Assembly: GCA_021030905.1 (NCBI GenBank)
Contig: JAGFMI010000010.1
Span: forward strand, 744,001 to 808,000
DNA: 64,000 bases
Reading direction: 5' to 3'
Source of the DNA: Pyrenula massariospora
Taxonomy: Eukaryota; Ascomycota; Eurotiomycetes; Pyrenulales; Pyrenulaceae
Positions within the stretch are counted from its first letter, which is position 1; each line of letters opens with the position of its first letter. The position numbers were made by a program, and so were the translations under genes. Below the pieces are notes generated by a model. The model made no database searches. It was not told the DNA's origin and worked only from the letters and a program-made list of their open reading frames with translations. This document shows positions 1-64,000 of this stretch, piece by piece.

Positions 1-981
1 GTACACCTATCGCGACCAGCATGGCAAATACTACGTTGGTGCATCCGGCGCTCGGTTTGGAGTATTGCAGCCAAGTGCGATGTTTTGCTCAACCCTCTCG
101 TGCGCGTGGCACTGACAAGGCCCCATAGCCAGCAAGAAACCCATTCCTGCGCGGACTGATTCTCCGATACCAGAAAGCGACAACGAAAGCAGGACCTCGA
201 TCAAGTCGCCCTCGTTCTCCATCCACTCATTACGTCGCTTGCTGAACTTGGCGGTCGACCGTTTTGCACAAGCATCTCACGGTGGTAGTAGCCGCCCGCC
301 ACCGGATGGGAAGACCCAATTATCGGGAAAAGTCCAGTCTGGTTCTGCTTACCCCGCACGGTACGACAATAACGACGATACCCATGACGATGATGGTGAA
401 GGTGTGCCAGTCATGAGCCCCCTACAGTTGGCCACAGCGATAGGCAGGCACCTGAAACACAGGAAGGAGCGGCCGCCGCGTTCGCTCCATCCGCAGACAA
501 CGCGGAGTTATATCATGTTTGGGCAGGATGAGAAGAGAACGCCTACCTGGGCGGATGGCATGAGATAGCAACCTGTCTGGGTTGGTTAATGACAACGTTT
601 CGGATCCTCCATGGCTTAGCAACCTTGGCTACGCTCGCTACAGGCACTCCTGGGCAAGCTCAGGATGCAGATGTTCCCCGTGACAACATTCTAGTCGCCA
701 AAGGAGCTTTTCTGGACAGGCTTCACAGGGGCCGAGGGATCGTGCCCATCGGGTGATGAATGCTGTCTGATTGCGGAGCGAAAGACCAACAGCTACGTAA
801 TCTAATACTGGCACGCGTGAGTATAGCGACCGTCGATATCAACGTCGCTCCTTCACGTTCTCTCTTCCAAGCGCAACTCCCTCTCCACTGCCGCAACGAC
901 CATCTCTACAGAGTACCCGATCTCATCACTTGTCGCTTGGGTAGTCGTAGGACCCGCCTATTTCCCTGTCTGGGCTGCTTT
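1..981. other. No supported gene; left-edge region
   Basis: Only short open frames on both strands (for example 239-568 plus and 422-622 minus). None shows a recognisable domain, splice context or signal peptide. This stretch lies 3' of the precursor gene at 982-1843. A good donor-like GTAAGG occurs on the minus strand near 1007, so the precursor transcript could continue into this region. Confidence 0.4.
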
Positions 982-1843
982 TCATGCCGACATTTGATAG
1001 TACCTTACGGAGGCTAGGACGTCGAGGTCATTCTCGGCCCCGGAGTCATCGATTTTGGCACGCTTGGATTTGTAACGCCTAGGTTTCGAATCGACATCTG
1101 GAGCATTCTCTGTACCTTTCTTAGCATCTTCGGGGAGGTGGATATAATAGAGCTTTACGAACTTTGAGTCTCCACATAGGAATTGTAAGAATTAGTGAAT
1201 ATTGAATCTGTAGGATTTTCCACATCTCTCTTAACAGCATTCCGCTCATAGTAGCTATCGCTGAACCTTTGATCTGGTTCATAGTAGGTGTTCTGCATAC
1301 CTCTCTTAGGCCGTTCAGGGAGCTGCGGATGGTCATTGCGAACGAGGTATTTCGAACCCACGACATTTTCTGTCTCCCTCTTAGCATGTTCGGGGAGTTG
1401 ATCATCACAATAAAATGTACCGTCAAGGGGCAGACCCGCAACATTGTCCTTTTCATTGTCCTGGCCTTCAATACGCTTGCTGACAGTCTAGCGGGAATGT
1501 CATTATCTTTATATTTGACAGTACGTAGGATTGCTTAAAAGAGTTCAAAGAGGAAATTTCATAGGCTGGAAAAAGAAAACAGAGGGGGAATTGGATGATG
1601 TTTGAACAATTGGGTTACAGACATGGCCGAATCTCTTGAAATAGTAGTCTTTGGGTGAGCTCTCAGCTACTACGGCTTTGAGCGCGTCGAGGGCCTAGGT
1701 GCAAAGAACATATGCTTGTGAGAGAAAATAGTGTCAGAGAAATGAACAGGTGTTAGACTCACAGCGGAAGGCATTGTGGGAAAGGAAAGCACTGCAGTGC
1801 TTGCGGCTAGCATAATGGCCATGGAGGTGGTAAGGCCGTACAT
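982..1843 (-). CDS. Secreted Kex2-processed repeat precursor, likely fungal RiPP (dikaritin-type) precursor peptide
   Basis: Exons inferred on the minus strand: 1763-1843, 1623-1694 and 1155-1487, giving 161 residues with stop at 1155-1157. Exon 1 encodes a signal peptide (hydrophobic MAIMLAASTAVLSFP). Lys-Arg kexin sites fall at residues 47-48, 55-56, 87-88, 112-113 and 137-138, the last three exactly 25 residues apart. Each site is preceded by an aromatic segment (DYYFKR; TFYCDDQLPEHAKR; SKYLVRNDHPQLPERPKR; SYYERNAVKR) and the last three are followed by a short xxEN or xxQN stretch. UstA-like precursors of ustiloxin, asperipin and phomopsin share this plan: signal peptide, KR-flanked repeats, Tyr-containing cores. 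Two UstYa-family genes lie about 5.3 kb away. A further repeat ending LPEDAKK lies past the stop in another frame, down to a TGA at 982-984, so the 3' end may be spliced or frameshifted. The second donor (GTCTGT) is weak. No homolog search was possible. Confidence 0.72.
1227..1376 (-). repeat. Two exact-period 75-bp coding repeats inside the precursor
   Basis: Lys-Arg codon pairs sit at 1377-1382, 1302-1307 and 1227-1232 (plus-strand coordinates), spaced exactly 75 bp. A related Lys-Lys site at 1117-1122 lies 110 bp further on, which breaks the frame. Bases just before each pair are related (plus strand: ttagcatgttcggggag, ttaggccgttcagggag, ttagcatcttcggggag), so the units are diverged tandem duplications rather than chance dibasic sites. 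Confidence 0.75.
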
Positions 1844-4800
1844 CGTCGTTTTTGGGAGGAGGGTCGGAACAAACCCCAGTGACTGCTGACTCGGTTGCTC
1901 AATATTTGTTTGATCCCTTAGTATTGATAATGCTAAGCAATTCCGAGGAGTAAGAAAAAAGGCTCTTGTTACGAGGCAGTCACGGCTTCTCAGAAACTAG
2001 CGACAATATGACCTTCCAGGTTTTCCGAAAGAAGTCAAAGGACGAGATACCTCTTTGCACCGGAAAGGATTAGAATTCCCGATGTACAGCTCGCGAAAGT
2101 CCGATAACCTGTTAGAAGGATGCTAGCATGGCAGGCCGACTCAAGATTCTCGCATCTGAGTTTTCTCTTGAAGGAGCCGGTGTTGTGCAGTGAGTACATC
2201 GTATGTTAGACTCCATCCGCCTAATCCCGCCTAATCGTGAGACTGGACATAGAAAAAAGAAGCGATCAGCTGTGGAAAGCGCTACTTCCTGTGGCTTTAC
2301 GGATCCTCTAGCTTACCACATGTTGGTCTTGGATTCACTTGGCTCAATGTAACGGATATATGAAATAAGCTACAGGAAATCGGGATTTTTGGGTATCCGG
2401 CATGGTGCAATCGCTGGCCTCAGGGATGTCGACAAGGTCGAATGGAGAGGGAACCTGAAACGCGGTAGTACTGAATTCTATGATTATAGGTCGAGCAGCT
2501 TTTGAGGGAGCAAAAATATGAAGACGGTGGCATCAAGACAAATAGTAAATCCGATCCAAAATCCATGGTCCCAATTTTCCTCGTTCATTTGCCATACGTC
2601 AAATCCGGATTTGGGCGCGTTCAAGTAACAACCCTTGAGATGGCCATGCCTCGCATGTTCAGTGAGTATCGTCTAAGATGCTGAGATCCGATTAATGTCC
2701 ATTTAGCGAGGTCAGGTATCTTACAACCGCGTATCAGCTGGTTGGGTTTGAGGTCTCCGTCTTTGGTCTTCGCTGAATAATGGTCTGCACTTGAGCCAGT
2801 GTATCACCTCTAGAGGCAATTAGGAGGATTCTTGAGACAGACATCCCACATAAACGGTTTAAACAAACGTCTTCTGTGAATTGTACTGTCAAGAGATGGC
2901 ATCCCACATTAGACTAGGCCAAGCGGAACGTTACATGGACATCCTTAAAGAGTTTGTAGAACTCTGCAAGAAGTCATGGAGTAGGACATAGCAAGCTGGG
3001 ATCATGTCGATGGCGGCGCGAAGTCCTTGATTTTGTGCGGTACAGGCTCCTTCGTCAGCCGCTCTGTAGCCGGCTACAGTGGAGAGTAGTGAGAGCATGG
3101 GGTCGGTCACCAAGGCGCCCCGGCCAGGCTGGAAGAACCTCGGCTTGGCATCCCCATCCGTAGATCATGAGGCTATCTTAAAACAAATCCTTTTGATCCT
3201 GGGAAGCTGGGTAGATTTGTCTCCACTCAGGCGCGGCATCGCATCTGTGGGCTATTTCCTGTCTCTCACATTTCTCTACTTGCTGCGTGCTCCTTGTACA
3301 CCTACAGCCTTGGCGGGTAGAAACACTAAAAATCTGTATCGCCCTCACCTTCCCACTGACCACCGCCGCCCTGCCTTCAGATCGCGAGCAGGGTGAGCAC
3401 AAGGTGAGTCTCTGGCAATGCTCAACCAGCGACGGTCGACACGGATCAGAGCTCAGCAGATCAAAAACCATCAAGACATTGAACGACTGATCGAGAATCC
3501 CGACAACCAACGTAACAGATATTGTCCCGGTCCAAGATGCCGTCCACAACGAGCAGATACCACGGCTTTCTCTCAACCATCCAGCTACGTTCTAACACGA
3601 CCTGAAGCAGCCTGGCTAACAGAACTCCTTGACGAACTAATTAATACGTGTTGTAGTAGAGGTTTTCTCTAGGCCTCCTTGTACTTATCCCCCTGCGGAC
3701 AACCCTAGCTTGGAACCGACAAGTACGTCATAGTAAGTAATATTGCTAGATCAGCTGACCTATGCTAGGTTCGAGTGGATCCCTCGCGAGCTATATCCTA
3801 TCTTCTTCGGCGTGTTGCACCAGTATCGGACGGATTCTCTTCGAGAGGTTGGAGAGGTGTCTCGCGGTACATCCAAGAAGTGTTACACAGAGAACATCTT
3901 GGCTTGACGTATAGATTTGAGAACACGGACATAAGCACTCTCTTCAAGGAATCGATGGATTCGCGTCACCTCACCCAACTCTGTGACGTTCGAAACTCCT
4001 GAATTTGAGGTGATGACGAGTTGGAGCGATGCTTACTGGGGCTAATACGCTCTGGGTCCCGTCAAGGATATCCACCTCACGAATTTCTAGATGAAGTTTT
4101 TCATATCTTATTAGTCTGGTGACCTTCGTTACACTTCATAGTCAAAAACCTAACATCCATATTAATTAATTCAATCGACGTAGACTGCGCTTCGTAGGAT
4201 TTACATTCTCGGAGGTGCTCGCTTCTGCTTTGAGAGATGAGGTGATGTTGCCACAAGGAAAGCATCCTTCACGTAAGCCATGCCCGAATGAGTATTTGCA
4301 TAGAACCTCTACATGGCTCGTACCGCTCCACTAGACGCCACGACGCGCTAGAATCAACGGCACGAACTTGAGATCTGCTCAGATGCTGCGTCGCTGGTGC
4401 TAGTTAGATCCCCTTCAGCCTCCGATCCCAGGATCGAGATATTGTCACCCAATTATAGTGTGGGCGACGAAGCCACGTCACGTTGCAGAAGATCGTCATA
4501 GTTATCTCTGGGTAGCTTTGCTTTAGACTTAGAGATAGACCAGTGTCCTTTATGAATGACTTTGAATCAAGATCTTCTTGCTGTACGTAAAATATCCAAC
4601 AAGATTGATAGTCTGAGGGAGCCGGAATCTTTCTAGACTCTAAGAGGTATTTTCTCCGCCTTGTATGCGACCAAAGGTCGGCTAAGACTTCTGCTATCCT
4701 GCCTCGGTTGTCAATTCCACATTGGCAGGATTTGCATCCCTGTAGCCGCTGTCGTCATTTCATGCCAGTTGGTTTGGGGGCGGTTTTTGAGTTGAGGCTC

Positions 4801-4947
4801 ATCGATAGCGTCGTACAAATCATAGAGGCCCCCGGTGCGAAGCCTCGTACTGTTTAAAAGGTGTAATACGGAGTTTTCTGTACTTGTTCCATCCTTCTGT
4901 AGAGCTCAACTATCTCAAATTCGAAGTAACACCGCATCCTGTCAACG
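1844..4947. other. Gene-poor stretch with one degenerate coding fragment
   Basis: About 3.1 kb between the precursor promoter and the ZZ-like gene. Apart from the minus-strand fragment listed at 2931-3239 I see only short frames that I cannot assign. A plus-strand frame near 3772-3918 reads like protein (FEWIPRELYPIFFGVL) but has no start or continuation I can support. It may be a relic exon. Confidence 0.4.
2931..3239 (-). pseudogene. Unrecognised protein fragment with one in-frame stop
   Basis: A minus-strand frame starting with ATG at 3239 runs 103 codons to a TAA at 2931, broken once by TGA at 3165-3167. The part after the stop has protein-like composition, with segments such as KPRFFQPGRGALVTDPMLSL and AIDMIPACYVLLHDFLQ. 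I do not recognise the family. It could be a pseudogene, one exon of a spliced gene, or a chance open frame. It lies between the precursor and the ZZ-like gene, so it may be a decayed member of the same locus. Confidence 0.3.
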
Positions 4948-6161
4948 ATGGCAGCTGTTCAAGGCACACCTGCAGGTCTGGCGCATGTACAATCAGTTGG
5001 AAAGTACACTCCAGCTCCGCTCAATGGCACTCCAATGAATCATCACGGTCAGCAGAGCCAAGCCCAGGGACAGTATCAAGTTCCATTTGTATCATTTGAA
5101 GCGTCTAAAGACCAGAAGTACACGCAGTACACTCAGATTGTTCTCAGCAAAGGCACAGCAGCAAATCACGTCGTCGCTCACTGCGATGTTTGCTCTACAG
5201 CGTCATGGGACCCAGAAGGGAACTATACTCAACTTTATCAATGCCAAGATTGTGACGAACGGTTCCTCTGCGATCCGTGCGCGCGAGATGTTATACGGGA
5301 TAATTCCGATATACATGGCGCAGACCATAAATTGAAGCCATACTTCCAACTCGCCCGGCTAGACTACGACATTCCGGCGGCTGTCTCCGATCCAAACCTC
5401 GGCGTATTCAAGGTCGGCGCCGTCGACGAAGAAGACGTCGAGGACTTGATCGATAAAGTGTGGTTCTATCCACCGAAGCCTACACAGTCCCGGACGGTGC
5501 GCTGTCTTCTGCCAGCTCCTCCCGGGCAATACCTTCTCACTGCCACTATCTCCGTCTCCACAAGCCATGCGGAAGACGAAGACTACCTCGAACGCCTGGT
5601 TGGCAAGGTGATGCCGAAAACGCAAAGCTTAGGGTCGGTCCGGATGGCTGCCCGTCCACTCGCCGCGCAATACTATCCACTGCGTGATACAACTGGCCTT
5701 CAGGCTAAGGGTATTTCCGCCAAGCCCATCGAATGGTCGGTTCTCAAATCAAAGACTCGCAAAAGAGACGAAAAGGTCAAGCTTGGGTATCTACTGGTGG
5801 GACCTGGAAGCAATTGCGTGGAGGTTATATTTCAGGACAGTTATGACGAGTCGAGTTGCGTTAGTCACCGGCCCTTTAAATGGAAGATCTCTAATATCAG
5901 GTAAGCCATGAGTGGGACCGTTGGGCGTAGGTCACTGAATGTAGATATAGACTTTCTTCCGAGACTCCGCCGGTTCAGCTTGCAAACAAGGGACAAATCA
6001 TGCAGGCACAACAAGTTAACAAAGACCGCAAGCAACAAGAGTGGCAGGACCGCTTTGATAAGTTCCAGCAATACCAAGACTTCCGCAAAGAGCAAAAGCA
6101 AGCATCCGGAAAGGTTGCTCAGAAAGCTCGCATTATGCCAGCTTCACCAAAGCTACATTAA
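4948..6161 (+). CDS. ZZ-like zinc-binding domain protein with Gln/Lys-rich C-terminal helix
   Basis: Two exons, 4948-5900 and 5951-6161, joined by a 50-bp GTAAGC...ATAG intron that restores frame (phase 2); 387 residues. Near residues 77-125 a Cys pattern (HCDVC, then CQDC, then CDPC, followed by His residues in HGADH) resembles a ZZ-type or related treble-clef zinc finger, a fold usually used for protein contacts. The end of exon 2 is rich in Gln, Lys and Asp (for example QQVNKDRKQQEWQDRFDKFQ) and should be helical or coiled-coil. The middle has no domain I can name. The start has a reasonable context and no upstream ATG in frame. It lies between the peptide precursor and the UstYa pair but has no feature tying it to peptide maturation. 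Confidence 0.75.
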
Positions 6162-7182
6162 CCACATCTCTGAGCCTGGGTATAAAATTCAAAAGTATGA
6201 CTTCTCAATCCCAGCCTTTGCTTAAGGAGCTTGCACGAAGCTCTGAGCACTAAACTCTTGCAAAACGCCCGAACACCTTGCTTAGATTTAAATTGCAGAG
6301 GTGCCGAGCGATTGCATCGCTTGGTAGGAAGTTCGGTCTGTCGAAAACATGCTCCAGATACTGTTTTGGGTGGTATGAAGGCGTGGTGCGTTTCGGTTGA
6401 TTTTGAAGATTGACGGCAACATATTCGAGGGACTATCTCATTTTTTCCTGGCTGAAATTTTCGATTGCTACGACAGAGATTGTGGCATTGCAAGTGGTGG
6501 CAGAAGTTATTTGGAAGGAAAAGTCTTTAGAAGCCCCCGCGGAAGTGCAATCCCGTGACACGCGATCGCGAAACTTGAGCTACGATGCCATCAGGCAAAC
6601 GTGCAATTTAGCTGCAGCAAGAGTGTGGAGCGATGAATTCTACGACAAATGCAACAGTTCGGAGCCTCTGTTTATTTGGAGACTCTAGCATGTTCTAGAC
6701 TAGACATCTCCCGACGGTCAGGTGTCTCTTTTCGGAGAGCGTCGAGTCGGAATTCACGGGAACTTTGGAAATAAATAACTGTTTTCAGTGGGCAACGATT
6801 TACAGAGACTCTTTTAATTTGAGGAGCGCATATGTTAGCCTCTGTCGTCCTAGAGTGATCGGAGTGTGAAGCGGCCAAGCGTAAAGCGGCCTCGCCAGAA
6901 CACAAAGCAGGGTGAAATCGACACAGGTTTTTGTTCTCTTGGTAAGCGTTGCGATTCAATTCTATGGCCGGGACATTATCTCAAAGAGCCCAGCGCTGTC
7001 CAGTACATGAACTACCTTGAAGCACGCTAGGGAGTGAATGCCAATTCTAGAGGGACATATTTAAGCACTTATAAAAGAGATGTTCTTTTTATTTCGACAT
7101 ATTTATGCCTAGACTCTTATGGATAGTTAAACGAAAGGTGCATGCGGTTCAGACAAATCTCCTTGGTAAGATCTTTACAGAG
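6162..7182. other. Intergenic, two converging 3' ends
   Basis: About 1 kb between the 3' end of the ZZ-like gene and the 3' end of the first UstYa-like gene. Short open frames (for example 6410-6688 plus and 6672-6959 minus) show no domain. AT-rich patches near 7060-7100 could hold polyadenylation signals. No gene supported. Confidence 0.5.
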
Positions 7183-8049
7183 CTACGGCGTCAACTCAGT
7201 CTTCTCCGTCTCTCTCCAATCTGTTACTTCGTTTTGAATAGCCCAATCCAAGATCTTGTCATAGTTTCGGCATCGATGGGTCGTCTCCATGTTCAACATC
7301 CATTTTTGAAGGCCAGTGTTCCATCGCCAGTAAATGGTGCCAATATTCCCACCGCACATCAAACCTTGGCGAAGACGGTCGATACAGTGATCTTTTCAAA
7401 ATCAGTGTGGAAGTGATGGAAAATCAGGGATGAGACTCATACTGTGGTGAATGCTCCTCCTATCGTCCCGCGTTCCATTGGGTTGGAAAATGGCATAGTC
7501 GGGAAAACGTTCAGGCCAGAGGCTCTTCCGTAAGGAGTTCAAACAGTGAATTTGGTGGAAGACCTAGCCCAAGAGTACCTTAGAGTGTGCCGCATATGGA
7601 CTGTAAACAAAGGACTATATTGTTACCTCGAGCGTGATCAGACCCTCGCCTGTATCATGATATGACACGGTTTTGTTTGGTAGCCGACGAGCTGAGGCAG
7701 CATCAACCTTAGTAGTGCTTGTGTGTCTATATAGTTGACTCCACAGCTCGTCTTTCAAGTCGTCCGGTTCACCCTGATACGGAGATTCTTCATAGACATT
7801 GTCGTAGAATACGACATCCTCGTATTCAACCACCGAGTTTGCTGGTGAATAGACTCCAAGGCTCGGGTCATATGTCCACTTGTAGGCCCAGAAGGCAATT
7901 GCTAAAAGAAAGGCATTCAGAACGTAAAGACTGAGGACATGATATTTTTCCCGCCGAAGCCTTCTCGTCAGCTCCTGTTCGTACTGACGAATGCTGTTGC
8001 TATTATTGCTTTCATGAAGAAGGCTCACCTGGTCATCCTCTTTGTTCAT
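7183..8049 (-). CDS. UstYa-like (DUF3328) oxidase, gene A
   Basis: Exons 7627-8049, 7443-7563 and 7183-7391 (introns 63 and 51 bp, phases 0 and 1); 250 residues. The N-terminus is cytosolic-like, followed by one membrane helix around residues 40-55 (LSLYVLNAFLLAIAFWAYKW). The lumenal part has the family segment SPANSVVEYEDVVFYDN and then SPYQGEPDDLKDELW. Two HxxHC motifs are visible: HQIHC at the start of exon 2 and HHNHC across the exon 2/3 junction, followed by IDRLRQGLMC. UstYa proteins catalyse oxidative cyclisation or related oxidations of ribosomal peptides, and the two His/Cys motifs are thought to form the active site. It is divergent from a second copy at 8555. All exons remain open and both HxxHC motifs are intact, so the gene looks functional. 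Confidence 0.9.
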
Positions 8050-8554
8050 ATTCGATTACTGAAGAAGAAGTCTTGAGAGGTAGATCTGTAGAATGTTAGA
8101 GCTTAGGTGTCTCTGTGCAATCAAAGCAAAGGTGAACAGGGTAGCGCCGGTTGTCTGAAAACTGCATATATTGTTTGGAACCGATGTCCTGCGACTATCC
8201 GGAGCGCATCCTGTTTCTCCACGTCACACAAGTGCATGTACGAGAAAGTAATCATGCGAAGCTGTTACGCAGATCTGCAAGAATCTTGACGCCGACGTCA
8301 CATCCGTACCTTCTCAAGTAGGTAAGCAAATCTGGTTTCGGGGATGACGACCACGAGCGCACTGGAACGCCTCTCACCTCAGACAGAGTTGATTGACTGA
8401 GATGTTCTTTTTCGAAATCCTAGCCAAGCAGACCAACACGACAAGTTTTCCAAGGATAGAGCTTTCATCTATATTGCGCTTTCTCAATCGAAACTATTCC
8501 GCGCTTACTGCGAGATCCATACTCACCCGTTGCCTTTCAGATTCTTTTATCATA
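8050..8554. promoter_or_regulatory. Shared divergent promoter of the two UstYa-like genes
   Basis: 505 bp between the two divergent start codons. Head-to-head placement suggests co-regulation. I could not identify a specific operator. The plus-strand frame is open upstream to 8402, which offers an alternative longer start for gene B, but that extension is low-complexity and lacks family features. Confidence 0.5.
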
Positions 8555-9480
8555 ATGCTCTTTTCTGGGCCGACCAAATATCATCTTCTGACACAAAATG
8601 AAAAAGGCCAGGGGAGAAGGAGCAGGCTATGTCACTATTTTGGGTTATACTGGCCCTTCGTCCTCATCCTTTCAACAGCCCCTGCATTCCTCCTAGGGAC
8701 GATTGTTCAAGACTGGCGTGAAACTACAGCGCAGATGCCTCATGATCTGGCGTGGAATCCAGATCTGGAGCTTATGAAAACAAGATGGATCAAGTTTCAA
8801 GGCTCATTCGAATCGAGAAGCCTCTATCGTGGGCTACCGAGTGAAAGTATCGACAACGAATGGGATCGATACACTGCCAACCCCTGGATCGATGGCACGG
8901 CTATAGTTCTTAGTGTTACCGAAGGGGATATCAGGGAGTCGAGGAAAGGTTCCGACGCAGAATGGTTCAACTCAACAGTGGTATTAGATGATGAAAATGG
9001 TGGTGGGTATATGGGGACACTTGAAATCTTTCATCAGTTGCATTGTTTGGTAAGTTCGAATGGCTGGCCGCTAGAACGAAACTGACATAGGAATTGGTCG
9101 AAGAACATGCTGCGAAAACATAGTCATCAAGAATACTACAAAGGCGATAAAAACTTCCACAATCGGGAAATACTGCGAAAGCATGTCGGTATGGGTTTCA
9201 TGTGAAAGAGTTTCATCTCCAAAAGCTACTTTCTAACCATTTCTCCAAACCAGATCACTGTTTAGAGATTATTCGTCAAGTATTGATGTGTTCTGGCGAT
9301 ACAGGCTTGATCACATTCCACTGGGTAAAAGATAATCCAGTTCCTTACCCAGATTTCAACACATGGCATAAATGCCGGGACCCAGAGCAGATCTTGGAAT
9401 GGGGCCATGTCCATAAAGCACCGGTGATTCGTCGTTTTGAGAAGCCTGACGACGCTGTGGAGATGCCGATGGCTCCATGA
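8555..9480 (+). CDS. UstYa-like (DUF3328) oxidase, gene B
   Basis: Exons 8555-9049, 9104-9188 and 9254-9480 (introns 54 and 65 bp, phases 0 and 1); 268 residues. A membrane helix lies near residues 32-50 (YWPFVLILSTAPAFLLGTIV). HxxHC motif one is HQLHC at the end of exon 1, continued across the splice as LNMLRKHSHQEYY. Motif two is HVDHC, made by joining exons 2 and 3, followed by LEIIRQVLMCSGDTGLITF. Splicing was chosen so that both motifs stay in frame; the second exon begins at an AAG acceptor after GAATTGGTCG. The start at 8555 places the helix at the usual distance from the N-terminus. It probably acts with gene A on the secreted precursor at 982-1843, as paired UstYa/UstYb proteins do in ustiloxin biosynthesis. 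That link is inference. Confidence 0.9.
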
Positions 9481-10224
9481 GTCTAAGGGTAGTTGCTCAA
9501 CGTCCGAGACTAACGCTTCGGCTATCATCGAATAGGATGCTCATACTCAATTGAGGGCCTTCATTCGCGTCAATGTGAAATGATGTCGGAGACCGTTCAT
9601 GGTCCTCTGCTTCATTGGGTTTTCAGGAAGCGTAATGGGACGTAGACTTTTGGAAACAAGCGCTCTGTCAAATGTGTTATCAATCAATGGAAGATCCTAC
9701 GAGAAGATTTCTCGCATCATAGCTCCTGAAGAGGTTCATTAGGTGCAAAGAAGAAAGCCCTAGTTCACAGAAACTATTTACGACACCAACCGGGCCTAGA
9801 TTCTGCCTTACAATTTGCTATGCTGAGCTAAGTCGAGACACGACTACATCAGTGATCAGGCTGAAAACATGGATTGGACAATAGCGGTAACGTTTGTGTT
9901 ATCGCATAGACGCGTGGCTTGTCGGCGGGCCGTAGTATGGCGCAGGGAGGCTTCCTCGTTGAAAGTCGCAGCACGGGCCAGGGCCCGTGTGTTGGGGCTC
10001 AACTCGGAAATGGAGCGATTAGATGGATAGGGACTTCCGACCGCCGACCCCTGCCAAGCTACTCCTGTCAATCCCCTTGACCACGATAGCTACGTGTTTG
10101 TGGGCCTTTCGAATGTGGGTTGCCTTTTTCGTCTCGTATCTCTTCTGAGGTTTTTACATTTCTATCACTTGAATTCCCGTGAATTGACCGCCATCACCGT
10201 CAAGCCGCCCTCTTTCTGCGTGCT
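9481..10224. other. Intergenic, promoter of the metallopeptidase-like gene
   Basis: 744 bp without a supported gene. A minus-strand frame at 9856-10071 shows no domain. The stretch holds the terminator region of UstYa-like gene B and the upstream region of the secreted protein at 10225. Confidence 0.5.
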
Positions 10225-11362
10225 ATGAATACTTTCTTGCTCCTTTTGCTTCCAACGCTCTCCGCTGCAAGCACGTACCCAGACCCTGCTACTTACTGGA
10301 TAGATGAGTCATGTAACCGTTTCGATTCGTATTTTCAAGATGCTTTCGACGATGCCCTGAGGTGGGCAAGCAGAGGCAGCCAACGACTGGTGAATTTGAC
10401 AGACACGTTGCAAGAGCGCTATTTCGAACTGCTCTTTTCGCCAACGGGAAGCCAAGGGCAACCTCAATATGAAGAGCGTGTTAGGAATGTGACACGTCAG
10501 TGGAAAGTCCTGCATCTAGAATTGTAATTCTAAGCCCTCTGATAAACTCTAGGGGTTCTTGGGTACCCTCCTCTGGAGCCTGGCATTTCGGGAATGGTGC
10601 GAGAGCGAACCAACAAGCGGACTCAAGCAAATTTTCGGATTTATTGTGACAACGATCCCCACGATCCAGCTTTAGGTAGTACCTCAAGATGGAGAATCAG
10701 GAGAGATCCTCCGGAAAGCGAGCGACCTCCTCGGTATAAACCGCAAAGAGATCGCCGTCCCTTTTCCGATCCTCAACGACTAGTTGGAGAACCATATCAG
10801 GAATGGGAAGACTCCGAAAATGGAATAATAAAGTTTGGAGAAGGCTGTGGACGGCACACTTTATTTGCTCAGACGTATACAACGATGACACCTGGCAAGT
10901 CGCCTGACCAGAATGGGTTGAGAGCCACAATTACGGTCGGTCAGGAATTTTCACATCTTTGGACCCGCTGACTATAGCCCCTTCGGTGTTAGTTCTGCGA
11001 TTCTCTGTTCAATCAAAATTGGCCTCGTAGCCTCGAATTTCTCGACCCCTGGCTTGATTTTACAAAATTACCTTTCCGGGATCAAGCTGGACACATGCGC
11101 CCCCCGATCGACATTTTCTCCGAAATAACCACCTTCACTATCTTGCACGAGGTTCTTATTCCTACCACTGCAATTTCCATATTGTTCTTATATTGATACC
11201 CATACTTTAGATGTGTCATTTACCTCCCTGGCGTCGTAAGTCCAACTTCCAATTCTACTGTCGTAGTCTAACCGTCATCACACCTTGTTTTGAATAGACC
11301 TGATATTCACTTATCGCCTTCCTAATCATCTCCTCCTTACGGCTCTAACCATCAAAATATAG
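10225..11362 (+). CDS. Secreted metallopeptidase-like protein (HEMCH motif)
   Basis: Inferred exons 10225-10495, 10553-10935, 10993-11151, 11211-11235 and a last exon from about 11298. A signal peptide (MNTFLLLLLPTLSAAST) opens the protein. Exon 1 continues with TYWIDESCNRFDSYF and an Asp/Ala-rich helix; exon 2 has FRIYCDND and FAQTYTTM; exon 3 has IDIFSEITTFTILHE. A phase-0 intron then joins LHE to MCHLPPW, creating HEMCH, a zincin HExxH motif. This layout resembles fungal secreted proteins related to M35/lysine-specific metallo-endopeptidases, but the match rests on motif and order only. The fourth exon is only 25 bp, and the 3' end (stop at 11362) is uncertain because downstream splice options exist. 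It could be a terminally decayed copy. It sits beside the UstYa pair, but a role in peptide maturation is not shown. Confidence 0.6.
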
Positions 11363-11910
11363 TTCTAGACCATTGGTCCCCCTTTGACAGGCGCTCGAGA
11401 GCATACAGCTGGAGGTCCATTATCAACTTACACCGAGACCTCAAACCCACGAATGTGAGCAACTACGTATACTTCTCCCTACTAGCCCGTCTCGCAGATC
11501 GCGGTTTTCGTTTAAGCACGGACGAATTGTGGGCATATTTTGGGGTCCTTGAACGTATCTAGCGAGTTTATTTGTTACTATAGTTTTGAAATGAATGGAC
11601 CTGAACTTTGAAGGATGACCTACTATTTGTTGATAGAGATATCGAGACTCCTGCGGCGGGATCAAGATCTCAGCATAGGAAGTCAGTCTCTAGTGGAGAT
11701 GTGGCCGGCTAAGCACGAGCCTGAAGTCGTTGAAAGCGCTAGAGCTCTCAAAACGCCGATCTATATACACTAATCATCCTATCCCCGCTCCTAAGCTCCC
11801 ATACAGAACCTAAATAGACCACACCAACAAACCATAAGAATAGAAAAACCCACCCTCACACGTCCCTCGAACACGCCCCATTGTCTATCCCCTCCCCAAC
11901 CGCCAACCCA
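11363..11910. other. Intergenic between two 3' ends
   Basis: 548 bp. It may contain the true last exon of the metallopeptidase-like gene. The frame near 11391-11455 (reading through a TAG near 11361) is a candidate but I cannot fix it. Nothing else recognised. Confidence 0.4.
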
Positions 11911-12896
11911 TCACTTCAACCCCTCCATCTCCGCCCCCTCCTCTACCCTTTTCCGCTCCCCCTCCCCCTCCACCCCACTTGCCCACAACCCCCCCGCAAC
12001 AACCAGCCCCGCCGCCCACACCACATCCGCCCACTGCAACAGCCACCTCTCCGCACCCCCCGCGCTCCCCAACCTCCTCACCCCCCCGTGCCCCTCGTAC
12101 GCAACCACGAGCGCGTACACCGTGCGCTCGCCGACGAAGAGCAGGCTCAGGAACGCCGCGAGCGAGAGGCGAGCGAGGTGCGTGGTTAGCGTCGGTCGGG
12201 GATGAAGTAAGGTGGATTTGCGTGGGGTGTAGGTGGTGAGGGTGCGGAGGGAGAGGAAGAGGGTGGCGAGGTAGGGGGGGAGGAGGAGGGTGGTGCCGGC
12301 GAGGTAAAGTCTCAAGGATTTGGAGGGGGTGAGGGTGCTGGGGTTGCTGGGGAGGGAGGAGGCAGAGGAGGCGGTGAGGGCGAGGGAGATGTATGTTAGG
12401 ATGTGGAGGAGGGTGTGGAGGAGGGTTGTGGGGGTTAGGGGGAGGCGGGTGGAAAGGCGTGGTTTGGGAGGGGTTGAGCCGCGGGTTTGGGTCAGTTTGG
12501 AGCGGATGTGGCTGTTGAGAGGATGGACGTTAACTCGGCGGAGCTCATGGGTGAGGAGTCTTGGAAAGTAAGGAAGGATGAGAGGATGGCTTCAATTGAC
12601 ATAGGGGAGAAATAGAGGGGAAGGGTGTCATACATTTCCCTCAAGGATCCAAGGCAAGCAAGTAGAAGGGGGCTGAGACCAACGCTCTGAATTATAGAGA
12701 CAGCGTTGCTCGGATGGGCGTCATGTCTTTTCGATATCGCTAGTCCAGCTCCGACTAGGCGCAGGGCACAGAAAATCAAGATGTAACCATACGCGAAGAA
12801 GCCAGGGCGACCGTGTCGGACCAGAGCCCAGACGGCGAGGGGGCTGAGGAGGGCGAAATAGGCGATGTCTGCGTACGCAAAACCGACAGAGGGCAT
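11911..12896 (-). CDS. Multi-pass membrane protein, DUF7702-like
   Basis: Exons 12634-12896 and 11911-12559, separated by a 74-bp intron (GTATGA...CAAG, phase 2); 303 residues. The start ATG at 12896 opens MPSVGFAYADIAYFALLSPL; a longer frame to 13094 is also open but is less typical. At least six hydrophobic segments are visible, including AYFALLSPLAVWALV, AYGYILIFCALRLVGAGLAI, LLHILTYISLALTASSA and LYLAGTTLLLPPYLATLFLS. The N-terminal pattern with Arg between helices (LIFCALRLVGAG) matches fungal integral-membrane proteins of unknown function with seven-helix topology. Exon 2 is compositionally extreme: C-rich then G-rich along the coding strand. No function is known for the family. Confidence 0.75.
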
Positions 12897-14458
12897 TATT
12901 GATGAGATATGACTGCGGAGCTGTTGGTCTTCAGGATCCTGGTACTCAGGAGGGTGATAGCAACGAAGCTTGAGAGTAATCTTATGCGTAGATAGACAAG
13001 GATAAAATGTGATCCTTAAGAGAAGGGAAGGACTGACGTAGGGCTCAATTTGAGATGTATTGATTGTTTCACGACAGCGAAAAGATCTACACAACAGAAA
13101 ATCACATCTTATATCTCGATCATATCTTGTCTAGTCGGCGTCATATTCAGGTGAAATTTAAGAACACCAGGCCCACTCATTAGAGCTGCCACAACAATCT
13201 TCGTACAAGGACATAACAACACAAATCATGTTTGCTTGGCGAACTGGTCATATCAAATTTTTTTATCGCCAAGCCATCTCAAATTCCATGACAAGAGATC
13301 TTGTGTGGACGTCGCTCGGCCTTGGACATCCTGGCTCATGGGGCGCATACAACCTTAAAGCCAGGCGGCACCGCGAAATTTGAAAAGCTGATCCTCATCT
13401 GCATCATCGTTGACAGGGCCGTAGCGTATTCCCATTGGAATCTATGGGAATGAGGCTGAGTATCCAAACGTCTGACGCCCTTTCGAGTATTTCAATAAAA
13501 GATCTCGAAGGAGACGGAAAATGGCTGCGAGTCAAGGAGGACGAGGTTGCTGAAGTAATCCGAGACCGAGATCCGCCTAGCTTCTCTGGGTTTAGTGAGT
13601 GAGATCTGAACCCGAAAGCGAGGCTGATTTTCAGCTCAGTCCAAGATGCCAGTTTTCTGAGCCGCACAGATTTCGTAGTGTACACCCAACGCACCTCTAG
13701 AGGACCCTGGGTAGGCAGTTCTAGATGATAGACGGATGCAGATGAGCACGAAATTTTAGTACAGCAAAAGCCAACATTCGGTCCGGCAGAAGATCCGTGC
13801 TGTCAGCAGGGCATGCAAAATCCTGACATTACGTTAAAGTCAAGTAAGCTTTAACCACAAACTTCAGCCCTGAATCCGAAAATTATGGCGTCAATGACCG
13901 AAAAGGGTAAATTATTTGGAAGGCTTAGCCTAAACGAAGGGGACAAACGCGCAAAGGGACAGGACCGCTCGGATTCGGATTGCAGCCCAGTCCACGTATG
14001 CACAGGCTTATATCAAGCGCCTGCGCCGACCTTGAATTCCAAATGTCAAATTGACTCAATCTTCAGCTGAGGCTACTCTTTCTTTACGAAGTGTCTCTGA
14101 TGCGTTCATCCACAGTTTGGTTCGCGATATTCTCGCTACGTCTGGGCTTGGCAGAAGGAAGGTGAGCGAAAACTTGTCAATGCACAGAAGTTCTGCAAGA
14201 GGAAGCAGAGTGCCAAGAAGAGCTTAGGGAGTATGGCTGCGATCTGGAAAGGCTTGTGAGTTAGATACGTCGATTATACTCCTCTTCAAGTCTGAGAAAC
14301 TTGCTGACTGTCATGTGTAGTGCGCTATACATAATGCAGATTCTATACAACCCTTAGACCGTCGCTAGCAATGCTCGATACCTTTCATATCTATACACAT
14401 CTCAGTCCATACATTTCCACCCATCAAAAGCAAAGCGTCCGCCCTTATTGACAACTCC
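12897..14458. other. Intergenic, no supported gene
   Basis: 1.56 kb between the start of the DUF7702-like gene and the 3' end of the C6 regulator. Short frames (13404-13694 minus, 13885-14070 plus) lack domain or splice support. Promoter of the DUF7702-like gene expected in the left part. Confidence 0.5.
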
Positions 14459-15916
14459 TCATAGCTCCAAGCTTGCCATCCCTATATGCCCACTGTGGTC
14501 TCCCTCAAACCCGGCCTCGCACTTCCTTGCCATCTCCATCGGCCACACCATCGCCCACTGCCACTCTCTTGGCACAATCTGCTGTATCCTTTTGACCTCC
14601 CTCACTGCATTCTCGTGAGAGCACCAGAAATGTCTGATGAGGGTATTCATTGCAAAAAAGTGGGCAATTATGACCAGCGCTCGTGGCCGCAGCTCTTCGA
14701 GGTTTTCAACAAATCGTCTAGGGGACAAGGTGCCAAAGCCAACAAGCCGTCTACCATTCCAGCTGTCGGGTTCTCCTTCTATAATCCGCTGATATATATA
14801 TCCTAAGCAGCCTAATACAGCATTATACGCTTGGATCGATTCTTCATCGCGGTCTAGCTCTTCTGGACCGCCGGGGAATTCAAGGATCGGCGTGAAAGGA
14901 CCTGCATTTTTTTCATTAAATATATGCCCGGCAGCGCGTGTGAAATCTGGTTTGGAATGGATGAGATAGTTATATGAGGCGTTTGGCGCGAGCATCGGCC
15001 TGGCGATTCGAATGATACCGGCAAGCGAGTGCAGCAGTCTTAGCCAGTGGAAATCGTCTAATTGTTGTGTTGGGTCTGGCAGTAGACGAAAGGACTGCAT
15101 CGCGATCAGGCTGCCGCAGAAACAGATGGCACAGGCATTGTCTGGGCTGATGTTGGCGAGCGCCGCGCGCTTTTGGCGGATGGCAAGGTTGAGGTAGACA
15201 CGATGGGCTTTTCCAAGAGTGCCGAGGGACACACTGTGTGCTCTTGGCGAGGAAGTTGGCGAATCGGGATGTTGGAGAGAGTCTCGAAACCGAACCTCGG
15301 AGTCGCCGGGCTCGCTCATTGCGGCCATGTGGAGGGCTGAGATGGCGAGGAGGGTGTTGTGCAAGAAGTCGAAGCGGAATGCAAGCTCGAAGACATCGAC
15401 AACCCAGGTGTGTTTGACCTGAGGATCCTCGATGGACGGGAATGTGTAGATTACTTCAGTAACGAAGTGGTGCAGCAGCTTTGCCTCGAGGAGTCTCCTC
15501 TCCCGCGTCTCGGAGAGCAAATCTCCCTCTTCGACATTGTCGTAAGGTGTGGCAACAGAGGTCACCGATGGGGACTTTGCCCTTGAGCCAGTACTCACTG
15601 TGTCGATACTTGGCACCGTGATTCGATCCTGCTTGAACGTGGGCACTTGAGGGGTTGGGTAGATGCATCGAACTTGGTGTCTTTGACAAGATCCACACTC
15701 TGGCTGGGCCTTTTGCCAAATTCAGTCAACAGTTGCCCTTTTCTGCAATCAGTGTACCTACCTCGTCACATTTGACTTTCCGGGATTTGCACCGTATGCT
15801 GGTGTGTCGCGTTAACACACGGCTCAGGGTACCGAGTAAGAAGATGCTTACCAACCGTTGCGAGACTTTTTGTGAGCCAGCCTCGGGGGCATCCTGTGCC
15901 GCTTGATGGCCGTCAT
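14459..15916 (-). CDS. Zn2Cys6 (C6) fungal transcription factor
   Basis: Exons 15852-15916, 15762-15798 and 14459-15709; introns 53 and 52 bp; 450 residues. Splicing assembles a canonical binuclear cluster near residues 22-50: CIRCKSRKVKC, then CGSCQRHQVRC, spaced Cx2Cx6Cx6Cx2Cx6C. The rest resembles fungal C6 regulators of the sterol-uptake/Upc2-like type: a central segment LLHHFVTEVIYTFP, then WVVDVFELAFRFDFLHNTLL and AISALHMAAM, and a long helical C-terminal half. No DNA target can be read from sequence. It is the only specific regulator near the UstYa/precursor genes, about 5 kb from gene B, so it is a candidate cluster regulator, but it could equally be unrelated. All three exons are intact. 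Confidence 0.9.
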
Positions 15917-16947
15917 TAACGCTCGTCTCGCGGTCTCCTTTTAATGGCGGTGACAAGCAATGCCCTTTCCGCCTTCGCCAAGACGGAGCTGAGCGTAGAG
16001 ACTCAGCCTTGCGGCGATGGTAAACGCGTACTGGAGCAGGGAGAAGGGCTGACGACGTCGTCTTAGGTAAGTGGTGGTGAGATGTCAAATTCCAAGCTTA
16101 AACAAAAGCCTCAACGGTGACAAATACCTTATATATCGCAGATGTACGACGTCGACGGCCATCTCGTACCTTGTGCGAAGGCAGCGAAAGCGACCTCCGA
16201 GAGCGAGCTCGAGTCAAGCACTGAGCCTAACCGTATACTGACTGTGCATAGCCATACCCCCACAACACCTCATGTGAAGTTGGGAAAGGGAGTCATGGCT
16301 AACCCAATACTAACCCGTTAAACCGTTTGGGAAGGATTTAAGCCTGACGGGTGATGGACACGTCCGCTGGCACCGACAGCCCTAATGGGGCCAAAAAGGG
16401 CCATCCGGCGAGTTCCACCACCAAACCAGCGTGTCCTTGCACCACGAGGCAACGCTTACCTACGACAAGTGCGCATCTTTCGGGTTGGCTCACACTTTAA
16501 CCTCGTCAAACACGTGTTGTGACTGGACCGTCTTACGACACCCCGAATAAGGTTAATTTAAACGAGCACGTTTCGAGGAAGGACTGGCAGCGTCATAGTT
16601 TGAATGATCCTTTAAGGCTGAATCGCACCACCACTAAGGAGATCGCCTCTACCCTATGGAACATTCTTACTGAGACCCCCAGCCTTGGCACAACAGCCCA
16701 ATTTAGGCGTACAGTGCTTCACCACCAAACCCATTAAAAACGCAGAGAGACCATGAAAACCTTTCTGAGATTGACTCCGCCACCATGCAAGATTAGAGCC
16801 ACCGTGCCACTTGCCAGTGAGAATTTTATTCAAAAAAAGATACATTTACATGGTATCATGGTGGTGAGGATTGACCCCGATGAAACAAAGATTCTGTACA
16901 ATGCAGAGGACGAACGCAACGATCCGTGATCCAAAACGGCCCCACGG
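15917..16947. other. Promoter side of the C6 regulator; no gene seen
   Basis: About 1 kb between the start of the C6 regulator and the 3' end of the EGF-domain gene. The frames at 16519-16737 plus and 16654-16845 minus overlap and show no domain. Nothing else recognised. Confidence 0.5.
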
Positions 16948-19941
16948 TCATTGGATCGAAACTTGTCCTGATCCGTCACCCCTCCCCCCTACTGAAGTCC
17001 CGTCGCTTGATATGATGGAAAAGTTGGAGAAGTTGATGATAAAGTTTTCGGGAGAGGTGTTCATACCCATTGTTGTATTAGTCAACGTGCCTGAGAAAAA
17101 ATCCTGCAGCTTCTCTTGCACATTCACTGCAGCGGAAAGCGCAGAAGTCTTCTGAAAGATAAACAAAACGGCGATGCGAGCGAAATCAAAGACGTCTTGT
17201 GTGAGCTGGAAGTTTGGACCGACCGGGCCGGACGAAGGAGAAGTCGAGGAGGCGGAGGTAGCGGAGGTAGGGCCTCCAGAGCTGCTCGCCTGACCGTATG
17301 TTGTGGTGGAGGAAGCTGCGGCTGGAGCGGAGCTGGCAGCATAGACAATGCCATTGCTAGTCAGTGTAGCTTGGCGCCGATCCAACAGCGAACTCATGCT
17401 AACCTCCCCTGTGATCCTTGCCGCATTAGGGTGAGTATCGTCGGGTAGAGCGAGAATTTTGGCTTCCTGGGACTCTAACATTGGCTCAACGAATGTCTCC
17501 GACGGTTTCAAGTATGCTTCCGACCACTTCACGGCCGATTCCGAAGAACTGTGAAGGTTCTCAAGACTTGTTGGTCGTCGACTAGTTGCTCTAGCCCCAG
17601 CAGAATCTTCTTCGGGAAGTATGTAGAACCGTTTGGATTTCGCACTTAACCCGTTGAGCGTCACCAGCGCATTTTCGCTTGTGCACGACAAGTTGTTCGC
17701 AGAAAAGAGGCTCAGCAGCTGAGAAGTGTTGAGAGGAATACTGAAGTTGCTTGATGCTCCCGTAAGCAAGCGAGGCATTGCGCTGCCAAGCGTGGCATTG
17801 CGGAAGGGATTCGAGGCATCCGAATCCGCAACATCAGTCGAGATACAAGAGGCGTCGCTACTAAGTGTACAGCTCTGCCCGGTGAAGCCGTTCGTGCATA
17901 CACAGCGACATGCATTGTTGCTGACAACGCTCACGCCGCCATTCTGGCAGGGTGCTGAGTTTGGACAGTTGTTAAGATCTGAGGCGGGTCCAGCTTGAGG
18001 AGTCGGAGAGTTTCTCTGACGTGGGAGAACAATCAAGACCACAGGAATCACGACGGCAGCAGCCACCAGCAGGAGCAGAACAATTGCTAGAAGTATGAAT
18101 GCCCACATTGGCATGCCACAGCATCGCCGACCGCTTTTCCTCTGAGGTTTGTCTGGATACGACCGAGTAGCTTCACCAGGCCCGCCCTGTTGGTTGAGCC
18201 GAGATGGAGAATAGACTGCTGGCCACGGAGAAGTCCTTCCACCCGTAGGAGTGGCAACTCCGGGAGGTGGAAATGCAGAGAGAATGTCTGACATGGAACC
18301 TTGAGAATTGCGCTGACGGTTTGGCGAATTCCCATTCTTAAATCTATTCTCTGAAGCAAGAATGTCTAGCATTCCAAGCTTACTTGCCGTTTTTCCACGA
18401 TCGAGATTGGAGGCTAATCTAGTAGCTCGACGGATCAGGTCAGGAAGACTGGTCAGGCTTCCACGTGATTCTGCCTCCTTGACTGCGTCGATATTAAGCC
18501 GCGGTGGTCGTCGGCTGGCCGGAAGTTTTTCGCTCATGCCAGGGTTGGCCCTCATATCACTCAGAACGGATGCGGATCTACCCAAAGGAACCTCTTCCTC
18601 GTTGGCAATAGGAGGTTTCTCAAGGTCATGCTCAGAAGAACCTGAAGATGAGGTTGAGAATGTTGGAGATGTGGGCATTCGTTGAACTTCACGAGCGGTT
18701 TGCGCCGGTCCAGCTACCTGAGAAGTTTTTAGCATTGGTTTTCGGCCCTGGTTAAAGCCGGACGTAGCAGCCGCGGCTCCTACAGCACCAGCACCAGCAC
18801 CGGCGGCAGCTCGTGCAATCGCGCCGCCTTTACTTGAATCAAGCTTTCGCGTATCCTCCGAACTTTTAATCGTCATGAGGGCCGGCTTAGCCTTTTGTCC
18901 GATGCTAGCTTCCCTCACCAAAGCAGCGGGGTTTTCACGCTTTGAGGGACTCGGTCTACGATCCTCGTTCTCCTCTTCGATCCGAGGCTGAAGATTTTCC
19001 GCATTATAGCCTTCAGGCTGGGAGCCCCAGCTTGAGGGGATTGGTTTGCTCGAGGCATATGACCCTGCCCCTCTGGCATATTGTTCGGGCATCTCTTCTG
19101 GTATTGGTGACACAAATGAACTCTGTGAGTAAAACGACGAAGCGCCGCGACCGCGAGAGACAGGTGGCGGGCCGGAGTTTGGAACTCTTCTTCCAGGCTG
19201 AGGTTGAGCAGGTGGCGCTAACGCTGGAGCTGGAGCAGGAAGGGGAGCCGGAGCCGGAGCCGGCATAGGTACCGCGGGAACAGGGAAGTCTGGTATTGTT
19301 CCCATGGAGGAAGAAGTAGATGGTCGATCCGAAGACATTCGATCAGCAGAATTCGGTGTTCGCGGTGTACTTGATGAGTTCGGTGGGGATCTGAAGTCAT
19401 CATCGTCGCCATAATTCGAGGAGTCTCGCTCTCCGACATTCTGGATTCTGGCGACATTTGGGGGTGGAGGTGGCTTCCGATACTGAAACGTTGGCGTGTA
19501 ATCTTGTACCTTGGATGAGTCAAGTAGTGATGGCACATTTCGTGGTCGAGGTGGTCTTTGTGGTGGAGGACCTCGCGGCGAAGGTCTGGATCCCCCAGGA
19601 GCTTGCATTGGTGGAGATGGGTCGTCTCTCAGCGGCCAATTGGGATTTTGCGCGGCGGGAGACGGTCTGGATATCGAAGACCCGATTGTGGCAGGGTTTC
19701 CTCGTGAGCTTGGGGAAGACACAGTAGGTGCCTGCCGCCGTGTTTGGGGAACAGGACCTCGAGATCTTTCTTGCGGTCGTGTATTAATTAGTCGAGGGGC
19801 CAAGACTGGCTCATTCTCTGCTGTTGATCGGCCGAGCAACTCTGCTTCGGCTCTTTCTCGTGCGCGACGGACAGAACCCCCGACACCTCCATTTTGACGG
19901 CGTTCTGCCGGCGCGGGTGCCGTATTCGGATAACCACTCAT
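16948..19941 (-). CDS. Single-pass membrane protein with EGF-like domain
   Basis: One uninterrupted frame of 997 residues starting at ATG 19941. Residues 1 to about 600 are disordered and rich in Pro, Ser, Arg and Ala, with proline-rich stretches (PAPAPAPLPAPAPALAPPAQ) that could bind SH3 domains. A Cys-containing basic patch (GRRCCGMP) precedes a strong transmembrane helix at about 608-640 (WAFILLAIVLLLLVAAAVVI). Outside it, near 656-692, is a compact EGF-like module (CPNSAPCQNGG ... CRCVCTNGFTGQSC). The remaining 300 residues form an extracellular region with several N-glycosylation sequons (NFS, NTS, NNLS, NTT). Likely a plasma-membrane or cell-wall-facing protein with a long cytosolic tail. 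Proteins with this plan are common in Pezizomycotina and of unknown function. Confidence 0.85.
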   Translation of the reverse strand: MSGYPNTAPAPAERRQNGGVGGSVRRARERAEAELLGRSTAENEPVLAPRLINTRPQERSRGPVPQTRRQAPTVSSPSSRGNPATIGSSISRPSPAAQNPNWPLRDDPSPPMQAPGGSRPSPRGPPPQRPPRPRNVPSLLDSSKVQDYTPTFQYRKPPPPPNVARIQNVGERDSSNYGDDDDFRSPPNSSSTPRTPNSADRMSSDRPSTSSSMGTIPDFPVPAVPMPAPAPAPLPAPAPALAPPAQPQPGRRVPNSGPPPVSRGRGASSFYSQSSFVSPIPEEMPEQYARGAGSYASSKPIPSSWGSQPEGYNAENLQPRIEEENEDRRPSPSKRENPAALVREASIGQKAKPALMTIKSSEDTRKLDSSKGGAIARAAAGAGAGAVGAAAATSGFNQGRKPMLKTSQVAGPAQTAREVQRMPTSPTFSTSSSGSSEHDLEKPPIANEEEVPLGRSASVLSDMRANPGMSEKLPASRRPPRLNIDAVKEAESRGSLTSLPDLIRRATRLASNLDRGKTASKLGMLDILASENRFKNGNSPNRQRNSQGSMSDILSAFPPPGVATPTGGRTSPWPAVYSPSRLNQQGGPGEATRSYPDKPQRKSGRRCCGMPMWAFILLAIVLLLLVAAAVVIPVVLIVLPRQRNSPTPQAGPASDLNNCPNSAPCQNGGVSVVSNNACRCVCTNGFTGQSCTLSSDASCISTDVADSDASNPFRNATLGSAMPRLLTGASSNFSIPLNTSQLLSLFSANNLSCTSENALVTLNGLSAKSKRFYILPEEDSAGARATSRRPTSLENLHSSSESAVKWSEAYLKPSETFVEPMLESQEAKILALPDDTHPNAARITGEVSMSSLLDRRQATLTSNGIVYAASSAPAAASSTTTYGQASSSGGPTSATSASSTSPSSGPVGPNFQLTQDVFDFARIAVLFIFQKTSALSAAVNVQEKLQDFFSGTLTNTTMGMNTSPENFIINFSNFSIISSDGTSVGGRGDGSGQVSIQ

Positions 19942-22900
19942 GACTGTCGCACCTTATGTATGTGTAACTCTGAACATTTCTAACGCCTTCAAAACTTTTT
20001 GACAGTACAGAGCTCGAGGATGGTTATCGAAGATGTTGTCGAAAGCAGCGTTTTCTATTTGTAAGTCTTGTTAACGAAAAGTTGAGAAGATAGTCGTTTG
20101 AACGAGAGTCTGCTGCCTGCACAATCAATGTGGGAGCGTATAGCGCGACTGCGGTGTGTAGTGAAAATTCTAGCAACGAATGACAGGATACAAGCGACCG
20201 GCGTAGGCGACGAGGACTCGCGCAGTCCTAAAAGGTCTAAACGATTTTGACTATCGAAAAGAATTAGCGACCAGCTTTAACGTGGGTGGGCAAAAGCGGT
20301 GTTCAGAGGCTGCAGCTTCGCCATTGAGCGTGCAGCATGTGCCTTCTGACCCGCAGTGCACAGTTGGTACACGCTTTCTGGTGCTGATCGCAAGTATTTG
20401 CATGAATTGCAAGAAGCGCAACGTCTGCTAAGTACAAAGCGGATCTAACCTATACGGTAGGAAGCTTCGTGGACGAACAAGATAACGTACATTCACACTA
20501 GGATCGATGGCTCAAACGACGACGGCGTGTGCTGGATTGCCCTTCTAGGGTGATCACAGTCCTTGTTTCCCTCAAACTCGCAGTGTCGCAAGATTCTCTT
20601 GATGGTACTTTTCAGCCTCGGAAGAATTGGGGAGGTACGAACGCTTCGGTCGCTCCCGGAGGTCATGCGGCTCGAGTGTTTCGGATACTTCTCGAAGTCG
20701 GGGGTGAGAGGAAGGTAAGGAAATATGACTGTAAATGTCACCGAAGTCACGAAGCCAATGGTATGGCGGTTGACGAGAAGACTAGGAGCTTCAAGCCCGC
20801 ATGCAGAAGCGGAGGTGCTGAAGGTCAAACTTGATGCAAGAAGTCGTAGCTATGCAGAAATGGAAGCCCAACGACGAGGGCGTGTCGGTGCGCATCGCAA
20901 TCATCGTCAAATGAAGCCAGGATGCCGGGCTTTTGGGGGGGGGGGATAAAATTGGGAGGGGGAGGAGGAGGATTGGTGGTGGTCGTGGCGGGAGAGTTGT
21001 GGATCTGGCGGTATTGCTCCTGCCGGTGGGGTCGAGAACGGTATAGTTAAGATTGGGGAGGCCAGCACGCGGCGAGAGAGGCGGACGACCCCTGTCCGAC
21101 CTTAACCATGGAGATTTTAGGGCCATTCACCGCTCGCTCCAGGCCCAGCCGTGGCTGGAAGAGGCTTGGTGGTAGCGTAAGAGCTCGCTGACATCTGCAC
21201 GAAGTCGTGATCCTGGTGCTGCCCATGGGTTTTACAGGGGCCGTCTCACCCTCGTCATGACGCTCGGTTGTCGGCTGGATAAAATTATCGGGCGATCGTT
21301 CTGTTTTAATAAAGTTGCTTCTTTCCAGGACTCATCGACCAATGTATTGGAAGCAGCCCTGTCTCGACTCTGGCTGGGATAGAAGGATTGGTGATACTTT
21401 GGACAATTAGAGGACAGCATGGAAGTGAAAGGTACCTAGAGTCAGCAAGCTGTCAAGCGAGCCCTTACCATGATCCCAGTCCCTCACAAACCTCAAACAT
21501 AGCGTGATGCGCTAAACCCTGGTTGACCCTCGTCCACTTTAGGCAGGCCTCGCTAGCTGGTCAGTTCACCGTTTGTCTCTCGCGTTCCCTATCTTCCGCT
21601 GCGCGTCGAGACCTCGGCTGCTACGAAATAAATTGAAAGTCTTGTTGATAAATCTCCTTGACTTTTCCACTATATTGCTCCCCCAGCACGTTAGATGGAG
21701 CAATCTGGTGCATCCGTTCAAGCTCCGACGGATGCTAAAAAGCGGACTCCTCCATTCTCCAATCTCTGCCGCGATGGTGCTCTGTGCGTTTTCGAGGTTT
21801 CATGCTGCTCCTGTGATTAGGACTAGGATGGTCGAAGAGAGGTACGGACGCACTGTTTGCAGATAGGGTTCATGATTGATATAGGTGCTGTCAAACGCAA
21901 CCATTATATGCAATTTACTATTCTCACCTCCTTGCGTCCTTCATTCCCAAGCGGGTGGCACGGCCTGAGACTTGGCCCTAACAGCAAGGCAGTACAAATG
22001 CAAGAGCTTACGAGACAAAGCGTTAGATTGCCTGCCCATCGAATAGATCCACGAGCTGTACACATGAATTACCATGTTGAGCCGCTCATGGATGCCAAAA
22101 ACGACATCTTTCAATCCTACCTTGCTTCCACATGGTAAACATAGACGCGGGTTGTGATCCACGAGTGCATGTCGCAGCCACGTCTACATATCATAGCGCT
22201 TAATCACATCCGGTTGCTTACTGGCGCAGACGTTGTTCCGAAGCTGCATGCATGTTAATTACGCAGCTAAAGAGAGTGTTTGATGGTCGAATCTTGACCT
22301 CGGGGAAATTACACCCTTTCGCTCTTTGATGACGTTGATCACTATCTAACGGGACCCTGTCCCTATCACCTAACCCAATCAGCCCAACAGAGCTATTCAA
22401 AATATCCAGTAATCGAAGGTAATACCGTCATGCTGAAGTCGCGGCGGTCCTCTGTAAAGTTCGCTCCGTGCGATTATGGGAGCAGGTCACTGTGCTCGCA
22501 AGACTGACGAGCGCCCGCAACAAGCGGAATAAAGATAGAGTTTCACGTTGGGCCATGGGGAGAAAATGTAGTCCCATCGTTGCGAGATATTAATTCTTAC
22601 AGAGTGTGGCAATAGACGAAGCAAGCATGCCGAAAACATTTATCTGACCAGGTCTCCATAAATACGGATACCATCAAGGCACATCAAAGTAATCAGGGTG
22701 GCGCTTCGCGGTCTTCTCAACGAAGGTAGAGAGAGGAATCGGCCAGCTTCTTTTTTCTTAACAGAAACCAGCCGTGGCACTCTACAACCTCGAACACGGA
22801 ATATGAAATGAAAATGGTTGGCAGTCGCGTCCAAGGACTCCGCTGCAAGCCATTTTAATTTTCGTCCCAGCGTTCATATTCCGTGATCTTTAGGATTCCA

Positions 22901-23574
22901 CGTGCAACGACGATTGATGGTGGCAAAGGTGATGCCGAAGTGAGTACATTGCCGAGTCAACAAGGTTGAGCCTTAATTTGCGCAAATTTTGCAAAATTCT
23001 AGCCTCAAATCCTAGATCTACGCTGCCAACACCACTATCGCCAGGCTAAGCTACAATTAAATAATTAGTTGAGGCGTACAGAGATGAAATTTTCGAAAAG
23101 ACGAAAGTGATTCAATTGGCGATGTCTGCAGGCGTCGCCCCCGCGTTGTGGCGTTCTTAGAACTCCGTATTTTAACAGGAGTTGATTCTGGACTTGGAAG
23201 TTGTTGTTGGCTTGTGGGGAGGAGCACTCCATGAATTGTAGCTAGAGCGAGAACATTATCTTGCTGTGGACGGTGTAGCTTAAAACTTTCTCTCAGCCGA
23301 GGATGGGCATCAGATGCGCCACGACTTCTGATACCCAGCCGCGACCATATCAACAGAAACTGTAGGAGGCTGCGGTGAAAGTTTCCCCGCACCAACTACG
23401 ATAAGGAGATCTGGCGATTTGAATGACGTCCTATCGAGGGTAGCTCCTTTCGCCCACCTATGATATGTTCGTTTTATTATATAGCTAGGTAGGTCGCATG
23501 CTATAATATCTTCTTAGAAGTTCGGCAAGGCGTCGGAACCTTCTCAGCACAAATCGTTCGCGGGAATTTCTGCG
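19942..23574. other. Long gene-poor stretch
   Basis: 3.6 kb with only short or overlapping frames on both strands, none with a recognisable domain. It contains an 11-base G run at 20935-20945 followed by purine-rich sequence. The left end should hold the promoter of the EGF-domain gene and the right end that of the deacetylase. I see no tRNA, rRNA or intact transposon. Confidence 0.45.
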
Positions 23575-24608
23575 ATGGTGAAGAAGCGTGTCTTGGTTGG
23601 TTATGGCGTTGATATTGATGCCGTGGCAGGGTGGTTGGGATCATACGGTGGTGAAGACTCAACGAGCGATATGAGTAGAGGTGTGTAGACATCCGTCTCC
23701 GGAATCTCCGAAATTTAATTCAAGGATCCTAGGCCTGTTTGCTGGTACAATTGGGACAAGACGTATCCTCAAGCTTTTCGAAAAATATAACATCAAAGCA
23801 TCGTGGTTCATACCGGGGCATTCCCTCGAGACCTTTCCGGAAGAATGTGCCATGGTGAGGGATGCTGGCCACGAGATCGGCCTCCATGGATACTCACATG
23901 AAAATCCTGCGAGCATGAGCCTGGAGCAACAACGAGACATCCTCGACAAGACCTACCGAATGTTGACGGACTTTTGCGGAGGAAAACCTCCACGTGGGAT
24001 CGTAGCACCATGGTGGGAAGTGTCGAGAGAAAGCACGGAGTTGTACTTGGAATATGGTATTGAGTATGATCATTCTATGAACCACGAAGATTGTCAGGCG
24101 TATTACCTACGAGCGGGAGACTCGTGGACCAAGATTGACTACAACAAGAAGGCAGAGGAATGGATGAAGCCGCTGGAAAAAGGAAAGCCAACGGGAATGG
24201 TCGAAATCCCGGGAAACTGGTATCTGGACGACCTCCCACCTATGATGTTCATCAAAAAGGCGCCGAATAGCCACGGCTGGGTGAATCCAAGGGACGTGGA
24301 GGATATTTGGAAGGTAAGACCAACGCAGATCAAGCTCAGTGGTGACTAATGAGCAAAAGGACCATTTTGACTATTTCTATCGAGAGTATGACGAGTTCAT
24401 CTTTCCGATGACAATTCACCCCGACGTTTCTGGGAGACCACATGTTCTTTTGATGCATGAGAGGATCATAGAGCATATAAACAAGCATGAAGGAGTCGAA
24501 TGGGTGACAATGGCCGAGATGACTGACCATTTCAAAGCGAAGAACAAGACACCAGAAGGTGCTCTAACCCCAGCTCCTGTAGGGGAAATCCTAAGGAAGA
24601 TTGCCTGA
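23575..24608 (+). CDS. CE4 polysaccharide deacetylase (HpPgdA-like)
   Basis: Exons 23575-23680, 23733-24313 and 24360-24608; introns 52 and 46 bp; 311 residues, close to the family's usual length. CE4 enzymes remove N-acetyl groups from chitin or related polymers with a divalent metal. Motif one is the N-terminal GYGVDIDA, with Asp residues in place of the classical TFDDG, as in the Helicobacter PgdA-type subfamily. Motif two is [11 protein letters not shown], giving the two metal-binding His. [13 protein letters not shown] fits motif three, and [13 protein letters not shown] near the C-terminus fits the late motif. No signal peptide is visible, so the enzyme is probably cytosolic. It may act on another N-acyl or amide substrate; this subfamily also includes allantoinase-like proteins. 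Confidence 0.88.
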
Positions 24609-25114
24609 CCATGGCGGTGAGAAGACCAAAGTCGTGTCTTGCGTGGATCGTGCGGGATGGGATCTAAACTGATGAAGCCATGTAAAATCTATTTCACGGT
24701 GTTCACTCAGTGCCTAATCTTGCTGACAAGCGATTTGCAAACACTCTTCCAATTGTTACGGTCGGCTTAAGGGAGCTGGAAGGTATCTTTGATCGATCTG
24801 GTTTGTAGGCTATGGTGCCTGGAGTAGAAAGCTGACAGATATGAAGAGAGAATATGTAGAGTGCTTGATCACCGTTTTGAGAGAAATAGAACGTAGTTGA
24901 TAAATATACCCGGTTAAAACTATGTAGTAACGAGATTTGGGTCAGGGGTAGCTGAAAAAGGCTATTCCAAATGCGCCGAAGTCGAGTTCCTTCCGCTGAC
25001 CTGAGATCCCCCGCACTTCTCCAACGTGCTGATTGGAAAGGCACGCAGAGAAAGTGATCAAGCTGGACAGATATCATATGGCCAGCGATATTCAGAGATA
25101 TTCTAATTGACATT
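24609..25114. other. Intergenic, promoter of the aldolase gene
   Basis: 506 bp. The minus-strand frame at 24703-25113 is not supported by any domain. It holds the deacetylase terminator and the upstream region of the aldolase gene. Confidence 0.5.
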
Positions 25115-25975
25115 ATGGCGCAGCAACCACCTCCACCTGGCGCCCAAGAAGAAGTCCAATGGCCTCAGCTCATAGAGAAAGTAGCCTCTAGCGCAAAACA
25201 GCGCCTTCCCAGCCAGACAGCGCCTTCCAATGACATCCGTCTCACTGCTCAACAGACCGCGCAGCTGATCGACCATACACTTCTGGCTGTCGATGCCCAA
25301 CCAGACCAGATCACCAAGCTCTGTAATGAAGCTATTCTGTGGGGCTTCAAGACTGTCTGTGTACGCCCGGCCTATGTTGCTTTGGCAGTAGAGAACCTCA
25401 CCGCCAGCACCGTCGGCGTTGCATGCGTAGTCGGCTTCCCAGAGGGTACACACAGCACAGAGGGTAAAGTTGAAGAGGCAAAGAAGGCATTCGCGGCAGG
25501 CGCGAAAGAACTGGACATGGTTCTCAATTATGAGCAGCTCAAAGCTGGCAACTTTGAAGCAGTCTACAAGGACATTAAAGCAGTTCGGGGTGCAGCGCCG
25601 ATTCCAAAGGCGGCGCTAAAGGTCATTCTCGAAACTTCCCAGTTGACCCAGGACGAAGTGATCGCAGGCTGTGTGGTGAGCTGTCAATCTGGTGCAAATT
25701 TTGTGAAGACAAGCACTGGCTTTCGCGGCCGAGGCGCGACAGTTGAAGATGTTGAGCTGATGCGAGCTGCTTGTGATGCATATCAATCGATCCAAGGAAC
25801 CTCGATGAGAGTTCAAGTGAAAGCAAGCGGCGGCATCCGTACGGCCGCTGACGTTGGTCGTATGGTCCAAGCCGGAGCCGAGAGAATAGGAGCCAGCGCT
25901 GGCGTGGCAATTCTTGACGGTCTCAAAGAAGGGCAGTCAGATTCAACGATGACTGGCGCTGCAGGCCCATATTGA
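25115..25975 (+). CDS. deoC: Deoxyribose-phosphate aldolase
   Basis: Single exon, 286 residues. The enzyme cleaves 2-deoxy-D-ribose 5-phosphate to glyceraldehyde 3-phosphate and acetaldehyde (EC 4.1.2.4), the last step of deoxynucleoside breakdown, in the cytosol. Family landmarks are complete: LIDHTLL near residue 50, VCVRPAYV, VGFPEGTHSTEGKVEEA, the acidic ELDMVLN segment (Asp134), the Schiff-base Lys198 in FVKTSTGF, and the proton-relay Lys236 in VKASGGIRT, followed by GAERIGASAG for phosphate binding. An N-terminal extension of about 45 residues precedes the barrel and is Gln/Pro-rich at the start. The symbol follows the bacterial name; fungal genes often lack one. Confidence 0.96.
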   Translation: MAQQPPPPGAQEEVQWPQLIEKVASSAKQRLPSQTAPSNDIRLTAQQTAQLIDHTLLAVDAQPDQITKLCNEAILWGFKTVCVRPAYVALAVENLTASTVGVACVVGFPEGTHSTEGKVEEAKKAFAAGAKELDMVLNYEQLKAGNFEAVYKDIKAVRGAAPIPKAALKVILETSQLTQDEVIAGCVVSCQSGANFVKTSTGFRGRGATVEDVELMRAACDAYQSIQGTSMRVQVKASGGIRTAADVGRMVQAGAERIGASAGVAILDGLKEGQSDSTMTGAAGPY

Positions 25976-27310
25976 ATCTACATACCTACCGTGATCGTTG
26001 GTCTGTCCCGCTAGGCTTGAAAACGATTAGATGCGATATGCATAGTATTAATTTTCTAACAAAAAGAGGACTCCTTCCTGTTTTGCACGTTTTGCGAATC
26101 AACTTTGCTAAATGGCGAAGAGATTATTGACATTTGTCGACACGCCGATGATGAAAGCGTTGGATGGAGCCTTCTTTCTCGTTCCGCGCTTTTCTTGAAG
26201 ACGTCCTTTACAGCGTCTCGATCCGGCTTGATTTCGCTTGATCTTGTCTGGCGCAGCTCCCTGAGAATGCGGAAATGGCGGTCTCCACACGTTTGCGTCA
26301 GTAATGTACTGCTCTGGTCGTTCAACGAAAATAGACGTATCTCTGCCAGCCGCAAAGCAACATTATCCATCGCCATGCCTAGGGGATACGTAGTAGCCTA
26401 TGGGAGTGCTCGAGCTCTGGCGTCAATGGAACATTCCTCCACATGCTCTGTCTTCAGATCGACAAGAGGTATTTCCTATAACCTACTTATGTTTCTTCTC
26501 CATTTTCACCCTGTCTTCAGTCTAGATTCAAGTGTTGCGGGGTCGACCTTGCTGACGATTTGTCACACTTGATTCTACAAGCAGAATTTCAAATCCGCGT
26601 AAGAGTTCAGATGGATGTCGATACCTGGATGCGGACGCCTACGAGCTGCTGAATGCGTTCGATAGATATACTATCTCCACGGCTAAGGCCACAGCATAGT
26701 GGTGGTTTGCCTTGTGTACGCCAAATCATGGCTCGACAATTTCACCGTTGAATATGCCATCATTTGACACATTTGGCACTCTTCCTTGCGTCAGTCATGA
26801 AGATGTCAATGGGCAGCCTTATCTTGAAGTTCGGTGCGGCATCGTATCAATCAAAATGTCTGTCGTCTGCGATGTGTATCATCTCTACTGGCTCCATATT
26901 TCAAGAACCTTCTTAAGTTTAATTGATTATTATCACTAAACTGTCGATTAAGCGAGCCTGGTACCGCATAAAGACCTCCTTATATTACAAGTCTGCACGA
27001 GGATAGAGGATCTTTAGATCACAAGGCCGTATCGGCGTCAACATGAAGCCGGGCGGCCGCTCAACACCGGTAATGGCTATCACCGAGTCGGCCCACGTCT
27101 TGCTCTACAGGTCTTCTCCAGACTTTATGAATTAATATTCCAGCTCGTCCACTTTACTTATTCAGACCTGTCTTTATTGTCTTGAGATATCAATATTTCA
27201 CATTCATTCAACTTCAGTATCATTTCAGCGCAGCATCAACTCACGTAGTTCGTTTAAGCGCGCCGGTTGGGTAGATATGGAACTGATTCCCCTGCAGAAA
27301 CAGCTTAGTC
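25976..27310. other. Intergenic, no supported gene
   Basis: 1.3 kb. Overlapping frames at 26105-26572 plus and 26056-26376 minus cancel each other as evidence. Neither has a domain, signal peptide or clear splice sites. A lysine/arginine-rich minus frame (26108-26290) could be an exon of an unknown gene, but I cannot support it. Confidence 0.4.
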
Positions 27311-27868
27311 ATGGCTTTTAACGCTTTAGTTTCAATTCTTTCCACCCTCTTCGCTGTCCTCGGTCAGTCTGGCCCCGGCACTCTCAGTGTTTTCTCGCAA
27401 TGCCCGACTGGCTCAGTCTGGTATGCCTTCGTCGGCGGCAATTATCCAACAATTCCTCAATACCAATTGCTCAACCCTGGCCCGGGCATGTCATGGCCTT
27501 ACGAACCCACTTTCATAACCAGTGACGGCAGCGGGATTTCCATGAAGGTCGCAAGACGTGGTGACCCTGGCCCTCATGATATTAGCCAAGTTGAATTTGG
27601 CGTCGACACTCATGCCCAGAAAATCTGGTACGATCTCTCTGTTGTTGACGGCAATGCCTTTGCGCAGGATGGCTTCGAACTCTACGTCGATCAGTGCAAG
27701 TCAACCGAATTTGATCAGTGCGAAACACTGGACTGTCCAGCGGGGCGCTGCGTTGATGGGTACGAATTCCCGACGGAAAATATGTCAACGAAAAGCTGCT
27801 CCATCTCCACTAACATTGTGGTGGGCTTCTGCACTGGATCGGGATTTGGTAATAATCCTTGCAAATGA
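27311..27868 (+). CDS. Bys1/thaumatin-like secreted protein, copy 1
   Basis: Single exon, 185 residues. It opens with a signal peptide (LVSILSTLFAVLGQSGPG). The core has the Bys1-type pattern: VWYAFVGG, then SMKVARRGDPG, then QVEFGVDTHAQKIWYDLSVV and GNAFAQDGFELY. The C-terminal part holds paired cysteines (about eight in the mature part), suggesting disulphides. Bys1-family proteins are small secreted proteins related in fold to thaumatin; some are phase- or host-associated, but no reaction is known. A second copy lies 1.6 kb downstream on the same strand (29488) with the same length and cysteine order, so the pair arose by duplication. Intact. Confidence 0.82.
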   Translation: MAFNALVSILSTLFAVLGQSGPGTLSVFSQCPTGSVWYAFVGGNYPTIPQYQLLNPGPGMSWPYEPTFITSDGSGISMKVARRGDPGPHDISQVEFGVDTHAQKIWYDLSVVDGNAFAQDGFELYVDQCKSTEFDQCETLDCPAGRCVDGYEFPTENMSTKSCSISTNIVVGFCTGSGFGNNPCK

Positions 27869-29487
27869 GGAGAGATGAAAAAAGCGGGATAGTTTGCCGA
27901 AGTCAATAGTGTTGATTTCTTGTCGGGGTGGTATCCTCACTCATGTTAATTCTGAAGCATCTTCTAGGACCTGGTCCTGCAATGATTTCATTTGTACAAC
28001 TCGCTCTTAGTGCCTTTGTGCATCAGAAATGTGGGCCAAAGTTTCATTTCTCAAACGATCCTGTTGAATGATTAACCAGGAACTCAGGAATGGCCAGTCT
28101 ATCAGGTCCCATTTGCCGTATGTTCATTGGACTTGGTCGTCATATAAGCGGCGAACTCAGCTATTCCGCAAATTTTCGTCACGGCCCTGCTTGAAAACTT
28201 CGGTCCATGGCCAATGGTGTCTAGCCTCAGATCTCCTTTCCCCTGCTATTTCAAGCACTAGCAATAATTCTGTTTTCCTTGGCTTGTAGCCTCTGAAACG
28301 TAATAAGTTGTCTATGTCTGACGTCATAAAGGCCTCACCGTTTTTGAGATGTTCTTACCGCTGTCAAGACACCGGTTGACTAAAGAAGACTCTTTGTTCA
28401 TCTGCAACTACCAACGACCTTACCGCGGTTTATGAGAGGGTGAATCGCTCTTCTAGTTGAATCACTCCGATCTAGTGCTTGCCTAGCGTATCAATGGTTC
28501 AGGAGAATGCGGCTTGACCTGAGCGACAAGCCCACCCTTTTTTTTCTTTACGAAGAGTCCAAACATTCATTCTTTTGCTTTCCAGTATCGTTCCTCCGAA
28601 GAAGATCGATTTGATTATTTTTCTGTTCTAACAGGGGGTGTCTGACAGGGCCTACTATACGTTTAGTGAATTAGTGGCTATTAGGATGAAGTCTCACTTT
28701 TAGCAGCAAACTCTGACACGTCTGTCAAGGGCAACATATCCTCCAAAGAGCTTTAAGAACGCTATTGGCTAGGAGGCATGACCTCAGAGGCCCACGATCC
28801 ATCCATGGTATCCTTTCTCCAATTGACGCGTGTTGCATGTATTTCGAACTGCCCTAAGCGCTCCTTTACACTGGTCGGCGCAGGGGTTAAGCTTGGCATC
28901 GTCCTTCTCTCTACCACGCTTGTTTTGTTAGCGTCAAAGCCCGAGGAAATGGACGATGTTATAAGTGTCTTCCTCTGACTAGGTATTGGCAGGGACTACT
29001 ATATTGCACGACGACGATCAGATGTCTTAAGGATCATCTGCAAATCAAAGGGGTACTTCACGTGCTTCCACTACAGGTCACGATTTTTCGAGCTCTTTTA
29101 CCGGCCTAGACAATGTATACGCGGCTCAAAAGTGGACGTGCACAATGGATCTGGCAAAGTTAAGACTCCCGCAGCACGTTTTCGGCTTCTAATGCATGTA
29201 CTCTGCTCTTGACACAGATCCATCATGATAGACTGCCTATTGTTTCCACTAAAAACGTTTGAAAACGTGTTTGTCAACCTTGACTCTTAGAAGCTCACTC
29301 TAATAGCTTCCACCGTTCAACCCGGTGACTACTTCTATGGTTCACTAAAACCTGCCCGTCCGGAAGCCCACATTCTCCAAATTTCCGCAAATTCGTCATG
29401 GCCTATGGTTTATATAGAGGTCCTGGCTTGCAACCGTTCACAAGTGTCTCCTTTACTACGTTCTCTCTCAGCTGCTAGTACCCGATC
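27869..29487. other. Intergenic between the two Bys1-like copies
   Basis: 1.6 kb with only short frames (28068-28289 and 28778-28978 plus), none with a domain. The right end, about 29390-29480, should contain the promoter of copy 2. Confidence 0.5.
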
Positions 29488-30030
29488 ATGGCCTACAAAT
29501 CAACCCTCCTCCTCTTCATAGCCCTCCTCGCCCAAGCCGGCCCATCCCTCGCCAGCCTCCTAACAATGTGGAGCAACTGCCCCCCCGACACAGTCTGGTA
29601 CGCCTTCGTCGGCAAGGGCTTCCCCGGCCGCCCCGTCTACTCCCCCCTCAACTCCCCAACCACAACCCCATACGACTCCTTCTCGGACAACGTCGGCATC
29701 GCCCTCAAGGTCGCGCGCGTCCCGGACCCGGGCACCAACGACCTCACGCAGATCGAGTTCGGCACGGACACGCGCGCGGACAAGATCTGGTACGACGTGT
29801 CGCTCGTCGACGGGTCCGTGTTCGGCCGCGACGGCGTCAGCTTCTACGCCGACCGGTGTCCGTCCAAGAGATTCCCGCAGTGCAAGGCTGTTATGTGCGC
29901 GCCGGATGAGGTGTGTGAGGACGCGTACAAGTACCCGACCGAGGACGAGAATACGAAGAGCTGTAGTTTGGAGGCGAGCTTGACGGTGGGATTCTGCACG
30001 GGGGATAAGGTTCATGGGCCGAAGTGTTGA
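29488..30030 (+). CDS. Bys1/thaumatin-like secreted protein, copy 2 (GC-rich)
   Basis: Single exon, 180 residues, with a signal peptide (LLLFIALLAQAGPSLASL). It shares with copy 1 the segments VWYAFVG, LKVARVPDPG, QIEFGTDTRADKIWYDVSLV and a Cys-rich tail ending VGFCTG. In contrast to copy 1, codons end overwhelmingly in C or G. The GC bias leaves a spurious 151-codon open frame on the opposite strand, which I treat as a shadow. The composition difference between neighbours of the same family suggests different age, expression-driven codon selection, or transfer or gene conversion from a GC-richer source. A secreted surface or host-interaction role is plausible but not shown. Confidence 0.82.
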   Translation: MAYKSTLLLFIALLAQAGPSLASLLTMWSNCPPDTVWYAFVGKGFPGRPVYSPLNSPTTTPYDSFSDNVGIALKVARVPDPGTNDLTQIEFGTDTRADKIWYDVSLVDGSVFGRDGVSFYADRCPSKRFPQCKAVMCAPDEVCEDAYKYPTEDENTKSCSLEASLTVGFCTGDKVHGPKC

Positions 30031-32062
30031 GCGGATGGCGGGCTGTGGTAAGCTTTTTTTTTCGGACGTGCGCTTATTTTGGAGAGAACGTGGGATCTGA
30101 CGTTGGGGAGTACGCTAGTTAGTGTTTGCAAGAAAGTTTGGTTCGAAGATCCGTTGGTCGGACTTGCGATCATCCATGCAAGGTACTCATCTTGCCCGGC
30201 GCGGGAGCGTTCTTAGCATTTTCGAGAAATGCAAGGGCCGGAGTTTATTTTCTTTACGTTACATAGGTTCATTCATTGCCTGGGGATAGATTGTTTTCTC
30301 TTTGATTCTCAGTTGGACCGTCATGCTATGGCTTGAATTTGATTTATCTCTCCAAAACTTCTCAGACGTCCGGCAATAGTCCGTAGGATTAGCCTGTAGC
30401 AAGCAAAAGTTTCTATGCTTATGTAATGACCCCCGGGTGAGCTTTCACTACGTTAGTATTTCAGTGTCTGACCTGAAAATGGGATCCAACGTACTCTAAA
30501 TCGAATGAGCGAGGTAGGCACCGACCACACAAATTTCTTGGAGATAGCCCATCTCTTATCGTGATTTTTCGTTCTTTCTCCCAGCACCCGGCAACCAGTA
30601 GAAGCAAGGGAAAAATATCGCCAAAAGGTCCTCGGCTGTAAACGCGAGAAAGAAAGGAGTCGGCATGCTGAGGTCCGAACATCGGCATCCGTAGCACCTT
30701 GCACACGTGATTGCCTTTACTAACGCGGAATATTACTGACAGGATGATTGGTAATATCGGGAAGAGGCTGGCGCTCGCGGACTAGGCATCGAGGTTGTGT
30801 GCCACGTAGCTCGTGAGACCAAGAGTTGATAAGGAAGCCGGTCGTCAGACTTGTAGTACGAATAGACTTGGTGAGGTGCATTGCCCCCGTTGATTTGTTG
30901 AAATTGAGCGATGCGTTTCGAACAGCGTATGAGACTAAGACGACAGCTTTAGAATCGGGGGTTTCAAAAGAGTTTCAGGGGCATTTCTGCTAGATTTTTC
31001 TCGTCGATAGGAGGCAGTCCATTTGCGACGTAGTACTGTCTATACGTCCCCCATCCCAGTCATCGAAGTACCATTTCCAACTTAGGATGAGTCATTCTCA
31101 GATCTTACTAGGAGTCTCAATCGAAGGTGGGAGCTGATCTGTGCAGCCAACCCGCATTTGGTCGATCGCGGTGCTAATATGTCAGGAAATGGTTGCACCT
31201 GAAGGTCATCGCAAAGGATAAGGATCACCGCTGAAGATGGAGTGAAATGCCTCAAATACGCTTTTATGATTTTGCTTCATAGTGAACCACTTAGGAAGTC
31301 GATCGCACGGACAGCCTACGACGACCATCATTAGCGTATGGGAAGAGTCATCATATGGAAAAATATACGATCTTTCGAGATTCAACCCAGACTTGCCGGG
31401 CATCGGCTTGCATGATACAACTTGTACCAAGACCACCCATTTTGTACGAGTCATGGCGTGGGAGTGCAGCTTATTGACCAAACTGCCGGGGTCTAGTAGC
31501 ATCTTCGTCGCCGGAATTGAAACTATCCTCGAACAGCGACGCTGTGGAGCGTTGAAGCAACGAGCGTGTTAACAGATGAGAGGAGAAAGGGCAGGAAAGA
31601 AGAAAACCAAAATGATGGGAGCGAAGAGGTGAGATATCTTGACAGAAAGGTGTCAGGCCCAAAACCGACATATGAAACGTGGATCTAGTATATCAATGAA
31701 TCGTAATGTCTATGGACTTGGGAGTAGATCTTTGGCCCTCGCGTGTTGTCAATCACTCGGAGCCTGTGCTTGATGGTGGACCTTGCTGAGCGACTAGTGG
31801 AGGGAATAACGACAAAAGCGATCTCCAACTGGTAATGGTAAATAGAGGCTTCATGGGCCGTTCATGTTCGGGATCCTCAAAGTCACAAGAATCCTGCATC
31901 TAGAACTATGGTCGAGCTGCGGGACGTCAACGGGAAGAAATCTGCGGACCTGACCTCTCATATTTGAGGACATGTGGAAAACGAAACTCGGCCAGTAAAG
32001 ATTCAGAACCGACAATATCCTTGCTCTTGATATTTACGCTACGCTCGGAATAACCTCGCGGC
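30031..32062. other. Long intergenic stretch, no supported gene
   Basis: 2 kb. Frames at 30453-30706 minus, 31206-31502 minus and 31282-31572 plus overlap or are short, and none carries a domain. Nothing else recognised. Confidence 0.45.
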
Positions 32063-32426
32063 TTAGATCGCGCTCGCGTTCTTCAACAACGTATCCAGCT
32101 CGCCTCTCTTTGACTGCAGCTCCGAATTTCCTCCAATATGCTGTTGCTTGATGAAGATATTTGGTACACTCCGCTGGCTCGTGATCTCTTCGAGAGCATC
32201 CTGAATCGCCATTCCATCATCTATTATACGATGTTAACCTCTTGCGCCTCCGAAGACATCATTGAAGGGACGTACCAACTTGATCCAACTCCATCAGGAA
32301 GTATTTGGCTCCCTTCTCGCTAAGGAGGGCCTTGCTGGCCTTGCAATAAGGGCAGTAAGACTTGGAGAAGACAACGACGGGATTCTCGTCGATAATCTTC
32401 TGAGCCTTGGTGCGCGCGGCAGTCAT
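32063..32426 (-). CDS. Dithiol glutaredoxin
   Basis: Exons 32276-32426 and 32063-32220 joined over a 55-bp intron (GTACGT...ATAG, phase 1); 102 residues, the usual length of cytosolic class I glutaredoxins. The active site CPYC lies at residues 25-28 (FSKSYCPYCKASK). The glutathione-binding elements SVPNIFIKQQHIGGNSEL (TVP-type loop and GG turn) are present. It reduces disulphides and glutathionylated proteins with glutathione. The first ATG after an in-frame 5' leader without earlier ATG was taken as start. That leader is open, but it would need a non-ATG start to give an N-terminal extension with possible mitochondrial-targeting character. Too short as separate frames to stand out, but spliced it is complete. 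Confidence 0.95.
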
Positions 32427-33267
32427 TGTGGCCGGAGAAGGAGGACGGGTGCCGAAAAGGCGACGGAAGAATGTTGCGGCGGGTATGGTGGCGGTTGCGG
32501 TGGTTAGGTGCTGGTTAATGGTTTTAGTATGGTGTAGGTAGGCTGGATATGATGTAGTTGTGGGGATGGCTAGATGAGTAGCGGGGGGATAGTGAAATTT
32601 ATAGGTCTCCGAACACTAGAGGACTAACAAAAGGATTTGGAATGGTGGAGGGCATGAGATAGCGATGATGCTGGGGTAGTAATAATGGAAGGTGTCGTTA
32701 GGAGAGCAAACGTGACGTAAAGTTCCTAGAGACTTGGCAAGGATCCCGAAGGGTGGCTCAGTGGCTCGAGTGGATTACATATCATGATTACCGCTCCAAC
32801 CAAGACTCAAAATGGAACAGTATGGATCTCTGCAACTGACACTAGGCGCTTTGAAAACAAGTCTGGATACGAAGTAAGCTATGAACAGTTTTGGAATCGA
32901 ATTGAGCAAAAAATCTCCCCGACCGGGTCGCGACCGAAACGCGAACTCCTTTCTGGCCCCTCATCAACTCGGTGTCTTTGCGGACGGAACAGAAATCAAT
33001 GAACATCTTCAAAGCCAGCTCTGCTGGTGGTAGGTATCCTTCGCTCATTGCCTGTTTTCTTCGCAAAAATTCTTAACCTTTAGCAAGCATCTCTACCAGC
33101 ACCGGAACGCCGTCCCACAAAAGTCTTGAAAAGTCCAACCAAGCCCACGCTATATGGGTTTTAACCATGTGATATGGGAAACACCAATTCCTGAAGCTGA
33201 TGTTTCGAGTGCAAATGCAAGAATGAAAGGTCCGAATCCTCCCAAACCGCCCATACGCAACGAACCA
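32427..33267. other. Intergenic, glutaredoxin promoter and TeaR 3' flank
   Basis: 840 bp. Overlapping short frames at 32784-33002 plus and 32842-33066 minus have no domain. A tRNA-like start (tggctcagtggctcgag) at about 32754 lacks a matching B box. Confidence 0.5.
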
Positions 33268-35046
33268 TCACATCACGATACAGCATGAACAGCCCTTCTT
33301 TTTTTCCGACTCTGGTAAGTCCGGCAGTTTTGTAACATTTACTGCTGTTTGATGCTGCACTGTACCTGCTTGAGGTCCGGGAACACTGGGCCTGGGGCTT
33401 AATCTTGGACTTGGCATTGTACCTATCGCCGGCGAAGTTGTGACCTTTGGCATCGTACTGTAACCACCACGATCAGTGCCACTTGTGCCTGGTCGGCTTG
33501 CATTACTGGGGACACGAGAAATCTCTTTCATGGGCCAAGCCTGCTGTCCCTCTTTTTCAGGAGACTGTGTTGGAGGAGAGTTCTTCGGTGGAGCCGAGGG
33601 CTTAAGCCCGTCATTCGTATGGACGGCGAGTGGGGAGAAATTTCGATCGTAGGTCTTGGGGATGGAGCCATCTTCGGCCCATTGTGCTTGTTGCTGCCGC
33701 TTCGCGTGAGTCGGTATGATTTGTTGGTCAGGTGGAAGCATGGGATCGGGCTTGTACATTGTTGCAAGCCAAGGAGGATCTCCCTCTGGCCGGTTAATAG
33801 CCGTTCGCGGGCGATCATCCCCAGCGCGTGTAGAAGGCCTCTGAGCCGGCGAGCTAGAGGAGCCTGATCTCGGCCTTGCGTTCGAAGTCTTGCGGCTAGC
33901 TGGTGTGACCTTTCGGCTTCCTGGAGCGGGTGTGCCAGTGGCCTGGGATGCTTTAGGCGTGACTTTTCTTTTGCTCGGAGACCCTTCATTCTTGGTTTCA
34001 GATGGGGCTGTCGTTGGTGACCCAGGTGTAGCTACGCCACCGCTCATGTCATTGAGTAAAGATTGACTTGCTGCGCTTCCCCGACGAGAGTGTGTCTTCG
34101 ATCGGCTCCATTGTTCATCATCGGTTCGAGGTCCACTCGTTGCGCGAGTACGCGGTCGCTGGGTACTGTCTTGGGCAGGTGTTGAAACGGCTGTTAGCAC
34201 CGGTATCTTTGACTTGCTTTTCTTGAACCCAGGATTCTGATAAACTTTGGCGTGACTTTTCTCCTCCAATGTATCGGCAGCTATTTCAGCAGGCGACCTC
34301 AAGTCCCAATTCTGCTGCTCTTGTTCCTGCTCTTCCTCGACGGGGGATGAAATTCTCTGTCTCTTTTCTTCTCGCACTGCTGGCCAGCTGTCTTGGTCAT
34401 TACTGTATGTCTCATCTGACTGACGGTCACTGCTGGGTGCCCTTCGTGTTCTTGTCTTGCTTGAGGTCCGCGGAACAGTAGCAAGTTTGAAACCGGCGGC
34501 TTGCAGTTCCTCGCTCTCAATTTTGGCTAGCTTATCTCGATGAATCCATTTTTCGTCATCATGTTCTTCATTTGCATTATAATAGTGAGGATCATGGCCC
34601 ATTCTATTCTCTCCAATATCAGTACTAGAATTCCCTCTACTCGGGGTATGTCGATAGAGATCTAGAAGACTATCTGCTTCGCTTCCTGTTCTGCTAATGC
34701 CATTGCCTCTAAGATCCTCAACACGATGTGGCTGTAGGTGTTCAGAACTCAATTTGCCATTGGACTTTAAGGTCGCAAAATCAGTGTCCTTAGAAGGTCG
34801 GCGGTTTAATGATTGATCTTTGGAAAGTGCGAAAGGGGTTTTCGACATGGGTTTCAAGGGTGACGTGTCGTTCTGTGAGTTGTTATTCTGTGGTGGAGGG
34901 GCATTCTAGTCAACATTAGCTTCTGATACATTTGAACGTACGTTTCCGTCGTTGGAAATATGGCTGAAAGTTACCTCTTGACTCAAAGGCACCGCTAGGT
35001 TCCAGTGATTCGATGCACCATTCAAAACCTCTGGAGCCTGCGTCAT
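33268..35046 (-). CDS. teaR: TeaR-like prenylated cell-end marker receptor
   Basis: Exons 34975-35046 (24 codons, MTQAPEVLNGASNHW...) and 33268-34905, intron 69 bp; 569 residues. The protein is mostly disordered and rich in Ser, Pro, Arg and Lys. Its conserved block DPPWLATMYKPDPMLPPDQQ followed by IIPTHAKR is typical of TeaR. It ends KKKGCSCCIVM, a polybasic stretch with CIVM as CAAX box, so prenylation with possible palmitoylation of neighbouring Cys would anchor it to the plasma membrane. In Aspergillus nidulans, TeaR at hyphal tips receives the microtubule-delivered marker TeaA and helps fix growth direction (Mod5 in fission yeast). Identification rests on the block, the CAAX end and the architecture. 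The first exon is short, but its splice phases and ATG fit well. Confidence 0.82.
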
Positions 35047-35934
35047 CGGTTGTACGGGTCACTCTTCCTTTCCACCATGCCCTTATCGTGACGCGAGTTG
35101 AAAGAGTCTCGAGCGTGCAAGAAACCTGTAAACAGAACCCGGAACGTCTAGCTCCGAAGGCAGGATCGTATTTAAATCGCAAACATTTGCGCACAAATGA
35201 CTCCTAACTTCAGGAGGATTCTTGGCCAGCAGGTAATCAGCCTTTCATCAATCGTTGATTGCGAATTCTGTCTGGTGTCGGCGGCTTTGACGCGGTCAAT
35301 AGGTCACCAGCTCCGGACTGCGAGGAATTTAGGCAAATCTTGCTAAAGAGTCGTTCTGAATGTGAGCGATAGGCTGCAGTGAAGTATGCAAACTGACCAG
35401 GAGCATTCAAACTTTCTGCAGGATAGGAGAGCAGTGCCATGGTTCACCGGCCACGGCCCGAAATTGATTGGCCAAGCTCGGGCCCATGTTAACGGGTGCC
35501 AGCCTCCCTCATCACATCCCCGGACCCCACAGCCTGCATGATCACTGCAGACTAAACAATTACACCGAAGGGCAAGAATAGGCGCTGCAGCTGGTCCAAG
35601 TTGAGGTGGTCAAGTCTGGGCTGCTTTGGCTCGAGCTGAGCAGGCAAAATTATACTACAATAACAAAACAAGGCCTAAATCGAACACGGTAAAATTGCAT
35701 AGAATTGCCATCTGGATCCCGCCTGAACAACACCTCTGCCAGAAGAACCCTTCTGTATTGGATTTGTCTGTTCCCCGTAAACTCGTTCCATCATTGCATC
35801 TAAGAAGACGGCGTAGAAACATATTTCAATCAAAGCTTGCAACACCAGACCATGCAAATACAAGAAATCTATCAGTATGCTTAAAGAAACCCAATCCGTC
35901 CCAATACATCTAGCAGCCGCCATCACAGGACCAT
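35047..35934. other. Intergenic; TeaR upstream region
   Basis: 888 bp. A minus-strand frame at 35237-35440 starts with ATG and is protein-like, but I find no donor that joins it in frame to TeaR. It may be a 5' untranslated exon, a separate tiny gene or chance. A plus frame at 35626-35913 is antisense to nothing known and has no domain. Confidence 0.4.
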
Positions 35935-37239
35935 TTACCTCATGTATCGAGCCTTGGCCTCGTCAAGTTTCTTGAGCATGGCCTGTACCTCCGTCACTAG
36001 ATCTTTTCGCTTTTGTCGCGCGTTTTGATCTCCTTGCATCTCAATCCCATCAGCCTTGAGGACGATTTGCTCTTCAAGCGAGACCGATAGACGTAGGAAT
36101 TCTTGCTCGATAGACTTGGTGTCGTCCGGTGGAGAGGTTAAATATTTCACGCATTTGGGCACCCAAACAGTATGGAACGTCGAGGCAAGCTTTTCTACTT
36201 GACCGAGCGGGCTATTCGACCCAGCAGTGTTCGAAGGTGACGAGGGGCGAGGTGTGCTTGCAGGAGATGGGCCCGTCTCCGTCGGAGGAGGGTTTAAACC
36301 ATCTTTGGAGGTCTTCTTCTTTGACTTGCGACGCTTTTTCTTCGATGTGAGGGAGCCATTGGTCGCAGCTGACAGATTGCTCTCTCCCTCACTTGCAGAG
36401 CTAGCGCTCGACCCGTGTACCAGCGCATCCGAAATGACGCACATTATCTGGGAAAGCTGCTTGAGTCCTTCACCTTTCGCAGGTTTAAAGTCATCTTTTA
36501 GCTCTTTTCCCTTATAGATCAATCTTACACGCCGTGGGTCAGAAGCTCTTCCAATCAGTTCATTTGCAGCCTTTTCGCGTATTTGGCCTACAGACACCTT
36601 TCCGTCACTGATGGCAAAAGGCTCATAGTGCGATTCAAACGTAAAATTTTTGTGTTGAAGCCGTATAATATCTGGGCCCTCGGTATCATCCGCAGGGTAG
36701 TCTGGGTTTCTTTGGCGATGCGGTGCATCATAGGAATCGGCCTCGGGGTTAACATACTCGAAATCGCGATCTGTCACTTGTGCATGCCCTGATGTAGCAG
36801 CGTAAGGGGACCTTCTTCCACCCCAGGAATCATGTCCATTCCGCGCAAAGCTTGTCATCGAAAAACCGAGAAATATAACAGCAACAAGGCTTGCGGCGAT
36901 CGTCGCGTATGGATAGGTAGAGAGACTTCCTGGGACAGTAAGTAATCGGTGAAGGACACTCGGTGGTGTTTCGGGTGGAGGGGTAGTTGTTGTGAGGCTA
37001 TGTCGGAGAGCCTCGAATCGCGCGACGGCAGCCGAAGAACACTCTGCGGTGAATGACACAAGACGGTCGGTCCAGGAGTCAAAACCTGAGGGCGCCACGG
37101 TGACGGCTTGAGAAGAAACAAATCCTGCAGCAGTGGCAAGGAGGAGGGGATGCGAATGGGAAGAGTGGAAAAGCTGTGGAGCCGCAAAACCGGTGCTAGA
37201 CGGGGGCCTGGCCGCACAACCTTCCCTCCAGAGCGCCAT
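35935..37239 (-). CDS. BAG-domain Hsp70 co-chaperone with ubiquitin-like domain and membrane anchor
   Basis: Single exon, 434 residues from ATG 37239 (the frame is open two bases-triplets further, but from a GTG). A transmembrane helix is near residues 109-130 (YPYATIAASLVAVIFLGFSM). A ubiquitin-like region follows at about 190-265 (GQIREKAANELIGRASDPRR, VRLIYKGKELKDD). A Lys/Arg-rich, then Ser/Pro-rich linker leads to a C-terminal BAG domain at about 340-430, with helices SIEQEFLRLSVSLEEQIVLK and KDLVTEVQAMLKKLDEAKAR. BAG domains bind the Hsp70 ATPase domain and trigger nucleotide exchange. The anchored Ubl-BAG plan resembles fission yeast Bag101/Bag102 and yeast Snl1, so action at the ER or nuclear envelope is likely. 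Confidence 0.85.
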   Translation of the reverse strand: MALWREGCAARPPSSTGFAAPQLFHSSHSHPLLLATAAGFVSSQAVTVAPSGFDSWTDRLVSFTAECSSAAVARFEALRHSLTTTTPPPETPPSVLHRLLTVPGSLSTYPYATIAASLVAVIFLGFSMTSFARNGHDSWGGRRSPYAATSGHAQVTDRDFEYVNPEADSYDAPHRQRNPDYPADDTEGPDIIRLQHKNFTFESHYEPFAISDGKVSVGQIREKAANELIGRASDPRRVRLIYKGKELKDDFKPAKGEGLKQLSQIMCVISDALVHGSSASSASEGESNLSAATNGSLTSKKKRRKSKKKTSKDGLNPPPTETGPSPASTPRPSSPSNTAGSNSPLGQVEKLASTFHTVWVPKCVKYLTSPPDDTKSIEQEFLRLSVSLEEQIVLKADGIEMQGDQNARQKRKDLVTEVQAMLKKLDEAKARYMR

Positions 37240-37454
37240 CACGATAAGTCATTCCAACGATGTCATTTTGCCGCCGCCGCCGCCCCAGCATCCCAATAAC
37301 ACCATTTACATTGCAAGAGGCAGCCGATTTATCACGTCGACAGCTGCTGTTCAAAATCTCAATCATAGCATCTTGAGATGCTTTGCGCGATGCCAGTGCT
37401 GTCTCTCCTACTCAGCCTGAGGATTTCTGCCTTGCCCGTGGCCTTACCTCGACA
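37240..37454. promoter_or_regulatory. Short divergent promoter (BAG gene / LMBD2-like gene)
   Basis: 215 bp separate the two start codons (37239 minus and 37455 plus). A short CCG-type trinucleotide tract occurs near 37271-37283. The compact arrangement implies overlapping upstream regions. Confidence 0.5.
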
Positions 37455-39615
37455 ATGGCATCACAGGCTGGTTCTACTGCCTTCTCGATCTTTGCCTTCT
37501 TGACCATCTCCTTAACATGTATATTTGTCATCAGACACTATCTGCCTCTGCGAGCAGTGCCCGCTTATCTCATAGTCCCAGTGTTCCTTGCCCTCGCCTT
37601 ACCTGCCAGCGTTATCCTGCTTGTTCCGATCGACTTAGCTTCAAGCGCACACAGTGAGGATGTGTCCGCGAAAGGAGTCTGGTTGCCGCAACGAGTACTC
37701 CTTGTGTTGTGGAGAATATCTTACTGGCTGACCTTCGTCTTGACATGGTAAATTTTCGACATGAAGAGGTCTGTAATGCTCTAGAAATGCTGACGACAAC
37801 AGGGTCATCCTACCGATACTTGGCGAATACGTCGACGCAGGCTACCGAGACCCGAAGGACCGAATTATGTATTCTCTCAGGTCCAATGCCAGGTATCAAA
37901 TCATCGTGATTGGTTGCGCGATAGCAGGCCTTGTCTACATTTCTATTTCCAGTGGCTTCAACTTTACAGCCATCAGAAGTTTGATCATGGCGCTAGCATA
38001 CGTTTGGGGTCTAGTTCTGGCAATATATCTGATGGGTCATGGACTTGTTGCGATCCCGCGAAGGCTATTCCGAAAAATCCACCCAAGCGAATGTCTCCGA
38101 CTTCTCCAGGCTCACGCGCCAAAGCTTCACGAGAAAATGGAGGATTCATTGTTCGCCTTAGAGGAATTGCAAGCCCAAGTCACACAGCTAGCCAAGCGCA
38201 AAACAGGCACCGCTCGAGATTTTCAGGTTTGGATCGGTGATTTGGTTGCTTCAAACGAGCTCCCAGAGTCGAGAATAGCCGTGGATCCTACAGCGAGAGA
38301 GGCAATTGATAAAGTCCCTGCGATCATTACTGAACGATATCTTGCCGAATTAACACGACGTCTAGCCCGTGCTCATCATCAACGAATAAGATACGTCGAG
38401 GAGTGGGATCGACTGCTTCAGGAGGCTTCCGATTTACAGGCCATCATTGACTCTAAAAGCTCTGGGCGACTTGCCTTCAGTCGAGTACCTGCTCACGCCT
38501 CTCCGCTCCAACGACTGACTGTACTAACTCCGTCCATGCGATATTACGTCTATAATCACTTTTTACCGATCTTTTATGCCACTTTCTCTGGCCTTTTGTC
38601 TCTGGCGTCCGTTTGCATCGTTTTCTCCGAAATTATCAAATGGCCTGCACCTCAGATATCCCCTGTAAGCCTCACAGTTGTTCACCAGCCGAGCAAGGAA
38701 GGCTACCAGGTCGGTTTTGGAGGGCAATTGATTGCTGCCTTATGGATCCTCTACATGTGCACTTGCGCTCTTTCCAGCCTTCCGGACGTCCCTGTCTGGG
38801 GTGGCCGCGCCCTTGTTCGCCGCAATACATACGGCGAGTCTGCTTGTTGGTACGCCCTTCAAGTCTCCAAACTTACCGTTCCTCTAAGTCACAATTTCCT
38901 GACTTTGCTTCCCCGCCACATCCACGTCGAGACCGTCTTCTTTGAATTCCTTGGTCAGTACATCAACCTCACCCCTCTGGGAAAGGGATTCGATTTCTTT
39001 TTCCCAGTCCTTGTCCTCGTCCCAGTATGCGCCACGCTCTTCAATCTGTATGGCCGGATCAAATCTGTCTTTGGCTTTGGTTTTATCGAAGACGAAGATG
39101 GCGAGGACACCTCGGCCTCCGGTTTCGGGGTTGGCGGATGGCGTGAGGGCCGTGATCTTATCGACCGCGAGCTACAGCGTGGGGAGGAGGCGACAGCATT
39201 AGGTCTATCTCCAAGGCCTTCAATAGATGTACCACGCGCAACGCCTACTATGTGGGTTCCTCCTCGAGAACCCGATGCTACGTCATCACAGCCGCCGCAA
39301 GTCAGCTCCGGACGGCCCACAAACATCAGGCCCCGTCAGGCGCCTGTAGTCCCTCTAGAAGCTCCCAACGAAGAAGAAAATATCTTTCAGTTATTCGGGA
39401 AGAGGGTGAAAAACACAATTGACAATATCGACCGGCCGAAATGGATGCAACCTTCTTCGCCGACGGGGGGGCCCTTTAATTTCAAAAAGCCGAAATGGAT
39501 GAGTAGAGACGATGTTGCTCATCCGAGTGAGCGTGGAAGCGGGAGCGGACAAGGTGGCAATACATTTGGGAGACTTTTTTCGGGACAATCAGGAGAGGGG
39601 AGTATCAGGATATAG
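37455..39615 (+). CDS. LMBR1-domain membrane protein, LMBD2-like
   Basis: Exons 37455-37747 and 37803-39615, intron 55 bp in phase 2; 701 residues. The intron sits inside the conserved FVLTW/VILPILGEYVDAGYRDP junction, and splicing reconnects it. About nine hydrophobic helices are visible, the first FSIFAFLTISLTCIFVIRHY, then AYLIVPVFLALALPASVILL, IIVIGCAIAGLVYISISSG and others. A long cytosolic loop with coiled-coil (APKLHEKMEDSLFALEELQA) lies between. The C-terminal 170 residues are hydrophilic and disordered. LMBD2-type proteins are multi-pass membrane proteins; the animal member takes part in beta-adrenergic receptor signalling, and fungal roles are unknown. An in-frame ATG at 37383 would add 24 residues; 37455 has the better context. 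Confidence 0.88.
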
Positions 39616-40707
39616 GTGCATTGTATAACGAAGCGTACTCTTTATTTTTATTTTTTTGGTAGCCTTGAGCGATCACATGCATAGCAGCGGTGCAAATGAA
39701 GGCGGGTGTCGCAGGATGCCCTTTGCCATTCTGACGGGTACAGTATCTCTTGTATTATATGTTCTCGATGTTTCGACAGCGTGACTACTCGTTTGCTCCT
39801 GAGCTTGATCTTCTGTACAGAACATATGTGAACGGCAAATTTTTCTGGCTTGATATCTCAGAGTCTGTCCATCTTTTCGCCGATGCAGCAGGGTCATATA
39901 TTTGGATAACATTGAACATGAACGAATAGATCGTGGAATATCATGCTATCTCAATTTTCTTTTGGATAGGCTCAGAGGCCGGAGTCTTCGGGCTCAAACA
40001 TGAAGGAGGTGCTGTGAATCATTGTTTTCGCTACCTTCAGTCGACACTAGGAACAATCAAGAGAATGTGGTCCTATCTGTTGGCGAAATAATGACCAGCA
40101 TCATTGGAAAAGATCCCTGGAGGAGTCCAGGGCATGTAAAAGCTTGATCCAGGGATGATTCGCAGCAGAAGAGAGATGTTTTGCAGCGTGCCGAGAGCCG
40201 CCGCAGATCGACCGACGCCCCCAACGGCCATTAGCACGAGGATCGTCATCATCAACTATTTCCCATCCTGGACGCAAATGCAATATTTGCTCATACCGCT
40301 CTTCTCTTGTCGGCTTCAACGTGCTACTCAACCCAGAACCATCACTGAGAGATTTTTGTAAGCGTTCAAGGGGCTTTCCCCATCCCGCAATCGTTGTGTT
40401 TGACGGGATTGGTCCTCAATGTTGAAAAAGACGGTTCGCTCCACCGGGGTTGCCGAAATGCCCAGTGAATTCTGTGCAGATATAGGCGCGATGGTAGTTT
40501 AGCTGATATGAAAAGGGTATAAGAAGATGCTCCTCTCGATTGCTGATGTTATTGTATCTGAATCTTTTCTGAAATCGTCTCCTATTGGCTTCTTCTCCGT
40601 TGACTCAAGTTTCCCTACTTATGTGTCATTGAATATTTCAATCGCATTTTCTCATCCACCTAGAACCAGAATTGTCTTTGACGCTGCTTTATTGACCAAA
40701 GGTGGCC
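39616..40707. other. Intergenic, no supported gene
   Basis: 1.1 kb holding the 3' end of the LMBD2-like gene (T-rich at 39640-39658) and the promoter of the MFS transporter. A minus frame at 40101-40331 (includes EIVDDDDPRANGRWGRRS) looks weakly protein-like but cannot be assigned. Confidence 0.45.
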
Positions 40708-42736
40708 ATGTCGCAAGTCATTGTCCATGACTTTGGCAGTGAAGAGACTGAGAAGTCAAGAAAAACCCCACCTCCGGTACAGGTTCAACAACCTGCTTCC
40801 CACAGCTCTGAAGCCAAGACTCTCGGTGTCTTCACAAACCCCTTTCCCCCTTCGATGACCTCGTCCACGTCGACGTCTAGGGATTCGACACCTCCCGACA
40901 GTCCGCACAAGGGAGCACCTTACGACCACGTTGAAACCCACAATTGGGACGGCCCTAATGATCCAGAAAATCCGTACGCATCCTCTTTTTCGTCCGAAAT
41001 CCCGGGCTCACAATCGTCTACAGATTCAATTGGTCCTTGAAGTACAAATGGTTCCTCACTATCACAGTCTGCTTTATGTATGCTACCGAGTCCCACCTTT
41101 CCGCTGTGCACCAAACAATAACAATCAAAGCTCTATTTTGACAGGGATACCGGCGGGTTCATACGGCTCTGGAAACACATACATGGCAGAGAGGTTCCAT
41201 GTTCAGAATGAGCCTTTTCCTAACCTGTATTGGGCTACGGCTTCTTGGAACGTTGGAGCAGCGTTATTTCCTTTAGTATTTGTCCCTCTGACTGAGAACA
41301 CTGGTCGGATGCCAGGGTATTTTGTAAGTCACTACTATTATGCCAATGAAACCCATTCTTACTCTTTAGGTCGCGTACATCATCTTTGAGCTTCTATTGT
41401 TTGGATCTGCCTTCGCTCAAAACTTTGCCACCCTTGTAGTGACCAGGTTCTTTGGTGGTGGAGCATCTTCGGTGGCGATCAACATCGTCGGCGGCTCAAT
41501 TAGCGACGTCTGGCGAGGGGATAAGGCGAGGTCTCTCCCCATGTCACTGTTCGGACTCACAAGTGTCGTTGGCATTGCGCTTGGTCCATTCATTGGCTCC
41601 GCGATCCAGACGCTGGACAGGCCATCTCCGTGGCGCTGGTGAGAGACCCATCCGTATGAGATTCCGATGTCTCACTTACCTTCACAACAGGATTTACTAT
41701 ATTCAAATTCTATACAACGGAGCCTTGATCCCCGTTTTCTACCTAATTCTCTCAGAGACTCGAGGTGATGTTATCCTTGCTCGTCGTGCAGGGCGCCTCC
41801 GCAAATCCACCGGGCGACCGATATATGCACCCTCAGAGCTTCAGCGTTCCAGCATCATAGACGACATCAAGACTTCGTTCAAGCGTCCAACCAAGATGCT
41901 GATTACGGAGCCGGTCGTCCTCTTCTTCACACTTTGGGTCAGCTTCGCCTGGGGCATTCTTTTCCTATTCTTCAGCAGTGTTGCGCAGACCTTTAGCCAC
42001 AACTACGGATTCGACACATTCCAGACTGGGCTCATCCAGCTAGCGATCTCGGTTGGCGCTCTGGTTGGGACGATCGTCAACCCCTTCCAGGATCGACTCT
42101 ACCTACAGTCGGCCGCAAGGAATAGCGAGCGGCCCGGCCGTCCCATTCCGGAGGCAAGGCTGTACACTGCGATACCGGGCAGTCTTTTATTCACAGTGGG
42201 GCTTTTCTGGTATGGGTGGAGCTCTCAACCGAGCGTGCATTGGATGGTTCCGACGTGTGGTATTGCAGTAAGTATTACTTCCCGCAGTGTCTGAGACGAA
42301 ACTCACATTCTACAGGTCGTGGGTCTTGGTATCTACTCTATCTATCTGGGCGTTGTGAATTATCTGACCGATGCCTATGAGAAAGTAAGTATCAGTATCA
42401 GCACCTTAAGTCTATCTCTTTTCCCCTACAAATTACGTAAGTTACAATCTCATGTGCTAACAGCCCTCACAGTTTGCGGCATCCGCCCTTTCGGCCGCGT
42501 CCCTAGGAAGAAATACGTTCGGGGCTTTCCTTCCACTAGCCTCCTATTCGCTGTTCGTGAACCTAGGATACGGATGGGCCGGCACGCTGCTGGGATTTGT
42601 GGGCGCTCTGCTGAGTGTCGTTCCCGTTGTGCTGGTGATCAAGGGAAAGGAGATCAGGAAGAAGAGTCCCTTCATGAGGGAAGCGGTGTTTGAGGAACGG
42701 GAAAGGGAGGAGAGGAGGGAGAGTTTAGGAGCTTAA
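40708..42736 (+). CDS. MFS transporter (DHA1/polyamine-type)
   Basis: Seven exons: 40708-40973, 41024-41077, 41131-41323, 41370-41638, 41691-42267, 42316-42384 and 42473-42736; 563 residues. All joins keep phase; exon 2 ends in a GTATGC donor and exon 3 starts after ATCAAAG, restoring CFISILTGIPAGSYGSGN. The N-terminus is a Ser/Pro/Thr-rich cytosolic tail leading to NPFNWSLKYKWFLTITVCF, a common start of fungal DHA1 drug:H+ antiporters. Family motifs include the intracellular loop around VVTRFFGGGASSVAINIVGG, SDVWRGDKAR and SETRGDVILARRAGRLRKST. Twelve helices are expected. The C-terminal tail is Glu/Arg-rich. Substrate unknown; relatives export drugs, polyamines or secondary metabolites. No biosynthetic gene adjoins it closely. 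Confidence 0.92.
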
Positions 42737-43311
42737 ATGGAGAGAGGAGAGGAGAGTTTGTGCTGTTAGAGTGGGTGCAGCACTTTCATGTGAGATGGTA
42801 TAGAAGGCGCAATGGCGTTGGAGCATTGGTTTACTCATCACTGCGTTGTTGAAAGGTATTATTGCGAACGACTATGGGCGGAAAGGTCTATTTGGATTTA
42901 AGATCGCTAGTATAGAATTAAGACGAGAGTATAGATAGGTATAATGTCAGACTGTTCAGTTTCCGAATATGTCCTGTGTCGCATTCTGGTGAAGAGGTAT
43001 CGAGTTGAGTGTATCGCTCTACCATATGCTCGTGCGTCCTTCTCGGCAGCCTGCGTATTTACGCTCAGGCCTTATCTTTGCGCACCGTGGGGGACATTCT
43101 TTCTCACCTCAACCCACGGTTTACTAATTTGGCTTGCCATGAATTTGAATCCTTAGTACCAGTAGGCAGTTCTTCAGACTAGCGTAAACTCTTTATGAGG
43201 CTACACAGCCAGGACTCAGGTGAAAATAGGAAGTGCTCAGGTTTGGACCCCGAACTGGCCTTGGGTAAGGTGAGTTTTGGCGATGGTATATTCCTCTCTA
43301 TATCGCTTATT

Positions 43312-43473
43312 CGGCTGTAAATGCCCCATGTATTTTACTAGCCCACATGACCTACCTAGGGACTTAGATAAGTTACTTAGCTCGAAGTAGCTTGTCAAAA
43401 GAACTTTTCTGGGTTCCCCGCATTTCAAGGTGGATTGACCAGGCCGGTAGAAGAAATGGGGCATTTACAGCCG
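43312..43473. repeat. MITE-like element with 18-bp perfect terminal inverted repeats
   Basis: The sequence cggctgtaaatgccccat at 43312-43329 recurs exactly inverted at 43456-43473, enclosing 126 bp. With two mismatches the match extends outward to about 24 bp each side. No transposase is inside. The size and arms fit a miniature inverted-repeat element or a solo hairpin remnant. A target duplication is not clear. An alternative is a structured untranslated region, but no gene overlaps. Confidence 0.55.
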
Positions 43474-44033
43474 GATTAGAGATCTTAAGAAGCTCCATGG
43501 TGCAAGGTGCTTAAGGTGTTCTACTGCAATAGCAGCATTTAGGTGGCTTATATCCAAACTCCGGCTGCCAATTTTGGTAGGACCCTAGCGGCGAGTTGTA
43601 ACCATCACTGTCATGCCGTCAAGGCCTGCCAAGACCCTCTGAGGATACTCGCCACCGAGTCGACTCCGAGCTCCTATTCTTCAACCTTTGAGTCTTGTTA
43701 TAGTGGGGTGTGGGTTACAAATCTTGTTCCCATGCCCTCTGCCCGTTCTCACCCAGCTAAGGCCTCACAATCATATTTGTGTCAACTTCAATATAGTAAT
43801 CATTATATTAATCAATCAAATCAGACGCTGAGCAGCCCCGAAAATATTCGACCGTCCACAACGACAGCAACGTCAACATTAACGCCGTCGACGGAGGCGG
43901 ATGCACTAATGAAAATCATCTGATTGGTTAATGTGAGGCTCTCAATTGTGATATTGCAAAAGGATCTGCACCGTCCGATTGGCTGCAATCCCTGTATAGA
44001 TGCATTCAGCTACAAAGCATGAGGTCGCAAACA

Positions 44034-44192
44034 TCAGAGAGTACAGGGATCTCCTCTCATTGCAAGCATTCTCTTAACGCCGAAGGCGAGTATCGATGAT
44101 TCAGTTGACGATCGTGAGTTCGGACTCTCGTCTTGTAGCGAGGCCGAAGCCCCGGCGATGAAGCCCCACACGAAAACGCGGAAGCATATCAT
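44034..44192 (-). CDS. Possible small secreted peptide precursor
   Basis: A 52-codon frame from ATG 44192. The first 18 or so residues (MICFRVFVWGFIAGASAS) form a plausible signal peptide with an Ala-Ser-Ala cleavage site. A Ser/Thr/Glu propeptide follows, then Lys-Arg at positions 40-41 and an 11-residue tail MLAMRGDPCTL. This is the layout of kexin-processed fungal peptides, and GDPC recalls the GQPC of alpha-type pheromones, but only one copy is present and the aromatic/Cys pair expected in pheromones is missing. It lies head-to-head with the questin-oxidase-like gene. A chance frame is possible. Confidence 0.25.
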   Translation of the reverse strand: MICFRVFVWGFIAGASASLQDESPNSRSSTESSILAFGVKRMLAMRGDPCTL

Positions 44193-44319
44193 CCGCTTAG
44201 CTTCAAGCGTTGTGGGTTGAGCGAACATGTATAGACGAGATGGCTAACGAAACCAGAGCAATTATCCGACTTCGAACAAGAGAGAGGAAATTCTTTCCTT
44301 TTGAAAGCCAACTTCAAAT

Positions 44320-45754
44320 ATGCTGACCACAACTACAACATCTACCCTTGAGTCTGTCCGTTACCCTTCAGACTCGAGAGGGGCGGAGCTGAAGCCTGCT
44401 GTCACATTCGACTTGAAGCTGCTTTCCGACGAACGCAGCCAAACACTCGGGCATCTCCTTGAAAAAGGCCATGCCTCGGTCATTCCGCTGCGCGAACCGG
44501 ATTTAATGTTTCACAGCCATTTGGCACATGTATGAATACCTCTACTCTAGATTCTCATTATCGTCTTACGCTGTCTAGATCCTCGGCTCAGCGTATAGGC
44601 TTGGTGCCAGCACCAAGCAACTGATTGAGATCTTCGAGCATGAAACTGGAGAAATGGTGAAGCTCGATGAAAGATTCGTCCGTGGCGATGCCATGTCAAG
44701 GAAGACCTGGAGGGATTATCTTCAGAAAAAGCCGTTAGTCACAACACCGCGACAATTATTCTTTGAAACTGACAGGACACAGATATACAGCGGCTTTGGT
44801 CGATTTCTTTGATGAAGAGGTAAAGAAGAACAACAGAGATTGGAAAAATGTTGTCGAAGAATATCTCTATTCTGGAGAGGAACCTCTCGTCAACGGCTTC
44901 ACTGGGGGTGGTATGTCACTTCCGTACATGAAAGCCCATTAAGGAATACTGATACGTCAACAGTGGCTCATCCTTTGATCCACCTTGCCTACGCGTATGA
45001 ATTCCAGAGCAAGGAAGTTGCAACAGAGGCCTTAAGTCTGGCAAGTACCGAGTACAGCGTTTATCATGGTTCGTTAGACCACTATCCTGGGGATAATTCT
45101 ACGTACAAAACCACTTGTCTCGCCGAAATTCTCCAGCACATTCGAGAGGATAAGCGCTTCGATGGCATGTTCACTACTGAAGGCTATGAAAATGTCGTAG
45201 CTTTATCGCATAATATTCCCGAAAGCGTTATCGAGCATTGGAACGCGTGGCAAATCGGGGACCCCGTTCAGCAGCTAGAACGGTTGTGTGACCTGTCGCT
45301 CTTGCTCACGATCAGTACCGGCGGACCGGATACGTCTTTCGATTTCTTCTTCCTTCATACCATGACCTCGGCACATGCTCTCCGACTACTATGGCACCAC
45401 TTCCCCGCGGAGTGGCGCGAACCGATTTTGAGGCAGTGGGCACTCTTCACAATTTCTGTCTACATTTCACAGCTCAGACCTAATTTTGGTCCAGAGAACA
45501 TTAATTCGGTGCAGGTTAATGGGAGGGACTGGCACTGGGTGGCTGACACTGCCTTGAAAAACAGGTTTGCCATGGACAGTCATTTCTTTAAAGGTGTACG
45601 GGCCCCGAGAGCCTTTGGTGAGGCCTTTGGTGAGAAGGATGATTTCTACTTGAAGGCAGTCATCAAGTTCCTTACTGAGTTCAGAGGTTGGGAAGGATTT
45701 GGAGCGGGCGAAAGCGGTGTCGATCAAGGCCACGAACGTTATATCCAACATTGA
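44320..45754 (+). CDS. Questin-oxidase-like (DUF4243, AflY/GedK-type) enzyme
   Basis: Exons 44320-44529, 44579-44733, 44783-44910 and 44964-45754, introns 49, 49 and 53 bp; 427 residues. Family landmarks: HSHLAHILGSAYRLGAS across the first junction, QKKPYTAALVDFFDEE across the second, GFTGGVAHPLIHLAYAYEF across the third, and DFFFLHTMTSAHALRLLW in the last exon. Members catalyse Baeyer-Villiger-type ring opening of anthraquinones such as questin (GedK) or act in the aflatoxin pathway (AflY), without an obvious flavin site. No polyketide synthase is in the window, so the substrate is unknown. The gene looks intact. Confidence 0.86.
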
Positions 45755-46836
45755 GGTTGTCCTACTTCTCCAAAGCCGGAAATACGCAGCATATTTGGTC
45801 AAAGATAAATATGTGTAAATCCTCCCCGAAAAAGTTTCGAATTGTGGGTCATAAAACAGAGATGACCGCCACATGTGTTGGCTCTGGTAATTTTAAGTTC
45901 CGAATTAATGGTAGAGCCGGACTCGAGTCTCCTCACCCGAACCTTGCATAGGTATAGGGACTACAGCGGAGACAGCAGGATTGCCACTATGAAACAACCC
46001 ACAATAGCAGCCAGGTACATAGCGCATTGTGGACCCGCAGTAGATCCGGCTGTTTTGGATATTAGATCCTCTAAATGCTATGTGAGTTGCACCGTGAAAG
46101 GTTAGTCCAGTTAAGCCTAAGAATAGTCTCGACTGAGCCAAACCGGCTGTTGCGGTAGAGGGAGAAGCGAAGCTACAGAGTAGGTCTCGAGTAATCAAGG
46201 TAAACATGTAAATGACAACGTTGTGTGACTGAGTCAAAGCTGTCACTCAGCCTTTTCAAGGCAAAGATCATGGTCTAGTCTAATTCTGGGCGAAGTGGAG
46301 TTCCCGAAACTGCGCCTCTGTAAAGCTTGTCTCCATTTCCTTGGACCTCACCGTTGCCCCTTTCTGTTATTCTGCACAGATTTAGGCAATTGAACCATCC
46401 AAAAGCTTTGTTCCCCGTAGCCTGACCCAGCACAAATCCCGTACGAGCCTCCAAAATTTGGCCTGCACCCCACCCTTTTCATGTCGCGCCTTGTGCAACC
46501 CTACCTGAGCGAAATTTCCGAAGCCCATTGGGTGAACGAGCAACATGCCATCCAGGAAAGGGAGCGTCAGTGAAGTAGCCTGACATAGCTTGAAGTATTA
46601 AGCTTGTTTGTCTCATTGTGATACGCTATGCCGCTGTCGTGATTCGTAACTTCGATAGTCAGGCGCTGTCAAGACCGGCCTGTCTCCCAACAAACACTTG
46701 GCACAAACACATATTTCCCACAACCGTGTCAAGACTGTCATTCCTATCTCTTGTGCCTCCGGCAAGCGGCATCTCTTCCCCTTTCATTCTTCCCACCCTG
46801 ATTTAGCATTAATATTAAATACCTGATCAGACGAAC
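45755..46836. other. Intergenic, no supported gene
   Basis: 1.1 kb between the questin-oxidase-like gene and a small membrane protein. Overlapping frames at 45688-46105 plus and 45905-46246 minus lack domains. Promoter of the 46837 gene in the right part. Confidence 0.5.
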
Positions 46837-47273
46837 ATGGATTCCCAAACTTTTAATCCCGAGCGCAAGAAAATCGCGTCAAGTGCCGCTGAAGAGATTG
46901 AAACCCAAACTAGTGCTAGCGGAAGTGAGTAGACGCCTGCGTCTCTCTTCTATACCTTCATAGGGCTGTCATTGATAATTCTTCGACTACAGGGTCTCAC
47001 TCTTTTACCTTCGTTCGAGATTTCCTAATATCCGGACTCTGCACCTACCTAAATGGCCTTTTCATTATGCCTCTCTTCTGGGGCCGATTCGTGGGCCCGA
47101 AGAATGAGCTTGGGAAAGACTACATACGTCAGGGTGGTTCTTCCTGGCTTGCGAGTTACTGGGGAACATTTACCAACATTGCAATGGCGTCCGCAGAACA
47201 CTGGTTACTTAGCTTCCTTGCAAAGAAATACCTGGAAGGCGAGCAGCCTGAGGCGAGGGACAAGCGCGGATAA
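46837..47273 (+). CDS. Small predicted membrane-associated protein, unrecognised
   Basis: Exons 46837-46924 and 46993-47273 joined over a 68-bp intron (GTGAGT...ACAG, phase 1); 122 residues. The N-terminal 30 residues are polar (MDSQTFNPERKKIASSAAEE). Hydrophobic segments follow: FLISGLCTYLNGLFIMPLFW and SSWLASYWGTFTNIAMASAE, each too short or polar to be certain membrane helices. The end is charged (KKYLEGEQPEARDKRG). Splice sites, phase and codon pattern support a real gene. I do not recognise the family. Confidence 0.65.
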
Positions 47274-48221
47274 TACGTCGATAGACAGGTCTTGGCTGTC
47301 CCCCTGAAGCCAAGAGGAGGTGTACATTCTGCGAATTTACTAATGCAGACCCAGCGCTTTGCGTCTTGTCCTTTCCTTGTAGAATATAGAATTACCATTC
47401 TAAAGACCGCGAATGCTCGTCTGTATTGTCAAAGATTCCTTGTATGTTCCTGTGTTGTCTCTGTTACAACAGTCTTCAATAGGCCAGTGCCTTCTCCCGC
47501 CTTGCTGACTAAAAATACTGAAATAACACCGCGAAATAAGACAACTGAGAGACTGGAAGTTTCTCAGTCTTATTCGAACCTCAGAAATCTAACCTCTAAT
47601 ATAGTCGATGCTCAGCCATCAACTTTTTTTTCGAAACAGACTTCTCCACCATGTCCCCAATGCAACGCTCCAGCTCAGCATTGACGATCTGTATGTCACT
47701 AATTTGGAAAGAGCTACCATAATCGGCTACGTGCCATGTCTTGTCCGCTTTGAGGTTAGAAATCTTGTTTCTTACTCCTGAGTGGAATATAAATCGCATG
47801 TTCGCAGTCGCAACAGTCCTTGAAAATAGACCGGTGTGTGTAATGGTTTGAAAATTATGCCTTTATATGACGTTGCGAACAGTGCCCTCGCTGCCGTCTT
47901 ATATTATTCATATTCCAAGCACTGTGATTTGTTCTGAGCTTGTCGAAGACGTGGCTCAAGTTCCTCCAAGGCTTCTGTTCCAACATTTTGGGGGGGGGGG
48001 GCAAGATACCTTCTGTGTCGGTCAGGGCGAGGATAAATTGATCCTATCAGACCCTCTGATCCGAGATGGGTACCCATATTATAGGTAGATTTAGTTTGTT
48101 TGGCCTCAGACGCTCGTGATTGTTGTGCAAGTGGGTAGAGACAACTTGCTCTCAACATACTACGTCTTTGCATTTCACACCGACCATTACCGAGAGCTGT
48201 GGCTCCCCATCCGGCCTTGCG
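47274..48221. other. Intergenic with 12-base G run
   Basis: 948 bp. A run of 12 G occurs at 47990-48001, about 220 bp upstream of the secreted protein at 48222. Open frames here overlap each other and have no domain. Confidence 0.5.
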
Positions 48222-49272
48222 ATGATCACCTATCACAACGCTTTCATATTCGCAACTCTAGGCCCTTCCTCCTCTACCTCTGCACTGCCGGTTAACAGTA
48301 GCATCGATGGTACCTACATCCCAATCGGCGACGTCCTGGACCACTTACACCTCAATGCCCGTCTCAAGTGGACCGACGTAAGTAACGGGACCCGCTACAC
48401 ATTTCACACATACGCTGAATGGGCTACCGCTGAGGCTACTGTCGCAGGTGAATTTATTGACAGCTTTATCTCGCGCATGGCCGCCAACCTGACTATTCCA
48501 GACGAACAGTCCAGCGCACAGTCCTCGGCCTTGAATCCGAGCAGCACCCGCCACTCGAGCGATCCCCGGGCTCTAACAACCCGCAGCAGGCGAATAGAGA
48601 AACGTGGTTCCACGCGGATCGCGGGCGGCCTTGCTCTGGGTAATACAAACCGCTATGCCTATTATTGGTGCTTCGGCTCTGGTCAATGCGGCGCTGCATC
48701 AGCCTTGGCTCACATGGCCCCTACGGCGTGCAATTCAGTTATGAGGGACGGCATGTCCGATGGCGTACACACATGGCAGTCGCTTGGTTATGCGCAGGCT
48801 GACCACAGTAAGCGAATAAGATCTCTCGCTCATATGGCCTGTAGCTCTGTCTCTCTCTTCCCCCCTCAAACAAGTGGTAAAGCCGCTCGTCCCCCCAAGC
48901 AGACACTCCGTGACTGATCTACGAATGTACTAAAACAGACACAACAGCATGGTTCATCCAGCGATCCGGCAAAGGTGGGGACTTTCATGCCACCACGACC
49001 TGCTCGTCCATCTTCGACGCCTTCCGCGTGGGGGCTTACCCAGGGGCACGGGGCCCTGGTGTAACGGCAACGGTCAGATGGGGAAACCGGGGGGCACGTG
49101 GACGACACAGGGCGGGTATGTGCGGTGGTACAATAACTATGATGGCAGTCTCTTCACGGGTGGAGACAGAGGCAAATTGAGAATCGACCCGAATAAGTGC
49201 TATAAGAATGGGGAGCCGTGTGCGAATGATGCGGGGCTGGCGAGTGCGCCGGATAGTATGACACCAGCGTGA
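48222..49272 (+). pseudogene. Secreted Kex2-type protein with a frame break
   Basis: Exon 1 is 48222-48807, then a 131-bp intron, then exon 2 from 48939. The N-terminus (MITYHNAFIFATLG) is a weak signal peptide; an N-glycosylation site (NSS) follows. A kexin site IEKR precedes a Cys-containing region with YAYYWCFGSGQCGAASALAH. Exon 2 begins in frame (NTAWFIQRSGKGGDFHATTT), but near 49045-49050 the coding signal moves to another frame, which then runs to a stop at 49272 with Gly/Trp/Tyr-rich sequence. A one-base change or assembly error around a run of G and C is the simplest explanation. The family is not recognised. If the break is real, the protein is truncated. Confidence 0.5.
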
Positions 49273-50065
49273 AGGGGAAAGGGGACGGAGAGCGGCGGAA
49301 TGAGCGGGAAGTTATGACTTGCTGTCGTGATTTGAGGTTCTTCTGGAAAGTTAAGGTTCTCTATCACGTCCCAGGGGTGTCCCTAGTGTTTCCCAGACCG
49401 TCTCTAAAGGTATCTATAGGACGTGCCTATGAGGCTAGTTATAGGGAAATTTATAGAGCAATATTTAGAAAGAATATTTATAAAGATGCTTATTATCACG
49501 TACTCAAAAAAAAGTCTAAGAATTTTCGAATTTCTCTACACTATCAGCAATTGTCCACCATAACTCCAGCTAGTCGCGAGCGAAATGCCTCACCACATCG
49601 AGGGCTGAGGTCCAGAGGGTCCATGAGCCGTATTAACACACTGCTTAAGAGACCCTTAATGGTTTAGAGGTTATTGAAGTCCTGAAGAAGTCCTACACTC
49701 TGCCTGGAATTTATAGATCGGCGTAGGCTACTAACAGCTTTGTGTAAGGTAGAAGGCTAATTTGGTTCGCTGCGGGACATTCATGGATTCTTTTCTCCTT
49801 GAACTCGAAAAGCCAGTCAGTTACACGATTACAAATCTCTTGCGCTACCCAAAAATTAATAGTAAACGATAATGCGAACTTTAGCTGCTAGGATTTCCTT
49901 ATTATTAAACCTACCTACCTCTCTAAGATGCACATTACACCTAAATCAAAGTTTAAGTAACAACATAGGGATGTCTATACTTACATGATTCAAGAGGGCT
50001 CAAATAAAAATTTAAAGGGTACCAAGAGGCAAGTATAGCCAGTGGCAAAGGTGCCAAGTTGTGTT
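49273..50065. other. AT-rich intergenic stretch, possible transposon residue
   Basis: 793 bp with locally AT-rich sequence (for example 49430-49510 and 49850-49990) and many stops, consistent with repeat-induced mutation of an old element. I cannot identify the element. The frame at 49269-49667 crosses low-complexity sequence and is not supported. Confidence 0.35.
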
Positions 50066-51221
50066 CTACCTTGAGATTAAACCCCTCCCAAAACTGAGGT
50101 GTTTCATTGCGGCTCGAATGGAATAGATGCAAAGAGAATGATCCCAAATATATGAGACACCTAAGTGGCAAACAAGTCCGAAGACATCCTGAAACAAGAT
50201 TGGAAATTGACTGATCACGATTCCTCCAATTAATGACGGCTCAGTAAATTCACCTAAAGTCATCATTCTCGTCGTTCCCCACCTATGACTGAGTGTAGTA
50301 TACAGTACGTCTCTTTCAATATCGGTAGCCTTTACCAAGGTAACAACATTATCGCTAGGTAACCTGTCATGTAGTCCATGTAGATCGAGTAGCCTTGTGG
50401 GTAAGTGGTATCCTTTCTGACCCTGCCACAAGTTGCAAAGAGGACGATGTTCGATAGAGCTTGTAAGCCAATGATGTATGTGATCTGAGCTTGTTTCAAT
50501 AGATGTTAAACCCCATAAGAAAATCACGCTGCTTGACAGTTTGTCCTAAGCCTAAAGACCCAACCTCGTCGTTACCGTAGATCGATAGATGTGAGATGGG
50601 TTGAAGATTGCTTTCGTGATGGGCATGTGATGAAACCCATATCCGTAAGATTACGGCTCGCCCTGCATCCATTGTGATGCTTAGATAAATACGACTTAGC
50701 GGTCTGACCTCAGCCTTTTCGCCGTATAGGTCCTCCGCGAATAAGGGATTCGATAATGGCCCGGATATCCCTTGAGAAATGAAGCCTTCCAGCAGACAGT
50801 ATACATGGCAGCCAACATTCGATGACTCTTGTAATGTAGAAAATTCGGAATGGAACACTTTTTTTGTCTCCAATATTTGTTCCTTTTGCTTAGCCTGGTT
50901 AAGATCTTTGGGAGCCATTAAAATGGACGAGAGGGGGTCATGGCAGCCTTTCTCTTCCTGCAAGTCGGTAGTAGAGAGGAAGACGACACAAGCAGGGCAA
51001 TATTGATCAGCTAGAATACTTGCCCGTAATTGCTCCTCATGAAATTTCATTAGCCCACTGTCTTTGGCTGTGAGGTCCACGCGAGGTAACGATGGAGCAC
51101 TAGTCGGAATCTCATGTTGTCCTTCTTTATGGACTTCAAAAATAGCTTTCAACCTTAGGACTTTCTCTCGATCGACATCTACTTTAGGCCAACTCGGAAT
51201 AGTCAGGGCTGACATGTGCAA
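50066..51221 (-). pseudogene. Heterokaryon-incompatibility (HET) domain gene, decayed
   Basis: Two overlapping minus-strand frames form one gene: 50496-51221 (N-terminal part) and 50066-50527 (HET part), with a one-base frame change near 50500-50527. The second frame has LPTRLLDLHG, YTTLSHRWGTTRMMTLGEF and FQDVFGLVCHLGVSYIWDHS, which match HET-domain landmarks (normally TLSHCWG and WIDSLCIIQD). Here the Cys and Ile-Asp are replaced (LSHRWG, WDHSLCI), and the protein stops soon after, lacking the rest of the domain. Functional HET proteins trigger cell death when incompatible hyphae fuse. This copy is most likely inactive. Confidence 0.6.
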
Positions 51222-51734
51222 GCTTGGTATGAAGTTCGAGGAGGGAAAAGATCTAGCGCAGCCCAGACACTAGGGATATTAGAGCTCAGTTACGGTCTAG
51301 ACGCCTTCACGGCTTCGGAGGGCCGCTCAAGGCAGACACCGCCTCCCTCTTCCTGGTTTACCTTGCGATATAATATGATCACGTGCTATTACATGAGTAT
51401 CTCAGATGGCTCGTGCGGCCTCCTACGATGGAACTTTTCTCCGCGGAGGCGCCAAGACACCTTATCGATAGGAAGGGCTGCAGTGTGACCTGAGAGCCGG
51501 GAGCCAAACCATCCTCGCCAGCCTTGTCACCAGAATTTTTGCCATGACCCCCACCCAATGATAGCACGATATGAGCGTATAAAGAACTGACCAATTCTAG
51601 CTCTATTCTAAGCTTTTCCAAAGGAATTTCTTTCGTATTTCTTTGCTCCCGTTCTTTTTTCCCTTTTCCTTCTGGTGTTTTCTAGATGATGCTAATAACC
51701 CTGATGGAGACTCGAAATTTTCTATAAATCTGCC
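51222..51734. other. Intergenic; promoter of the Met1 gene
   Basis: 513 bp between the 5' end of the HET relic and the methyltransferase start. Divergent orientation. A T-rich tract near 51640-51680 lies close to the start codon. No gene recognised. Confidence 0.5.
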
Positions 51735-53495
51735 ATGAGGGGCTCTCAACAAAGCGGTGGCGATTATCCCGCTCTTCTGACAGCAGTCCATTCTGCTGGT
51801 CATGTTCATTTGATCGCAGGCTCAGGTCCTCTTGCTGCCTCCCGATGTTCAAAATCTCTCGAAGCTGGCGCCATTCCTATTATTTTCGCCCCTACAAATG
51901 CAGAGATCCATTTCACACTGGCAAGGAGGCTTGAGGATGGCAGCGCAAAGAAAATAGACCGGTCTCTGCAGGAAGAAGATCTCAAAACCTTGGGAAGGAA
52001 AGAGGTAGAATCAGTTGTCGATGCGGTGTTTCTCACTGTTGGCACAAATTCCTCGGAGAACTTGAAAATCTCAAATCTATGTCGAAGGCTACGTATTCCT
52101 ATCAATGTCGTGGACTCGCCAAATCTCTGCACCTTTACCATGCTTTCCACTCACTCGGATGGCCCGTTACAGATTGGCATCACCACGTCTGGGCGTGGTT
52201 GCCGGCTGGCTTCACGACTCCGTCGGGAGGTCGCTTCATTTTTACCTCCCGGCTTTGGCTCTGCTGTTGAAAGGTTAGGTCTGATACGGCGAAAAATATG
52301 GGAAGAAGATCATGCCACCGAACTCGCAGCTAGCGGCTATGCAGTAGCCGAGGACGAAGAGGCGGCAAATAATCAAAAACATACATTCAATAAACTTGTA
52401 CGAACATCGGAGTCAGATCCAGGCATTGCCAAAAATCGGCGTATACGATGGCTCTCGCAAATATGCGAATATTGGCCCCTTTGCCGTCTTGCTGAAATAT
52501 CCGACAGTGACATATCAACTATTCTTGCGGCTTACACATCCACGACAACGGATGAACCACCCCTCAGTGCCATGGAGCTGCAAAGACGCCTACAACCACG
52601 AGGCAAGATTACGCTTGCTGGTGCGGGTCCAGGACATCCAGAGCTTCTTACGCGCGCCACTTACCATGCAATTCAGACTGCTGACGTGATCCTTGCGGAT
52701 AAGCTCGTGCCCGCTCCAGTCCTTGACATGATTCCGCGCCGTACCCCTGTTCAAATCGCCCGAAAATTCCCCGGCAACGCGGATGCGGCCCAGGAGGAGC
52801 TTCTTCGGACAGGTCTCGACGCTGCTAAAGCGGGCAAAAGCGTGTTACGGCTTAAGCAGGGAGACCCATATCTCTACGGTCGAGGAGCTGAGGAGTACGC
52901 ATTCTTTGATAAGGAGGGGTACTCCCCTATCGTTCTTCCGGGAGTCACGAGTGCGCTCTCGGCACCGCTGTTTGCGGGTATTCCTCCTACGCATCGGGCC
53001 GTTGCGGATCAGGTTCTCATATGTACGGGCACAGGTCGTAAAGGTGCAATGCCAGAGGCTCCGCCGTACAAGCCGAGTCAGACACTCGTGTTTCTTATGG
53101 CTTTGCATCGGCTCGAAGACCTCGTCCGTCTGCTTACCTCGTCGCCAAGAGCGGATCCAGGCACACATTGGAGCAACGAGAATCAGGACGAATCGATGTG
53201 GCCTTCCACAGCCCCTTGCGCCGTCGTTGAACGCGCCTCATGCCCAGACCAGCGTGTGATTCGCTCTACGCTGCAGCATGTCTGTCGTGCTGTCGAAGAA
53301 GAGGGTAGCCGACCTCCAGGGTTGCTGGTAGTAGGCCAGGCGTGCGAAGTTCTCTGGCGACCGAGCGAAGCACGGCCCGCGTGGGTCGTGGAGGAGGGTT
53401 GCAAAGTATTAGTTGGGGTAGAAGGCGGGATGGACGTGCTAGAACAGATGCAAAGGGCGGATGGTATTTCAGATGAGAAGACCAACGACCCCTAG
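51735..53495 (+). CDS. met1: Uroporphyrinogen-III C-methyltransferase, Met1-like, with Met8-like N-terminal domain
   Basis: Single exon, 586 residues. Residues about 25-170 resemble the NAD-binding precorrin-2 dehydrogenase/ferrochelatase fold (HLIAGSGPLAASRCSKSLEA, PINVVDSPNLCTFTMLST). Residues about 290-560 are a SUMT methylase: ITLAGAGPGHPELLTRATYH, ADVILADKLV, VLRLKQGDPYLYGRGAEEY and VLPGVTSALSAPLFAGIPPT. The enzyme methylates uroporphyrinogen III at C2 and C7 with S-adenosylmethionine, the branch step to siroheme, the cofactor of sulphite and nitrite reductases. Fungal Met1 proteins carry this N-terminal extension; whether its dehydrogenase activity remains cannot be read here. Confidence 0.92.
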   Translation: MRGSQQSGGDYPALLTAVHSAGHVHLIAGSGPLAASRCSKSLEAGAIPIIFAPTNAEIHFTLARRLEDGSAKKIDRSLQEEDLKTLGRKEVESVVDAVFLTVGTNSSENLKISNLCRRLRIPINVVDSPNLCTFTMLSTHSDGPLQIGITTSGRGCRLASRLRREVASFLPPGFGSAVERLGLIRRKIWEEDHATELAASGYAVAEDEEAANNQKHTFNKLVRTSESDPGIAKNRRIRWLSQICEYWPLCRLAEISDSDISTILAAYTSTTTDEPPLSAMELQRRLQPRGKITLAGAGPGHPELLTRATYHAIQTADVILADKLVPAPVLDMIPRRTPVQIARKFPGNADAAQEELLRTGLDAAKAGKSVLRLKQGDPYLYGRGAEEYAFFDKEGYSPIVLPGVTSALSAPLFAGIPPTHRAVADQVLICTGTGRKGAMPEAPPYKPSQTLVFLMALHRLEDLVRLLTSSPRADPGTHWSNENQDESMWPSTAPCAVVERASCPDQRVIRSTLQHVCRAVEEEGSRPPGLLVVGQACEVLWRPSEARPAWVVEEGCKVLVGVEGGMDVLEQMQRADGISDEKTNDP

Positions 53496-55506
53496 AAGTT
53501 TGCAGAGTAGGAACGAGGCAGGAAAAAGAGTGACGCATAGTAGAAACCACCGTCTACGAAGATGCAAAATTTCACCGCCGCGGAACCCGGATACCTGATG
53601 TGTCTGAGAAGATTCCTGAATGAAAAAGTACTCGGAGAGCTTCCGCCAAAGCAACACGCATATCCCGGACCAAGCGGTCGTTCAGCGAACAAGAAAGAGC
53701 ACAGCCGGAGGGTGATTGGGCGAAGTGTGTACAATATCGTAAGGCTCAATTGGCGGTAGCTCTGGCCGAGTCAATGTTTCTTGCTTGAAGCGCTATTCGA
53801 CGAGGGGAGGGGAGAATTCGCGGTGCCTGTTCCCCGTGGGGCAAAAACGGCGGACCATCCCCCGAGTCAGAGCGCTTTGCGGAAGGTGGGTGGCGCGAGG
53901 GGCGGAAATAATCGTCCATCGTTAATAATGGGCAAGCTCAACTTGTGTGCTGGCTCGTCCATTCTCAGGCTATTTGTGCCTCATCCTGGTCGGATCACCA
54001 CTACCTCTAGCCGCATCGGGGCCCCTTCCAACATGGCTTCCAACACGCCGCCCTCGTCTTCGCCTACCGTCTATCATGGACGGCCACTGGGAGTGGCTCC
54101 GATGGCCGGTGGCATCCGTTTCACCTGAGTCATTTCGGCCATTGGATCAAATGCCCGCGCTCCCATCACCGATGAGTCGAGCATCATGAAATCTCTCCAG
54201 GTACGTCCCAGCAGCACCAGAAGTACGTGCAGTCCATCGTGGACGGAGTAGTTCGCGGGTACTTTTAATGGCCCTGGATGGTGGTGACGCTCTTCAAGCC
54301 ACCGGCGGGCGGCTACAGAGTTCCTACAGGCGACGCTAGCTTTAGCGGTCGACGGCGTCGATGTTCTCGTCGATTTTCGCCAGGGATGAGCACCTGGCGG
54401 ACGCCAATTGCACCCCGGGCTCGACAACTTGCGTGGCAAGCTGCCAGTAAATGGACGATAGATACCCAATGATCAGAAGTGATGCCGCACACTCTGGCAA
54501 ACCGCACTGCGCACGTTCGTAGAGGCAATCGACCTGAAATTAAATCATGCCTTGGTTGGCGACTGGCTTGAGCACAAACCCTACCCGCACTGGACCACCG
54601 CCGCCTGCCTGGAGCCGTAGATGTGTCCACGTCGATGGAATTGTATCATGATTTGGAGCCGAGTATCTGGCTTAGGTTGTCAAATGGCTGCCAGCTTCTG
54701 TCATCGTAATCCATCCGCGCCTCGGGCACTGGCTGAAGCCTCAGCTGCCTCTTGGGTGGCACGAGCTTTTCAGGCCCCTTCAGCCTTGCTTCCCTGCAAC
54801 GCCCGCCCGGCTAGTAAGGGACCCCCCCAGCGCCCCAAGACTATCCGCCGCCCACCTTTTCACCTCCACCTCAATCTATGCCCCTACAACCTGGTGCACC
54901 TCGAGATAACCTGCGACCTCCCAGTATTCTCTTCGCCTTTGTTCTCCCTTTCAGTTCATCCTCTCTCTTGCTCTCTCCCTTCGTCGAATTCAATCCTCGA
55001 CGACCGACCTCTCTGATAAGTGCCGACCCTGCCGTTCCACGGAGCCTTTCGCGAGCCTCACCTTAGCAACGGTACTGGACCCTCTTTTTGCCTCAAATTA
55101 GTCCGACAAAAGTGCGAATTCCAGCGACCCATTCTCCAATCCGCCCGCACAAACGACGACATACCGCCGATCGTCTCAAGTGAAATCACCTTTCAGAATC
55201 CTCACTTGCGCTGGCCTCGATTACAGAACCAGGATTCTGCACCTGGTCATACACTGTGGGAACGACACTGCTCCCCGAGTGTTGACCGCTCCGACGATTT
55301 GACTCCCTGCTGATTGCAGTTACTCAACAACTCGGGTCTGTCCATACGCCGGCTTTGCGGTGCAGATTGCTGGCCTTTGTTTTGTCTCGAGCCTGTCGCT
55401 TTCCGTGGTACCTGTGTCACATGCTTCGCAGGACCGCATGATCGTTGCGGGAGTTGCTGCGTTGCCGCTTGGCAGCGCATGAAGCGCGACCACCTCCCCG
55501 CCGCCC
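53496..55506. other. Intergenic; long upstream region of Med15
   Basis: 2 kb. Left part (53500-53780) is the 3' flank of the methyltransferase. The middle (53930-54620) has protein-like but interrupted frames on both strands (plus: EAIDLKLNHALVGDWLEHKP; minus frame 54074-54469), possibly a decayed gene I cannot name. The right part (54780-55500) is pyrimidine-rich and likely promoter plus long 5' leader of Med15. Confidence 0.4.
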
Positions 55507-58500
55507 ATGATGAACAACAATCTTTCCTTCTCCAATAACCCTGCTCTTTTGAGAGCGGTCCCAGGTGCTGCTCCGCCGGTGAATGGCTTTCAGCAAGGGA
55601 ATCCCCTTCAAAATCTGGATCGACACATTATCAACAACCTCTCGAAGCAAGACCCGTTGTCCGGGTGGCAGGCTCAACTCAATCCAAACGAACGTTTGTT
55701 CCTGATCCGGCAATTGTAAGCTTGACTTCAATCTTCCATTACGTTGCCTTTCACGTCTTCAAAGTTGATGCACCTGACTCATTCTTTGTCGCATTAGGAT
55801 TGATTCGCTTCGTCTCATCAAACCAGCCGTGCCATTGCCCCAAGCCATACAAGTCGCTATATCCTACGAGCAGAAAGCACTCTCAGAGAGTACAGACAAG
55901 GTGCGCACCATGGTGCCTGGAAAGCCGCGCTTATTTGTACTAACCATCGTACCAGGCCGCTTATCAGCAAGAATGTAACAATAAACTTGCCAAAATCAAA
56001 GAGACACGGGCAAAACAAGCTGCAATGCAACAAAATCAGCCAGTGCAAAACCAGATGCAGCAAAACCCTTCAAATCAAACTCAAAATCTGCCATTCCCTC
56101 CGCAATTACAGCACCAAATGCAAGCGTCACCAATCCCGAGTATGCAACAGCAACATCTCATGAATATGAACATGAACATGAACATGGATGGGATGATGGG
56201 AGGCATGGGAGGCATGGGCGGAAACGCTCAGCAGCCGAATATGCACCAGCCTGGCGTGCAAACTCAGCAGCAAACCCTTGGAATGCCTACAGCTCAGCAG
56301 CCACGGCCGAACCAGGGCTCTGCCTTCAACATTGACAATCTCACTCCCCAGGAGCAACACACGATCGCAAATTGGGCTGCCCAAATGGCTCGGGGTGTGG
56401 GCATTGAGCAGCAAAACGCGATACGACAAAAATTGCGCAGCCAGAACCCAAATTTAGACCAGAAAGATCCATTAGGCTACTACTTCAAAACTCAAGCTAT
56501 CAAAAGATTCCGAGATCAGAAAATAGCGCAAATGGCTCAAGCTCACAATATCAACCAAGCTGGTCACCCAATTTCCACTGGCGCACAACCGCAACAGTCA
56601 GGCCAACCCCAACCACAAAGGCCTGGCAACATGAATATCGCGAACGTGCAAGGTGCTCCTCATTCTGGTATAGTAGGTAATATCACCCACTTTCAAGGAC
56701 AACAGGCAGACGGGCTGCGCTCTCAGGAAGCTGGGCAGCTCGTGGTGCCAGCCAGCAACCCGCAAGGATTCAACGTGCAACAACAAATGATGCGCACCGG
56801 ACAAACACCGATCAGTCGACCAATGACGAATCCAAATATAATGACGCCACAGCAGCAGCAACTGCAACAGATGCAGCAGAATCAGGGTCCTCAATTTCAG
56901 CAACAACAGAACATGAGAGGAAACCCTTCGAGACCCTCGATGGGACCTCAGGGCCTGAACGGGCAACCACCCTCCTCCCAACCACAAAACCAAATGGCCA
57001 TGCTCAACCAGCCTGCTCCACCGCAAGTTCAAAATAGACCAACGTCTGTGCAAAGACAGGTGCCACCAAGTCCAGCCAATGGTCAACAAGGCCTGCCTCA
57101 GCAAGGTTCTGGTAACCCAAACATACCAATCCCACTGCAAAGGGTCTTGGCGACCGTCCCTGCGGAAATAAGAGCAATGATTCTCAAGAGCCCGCGCGAG
57201 AAATGGCAAGCCCTCCTGACAAAGTATTTTCACTCTAGGAAAGCTGGCGTTGGGGGTATGCAGGCTCCTCCAATGCAGCAAACTGTTTCGCAACCAGGAC
57301 AAACCCGTCAGAATCCTGGGGGTCGTTTTCCTACCGATGCTGATGTTGGATCTGAACCAATGCAGCAGTCTGTTTCTGCTGGGCCGGTGCCTCAGCAGAG
57401 GCCTAATCAAAACGCTACTCCGCAAACGTTGGCGGATCAGCAACGCCTGCGTCAGTCCAGCTCTGCAGAAGCGCTGCGACGGAGCCAATCTCAAGCACCG
57501 GACTCGTCGTTACAAGCTCCGTCCAATCAAGATCTGGGGAGAATGGACGCTATGGACTTTCCACCGCAGCTCAGGGCGTCGTTCCCTATACCACAGGGCA
57601 TTACGAAATATTTTCAGCTGAAGCAGTGGGTGACGGCCAACCAAGATACAGCGCTTACCCCAGCCAAAATCCATCAGATCCAAGGTATGCAATGGCAGAA
57701 AATGCATGAACGACAGCGCAAAATGCAAGGAGGTGTTCCCGGGACGATGCCTCCAAATGGGCAAGTTCAGCCAGGCCCTCCTCAAGGGTTGCGACAACAT
57801 GGACAGCCACAAATTGCTGGACAAAATCAGCCCAATTTCTCAATGAACGGCAATCGCATTCCCCAGGTCAACCCACAGGCTATTCAAACTGCTCGGATGA
57901 GCATTCCACAATTCCGCGACAAAAGCGATGTTGAAATTGCTAGCGCTCTGCAGCAACACCAACTTTTACGTCAACGACCTGGAGGCTTAGGCGTTAATGT
58001 GGGTCCTGCCAATGTTCCTCAGCCGCCACAGATCCAGCAGGTTGACCAAGGGCCTCGGTCACAACCTCCAGGTCAAGGAGGCGTCTCCGTCACTGCACAG
58101 GATCAGCAGCGGCAGCAACAGGCAGCACAGGCGCAACGTCCCCCATCTGGAACGAGCAATAACCAGATGGGCGAGTCTCGGAACCAAAAGGGAACGCCAC
58201 AAATGCCTCCGTCCCAACAGTCGAACAGAAATCTCAAGCGGCCAAACGAAGATGGTGCGGACACTGGAAATCTGAATACCTTGACAAAGCAAACGCAGCA
58301 ACAGCCTGGCTTACCGCAGCCAGCCGAAGAACAGTTCAGAAAGATGACTCCTGAGCAGCAGCAAGAATACCTGCGCCGAAGACAAGCCGCTCGACAGCCA
58401 GTCACTACGCTTTCAGACCCAGATGCTGCTCGCCAGCTGCAAGCGATGTGGCAGGAAGTTCTAAGGACCACTCCGAAGCCCGGTCCTCTGTCACTGAGCG

Positions 58501-60281
58501 GACCCGATCGTGCAAGGATGATCAACACCCTGACGCAAGACAAAACTCAAAACATGCTTAAGAGGGTCGAGCCCTTGATGAAGAAATACTATCAGCATAC
58601 CGCGGACAAAGCTAGCACTATGGAATTGATGAAGCAGCGGTATCACGTATCGATGCAGTACAAGCAAGGCACTCGTGGCAACAACTTTGAGCCTGCCGAC
58701 CAGTTCAGCATCACTCCTCAACAACTGGAGCAATGTGTCAAAAGCTTTGAGCTGAAGTTCAAGGAAGTATCAGACATGTTTGTAGGTCAGACGCGGATGG
58801 CTCAGGCCCAGGCATTGCAGGCCCAGGCGCACGCCTCAGCCCATGGTAAAGCCAATCTTCAAGCTTATCAGCAGCAACAAGCTCAAATGCTTGCCAATGC
58901 TCAGGCCCAAACGCATGCAAAGGCTCCGGCGCAGATGCAAGCCCCGAACCAGACTCAAACTCATGCTAGTCAAACCCATAGCGTACCTCAGCAGCCCTTG
59001 AGCGCTGAAAACCTGCAGCAACACCAACAGCAACAAGAGGCTCAACGGGCGAAGAGGGCCGGACAAGTTCCAACGCAGCCGGGTGCTCCATCACCTCACA
59101 ATGGCCATGGCACTCCCGTATATGGGACACATGGAGGCATAAAGCAAGAAGATCTAAAACTTCCCCCAGACCCTAAGCGGCGCAAGAAAAATAATCAACC
59201 TGCAGCCCCAACTACGCCTCGAAAACCTAATGCTTCGCCTCAGATACAGAAGAAGGTTGTGGAGCCTAAGTACAAATGTAGGTTTGAGGGATGTGAACAC
59301 TCCAAGAAGGGCTTTGATTCCGACGCGGAACTTGAGAAACATGTCAATCAGGCACACAAGAAGGAAGAGCAGATTGAGGATCCTCTGGCGTACATGACGA
59401 GCAACGTCCGCACAGCCCTAGGTCTTGATGAGCGAGGTGAACCTTTGATACAGGCTGGAAAGGAGGAGACTAGCAAGGTTTCAGCACAGCCTATGGCCAA
59501 GACCGTTAGCAAAGACCGCTCAATCAAACAGTCTAGCAGCACTCCAATGTCGCGCGAGGTCAGCAAAGCCGGTACCAAAGCAGCCTCTCCGACCACCACT
59601 GATGTCAGGACCACAAAACCGCCTAGCAAAGCAGCTGCGCAGAATCCGACTACAAAAGACAAGCCGATCCCCGTTGCAGAAGCTTTTAAGAAGAATCAGG
59701 ATGCTCAGCAAAAGACAGCACCAGACCCGTGGAGCGAGAGCCCAGTGTCTCTGTCTGCACTTCAAGACACTTTTGGCGATTTCAAAGTGGAGCCGGGATT
59801 TGATGATAGCCACGAGTGGGTTGCAGGCTTCCCCCTGGAAATGGACATGGACGACATGATGAGCGCATTTGTCGAGTCGGACGCCTGGACTAAGATCCAA
59901 GAACCAAAGGCGCAAAGCTCCTCGACCACTTCCGCCACTTCAGATCAGACCAAATCCAGCCCGGCCCAGAACAGTGATAGCGACATCTCGAAGAGCGATG
60001 ACCTATATATCAACATTGGTCCACAAGTTCCGCTCGGAGAGGACTGGAACTGGGAGGACCTGATCATCTCGGACGGAGAGGACGTTGAGATGGTGAATGC
60101 AGATGATGCAAAGGGCGCAGAAGGGATTGTATTCGATGACTTTGATTTGAAGGACCTGAACAACCTGTATGTCGAAGAAAGTGAGAGCTGGAAGGATATT
60201 GATTGGGACAAAGTGGTGGCGCAGCAGGAGGTTGAGAAAGCCAAAGAACTAGAGGAGGCGAAAAAGAAGGCGAGAAGATGA
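55507..60281 (+). CDS. med15: Mediator subunit 15 (Gal11/Med15) with KIX domain
   Basis: Exons 55507-55715, 55798-55900 and 55956-60281; introns 82 and 55 bp; 1545 residues. The KIX-like bundle at about residues 45-115 is built from all three exons (LNPNERLFLIRQL, IDSLRLIKPAVPLPQAIQVA, AAYQQECNNKLAKIKETRAK). It binds acidic activators. A very long Gln/Pro/Asn/Met-rich region follows, with runs such as QQQQLQQMQQN. A conserved alpha-helical block (LQAMWQEVLRTTPKPGPLSL to MLKRVEPLMKKYYQHTADKA) lies near residue 820. Near residue 1100 is a C2H2-like finger (YKCRFEGCEHSKKGF...HVNQAHKK) and ALGLDERGEP. The C-terminus is acidic (DWNWEDLIISDGEDVEMVNA). Med15 belongs to the Mediator tail and links activators to RNA polymerase II. 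Start chosen as the first of two adjacent ATGs. Confidence 0.9.
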
Positions 60282-61097
60282 TTGACCAGATTGCTACCTG
60301 GGTTATGGGACGATAGGAATACATCGGTTGGCGTCGGGTCTGGATGGGATACTGCTCTTTTCGGCTGCGCTTGATTTTTGGCTGGTGGATGGCACTTTTT
60401 TTTTTGGCGACGAAAGCCGGACATAGTCACTTTTTGACCCTTTTTATTCATCTTCGGTACGGCGCCTTCTTTCTTCCAGGGATCTACAGGGGATTAGGTT
60501 ATGGATAGCTACTGGCATATGGGCTTCATAGGGACTGGGAAGTGGGATTGGAATGGGCCGGATGCTTGAATTACGACAGTTTTCTGGACATAGTATAGGA
60601 CAGTTCCGCGCTTTGACTACCATATCTGTGGTTTTTACATGTGAGGAGGGTCCCGTTCATGTTGCGGATTATTATCAACTTCGACCTTTTTTGTTATGGG
60701 TATCTTCAGTTCCACAAAAGTTAGACCTACAGTAGATATTTTGTCCTGTAAAAGTCCCATCATTCGGTCGACTGGATAGTCGTAATGTGGTACCCAAAGA
60801 AGACAGTGACCAGTGAAGCGGTCTTTGTGTGCCAAGCCCCGCCGTAATGAAAAGGGCCGTGCGGTCACGCATCGTTTTATCTCCACTCCACCACCACCAC
60901 CACCACCACCACCACCACATCCTCTCAAACATGCTCTTGTGACCAACATATCCCGGCCTTTGAGGCCATTCAAGAAGCGATAATGTCTCGTTGAGATCAG
61001 GCACTTCTTCGTCCTCAGTCCCGACCAGCCCTTCTCCGCATATCGCTCACTTTCATCTGCCCCTCAGTCCGTCAGACGGTGGCTCTCATCCCTCATC
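60282..61097. other. Intergenic with CCA microsatellite
   Basis: 816 bp between Med15 and the transporter. It contains ten CCA units at 60888-60917, about 180 bp upstream of the transporter start. Minus frames across this tract encode only Gly or Trp runs and are shadows. Confidence 0.5.
60888..60917 (+). repeat. (CCA)10 microsatellite
   Basis: Ten uninterrupted CCA units followed by cat. It lies in the likely promoter or 5' leader of the SLC35F6-like gene. Length variation between strains is expected. Confidence 0.9.
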
Positions 61098-62393
61098 ATG
61101 GCCGTCCGCGCAATGATCCCCATCCTGGTCACGATGATGCTCGTTACAGGCGTCTGCAATACTCTCTTGACAAAATATCAAGACATGCAATGCGTCCAAA
61201 ACTGCGACCCTGATAGCCGGGGAAAACCCCGGAATTTCGAGCAGCCTGTGATCCAAACGATACAAATGTTTATAGGCGAAAGCGGCTGCTGGCTTGTCAT
61301 CTTCGGCTTTTGGCTTTACAAGAGATACCTTGCCCGTGCAGAAACACAACCTCTGCTCTATCGCTCTATACGAAACTCCCTTGACGACGGGGACGAAGAT
61401 GACGAGCCCAACCACGGCGAATATCCACCAAGCCCAGTCGTCAAGCCGCTTGTCCCGAATGATGACACCCGCAGGAAGCTGTCGGGCTGGAAGACCGTCC
61501 TCCTCGCTCTGCCCGCCTGCTGCGACATCACGGGCACAACACTGATGAACGTGGGCCTCCTCTACGTCGCCGCGTCTATCTACCAAATGACCCGCGGCGC
61601 CCTTGTCCTATTTGTCGGCCTGTTCTCCGTCCTGTTCCTACACCGCAAACTCCACCTCTACCAGTGGCTCGCGCTCTTCGTCGTCGTCCTCGGTGTCGCA
61701 GTTGTCGGTCTTGCAGGCGCACTATTCACCGGGGACAAGAATCCAGCCCACCTGCCTGGACAAGAGTCGCTAGCAAAGACAATCCGAGATGTAGCCGCTT
61801 CCTCCGCCAGCCCGGAGGTGCTCTGGACGATCCTCGGCGTCCTGATGATCGCCTTCGCTCAGATATTCACCGCCAGCCAATTCTGCCTGGAGGAATGGAT
61901 CCTCGAGCACTACGCCCTGGAGCCCCTCCGGGTCGTTGGCTGGGAGGGCATCTTCGGCCTGCTCGTCACCTTGCTCGCCCAGGTCATCCTGGACCTCACC
62001 GTTGGCACAGGCTACTTCGACGCCCGCCAGGGCTACGAGCAGATCTTCACCAACCGCACCGTGGGCCTGAGCAGCCTCGCCATCATGGTGTCCATCGGCG
62101 GCTTCAACTTCTTCGGCCTCAGCGTCACGCGCACCGTCAGCGCCACGAGCCGCAGCACGATCGACACCTGTCGCACGCTCTTTATCTGGCTGGTGAGTCT
62201 GGGCCTGGGCTGGGAGAGCTTCAAGTGGCTGCAGGTGATTGGCTTCGCGCTCTTAGTGTACGGGACGTTCTTGTTCAACGACCTAGTGCGGCCGCCGCTC
62301 AAGGCGTGTCTGCCCGGGAATGGCGGGAGGAAGGAGGCGCGGACGAACGGGGAGGCGGATCTGTTGCCGGAAGAGCCGATTGAGCATTTATGA
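61098..62393 (+). CDS. SLC35F6-like drug/metabolite (DMT) superfamily transporter
   Basis: Single exon, 431 residues. About ten membrane helices are visible: IPILVTMMLVTGVCNTLLTK, FIGESGCWLVIFGFWLYKRY, TVLLALPACCDITGTTLMNV, GLLYVAASIYQMTRGALVLF, VGLFSVLFLHRKLHLYQWLA, LFVVVLGVAVVGLAGALF and more. TGTTLMNVGL and ASIYQMTRGA are typical of the SLC35F6/C2orf18-like group. Hydrophilic loops (residues about 88-125, 205-230) are probably cytosolic or lumenal. The human relative sits in lysosomes or mitochondria; the fungal substrate is unknown, and a nucleotide-sugar or small-metabolite carrier is possible. High GC gives long antisense shadows. Intact start with reasonable context. Confidence 0.88.
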   Translation: MAVRAMIPILVTMMLVTGVCNTLLTKYQDMQCVQNCDPDSRGKPRNFEQPVIQTIQMFIGESGCWLVIFGFWLYKRYLARAETQPLLYRSIRNSLDDGDEDDEPNHGEYPPSPVVKPLVPNDDTRRKLSGWKTVLLALPACCDITGTTLMNVGLLYVAASIYQMTRGALVLFVGLFSVLFLHRKLHLYQWLALFVVVLGVAVVGLAGALFTGDKNPAHLPGQESLAKTIRDVAASSASPEVLWTILGVLMIAFAQIFTASQFCLEEWILEHYALEPLRVVGWEGIFGLLVTLLAQVILDLTVGTGYFDARQGYEQIFTNRTVGLSSLAIMVSIGGFNFFGLSVTRTVSATSRSTIDTCRTLFIWLVSLGLGWESFKWLQVIGFALLVYGTFLFNDLVRPPLKACLPGNGGRKEARTNGEADLLPEEPIEHL

Positions 62394-62817
62394 TCTCGGA
62401 GTTTGCATGTATGTTTATTGTCTTAGAGTAGATTCTACGGGAATAAAGGAATAGATATTTGTCGTTACTTTCTGACCTGCCTCCAGTGTCGTCATCTTAG
62501 AACAGTCACACTTTTGATACCCTGATCCGGTAGATAGCCCGCCGAAAAAGGAGTATTTACACATAAACAACAATAGCTTTGTTCTTTTACTAAGTGGCGT
62601 GTAAAATGCTACCCCATGCAATCCCCCGTCTAAAATGCATAAACCGCTTCCTTTTTCCCTGATGTCCCGAAACACGCCCATCTCCCTCGAAGGAACAAGC
62701 CCAGTCCCAGCCCCCGTTCATGCCAAAAGAACCCCCCTATTCATCCATCCCCTTCACGTATCATAGAGAAACACAAATGAACCTAACCTAATCTCCCCGC
62801 ACTAGGCACGATCCCGC
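62394..62817. other. Intergenic, converging 3' ends
   Basis: 424 bp between the transporter and the myotubularin gene, both ending here. No gene recognised; short minus frame 62415-62681 is unsupported. Confidence 0.5.
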
Positions 62818-63999
62818 TCACTGCATCTCCACCTCCATCATCTCCCTCTCCCGCTCCGACGCCTTCGCGTCTTTTCCTTTTCCTGCTATTCCCAAGCTCC
62901 CCAGGCCGGTCGCGAGAGCCTGAATCCCCTCTCGCGCCTGTTCTAGACCCCCGGCCGTCCTCCCCTCTCCCGACGGCGCGGGCGGCATTCCTATACCGAC
63001 TGCATGGTCCGCCGTCTCCACGCCAGTGACGACCGCTGTCGATCCATCACTGCCGTTTCCAGCGTCCATGGAAAGTGATTCGTTAACGTCCTTCCCTGCC
63101 GCGGAAGGTATCTGAGCCGCTGGGCCGGGGGCAGACGCTTGCTTTCCAACGCCATTAACATTCGCGCTCATGCTTGGAGCTCCGTTCATCTCCTCGTCCA
63201 GCCTTCCAAAAGCCTCCGCCCACCACCGCACCTCGGCCGTCCTCGGGAAGATCAACCTCTCCATCCCTCTCTGGTTGTCGTCGACTGTCGCCACGTACTT
63301 GGGATTTATAAACTCCTTTTTCCTACTCAGGAAATAATCCCAAACGCTTCGCGTTTTCTCGGAAACGTGGGCGTCGCGCCGTGCTTTCTCGTTGTCGTAG
63401 AGGAATGTGCCGTATTGGCAGGAGTAAAGATGGTAAAGTAGGCGGCGCAGGAAACGCTCGTTGAACTCGAATCGAGTGGGATATTGATACAGGAGCTGGT
63501 AGGTGCAATCGAGGAACTGGTGGAAGACGGGAGATGTTTCGTTGACCTTTGTTTCGTGGCTTTCGGTGGGGTTGGGCTTTGAGGAAACACTGCGTCGTTT
63601 AGGATTCGGTGACGCAGTCCCAGAGTTAGGTCGTGTTTCTGAGTCGTAGCCGCCTTGTTCACCATCCGAAGTGTCTACCAAGGAGTCGCGTGACTCGTTA
63701 GCCGCCGAGTTAGAGAACTTGAGGAAACCTTTTGCGGAGAGGAGGGCATTTTCCAACGCTTTGCCGGCGCCGGACATGGCATCACCAGATGATGTGTTGC
63801 GGCCACGATTAGTATCATTGACCGTGGTGCTGCCACCGACCCGTTCATTCTCGATTTGAAACCATTTCTCAGAACCAAGAAAGCCAGAGCGATGACGGAA
63901 CATGTGACCAAACGAGAGCCAGTCCTTTTCAACAAGTGTAATGAAGCCTTCGAGAGTCCGATAATAGGGGTCGAGACATAGCTGACTCAAAGCGCTCAA
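62818..63999 (-). CDS. Myotubularin-family phosphoinositide 3-phosphatase (3' part, cut by window edge)
   Basis: Open frame to the window end, so the N-terminal half is missing. At least 393 codons are visible. The first residues (SALSQLCLDPYYRTLEGF) directly follow the CSDGWDRTSQ-type catalytic loop of myotubularins, which would lie just beyond 64000. Next come ITLVEKDWLSFGHMFRHRSG, and after a Ser/Gly-rich insert of about 95 residues, PVFHQFLDCTYQLLYQYPTR and RRLLYHLYSCQYGTFLYDNE, the usual C-terminal part of the phosphatase domain. The C-terminal 130 residues are low-complexity. Members such as yeast Ymr1 remove the 3-phosphate of PI3P and PI(3,5)P2 in endosomal traffic. The catalytic Cys is not in view. 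Confidence 0.9.
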   Translation of the reverse strand: MSALSQLCLDPYYRTLEGFITLVEKDWLSFGHMFRHRSGFLGSEKWFQIENERVGGSTTVNDTNRGRNTSSGDAMSGAGKALENALLSAKGFLKFSNSAANESRDSLVDTSDGEQGGYDSETRPNSGTASPNPKRRSVSSKPNPTESHETKVNETSPVFHQFLDCTYQLLYQYPTRFEFNERFLRRLLYHLYSCQYGTFLYDNEKARRDAHVSEKTRSVWDYFLSRKKEFINPKYVATVDDNQRGMERLIFPRTAEVRWWAEAFGRLDEEMNGAPSMSANVNGVGKQASAPGPAAQIPSAAGKDVNESLSMDAGNGSDGSTAVVTGVETADHAVGIGMPPAPSGEGRTAGGLEQAREGIQALATGLGSLGIAGKGKDAKASEREREMMEVEMQ

Positions 64000-64000
64000 C

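Follow-up and report, generated by a model that had tools for sequence, protein, structure and literature searches.

We found that the feature at 1155-1843 on the minus strand of the window (the whole 64,000-nucleotide stretch that was analysed, C1:744001-808000 of a Pyrenula massariospora assembly of 37.8 Mb in 33 contigs) is real, and that its interpretation as a UstYa-associated gene is plausible. We favour, at a probability of roughly 0.57, a secreted, kexin-processed precursor with diverged units, which would be matured by the neighbouring UstYa pair in a GigA-like manner. The original prediction, a RiPP precursor at 982-1843 on which two nearby UstYa-like genes act, was partly supported. 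The favoured reading draws on the gene anatomy, repeats in the DNA, Lys-Arg sites and the UstYa pair, and on two features found elsewhere in the genome: a kexin-type P-domain, and UstYa loci with canonical precursors. Against it stand the lack of a homologue, the weak similarity of the units, an out-of-frame copy, splices that would remove units, the lack of a nearby tyrosinase or S41 peptidase match and the lack of a shared promoter word. A weak codon-usage test and the position of the best UstYa-B paralogues, at loci without a recognised precursor, also count against it. The precursor locus lies at the left edge of the window (C1:745 kb), and flanks of 30 kb on the left and 10 kb on the right were added to the analysis.

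Structure of the Precursor Gene

The spliced model of the minus strand (1843-1763, 1694-1623 and 1487-1155) encodes 161 amino acids, and its exons are in phase. Exon 1 (1763-1843, 27 codons) starts with the ATG at 1843, encodes a leader that is hydrophobic on the Kyte-Doolittle scale (mean 1.93 over its best 12 residues) and ends at a strong GTGAGT donor. Intron 1 (1695-1762, 68 nt, GTGAGT...CACCTAG) has good GT-AG signals and, by eye, a CTGAC branch-like site. It is followed by exon 2 (1623-1694, 24 codons), in which the first Lys-Arg site follows Tyr-Tyr-Phe, and by intron 2 (1488-1622, 135 nt, GTCTGT...CGCTAG, phase 0), a phase-compatible pair of sites chosen by hand and less certain than intron 1. 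Exon 3 (1155-1487) contains 110 intact open codons with Tyr-rich units, Lys-Arg sites at 1478, 1382, 1307 and 1232, and a stop codon at 1157-1155. Precursor expression, splicing and Lys-Arg cutting are predictions from the sequence.

By hand count, the model contains five in-frame Lys-Arg sites, one in exon 2 and four in exon 3, and those at 1382, 1307 and 1232 are spaced exactly 75 nt apart, which confirms the number and spacing originally described. Further, the segments TFY, KYL, TYY and SYY and the flanks LPEHAKR, LPERPKR and NAVKR named in the original prediction were all found in the translation. The claimed signal peptide stands as a hydrophobic leader, on a reading that needs both introns (1762-1695 and 1622-1488).

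No homologue of the 161-aa model was found among 249 candidates at E ≤ 10, and the model matched no Pfam family at E ≤ 1. A 73-aa piece of the precursor, searched in the genome, matched itself alone. We found no paper on the gene, an absence that carries little weight.

The Units Are Repeated in the DNA Beyond Chance

When 984-1487 was aligned with itself at the DNA level, the best off-diagonal score was 137, compared with a mean of 75.9 (SD 11.4, maximum 103) in 60 dinucleotide shuffles. This score exceeded those of all 39 control pieces of equal length from the window, the best of which (133) was inside a low-complexity gene. The best-aligning pair was approximately 1400-1326 with 1140-1061. 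Thus, 984-1487 contains a repeat at the DNA level beyond chance.

The likeness of the units in protein was weak, with 1-6 of 25 positions identical in ungapped register. Three of the six unit pairs reached p < 0.05 against 1000 shuffles, one unit being typed across the frame change. When 2,875 frames of at least 50 aa were scanned for similarity around their dibasic sites, 111 had a usable triple, and the precursor frame ranked 11th among them. Of the ten rows above it, two looked unrelated, and the other eight came from five canonical precursors, either directly or as shadow frames. Further, exon 3 is likewise open in a second frame on its strand, and an open frame at this position is therefore not special. 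Because the units are weakly alike in protein and the second frame is open, spacing and openness alone prove little, and the DNA repeat is the stronger argument.

When codon usage was learned from eleven long open frames in the window, the exon-3 frame came top of the six frames (0.171 bits/codon); the other two frames of the same strand scored 0.009 and -0.071, and the other five frames together ranged from -0.071 to 0.027. For exon 2, a frame of the opposite strand, which contains a stop, scored higher (0.198) than the own frame (0.179). The test is weak, with control frames reaching 0.143 bits/codon and exon 1 of UstYa-B scoring just 0.084.

The 3' End of the Precursor

The interval first proposed extended to 982. 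The repeat frame is real as far as 1155, where it stops, and the rest is open in another frame, so the interval joined two frames. A true further copy of the repeat lies within 984-1162 on the minus strand, in a different reading frame that is open to a stop ending at 984. This change of frame is the main weakness of the proposed interval. The own frame of the copy scored 0.181 in codon usage (no internal stop), compared with at most 0.057 for the other frames. Either a small insertion or deletion has shifted the frame and severed the last unit, or an unusual third intron is present, or the assembly contains an error.

Among 29 phase-compatible splices of 40-220 nt that would lead into the 3' frame, none paired a full-consensus donor with a pyrimidine-AG acceptor and none was convincing. 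From a fair donor at 1300 (GTATGC), splicing to either of two YAG acceptors would excise the TYY and SYY units with an intron of 191 or 203 nt. A good donor at 1361 (GTGGGT) would reach two AAG acceptors, and the resulting introns of 200 and 209 nt would each take out three units. We kept a third intron as a possibility because intron 2 of UstYa-A and intron 1 of UstYa-B, as modelled here, also use AAG acceptors. These splices also bear on a different gene model, in which no multi-unit precursor exists, either because some or most units fall within introns or because the open frame as a whole arose by chance. Such a model would accommodate the second open frame of exon 3 as well. However, the units in question are exactly where the DNA repeats run and the codon usage scores best, and none of the six introns in the three gene models of the locus (51-135 nt) is as long as these would be. 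We regard a different gene model as quite improbable.

The out-of-frame copy, whose own frame still looks coding by codon usage, could mark a decaying (pseudogenised) precursor, that is, a formerly working tandem that is now diverged and frameshifted and has left the UstYa pair without a working substrate. The high divergence of the units and the lack of a homologue of the 161-aa model are consistent with decay. In contrast, the leader, the five Lys-Arg sites and the 110 open codons of exon 3 are all intact, as both UstYa genes appear to be, and we consider decay unlikely.

The UstYa Pair and the Neighbouring Genes

Two UstYa-like genes had been placed 5.3-7.6 kb from the precursor, and spliced models bore this out, giving a head-to-head pair with start codons 505 bp apart. 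UstYa-A (7183-8049, minus strand; exons 8049-7627, 7563-7443 and 7391-7183) encodes 250 aa with the motifs HQIHC and HHNHC and matched PF11807 (DUF3328) at E 1.4e-42. UstYa-B (8555-9480, plus strand; exons 8555-9049, 9104-9188 and 9254-9480) encodes 268 aa with HQLHC and HVDHC and matched the same family at E 8.8e-52. Both look intact in these hand-made models: each has a pair of HxxHC motifs and is covered by the domain over nearly its whole length. A database search at E ≤ 0.001 gave eight relatives of UstYa-A, led by one from Thozetella with 48% identity.

We saw one gene between the precursor and the UstYa pair, an open frame at 4930-5904 (limits by eye), which matched no Pfam family above cut-off. 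Published DUF3328 genes are reported to lie on average 3.09 genes from the precursor gene (PMC7329392). A candidate fungal transcription factor at 14459-16097 (minus strand), with a Zn2Cys6-like motif by eye and a Fungal_trans_2 match under the Pfam cut-off, is a putative cluster member.

No tyrosinase or S41 peptidase match was found near the precursor locus; the sole tyrosinase matches of the contig are at C1:33 kb, and the contig has no S41 match. Among the selected open frames scanned beside the UstYa pair, no transporter or reductase was seen. The genome contains one match to a kexin-type P-domain, on contig 9, which is not the contig of the precursor. Shared promoter words did not rise above background (the longest was 10 bp, compared with at least 11 bp in 22 of 107 control pieces), nor did CGG..CCG promoter sites.

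The UstYa pair might lie here by chance and act on another substrate, and the precursor would then be secreted and processed by kexin into peptides that stay linear (signalling, surface or effector-like). Chance proximity is possible, since the genome contains 82 exon-level UstYa matches, and no promoter word is common above background. Further, a DUF3328 gene was reported near just 22% of 7,878 published kexin-repeat precursors (PMC7329392), and Agaricomycetes precursors of such a kind are reported to yield detected linear peptides (PMC9769878). However, the units are Tyr-rich, the UstYa pair lies within 7.6 kb, and Lys-Arg and dibasic-similarity scans recognised no other precursor-like frame in the window or in loci L009-L012. 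Pheromone-type precursors, moreover, are described as almost never occurring with DUF3328 genes (PMC7329392). We consider it improbable that the products stay linear.

Proposed Maturation

In the favoured reading, in which the UstYa pair serves the precursor, the leader would direct the protein into the ER, and the kexin of the genome would cut after each Lys-Arg in the Golgi. The freed pieces, most of which have a Tyr-rich cluster, would be trimmed and then oxidatively cross-linked at Tyr by UstYa-A and/or UstYa-B. Entry into the ER and kexin cutting most likely follow from the sequence and the known class. We infer the cross-linking, and the action of the UstYa pair on this peptide, from position. 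A single transcript would yield a range of distinct peptides, as in GigA, since the units differ from one another. Tyr was reported in 65.6% of the repeats of DUF3328-associated precursors, compared with 38.2% of the others (PMC7329392), and ustiloxin B was reported to be barely made without KexB (PMC4740483).

UstYa Loci Elsewhere in the Genome

The UstYa matches were grouped by eye into 43 loci besides the precursor locus. We examined 20 of these by a simple Lys-Arg scan of unspliced frames over 10 kb per locus. Clear tandem kexin-site precursors with near-identical units were present at five of the 20 loci (L014, L023, L028, L029 and L032). The scan recognised a precursor at none of the remaining 15, among which L016 gave one row resembling a basic stretch. 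Among the examined loci, the paralogue with the best single match to UstYa-A was in the precursor-bearing L023 (100 bits; 38% over 137 aa). Those that best matched UstYa-B were in L017, L016 and L015, all without a recognised precursor.

The kexin-repeat precursors near UstYa matches are at L014:2829-3494 (plus strand), L023:5474-5869 (plus), L028:6464-6727 (plus) and L029:3-404 (minus), each with near-identical units, and at L032:6773-7475 (plus), where many near-identical 13-residue units (EYIYND) surround a run of N inside the array. At another UstYa locus, an open frame at L020:1378-1959 (plus strand) has tandem units of approximately 15 residues (LGVGPRCVLWAQ-like) and may represent the shadow frame of a different repeat gene. 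Tyrosinase matches were found within approximately 5 kb at five other UstYa loci of the genome. Within approximately 8 kb of UstYa matches, tyrosinase matches were found at six places (C1:33 kb, C4:510 kb, C7:119 kb, C8:323 kb, C11:2988 kb and C28:1554 kb), which may be dikaritin-type clusters.

Comparison with Known Precursors

Ascomycete alpha-pheromone precursors contain near-identical pheromone repeats. We rejected this identity for the gene at 1155-1843, since its units are diverged, UstYa genes are near and no Pfam family was matched at E ≤ 1.

GigA, the epichloecyclin precursor of Epichloe, is reported to have imperfect repeats of 27 residues and to yield several different cyclic peptides (PMC7317419, PMC9233826). 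Likened by description, GigA and the precursor studied here both have a signal or leader sequence, Lys-Arg sites and Tyr in the units, which measure 25 residues here (PMC7317419, PMC9233826, PMC6514808). The GigA cluster is described as four genes including kexB and one DUF3328 gene (same sources), whereas here the sole kexin P-domain is on another contig and two UstYa genes are present. The original prediction had set the diverged units, as a source of several products, apart from classical precursors. This contrast fails, because the epichloecyclins already show that one precursor can give several products (PMC7317419, PMC9233826); the system is not new in kind.

The asperipin-2a cluster (aprA, aprY, aprT and aprR) resembles the precursor locus in being small and having a UstYa-type oxidase, and tyrosinase is not among the genes listed for it in PMC6514808. 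The links in asperipin-2a are described as ethers from Tyr side chains to beta-carbons (PMC6514808), and by analogy similar ether chemistry would be expected at the precursor locus. Asperipin-2a is described from one core, whereas the units differ here, and no transporter or reductase was seen among the selected frames scanned beside the UstYa pair.

The locus shares a kexin-cut secreted precursor and UstYa-type enzymes with dikaritins of the ustiloxin and phomopsin type, but differs in having no near tyrosinase or S41 peptidase match. Dikaritins have recently been defined by the presence, in their cluster, of a UstYa protein that carries two HxxHC motifs (PMC12048977), which describes the present locus, at locus level only. 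The older five-gene definition given in that source, with tyrosinase plus a transporter or peptidase, does not, tyrosinase and S41 being the parts searched.

Like Kex2-processed repeat proteins (KEPs; Umemura 2020), the precursor has at least three pieces of at least 8 aa between dibasic sites, the number and length that the survey asked for between Kex2 sites (PMC7329392), here with five in-frame Lys-Arg. The KEP definition also includes an N-terminal signal peptide, for which the precursor offers a leader that is hydrophobic by Kyte-Doolittle score. The survey also required per-position repeat scores above 0.6 (PMC7329392), and in our simplified pairwise-identity test the units (1-6 of 25) fell below this value. 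Since the strict repeat threshold is probably not reached, we do not class the precursor as a KEP in the strict sense, and the survey screen would probably miss it.

The locus is thus of value because it illustrates the sort of precursor probably overlooked by repeat-based mining and, if expressed, would offer a multi-product substrate. The large survey of kexin-repeat precursors is described as relying on closely similar repeats (PMC7329392). Here kinship lies mainly in the DNA and in some Lys-Arg flanks, which suggests a route to finding such precursors. If several products arise from one gene, they would provide a natural test of the tolerance of UstYa oxidases. In a recent survey of lichens, UstYa clusters were reported to contain genes for proteins with a signal peptide and Kex2 sites but no conserved repeats, and the identity of the precursor was not decided there (PMC12048977). 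A bolder proposal, which we put forward tentatively and regard as somewhat doubtful, is that one short precursor yields four or five Tyr-cross-linked peptides of different chemistry through the UstYa pair alone, without tyrosinase, and that units so dissimilar escape repeat-based screens and may explain part of the UstYa genes that appear precursorless.

Other Genes of the Window

We considered whether a secreted gene at 10183-11562 might encode a cluster peptidase but set this aside: three of its open frames matched no Pfam family at E ≤ 1, the middle one had a single PDB match, at E 0.34, and exon-level matches to the gene recur across the genome. The gene belongs to a family (10183-11562 in the window, L009:4278-5320 and L034:505-1701, all on the plus strand) with a leader-like N-terminus by eye. 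At least 151 exon-level matches to this family were found in the genome (150 of 163 candidates scored), and the members tried had no Pfam family. Its one database relative at E ≤ 0.001 (35% identity) is from Pyrenula ochraceoflavens, which we take to be a lichen fungus. The expansion of this orphan family may merit separate study. Further to the right, a questin oxidase-like gene (PF14027) at 44816-45754 (plus strand) has a transporter-like open frame nearby (41443-42294, by eye), and the region is possibly another metabolite locus.
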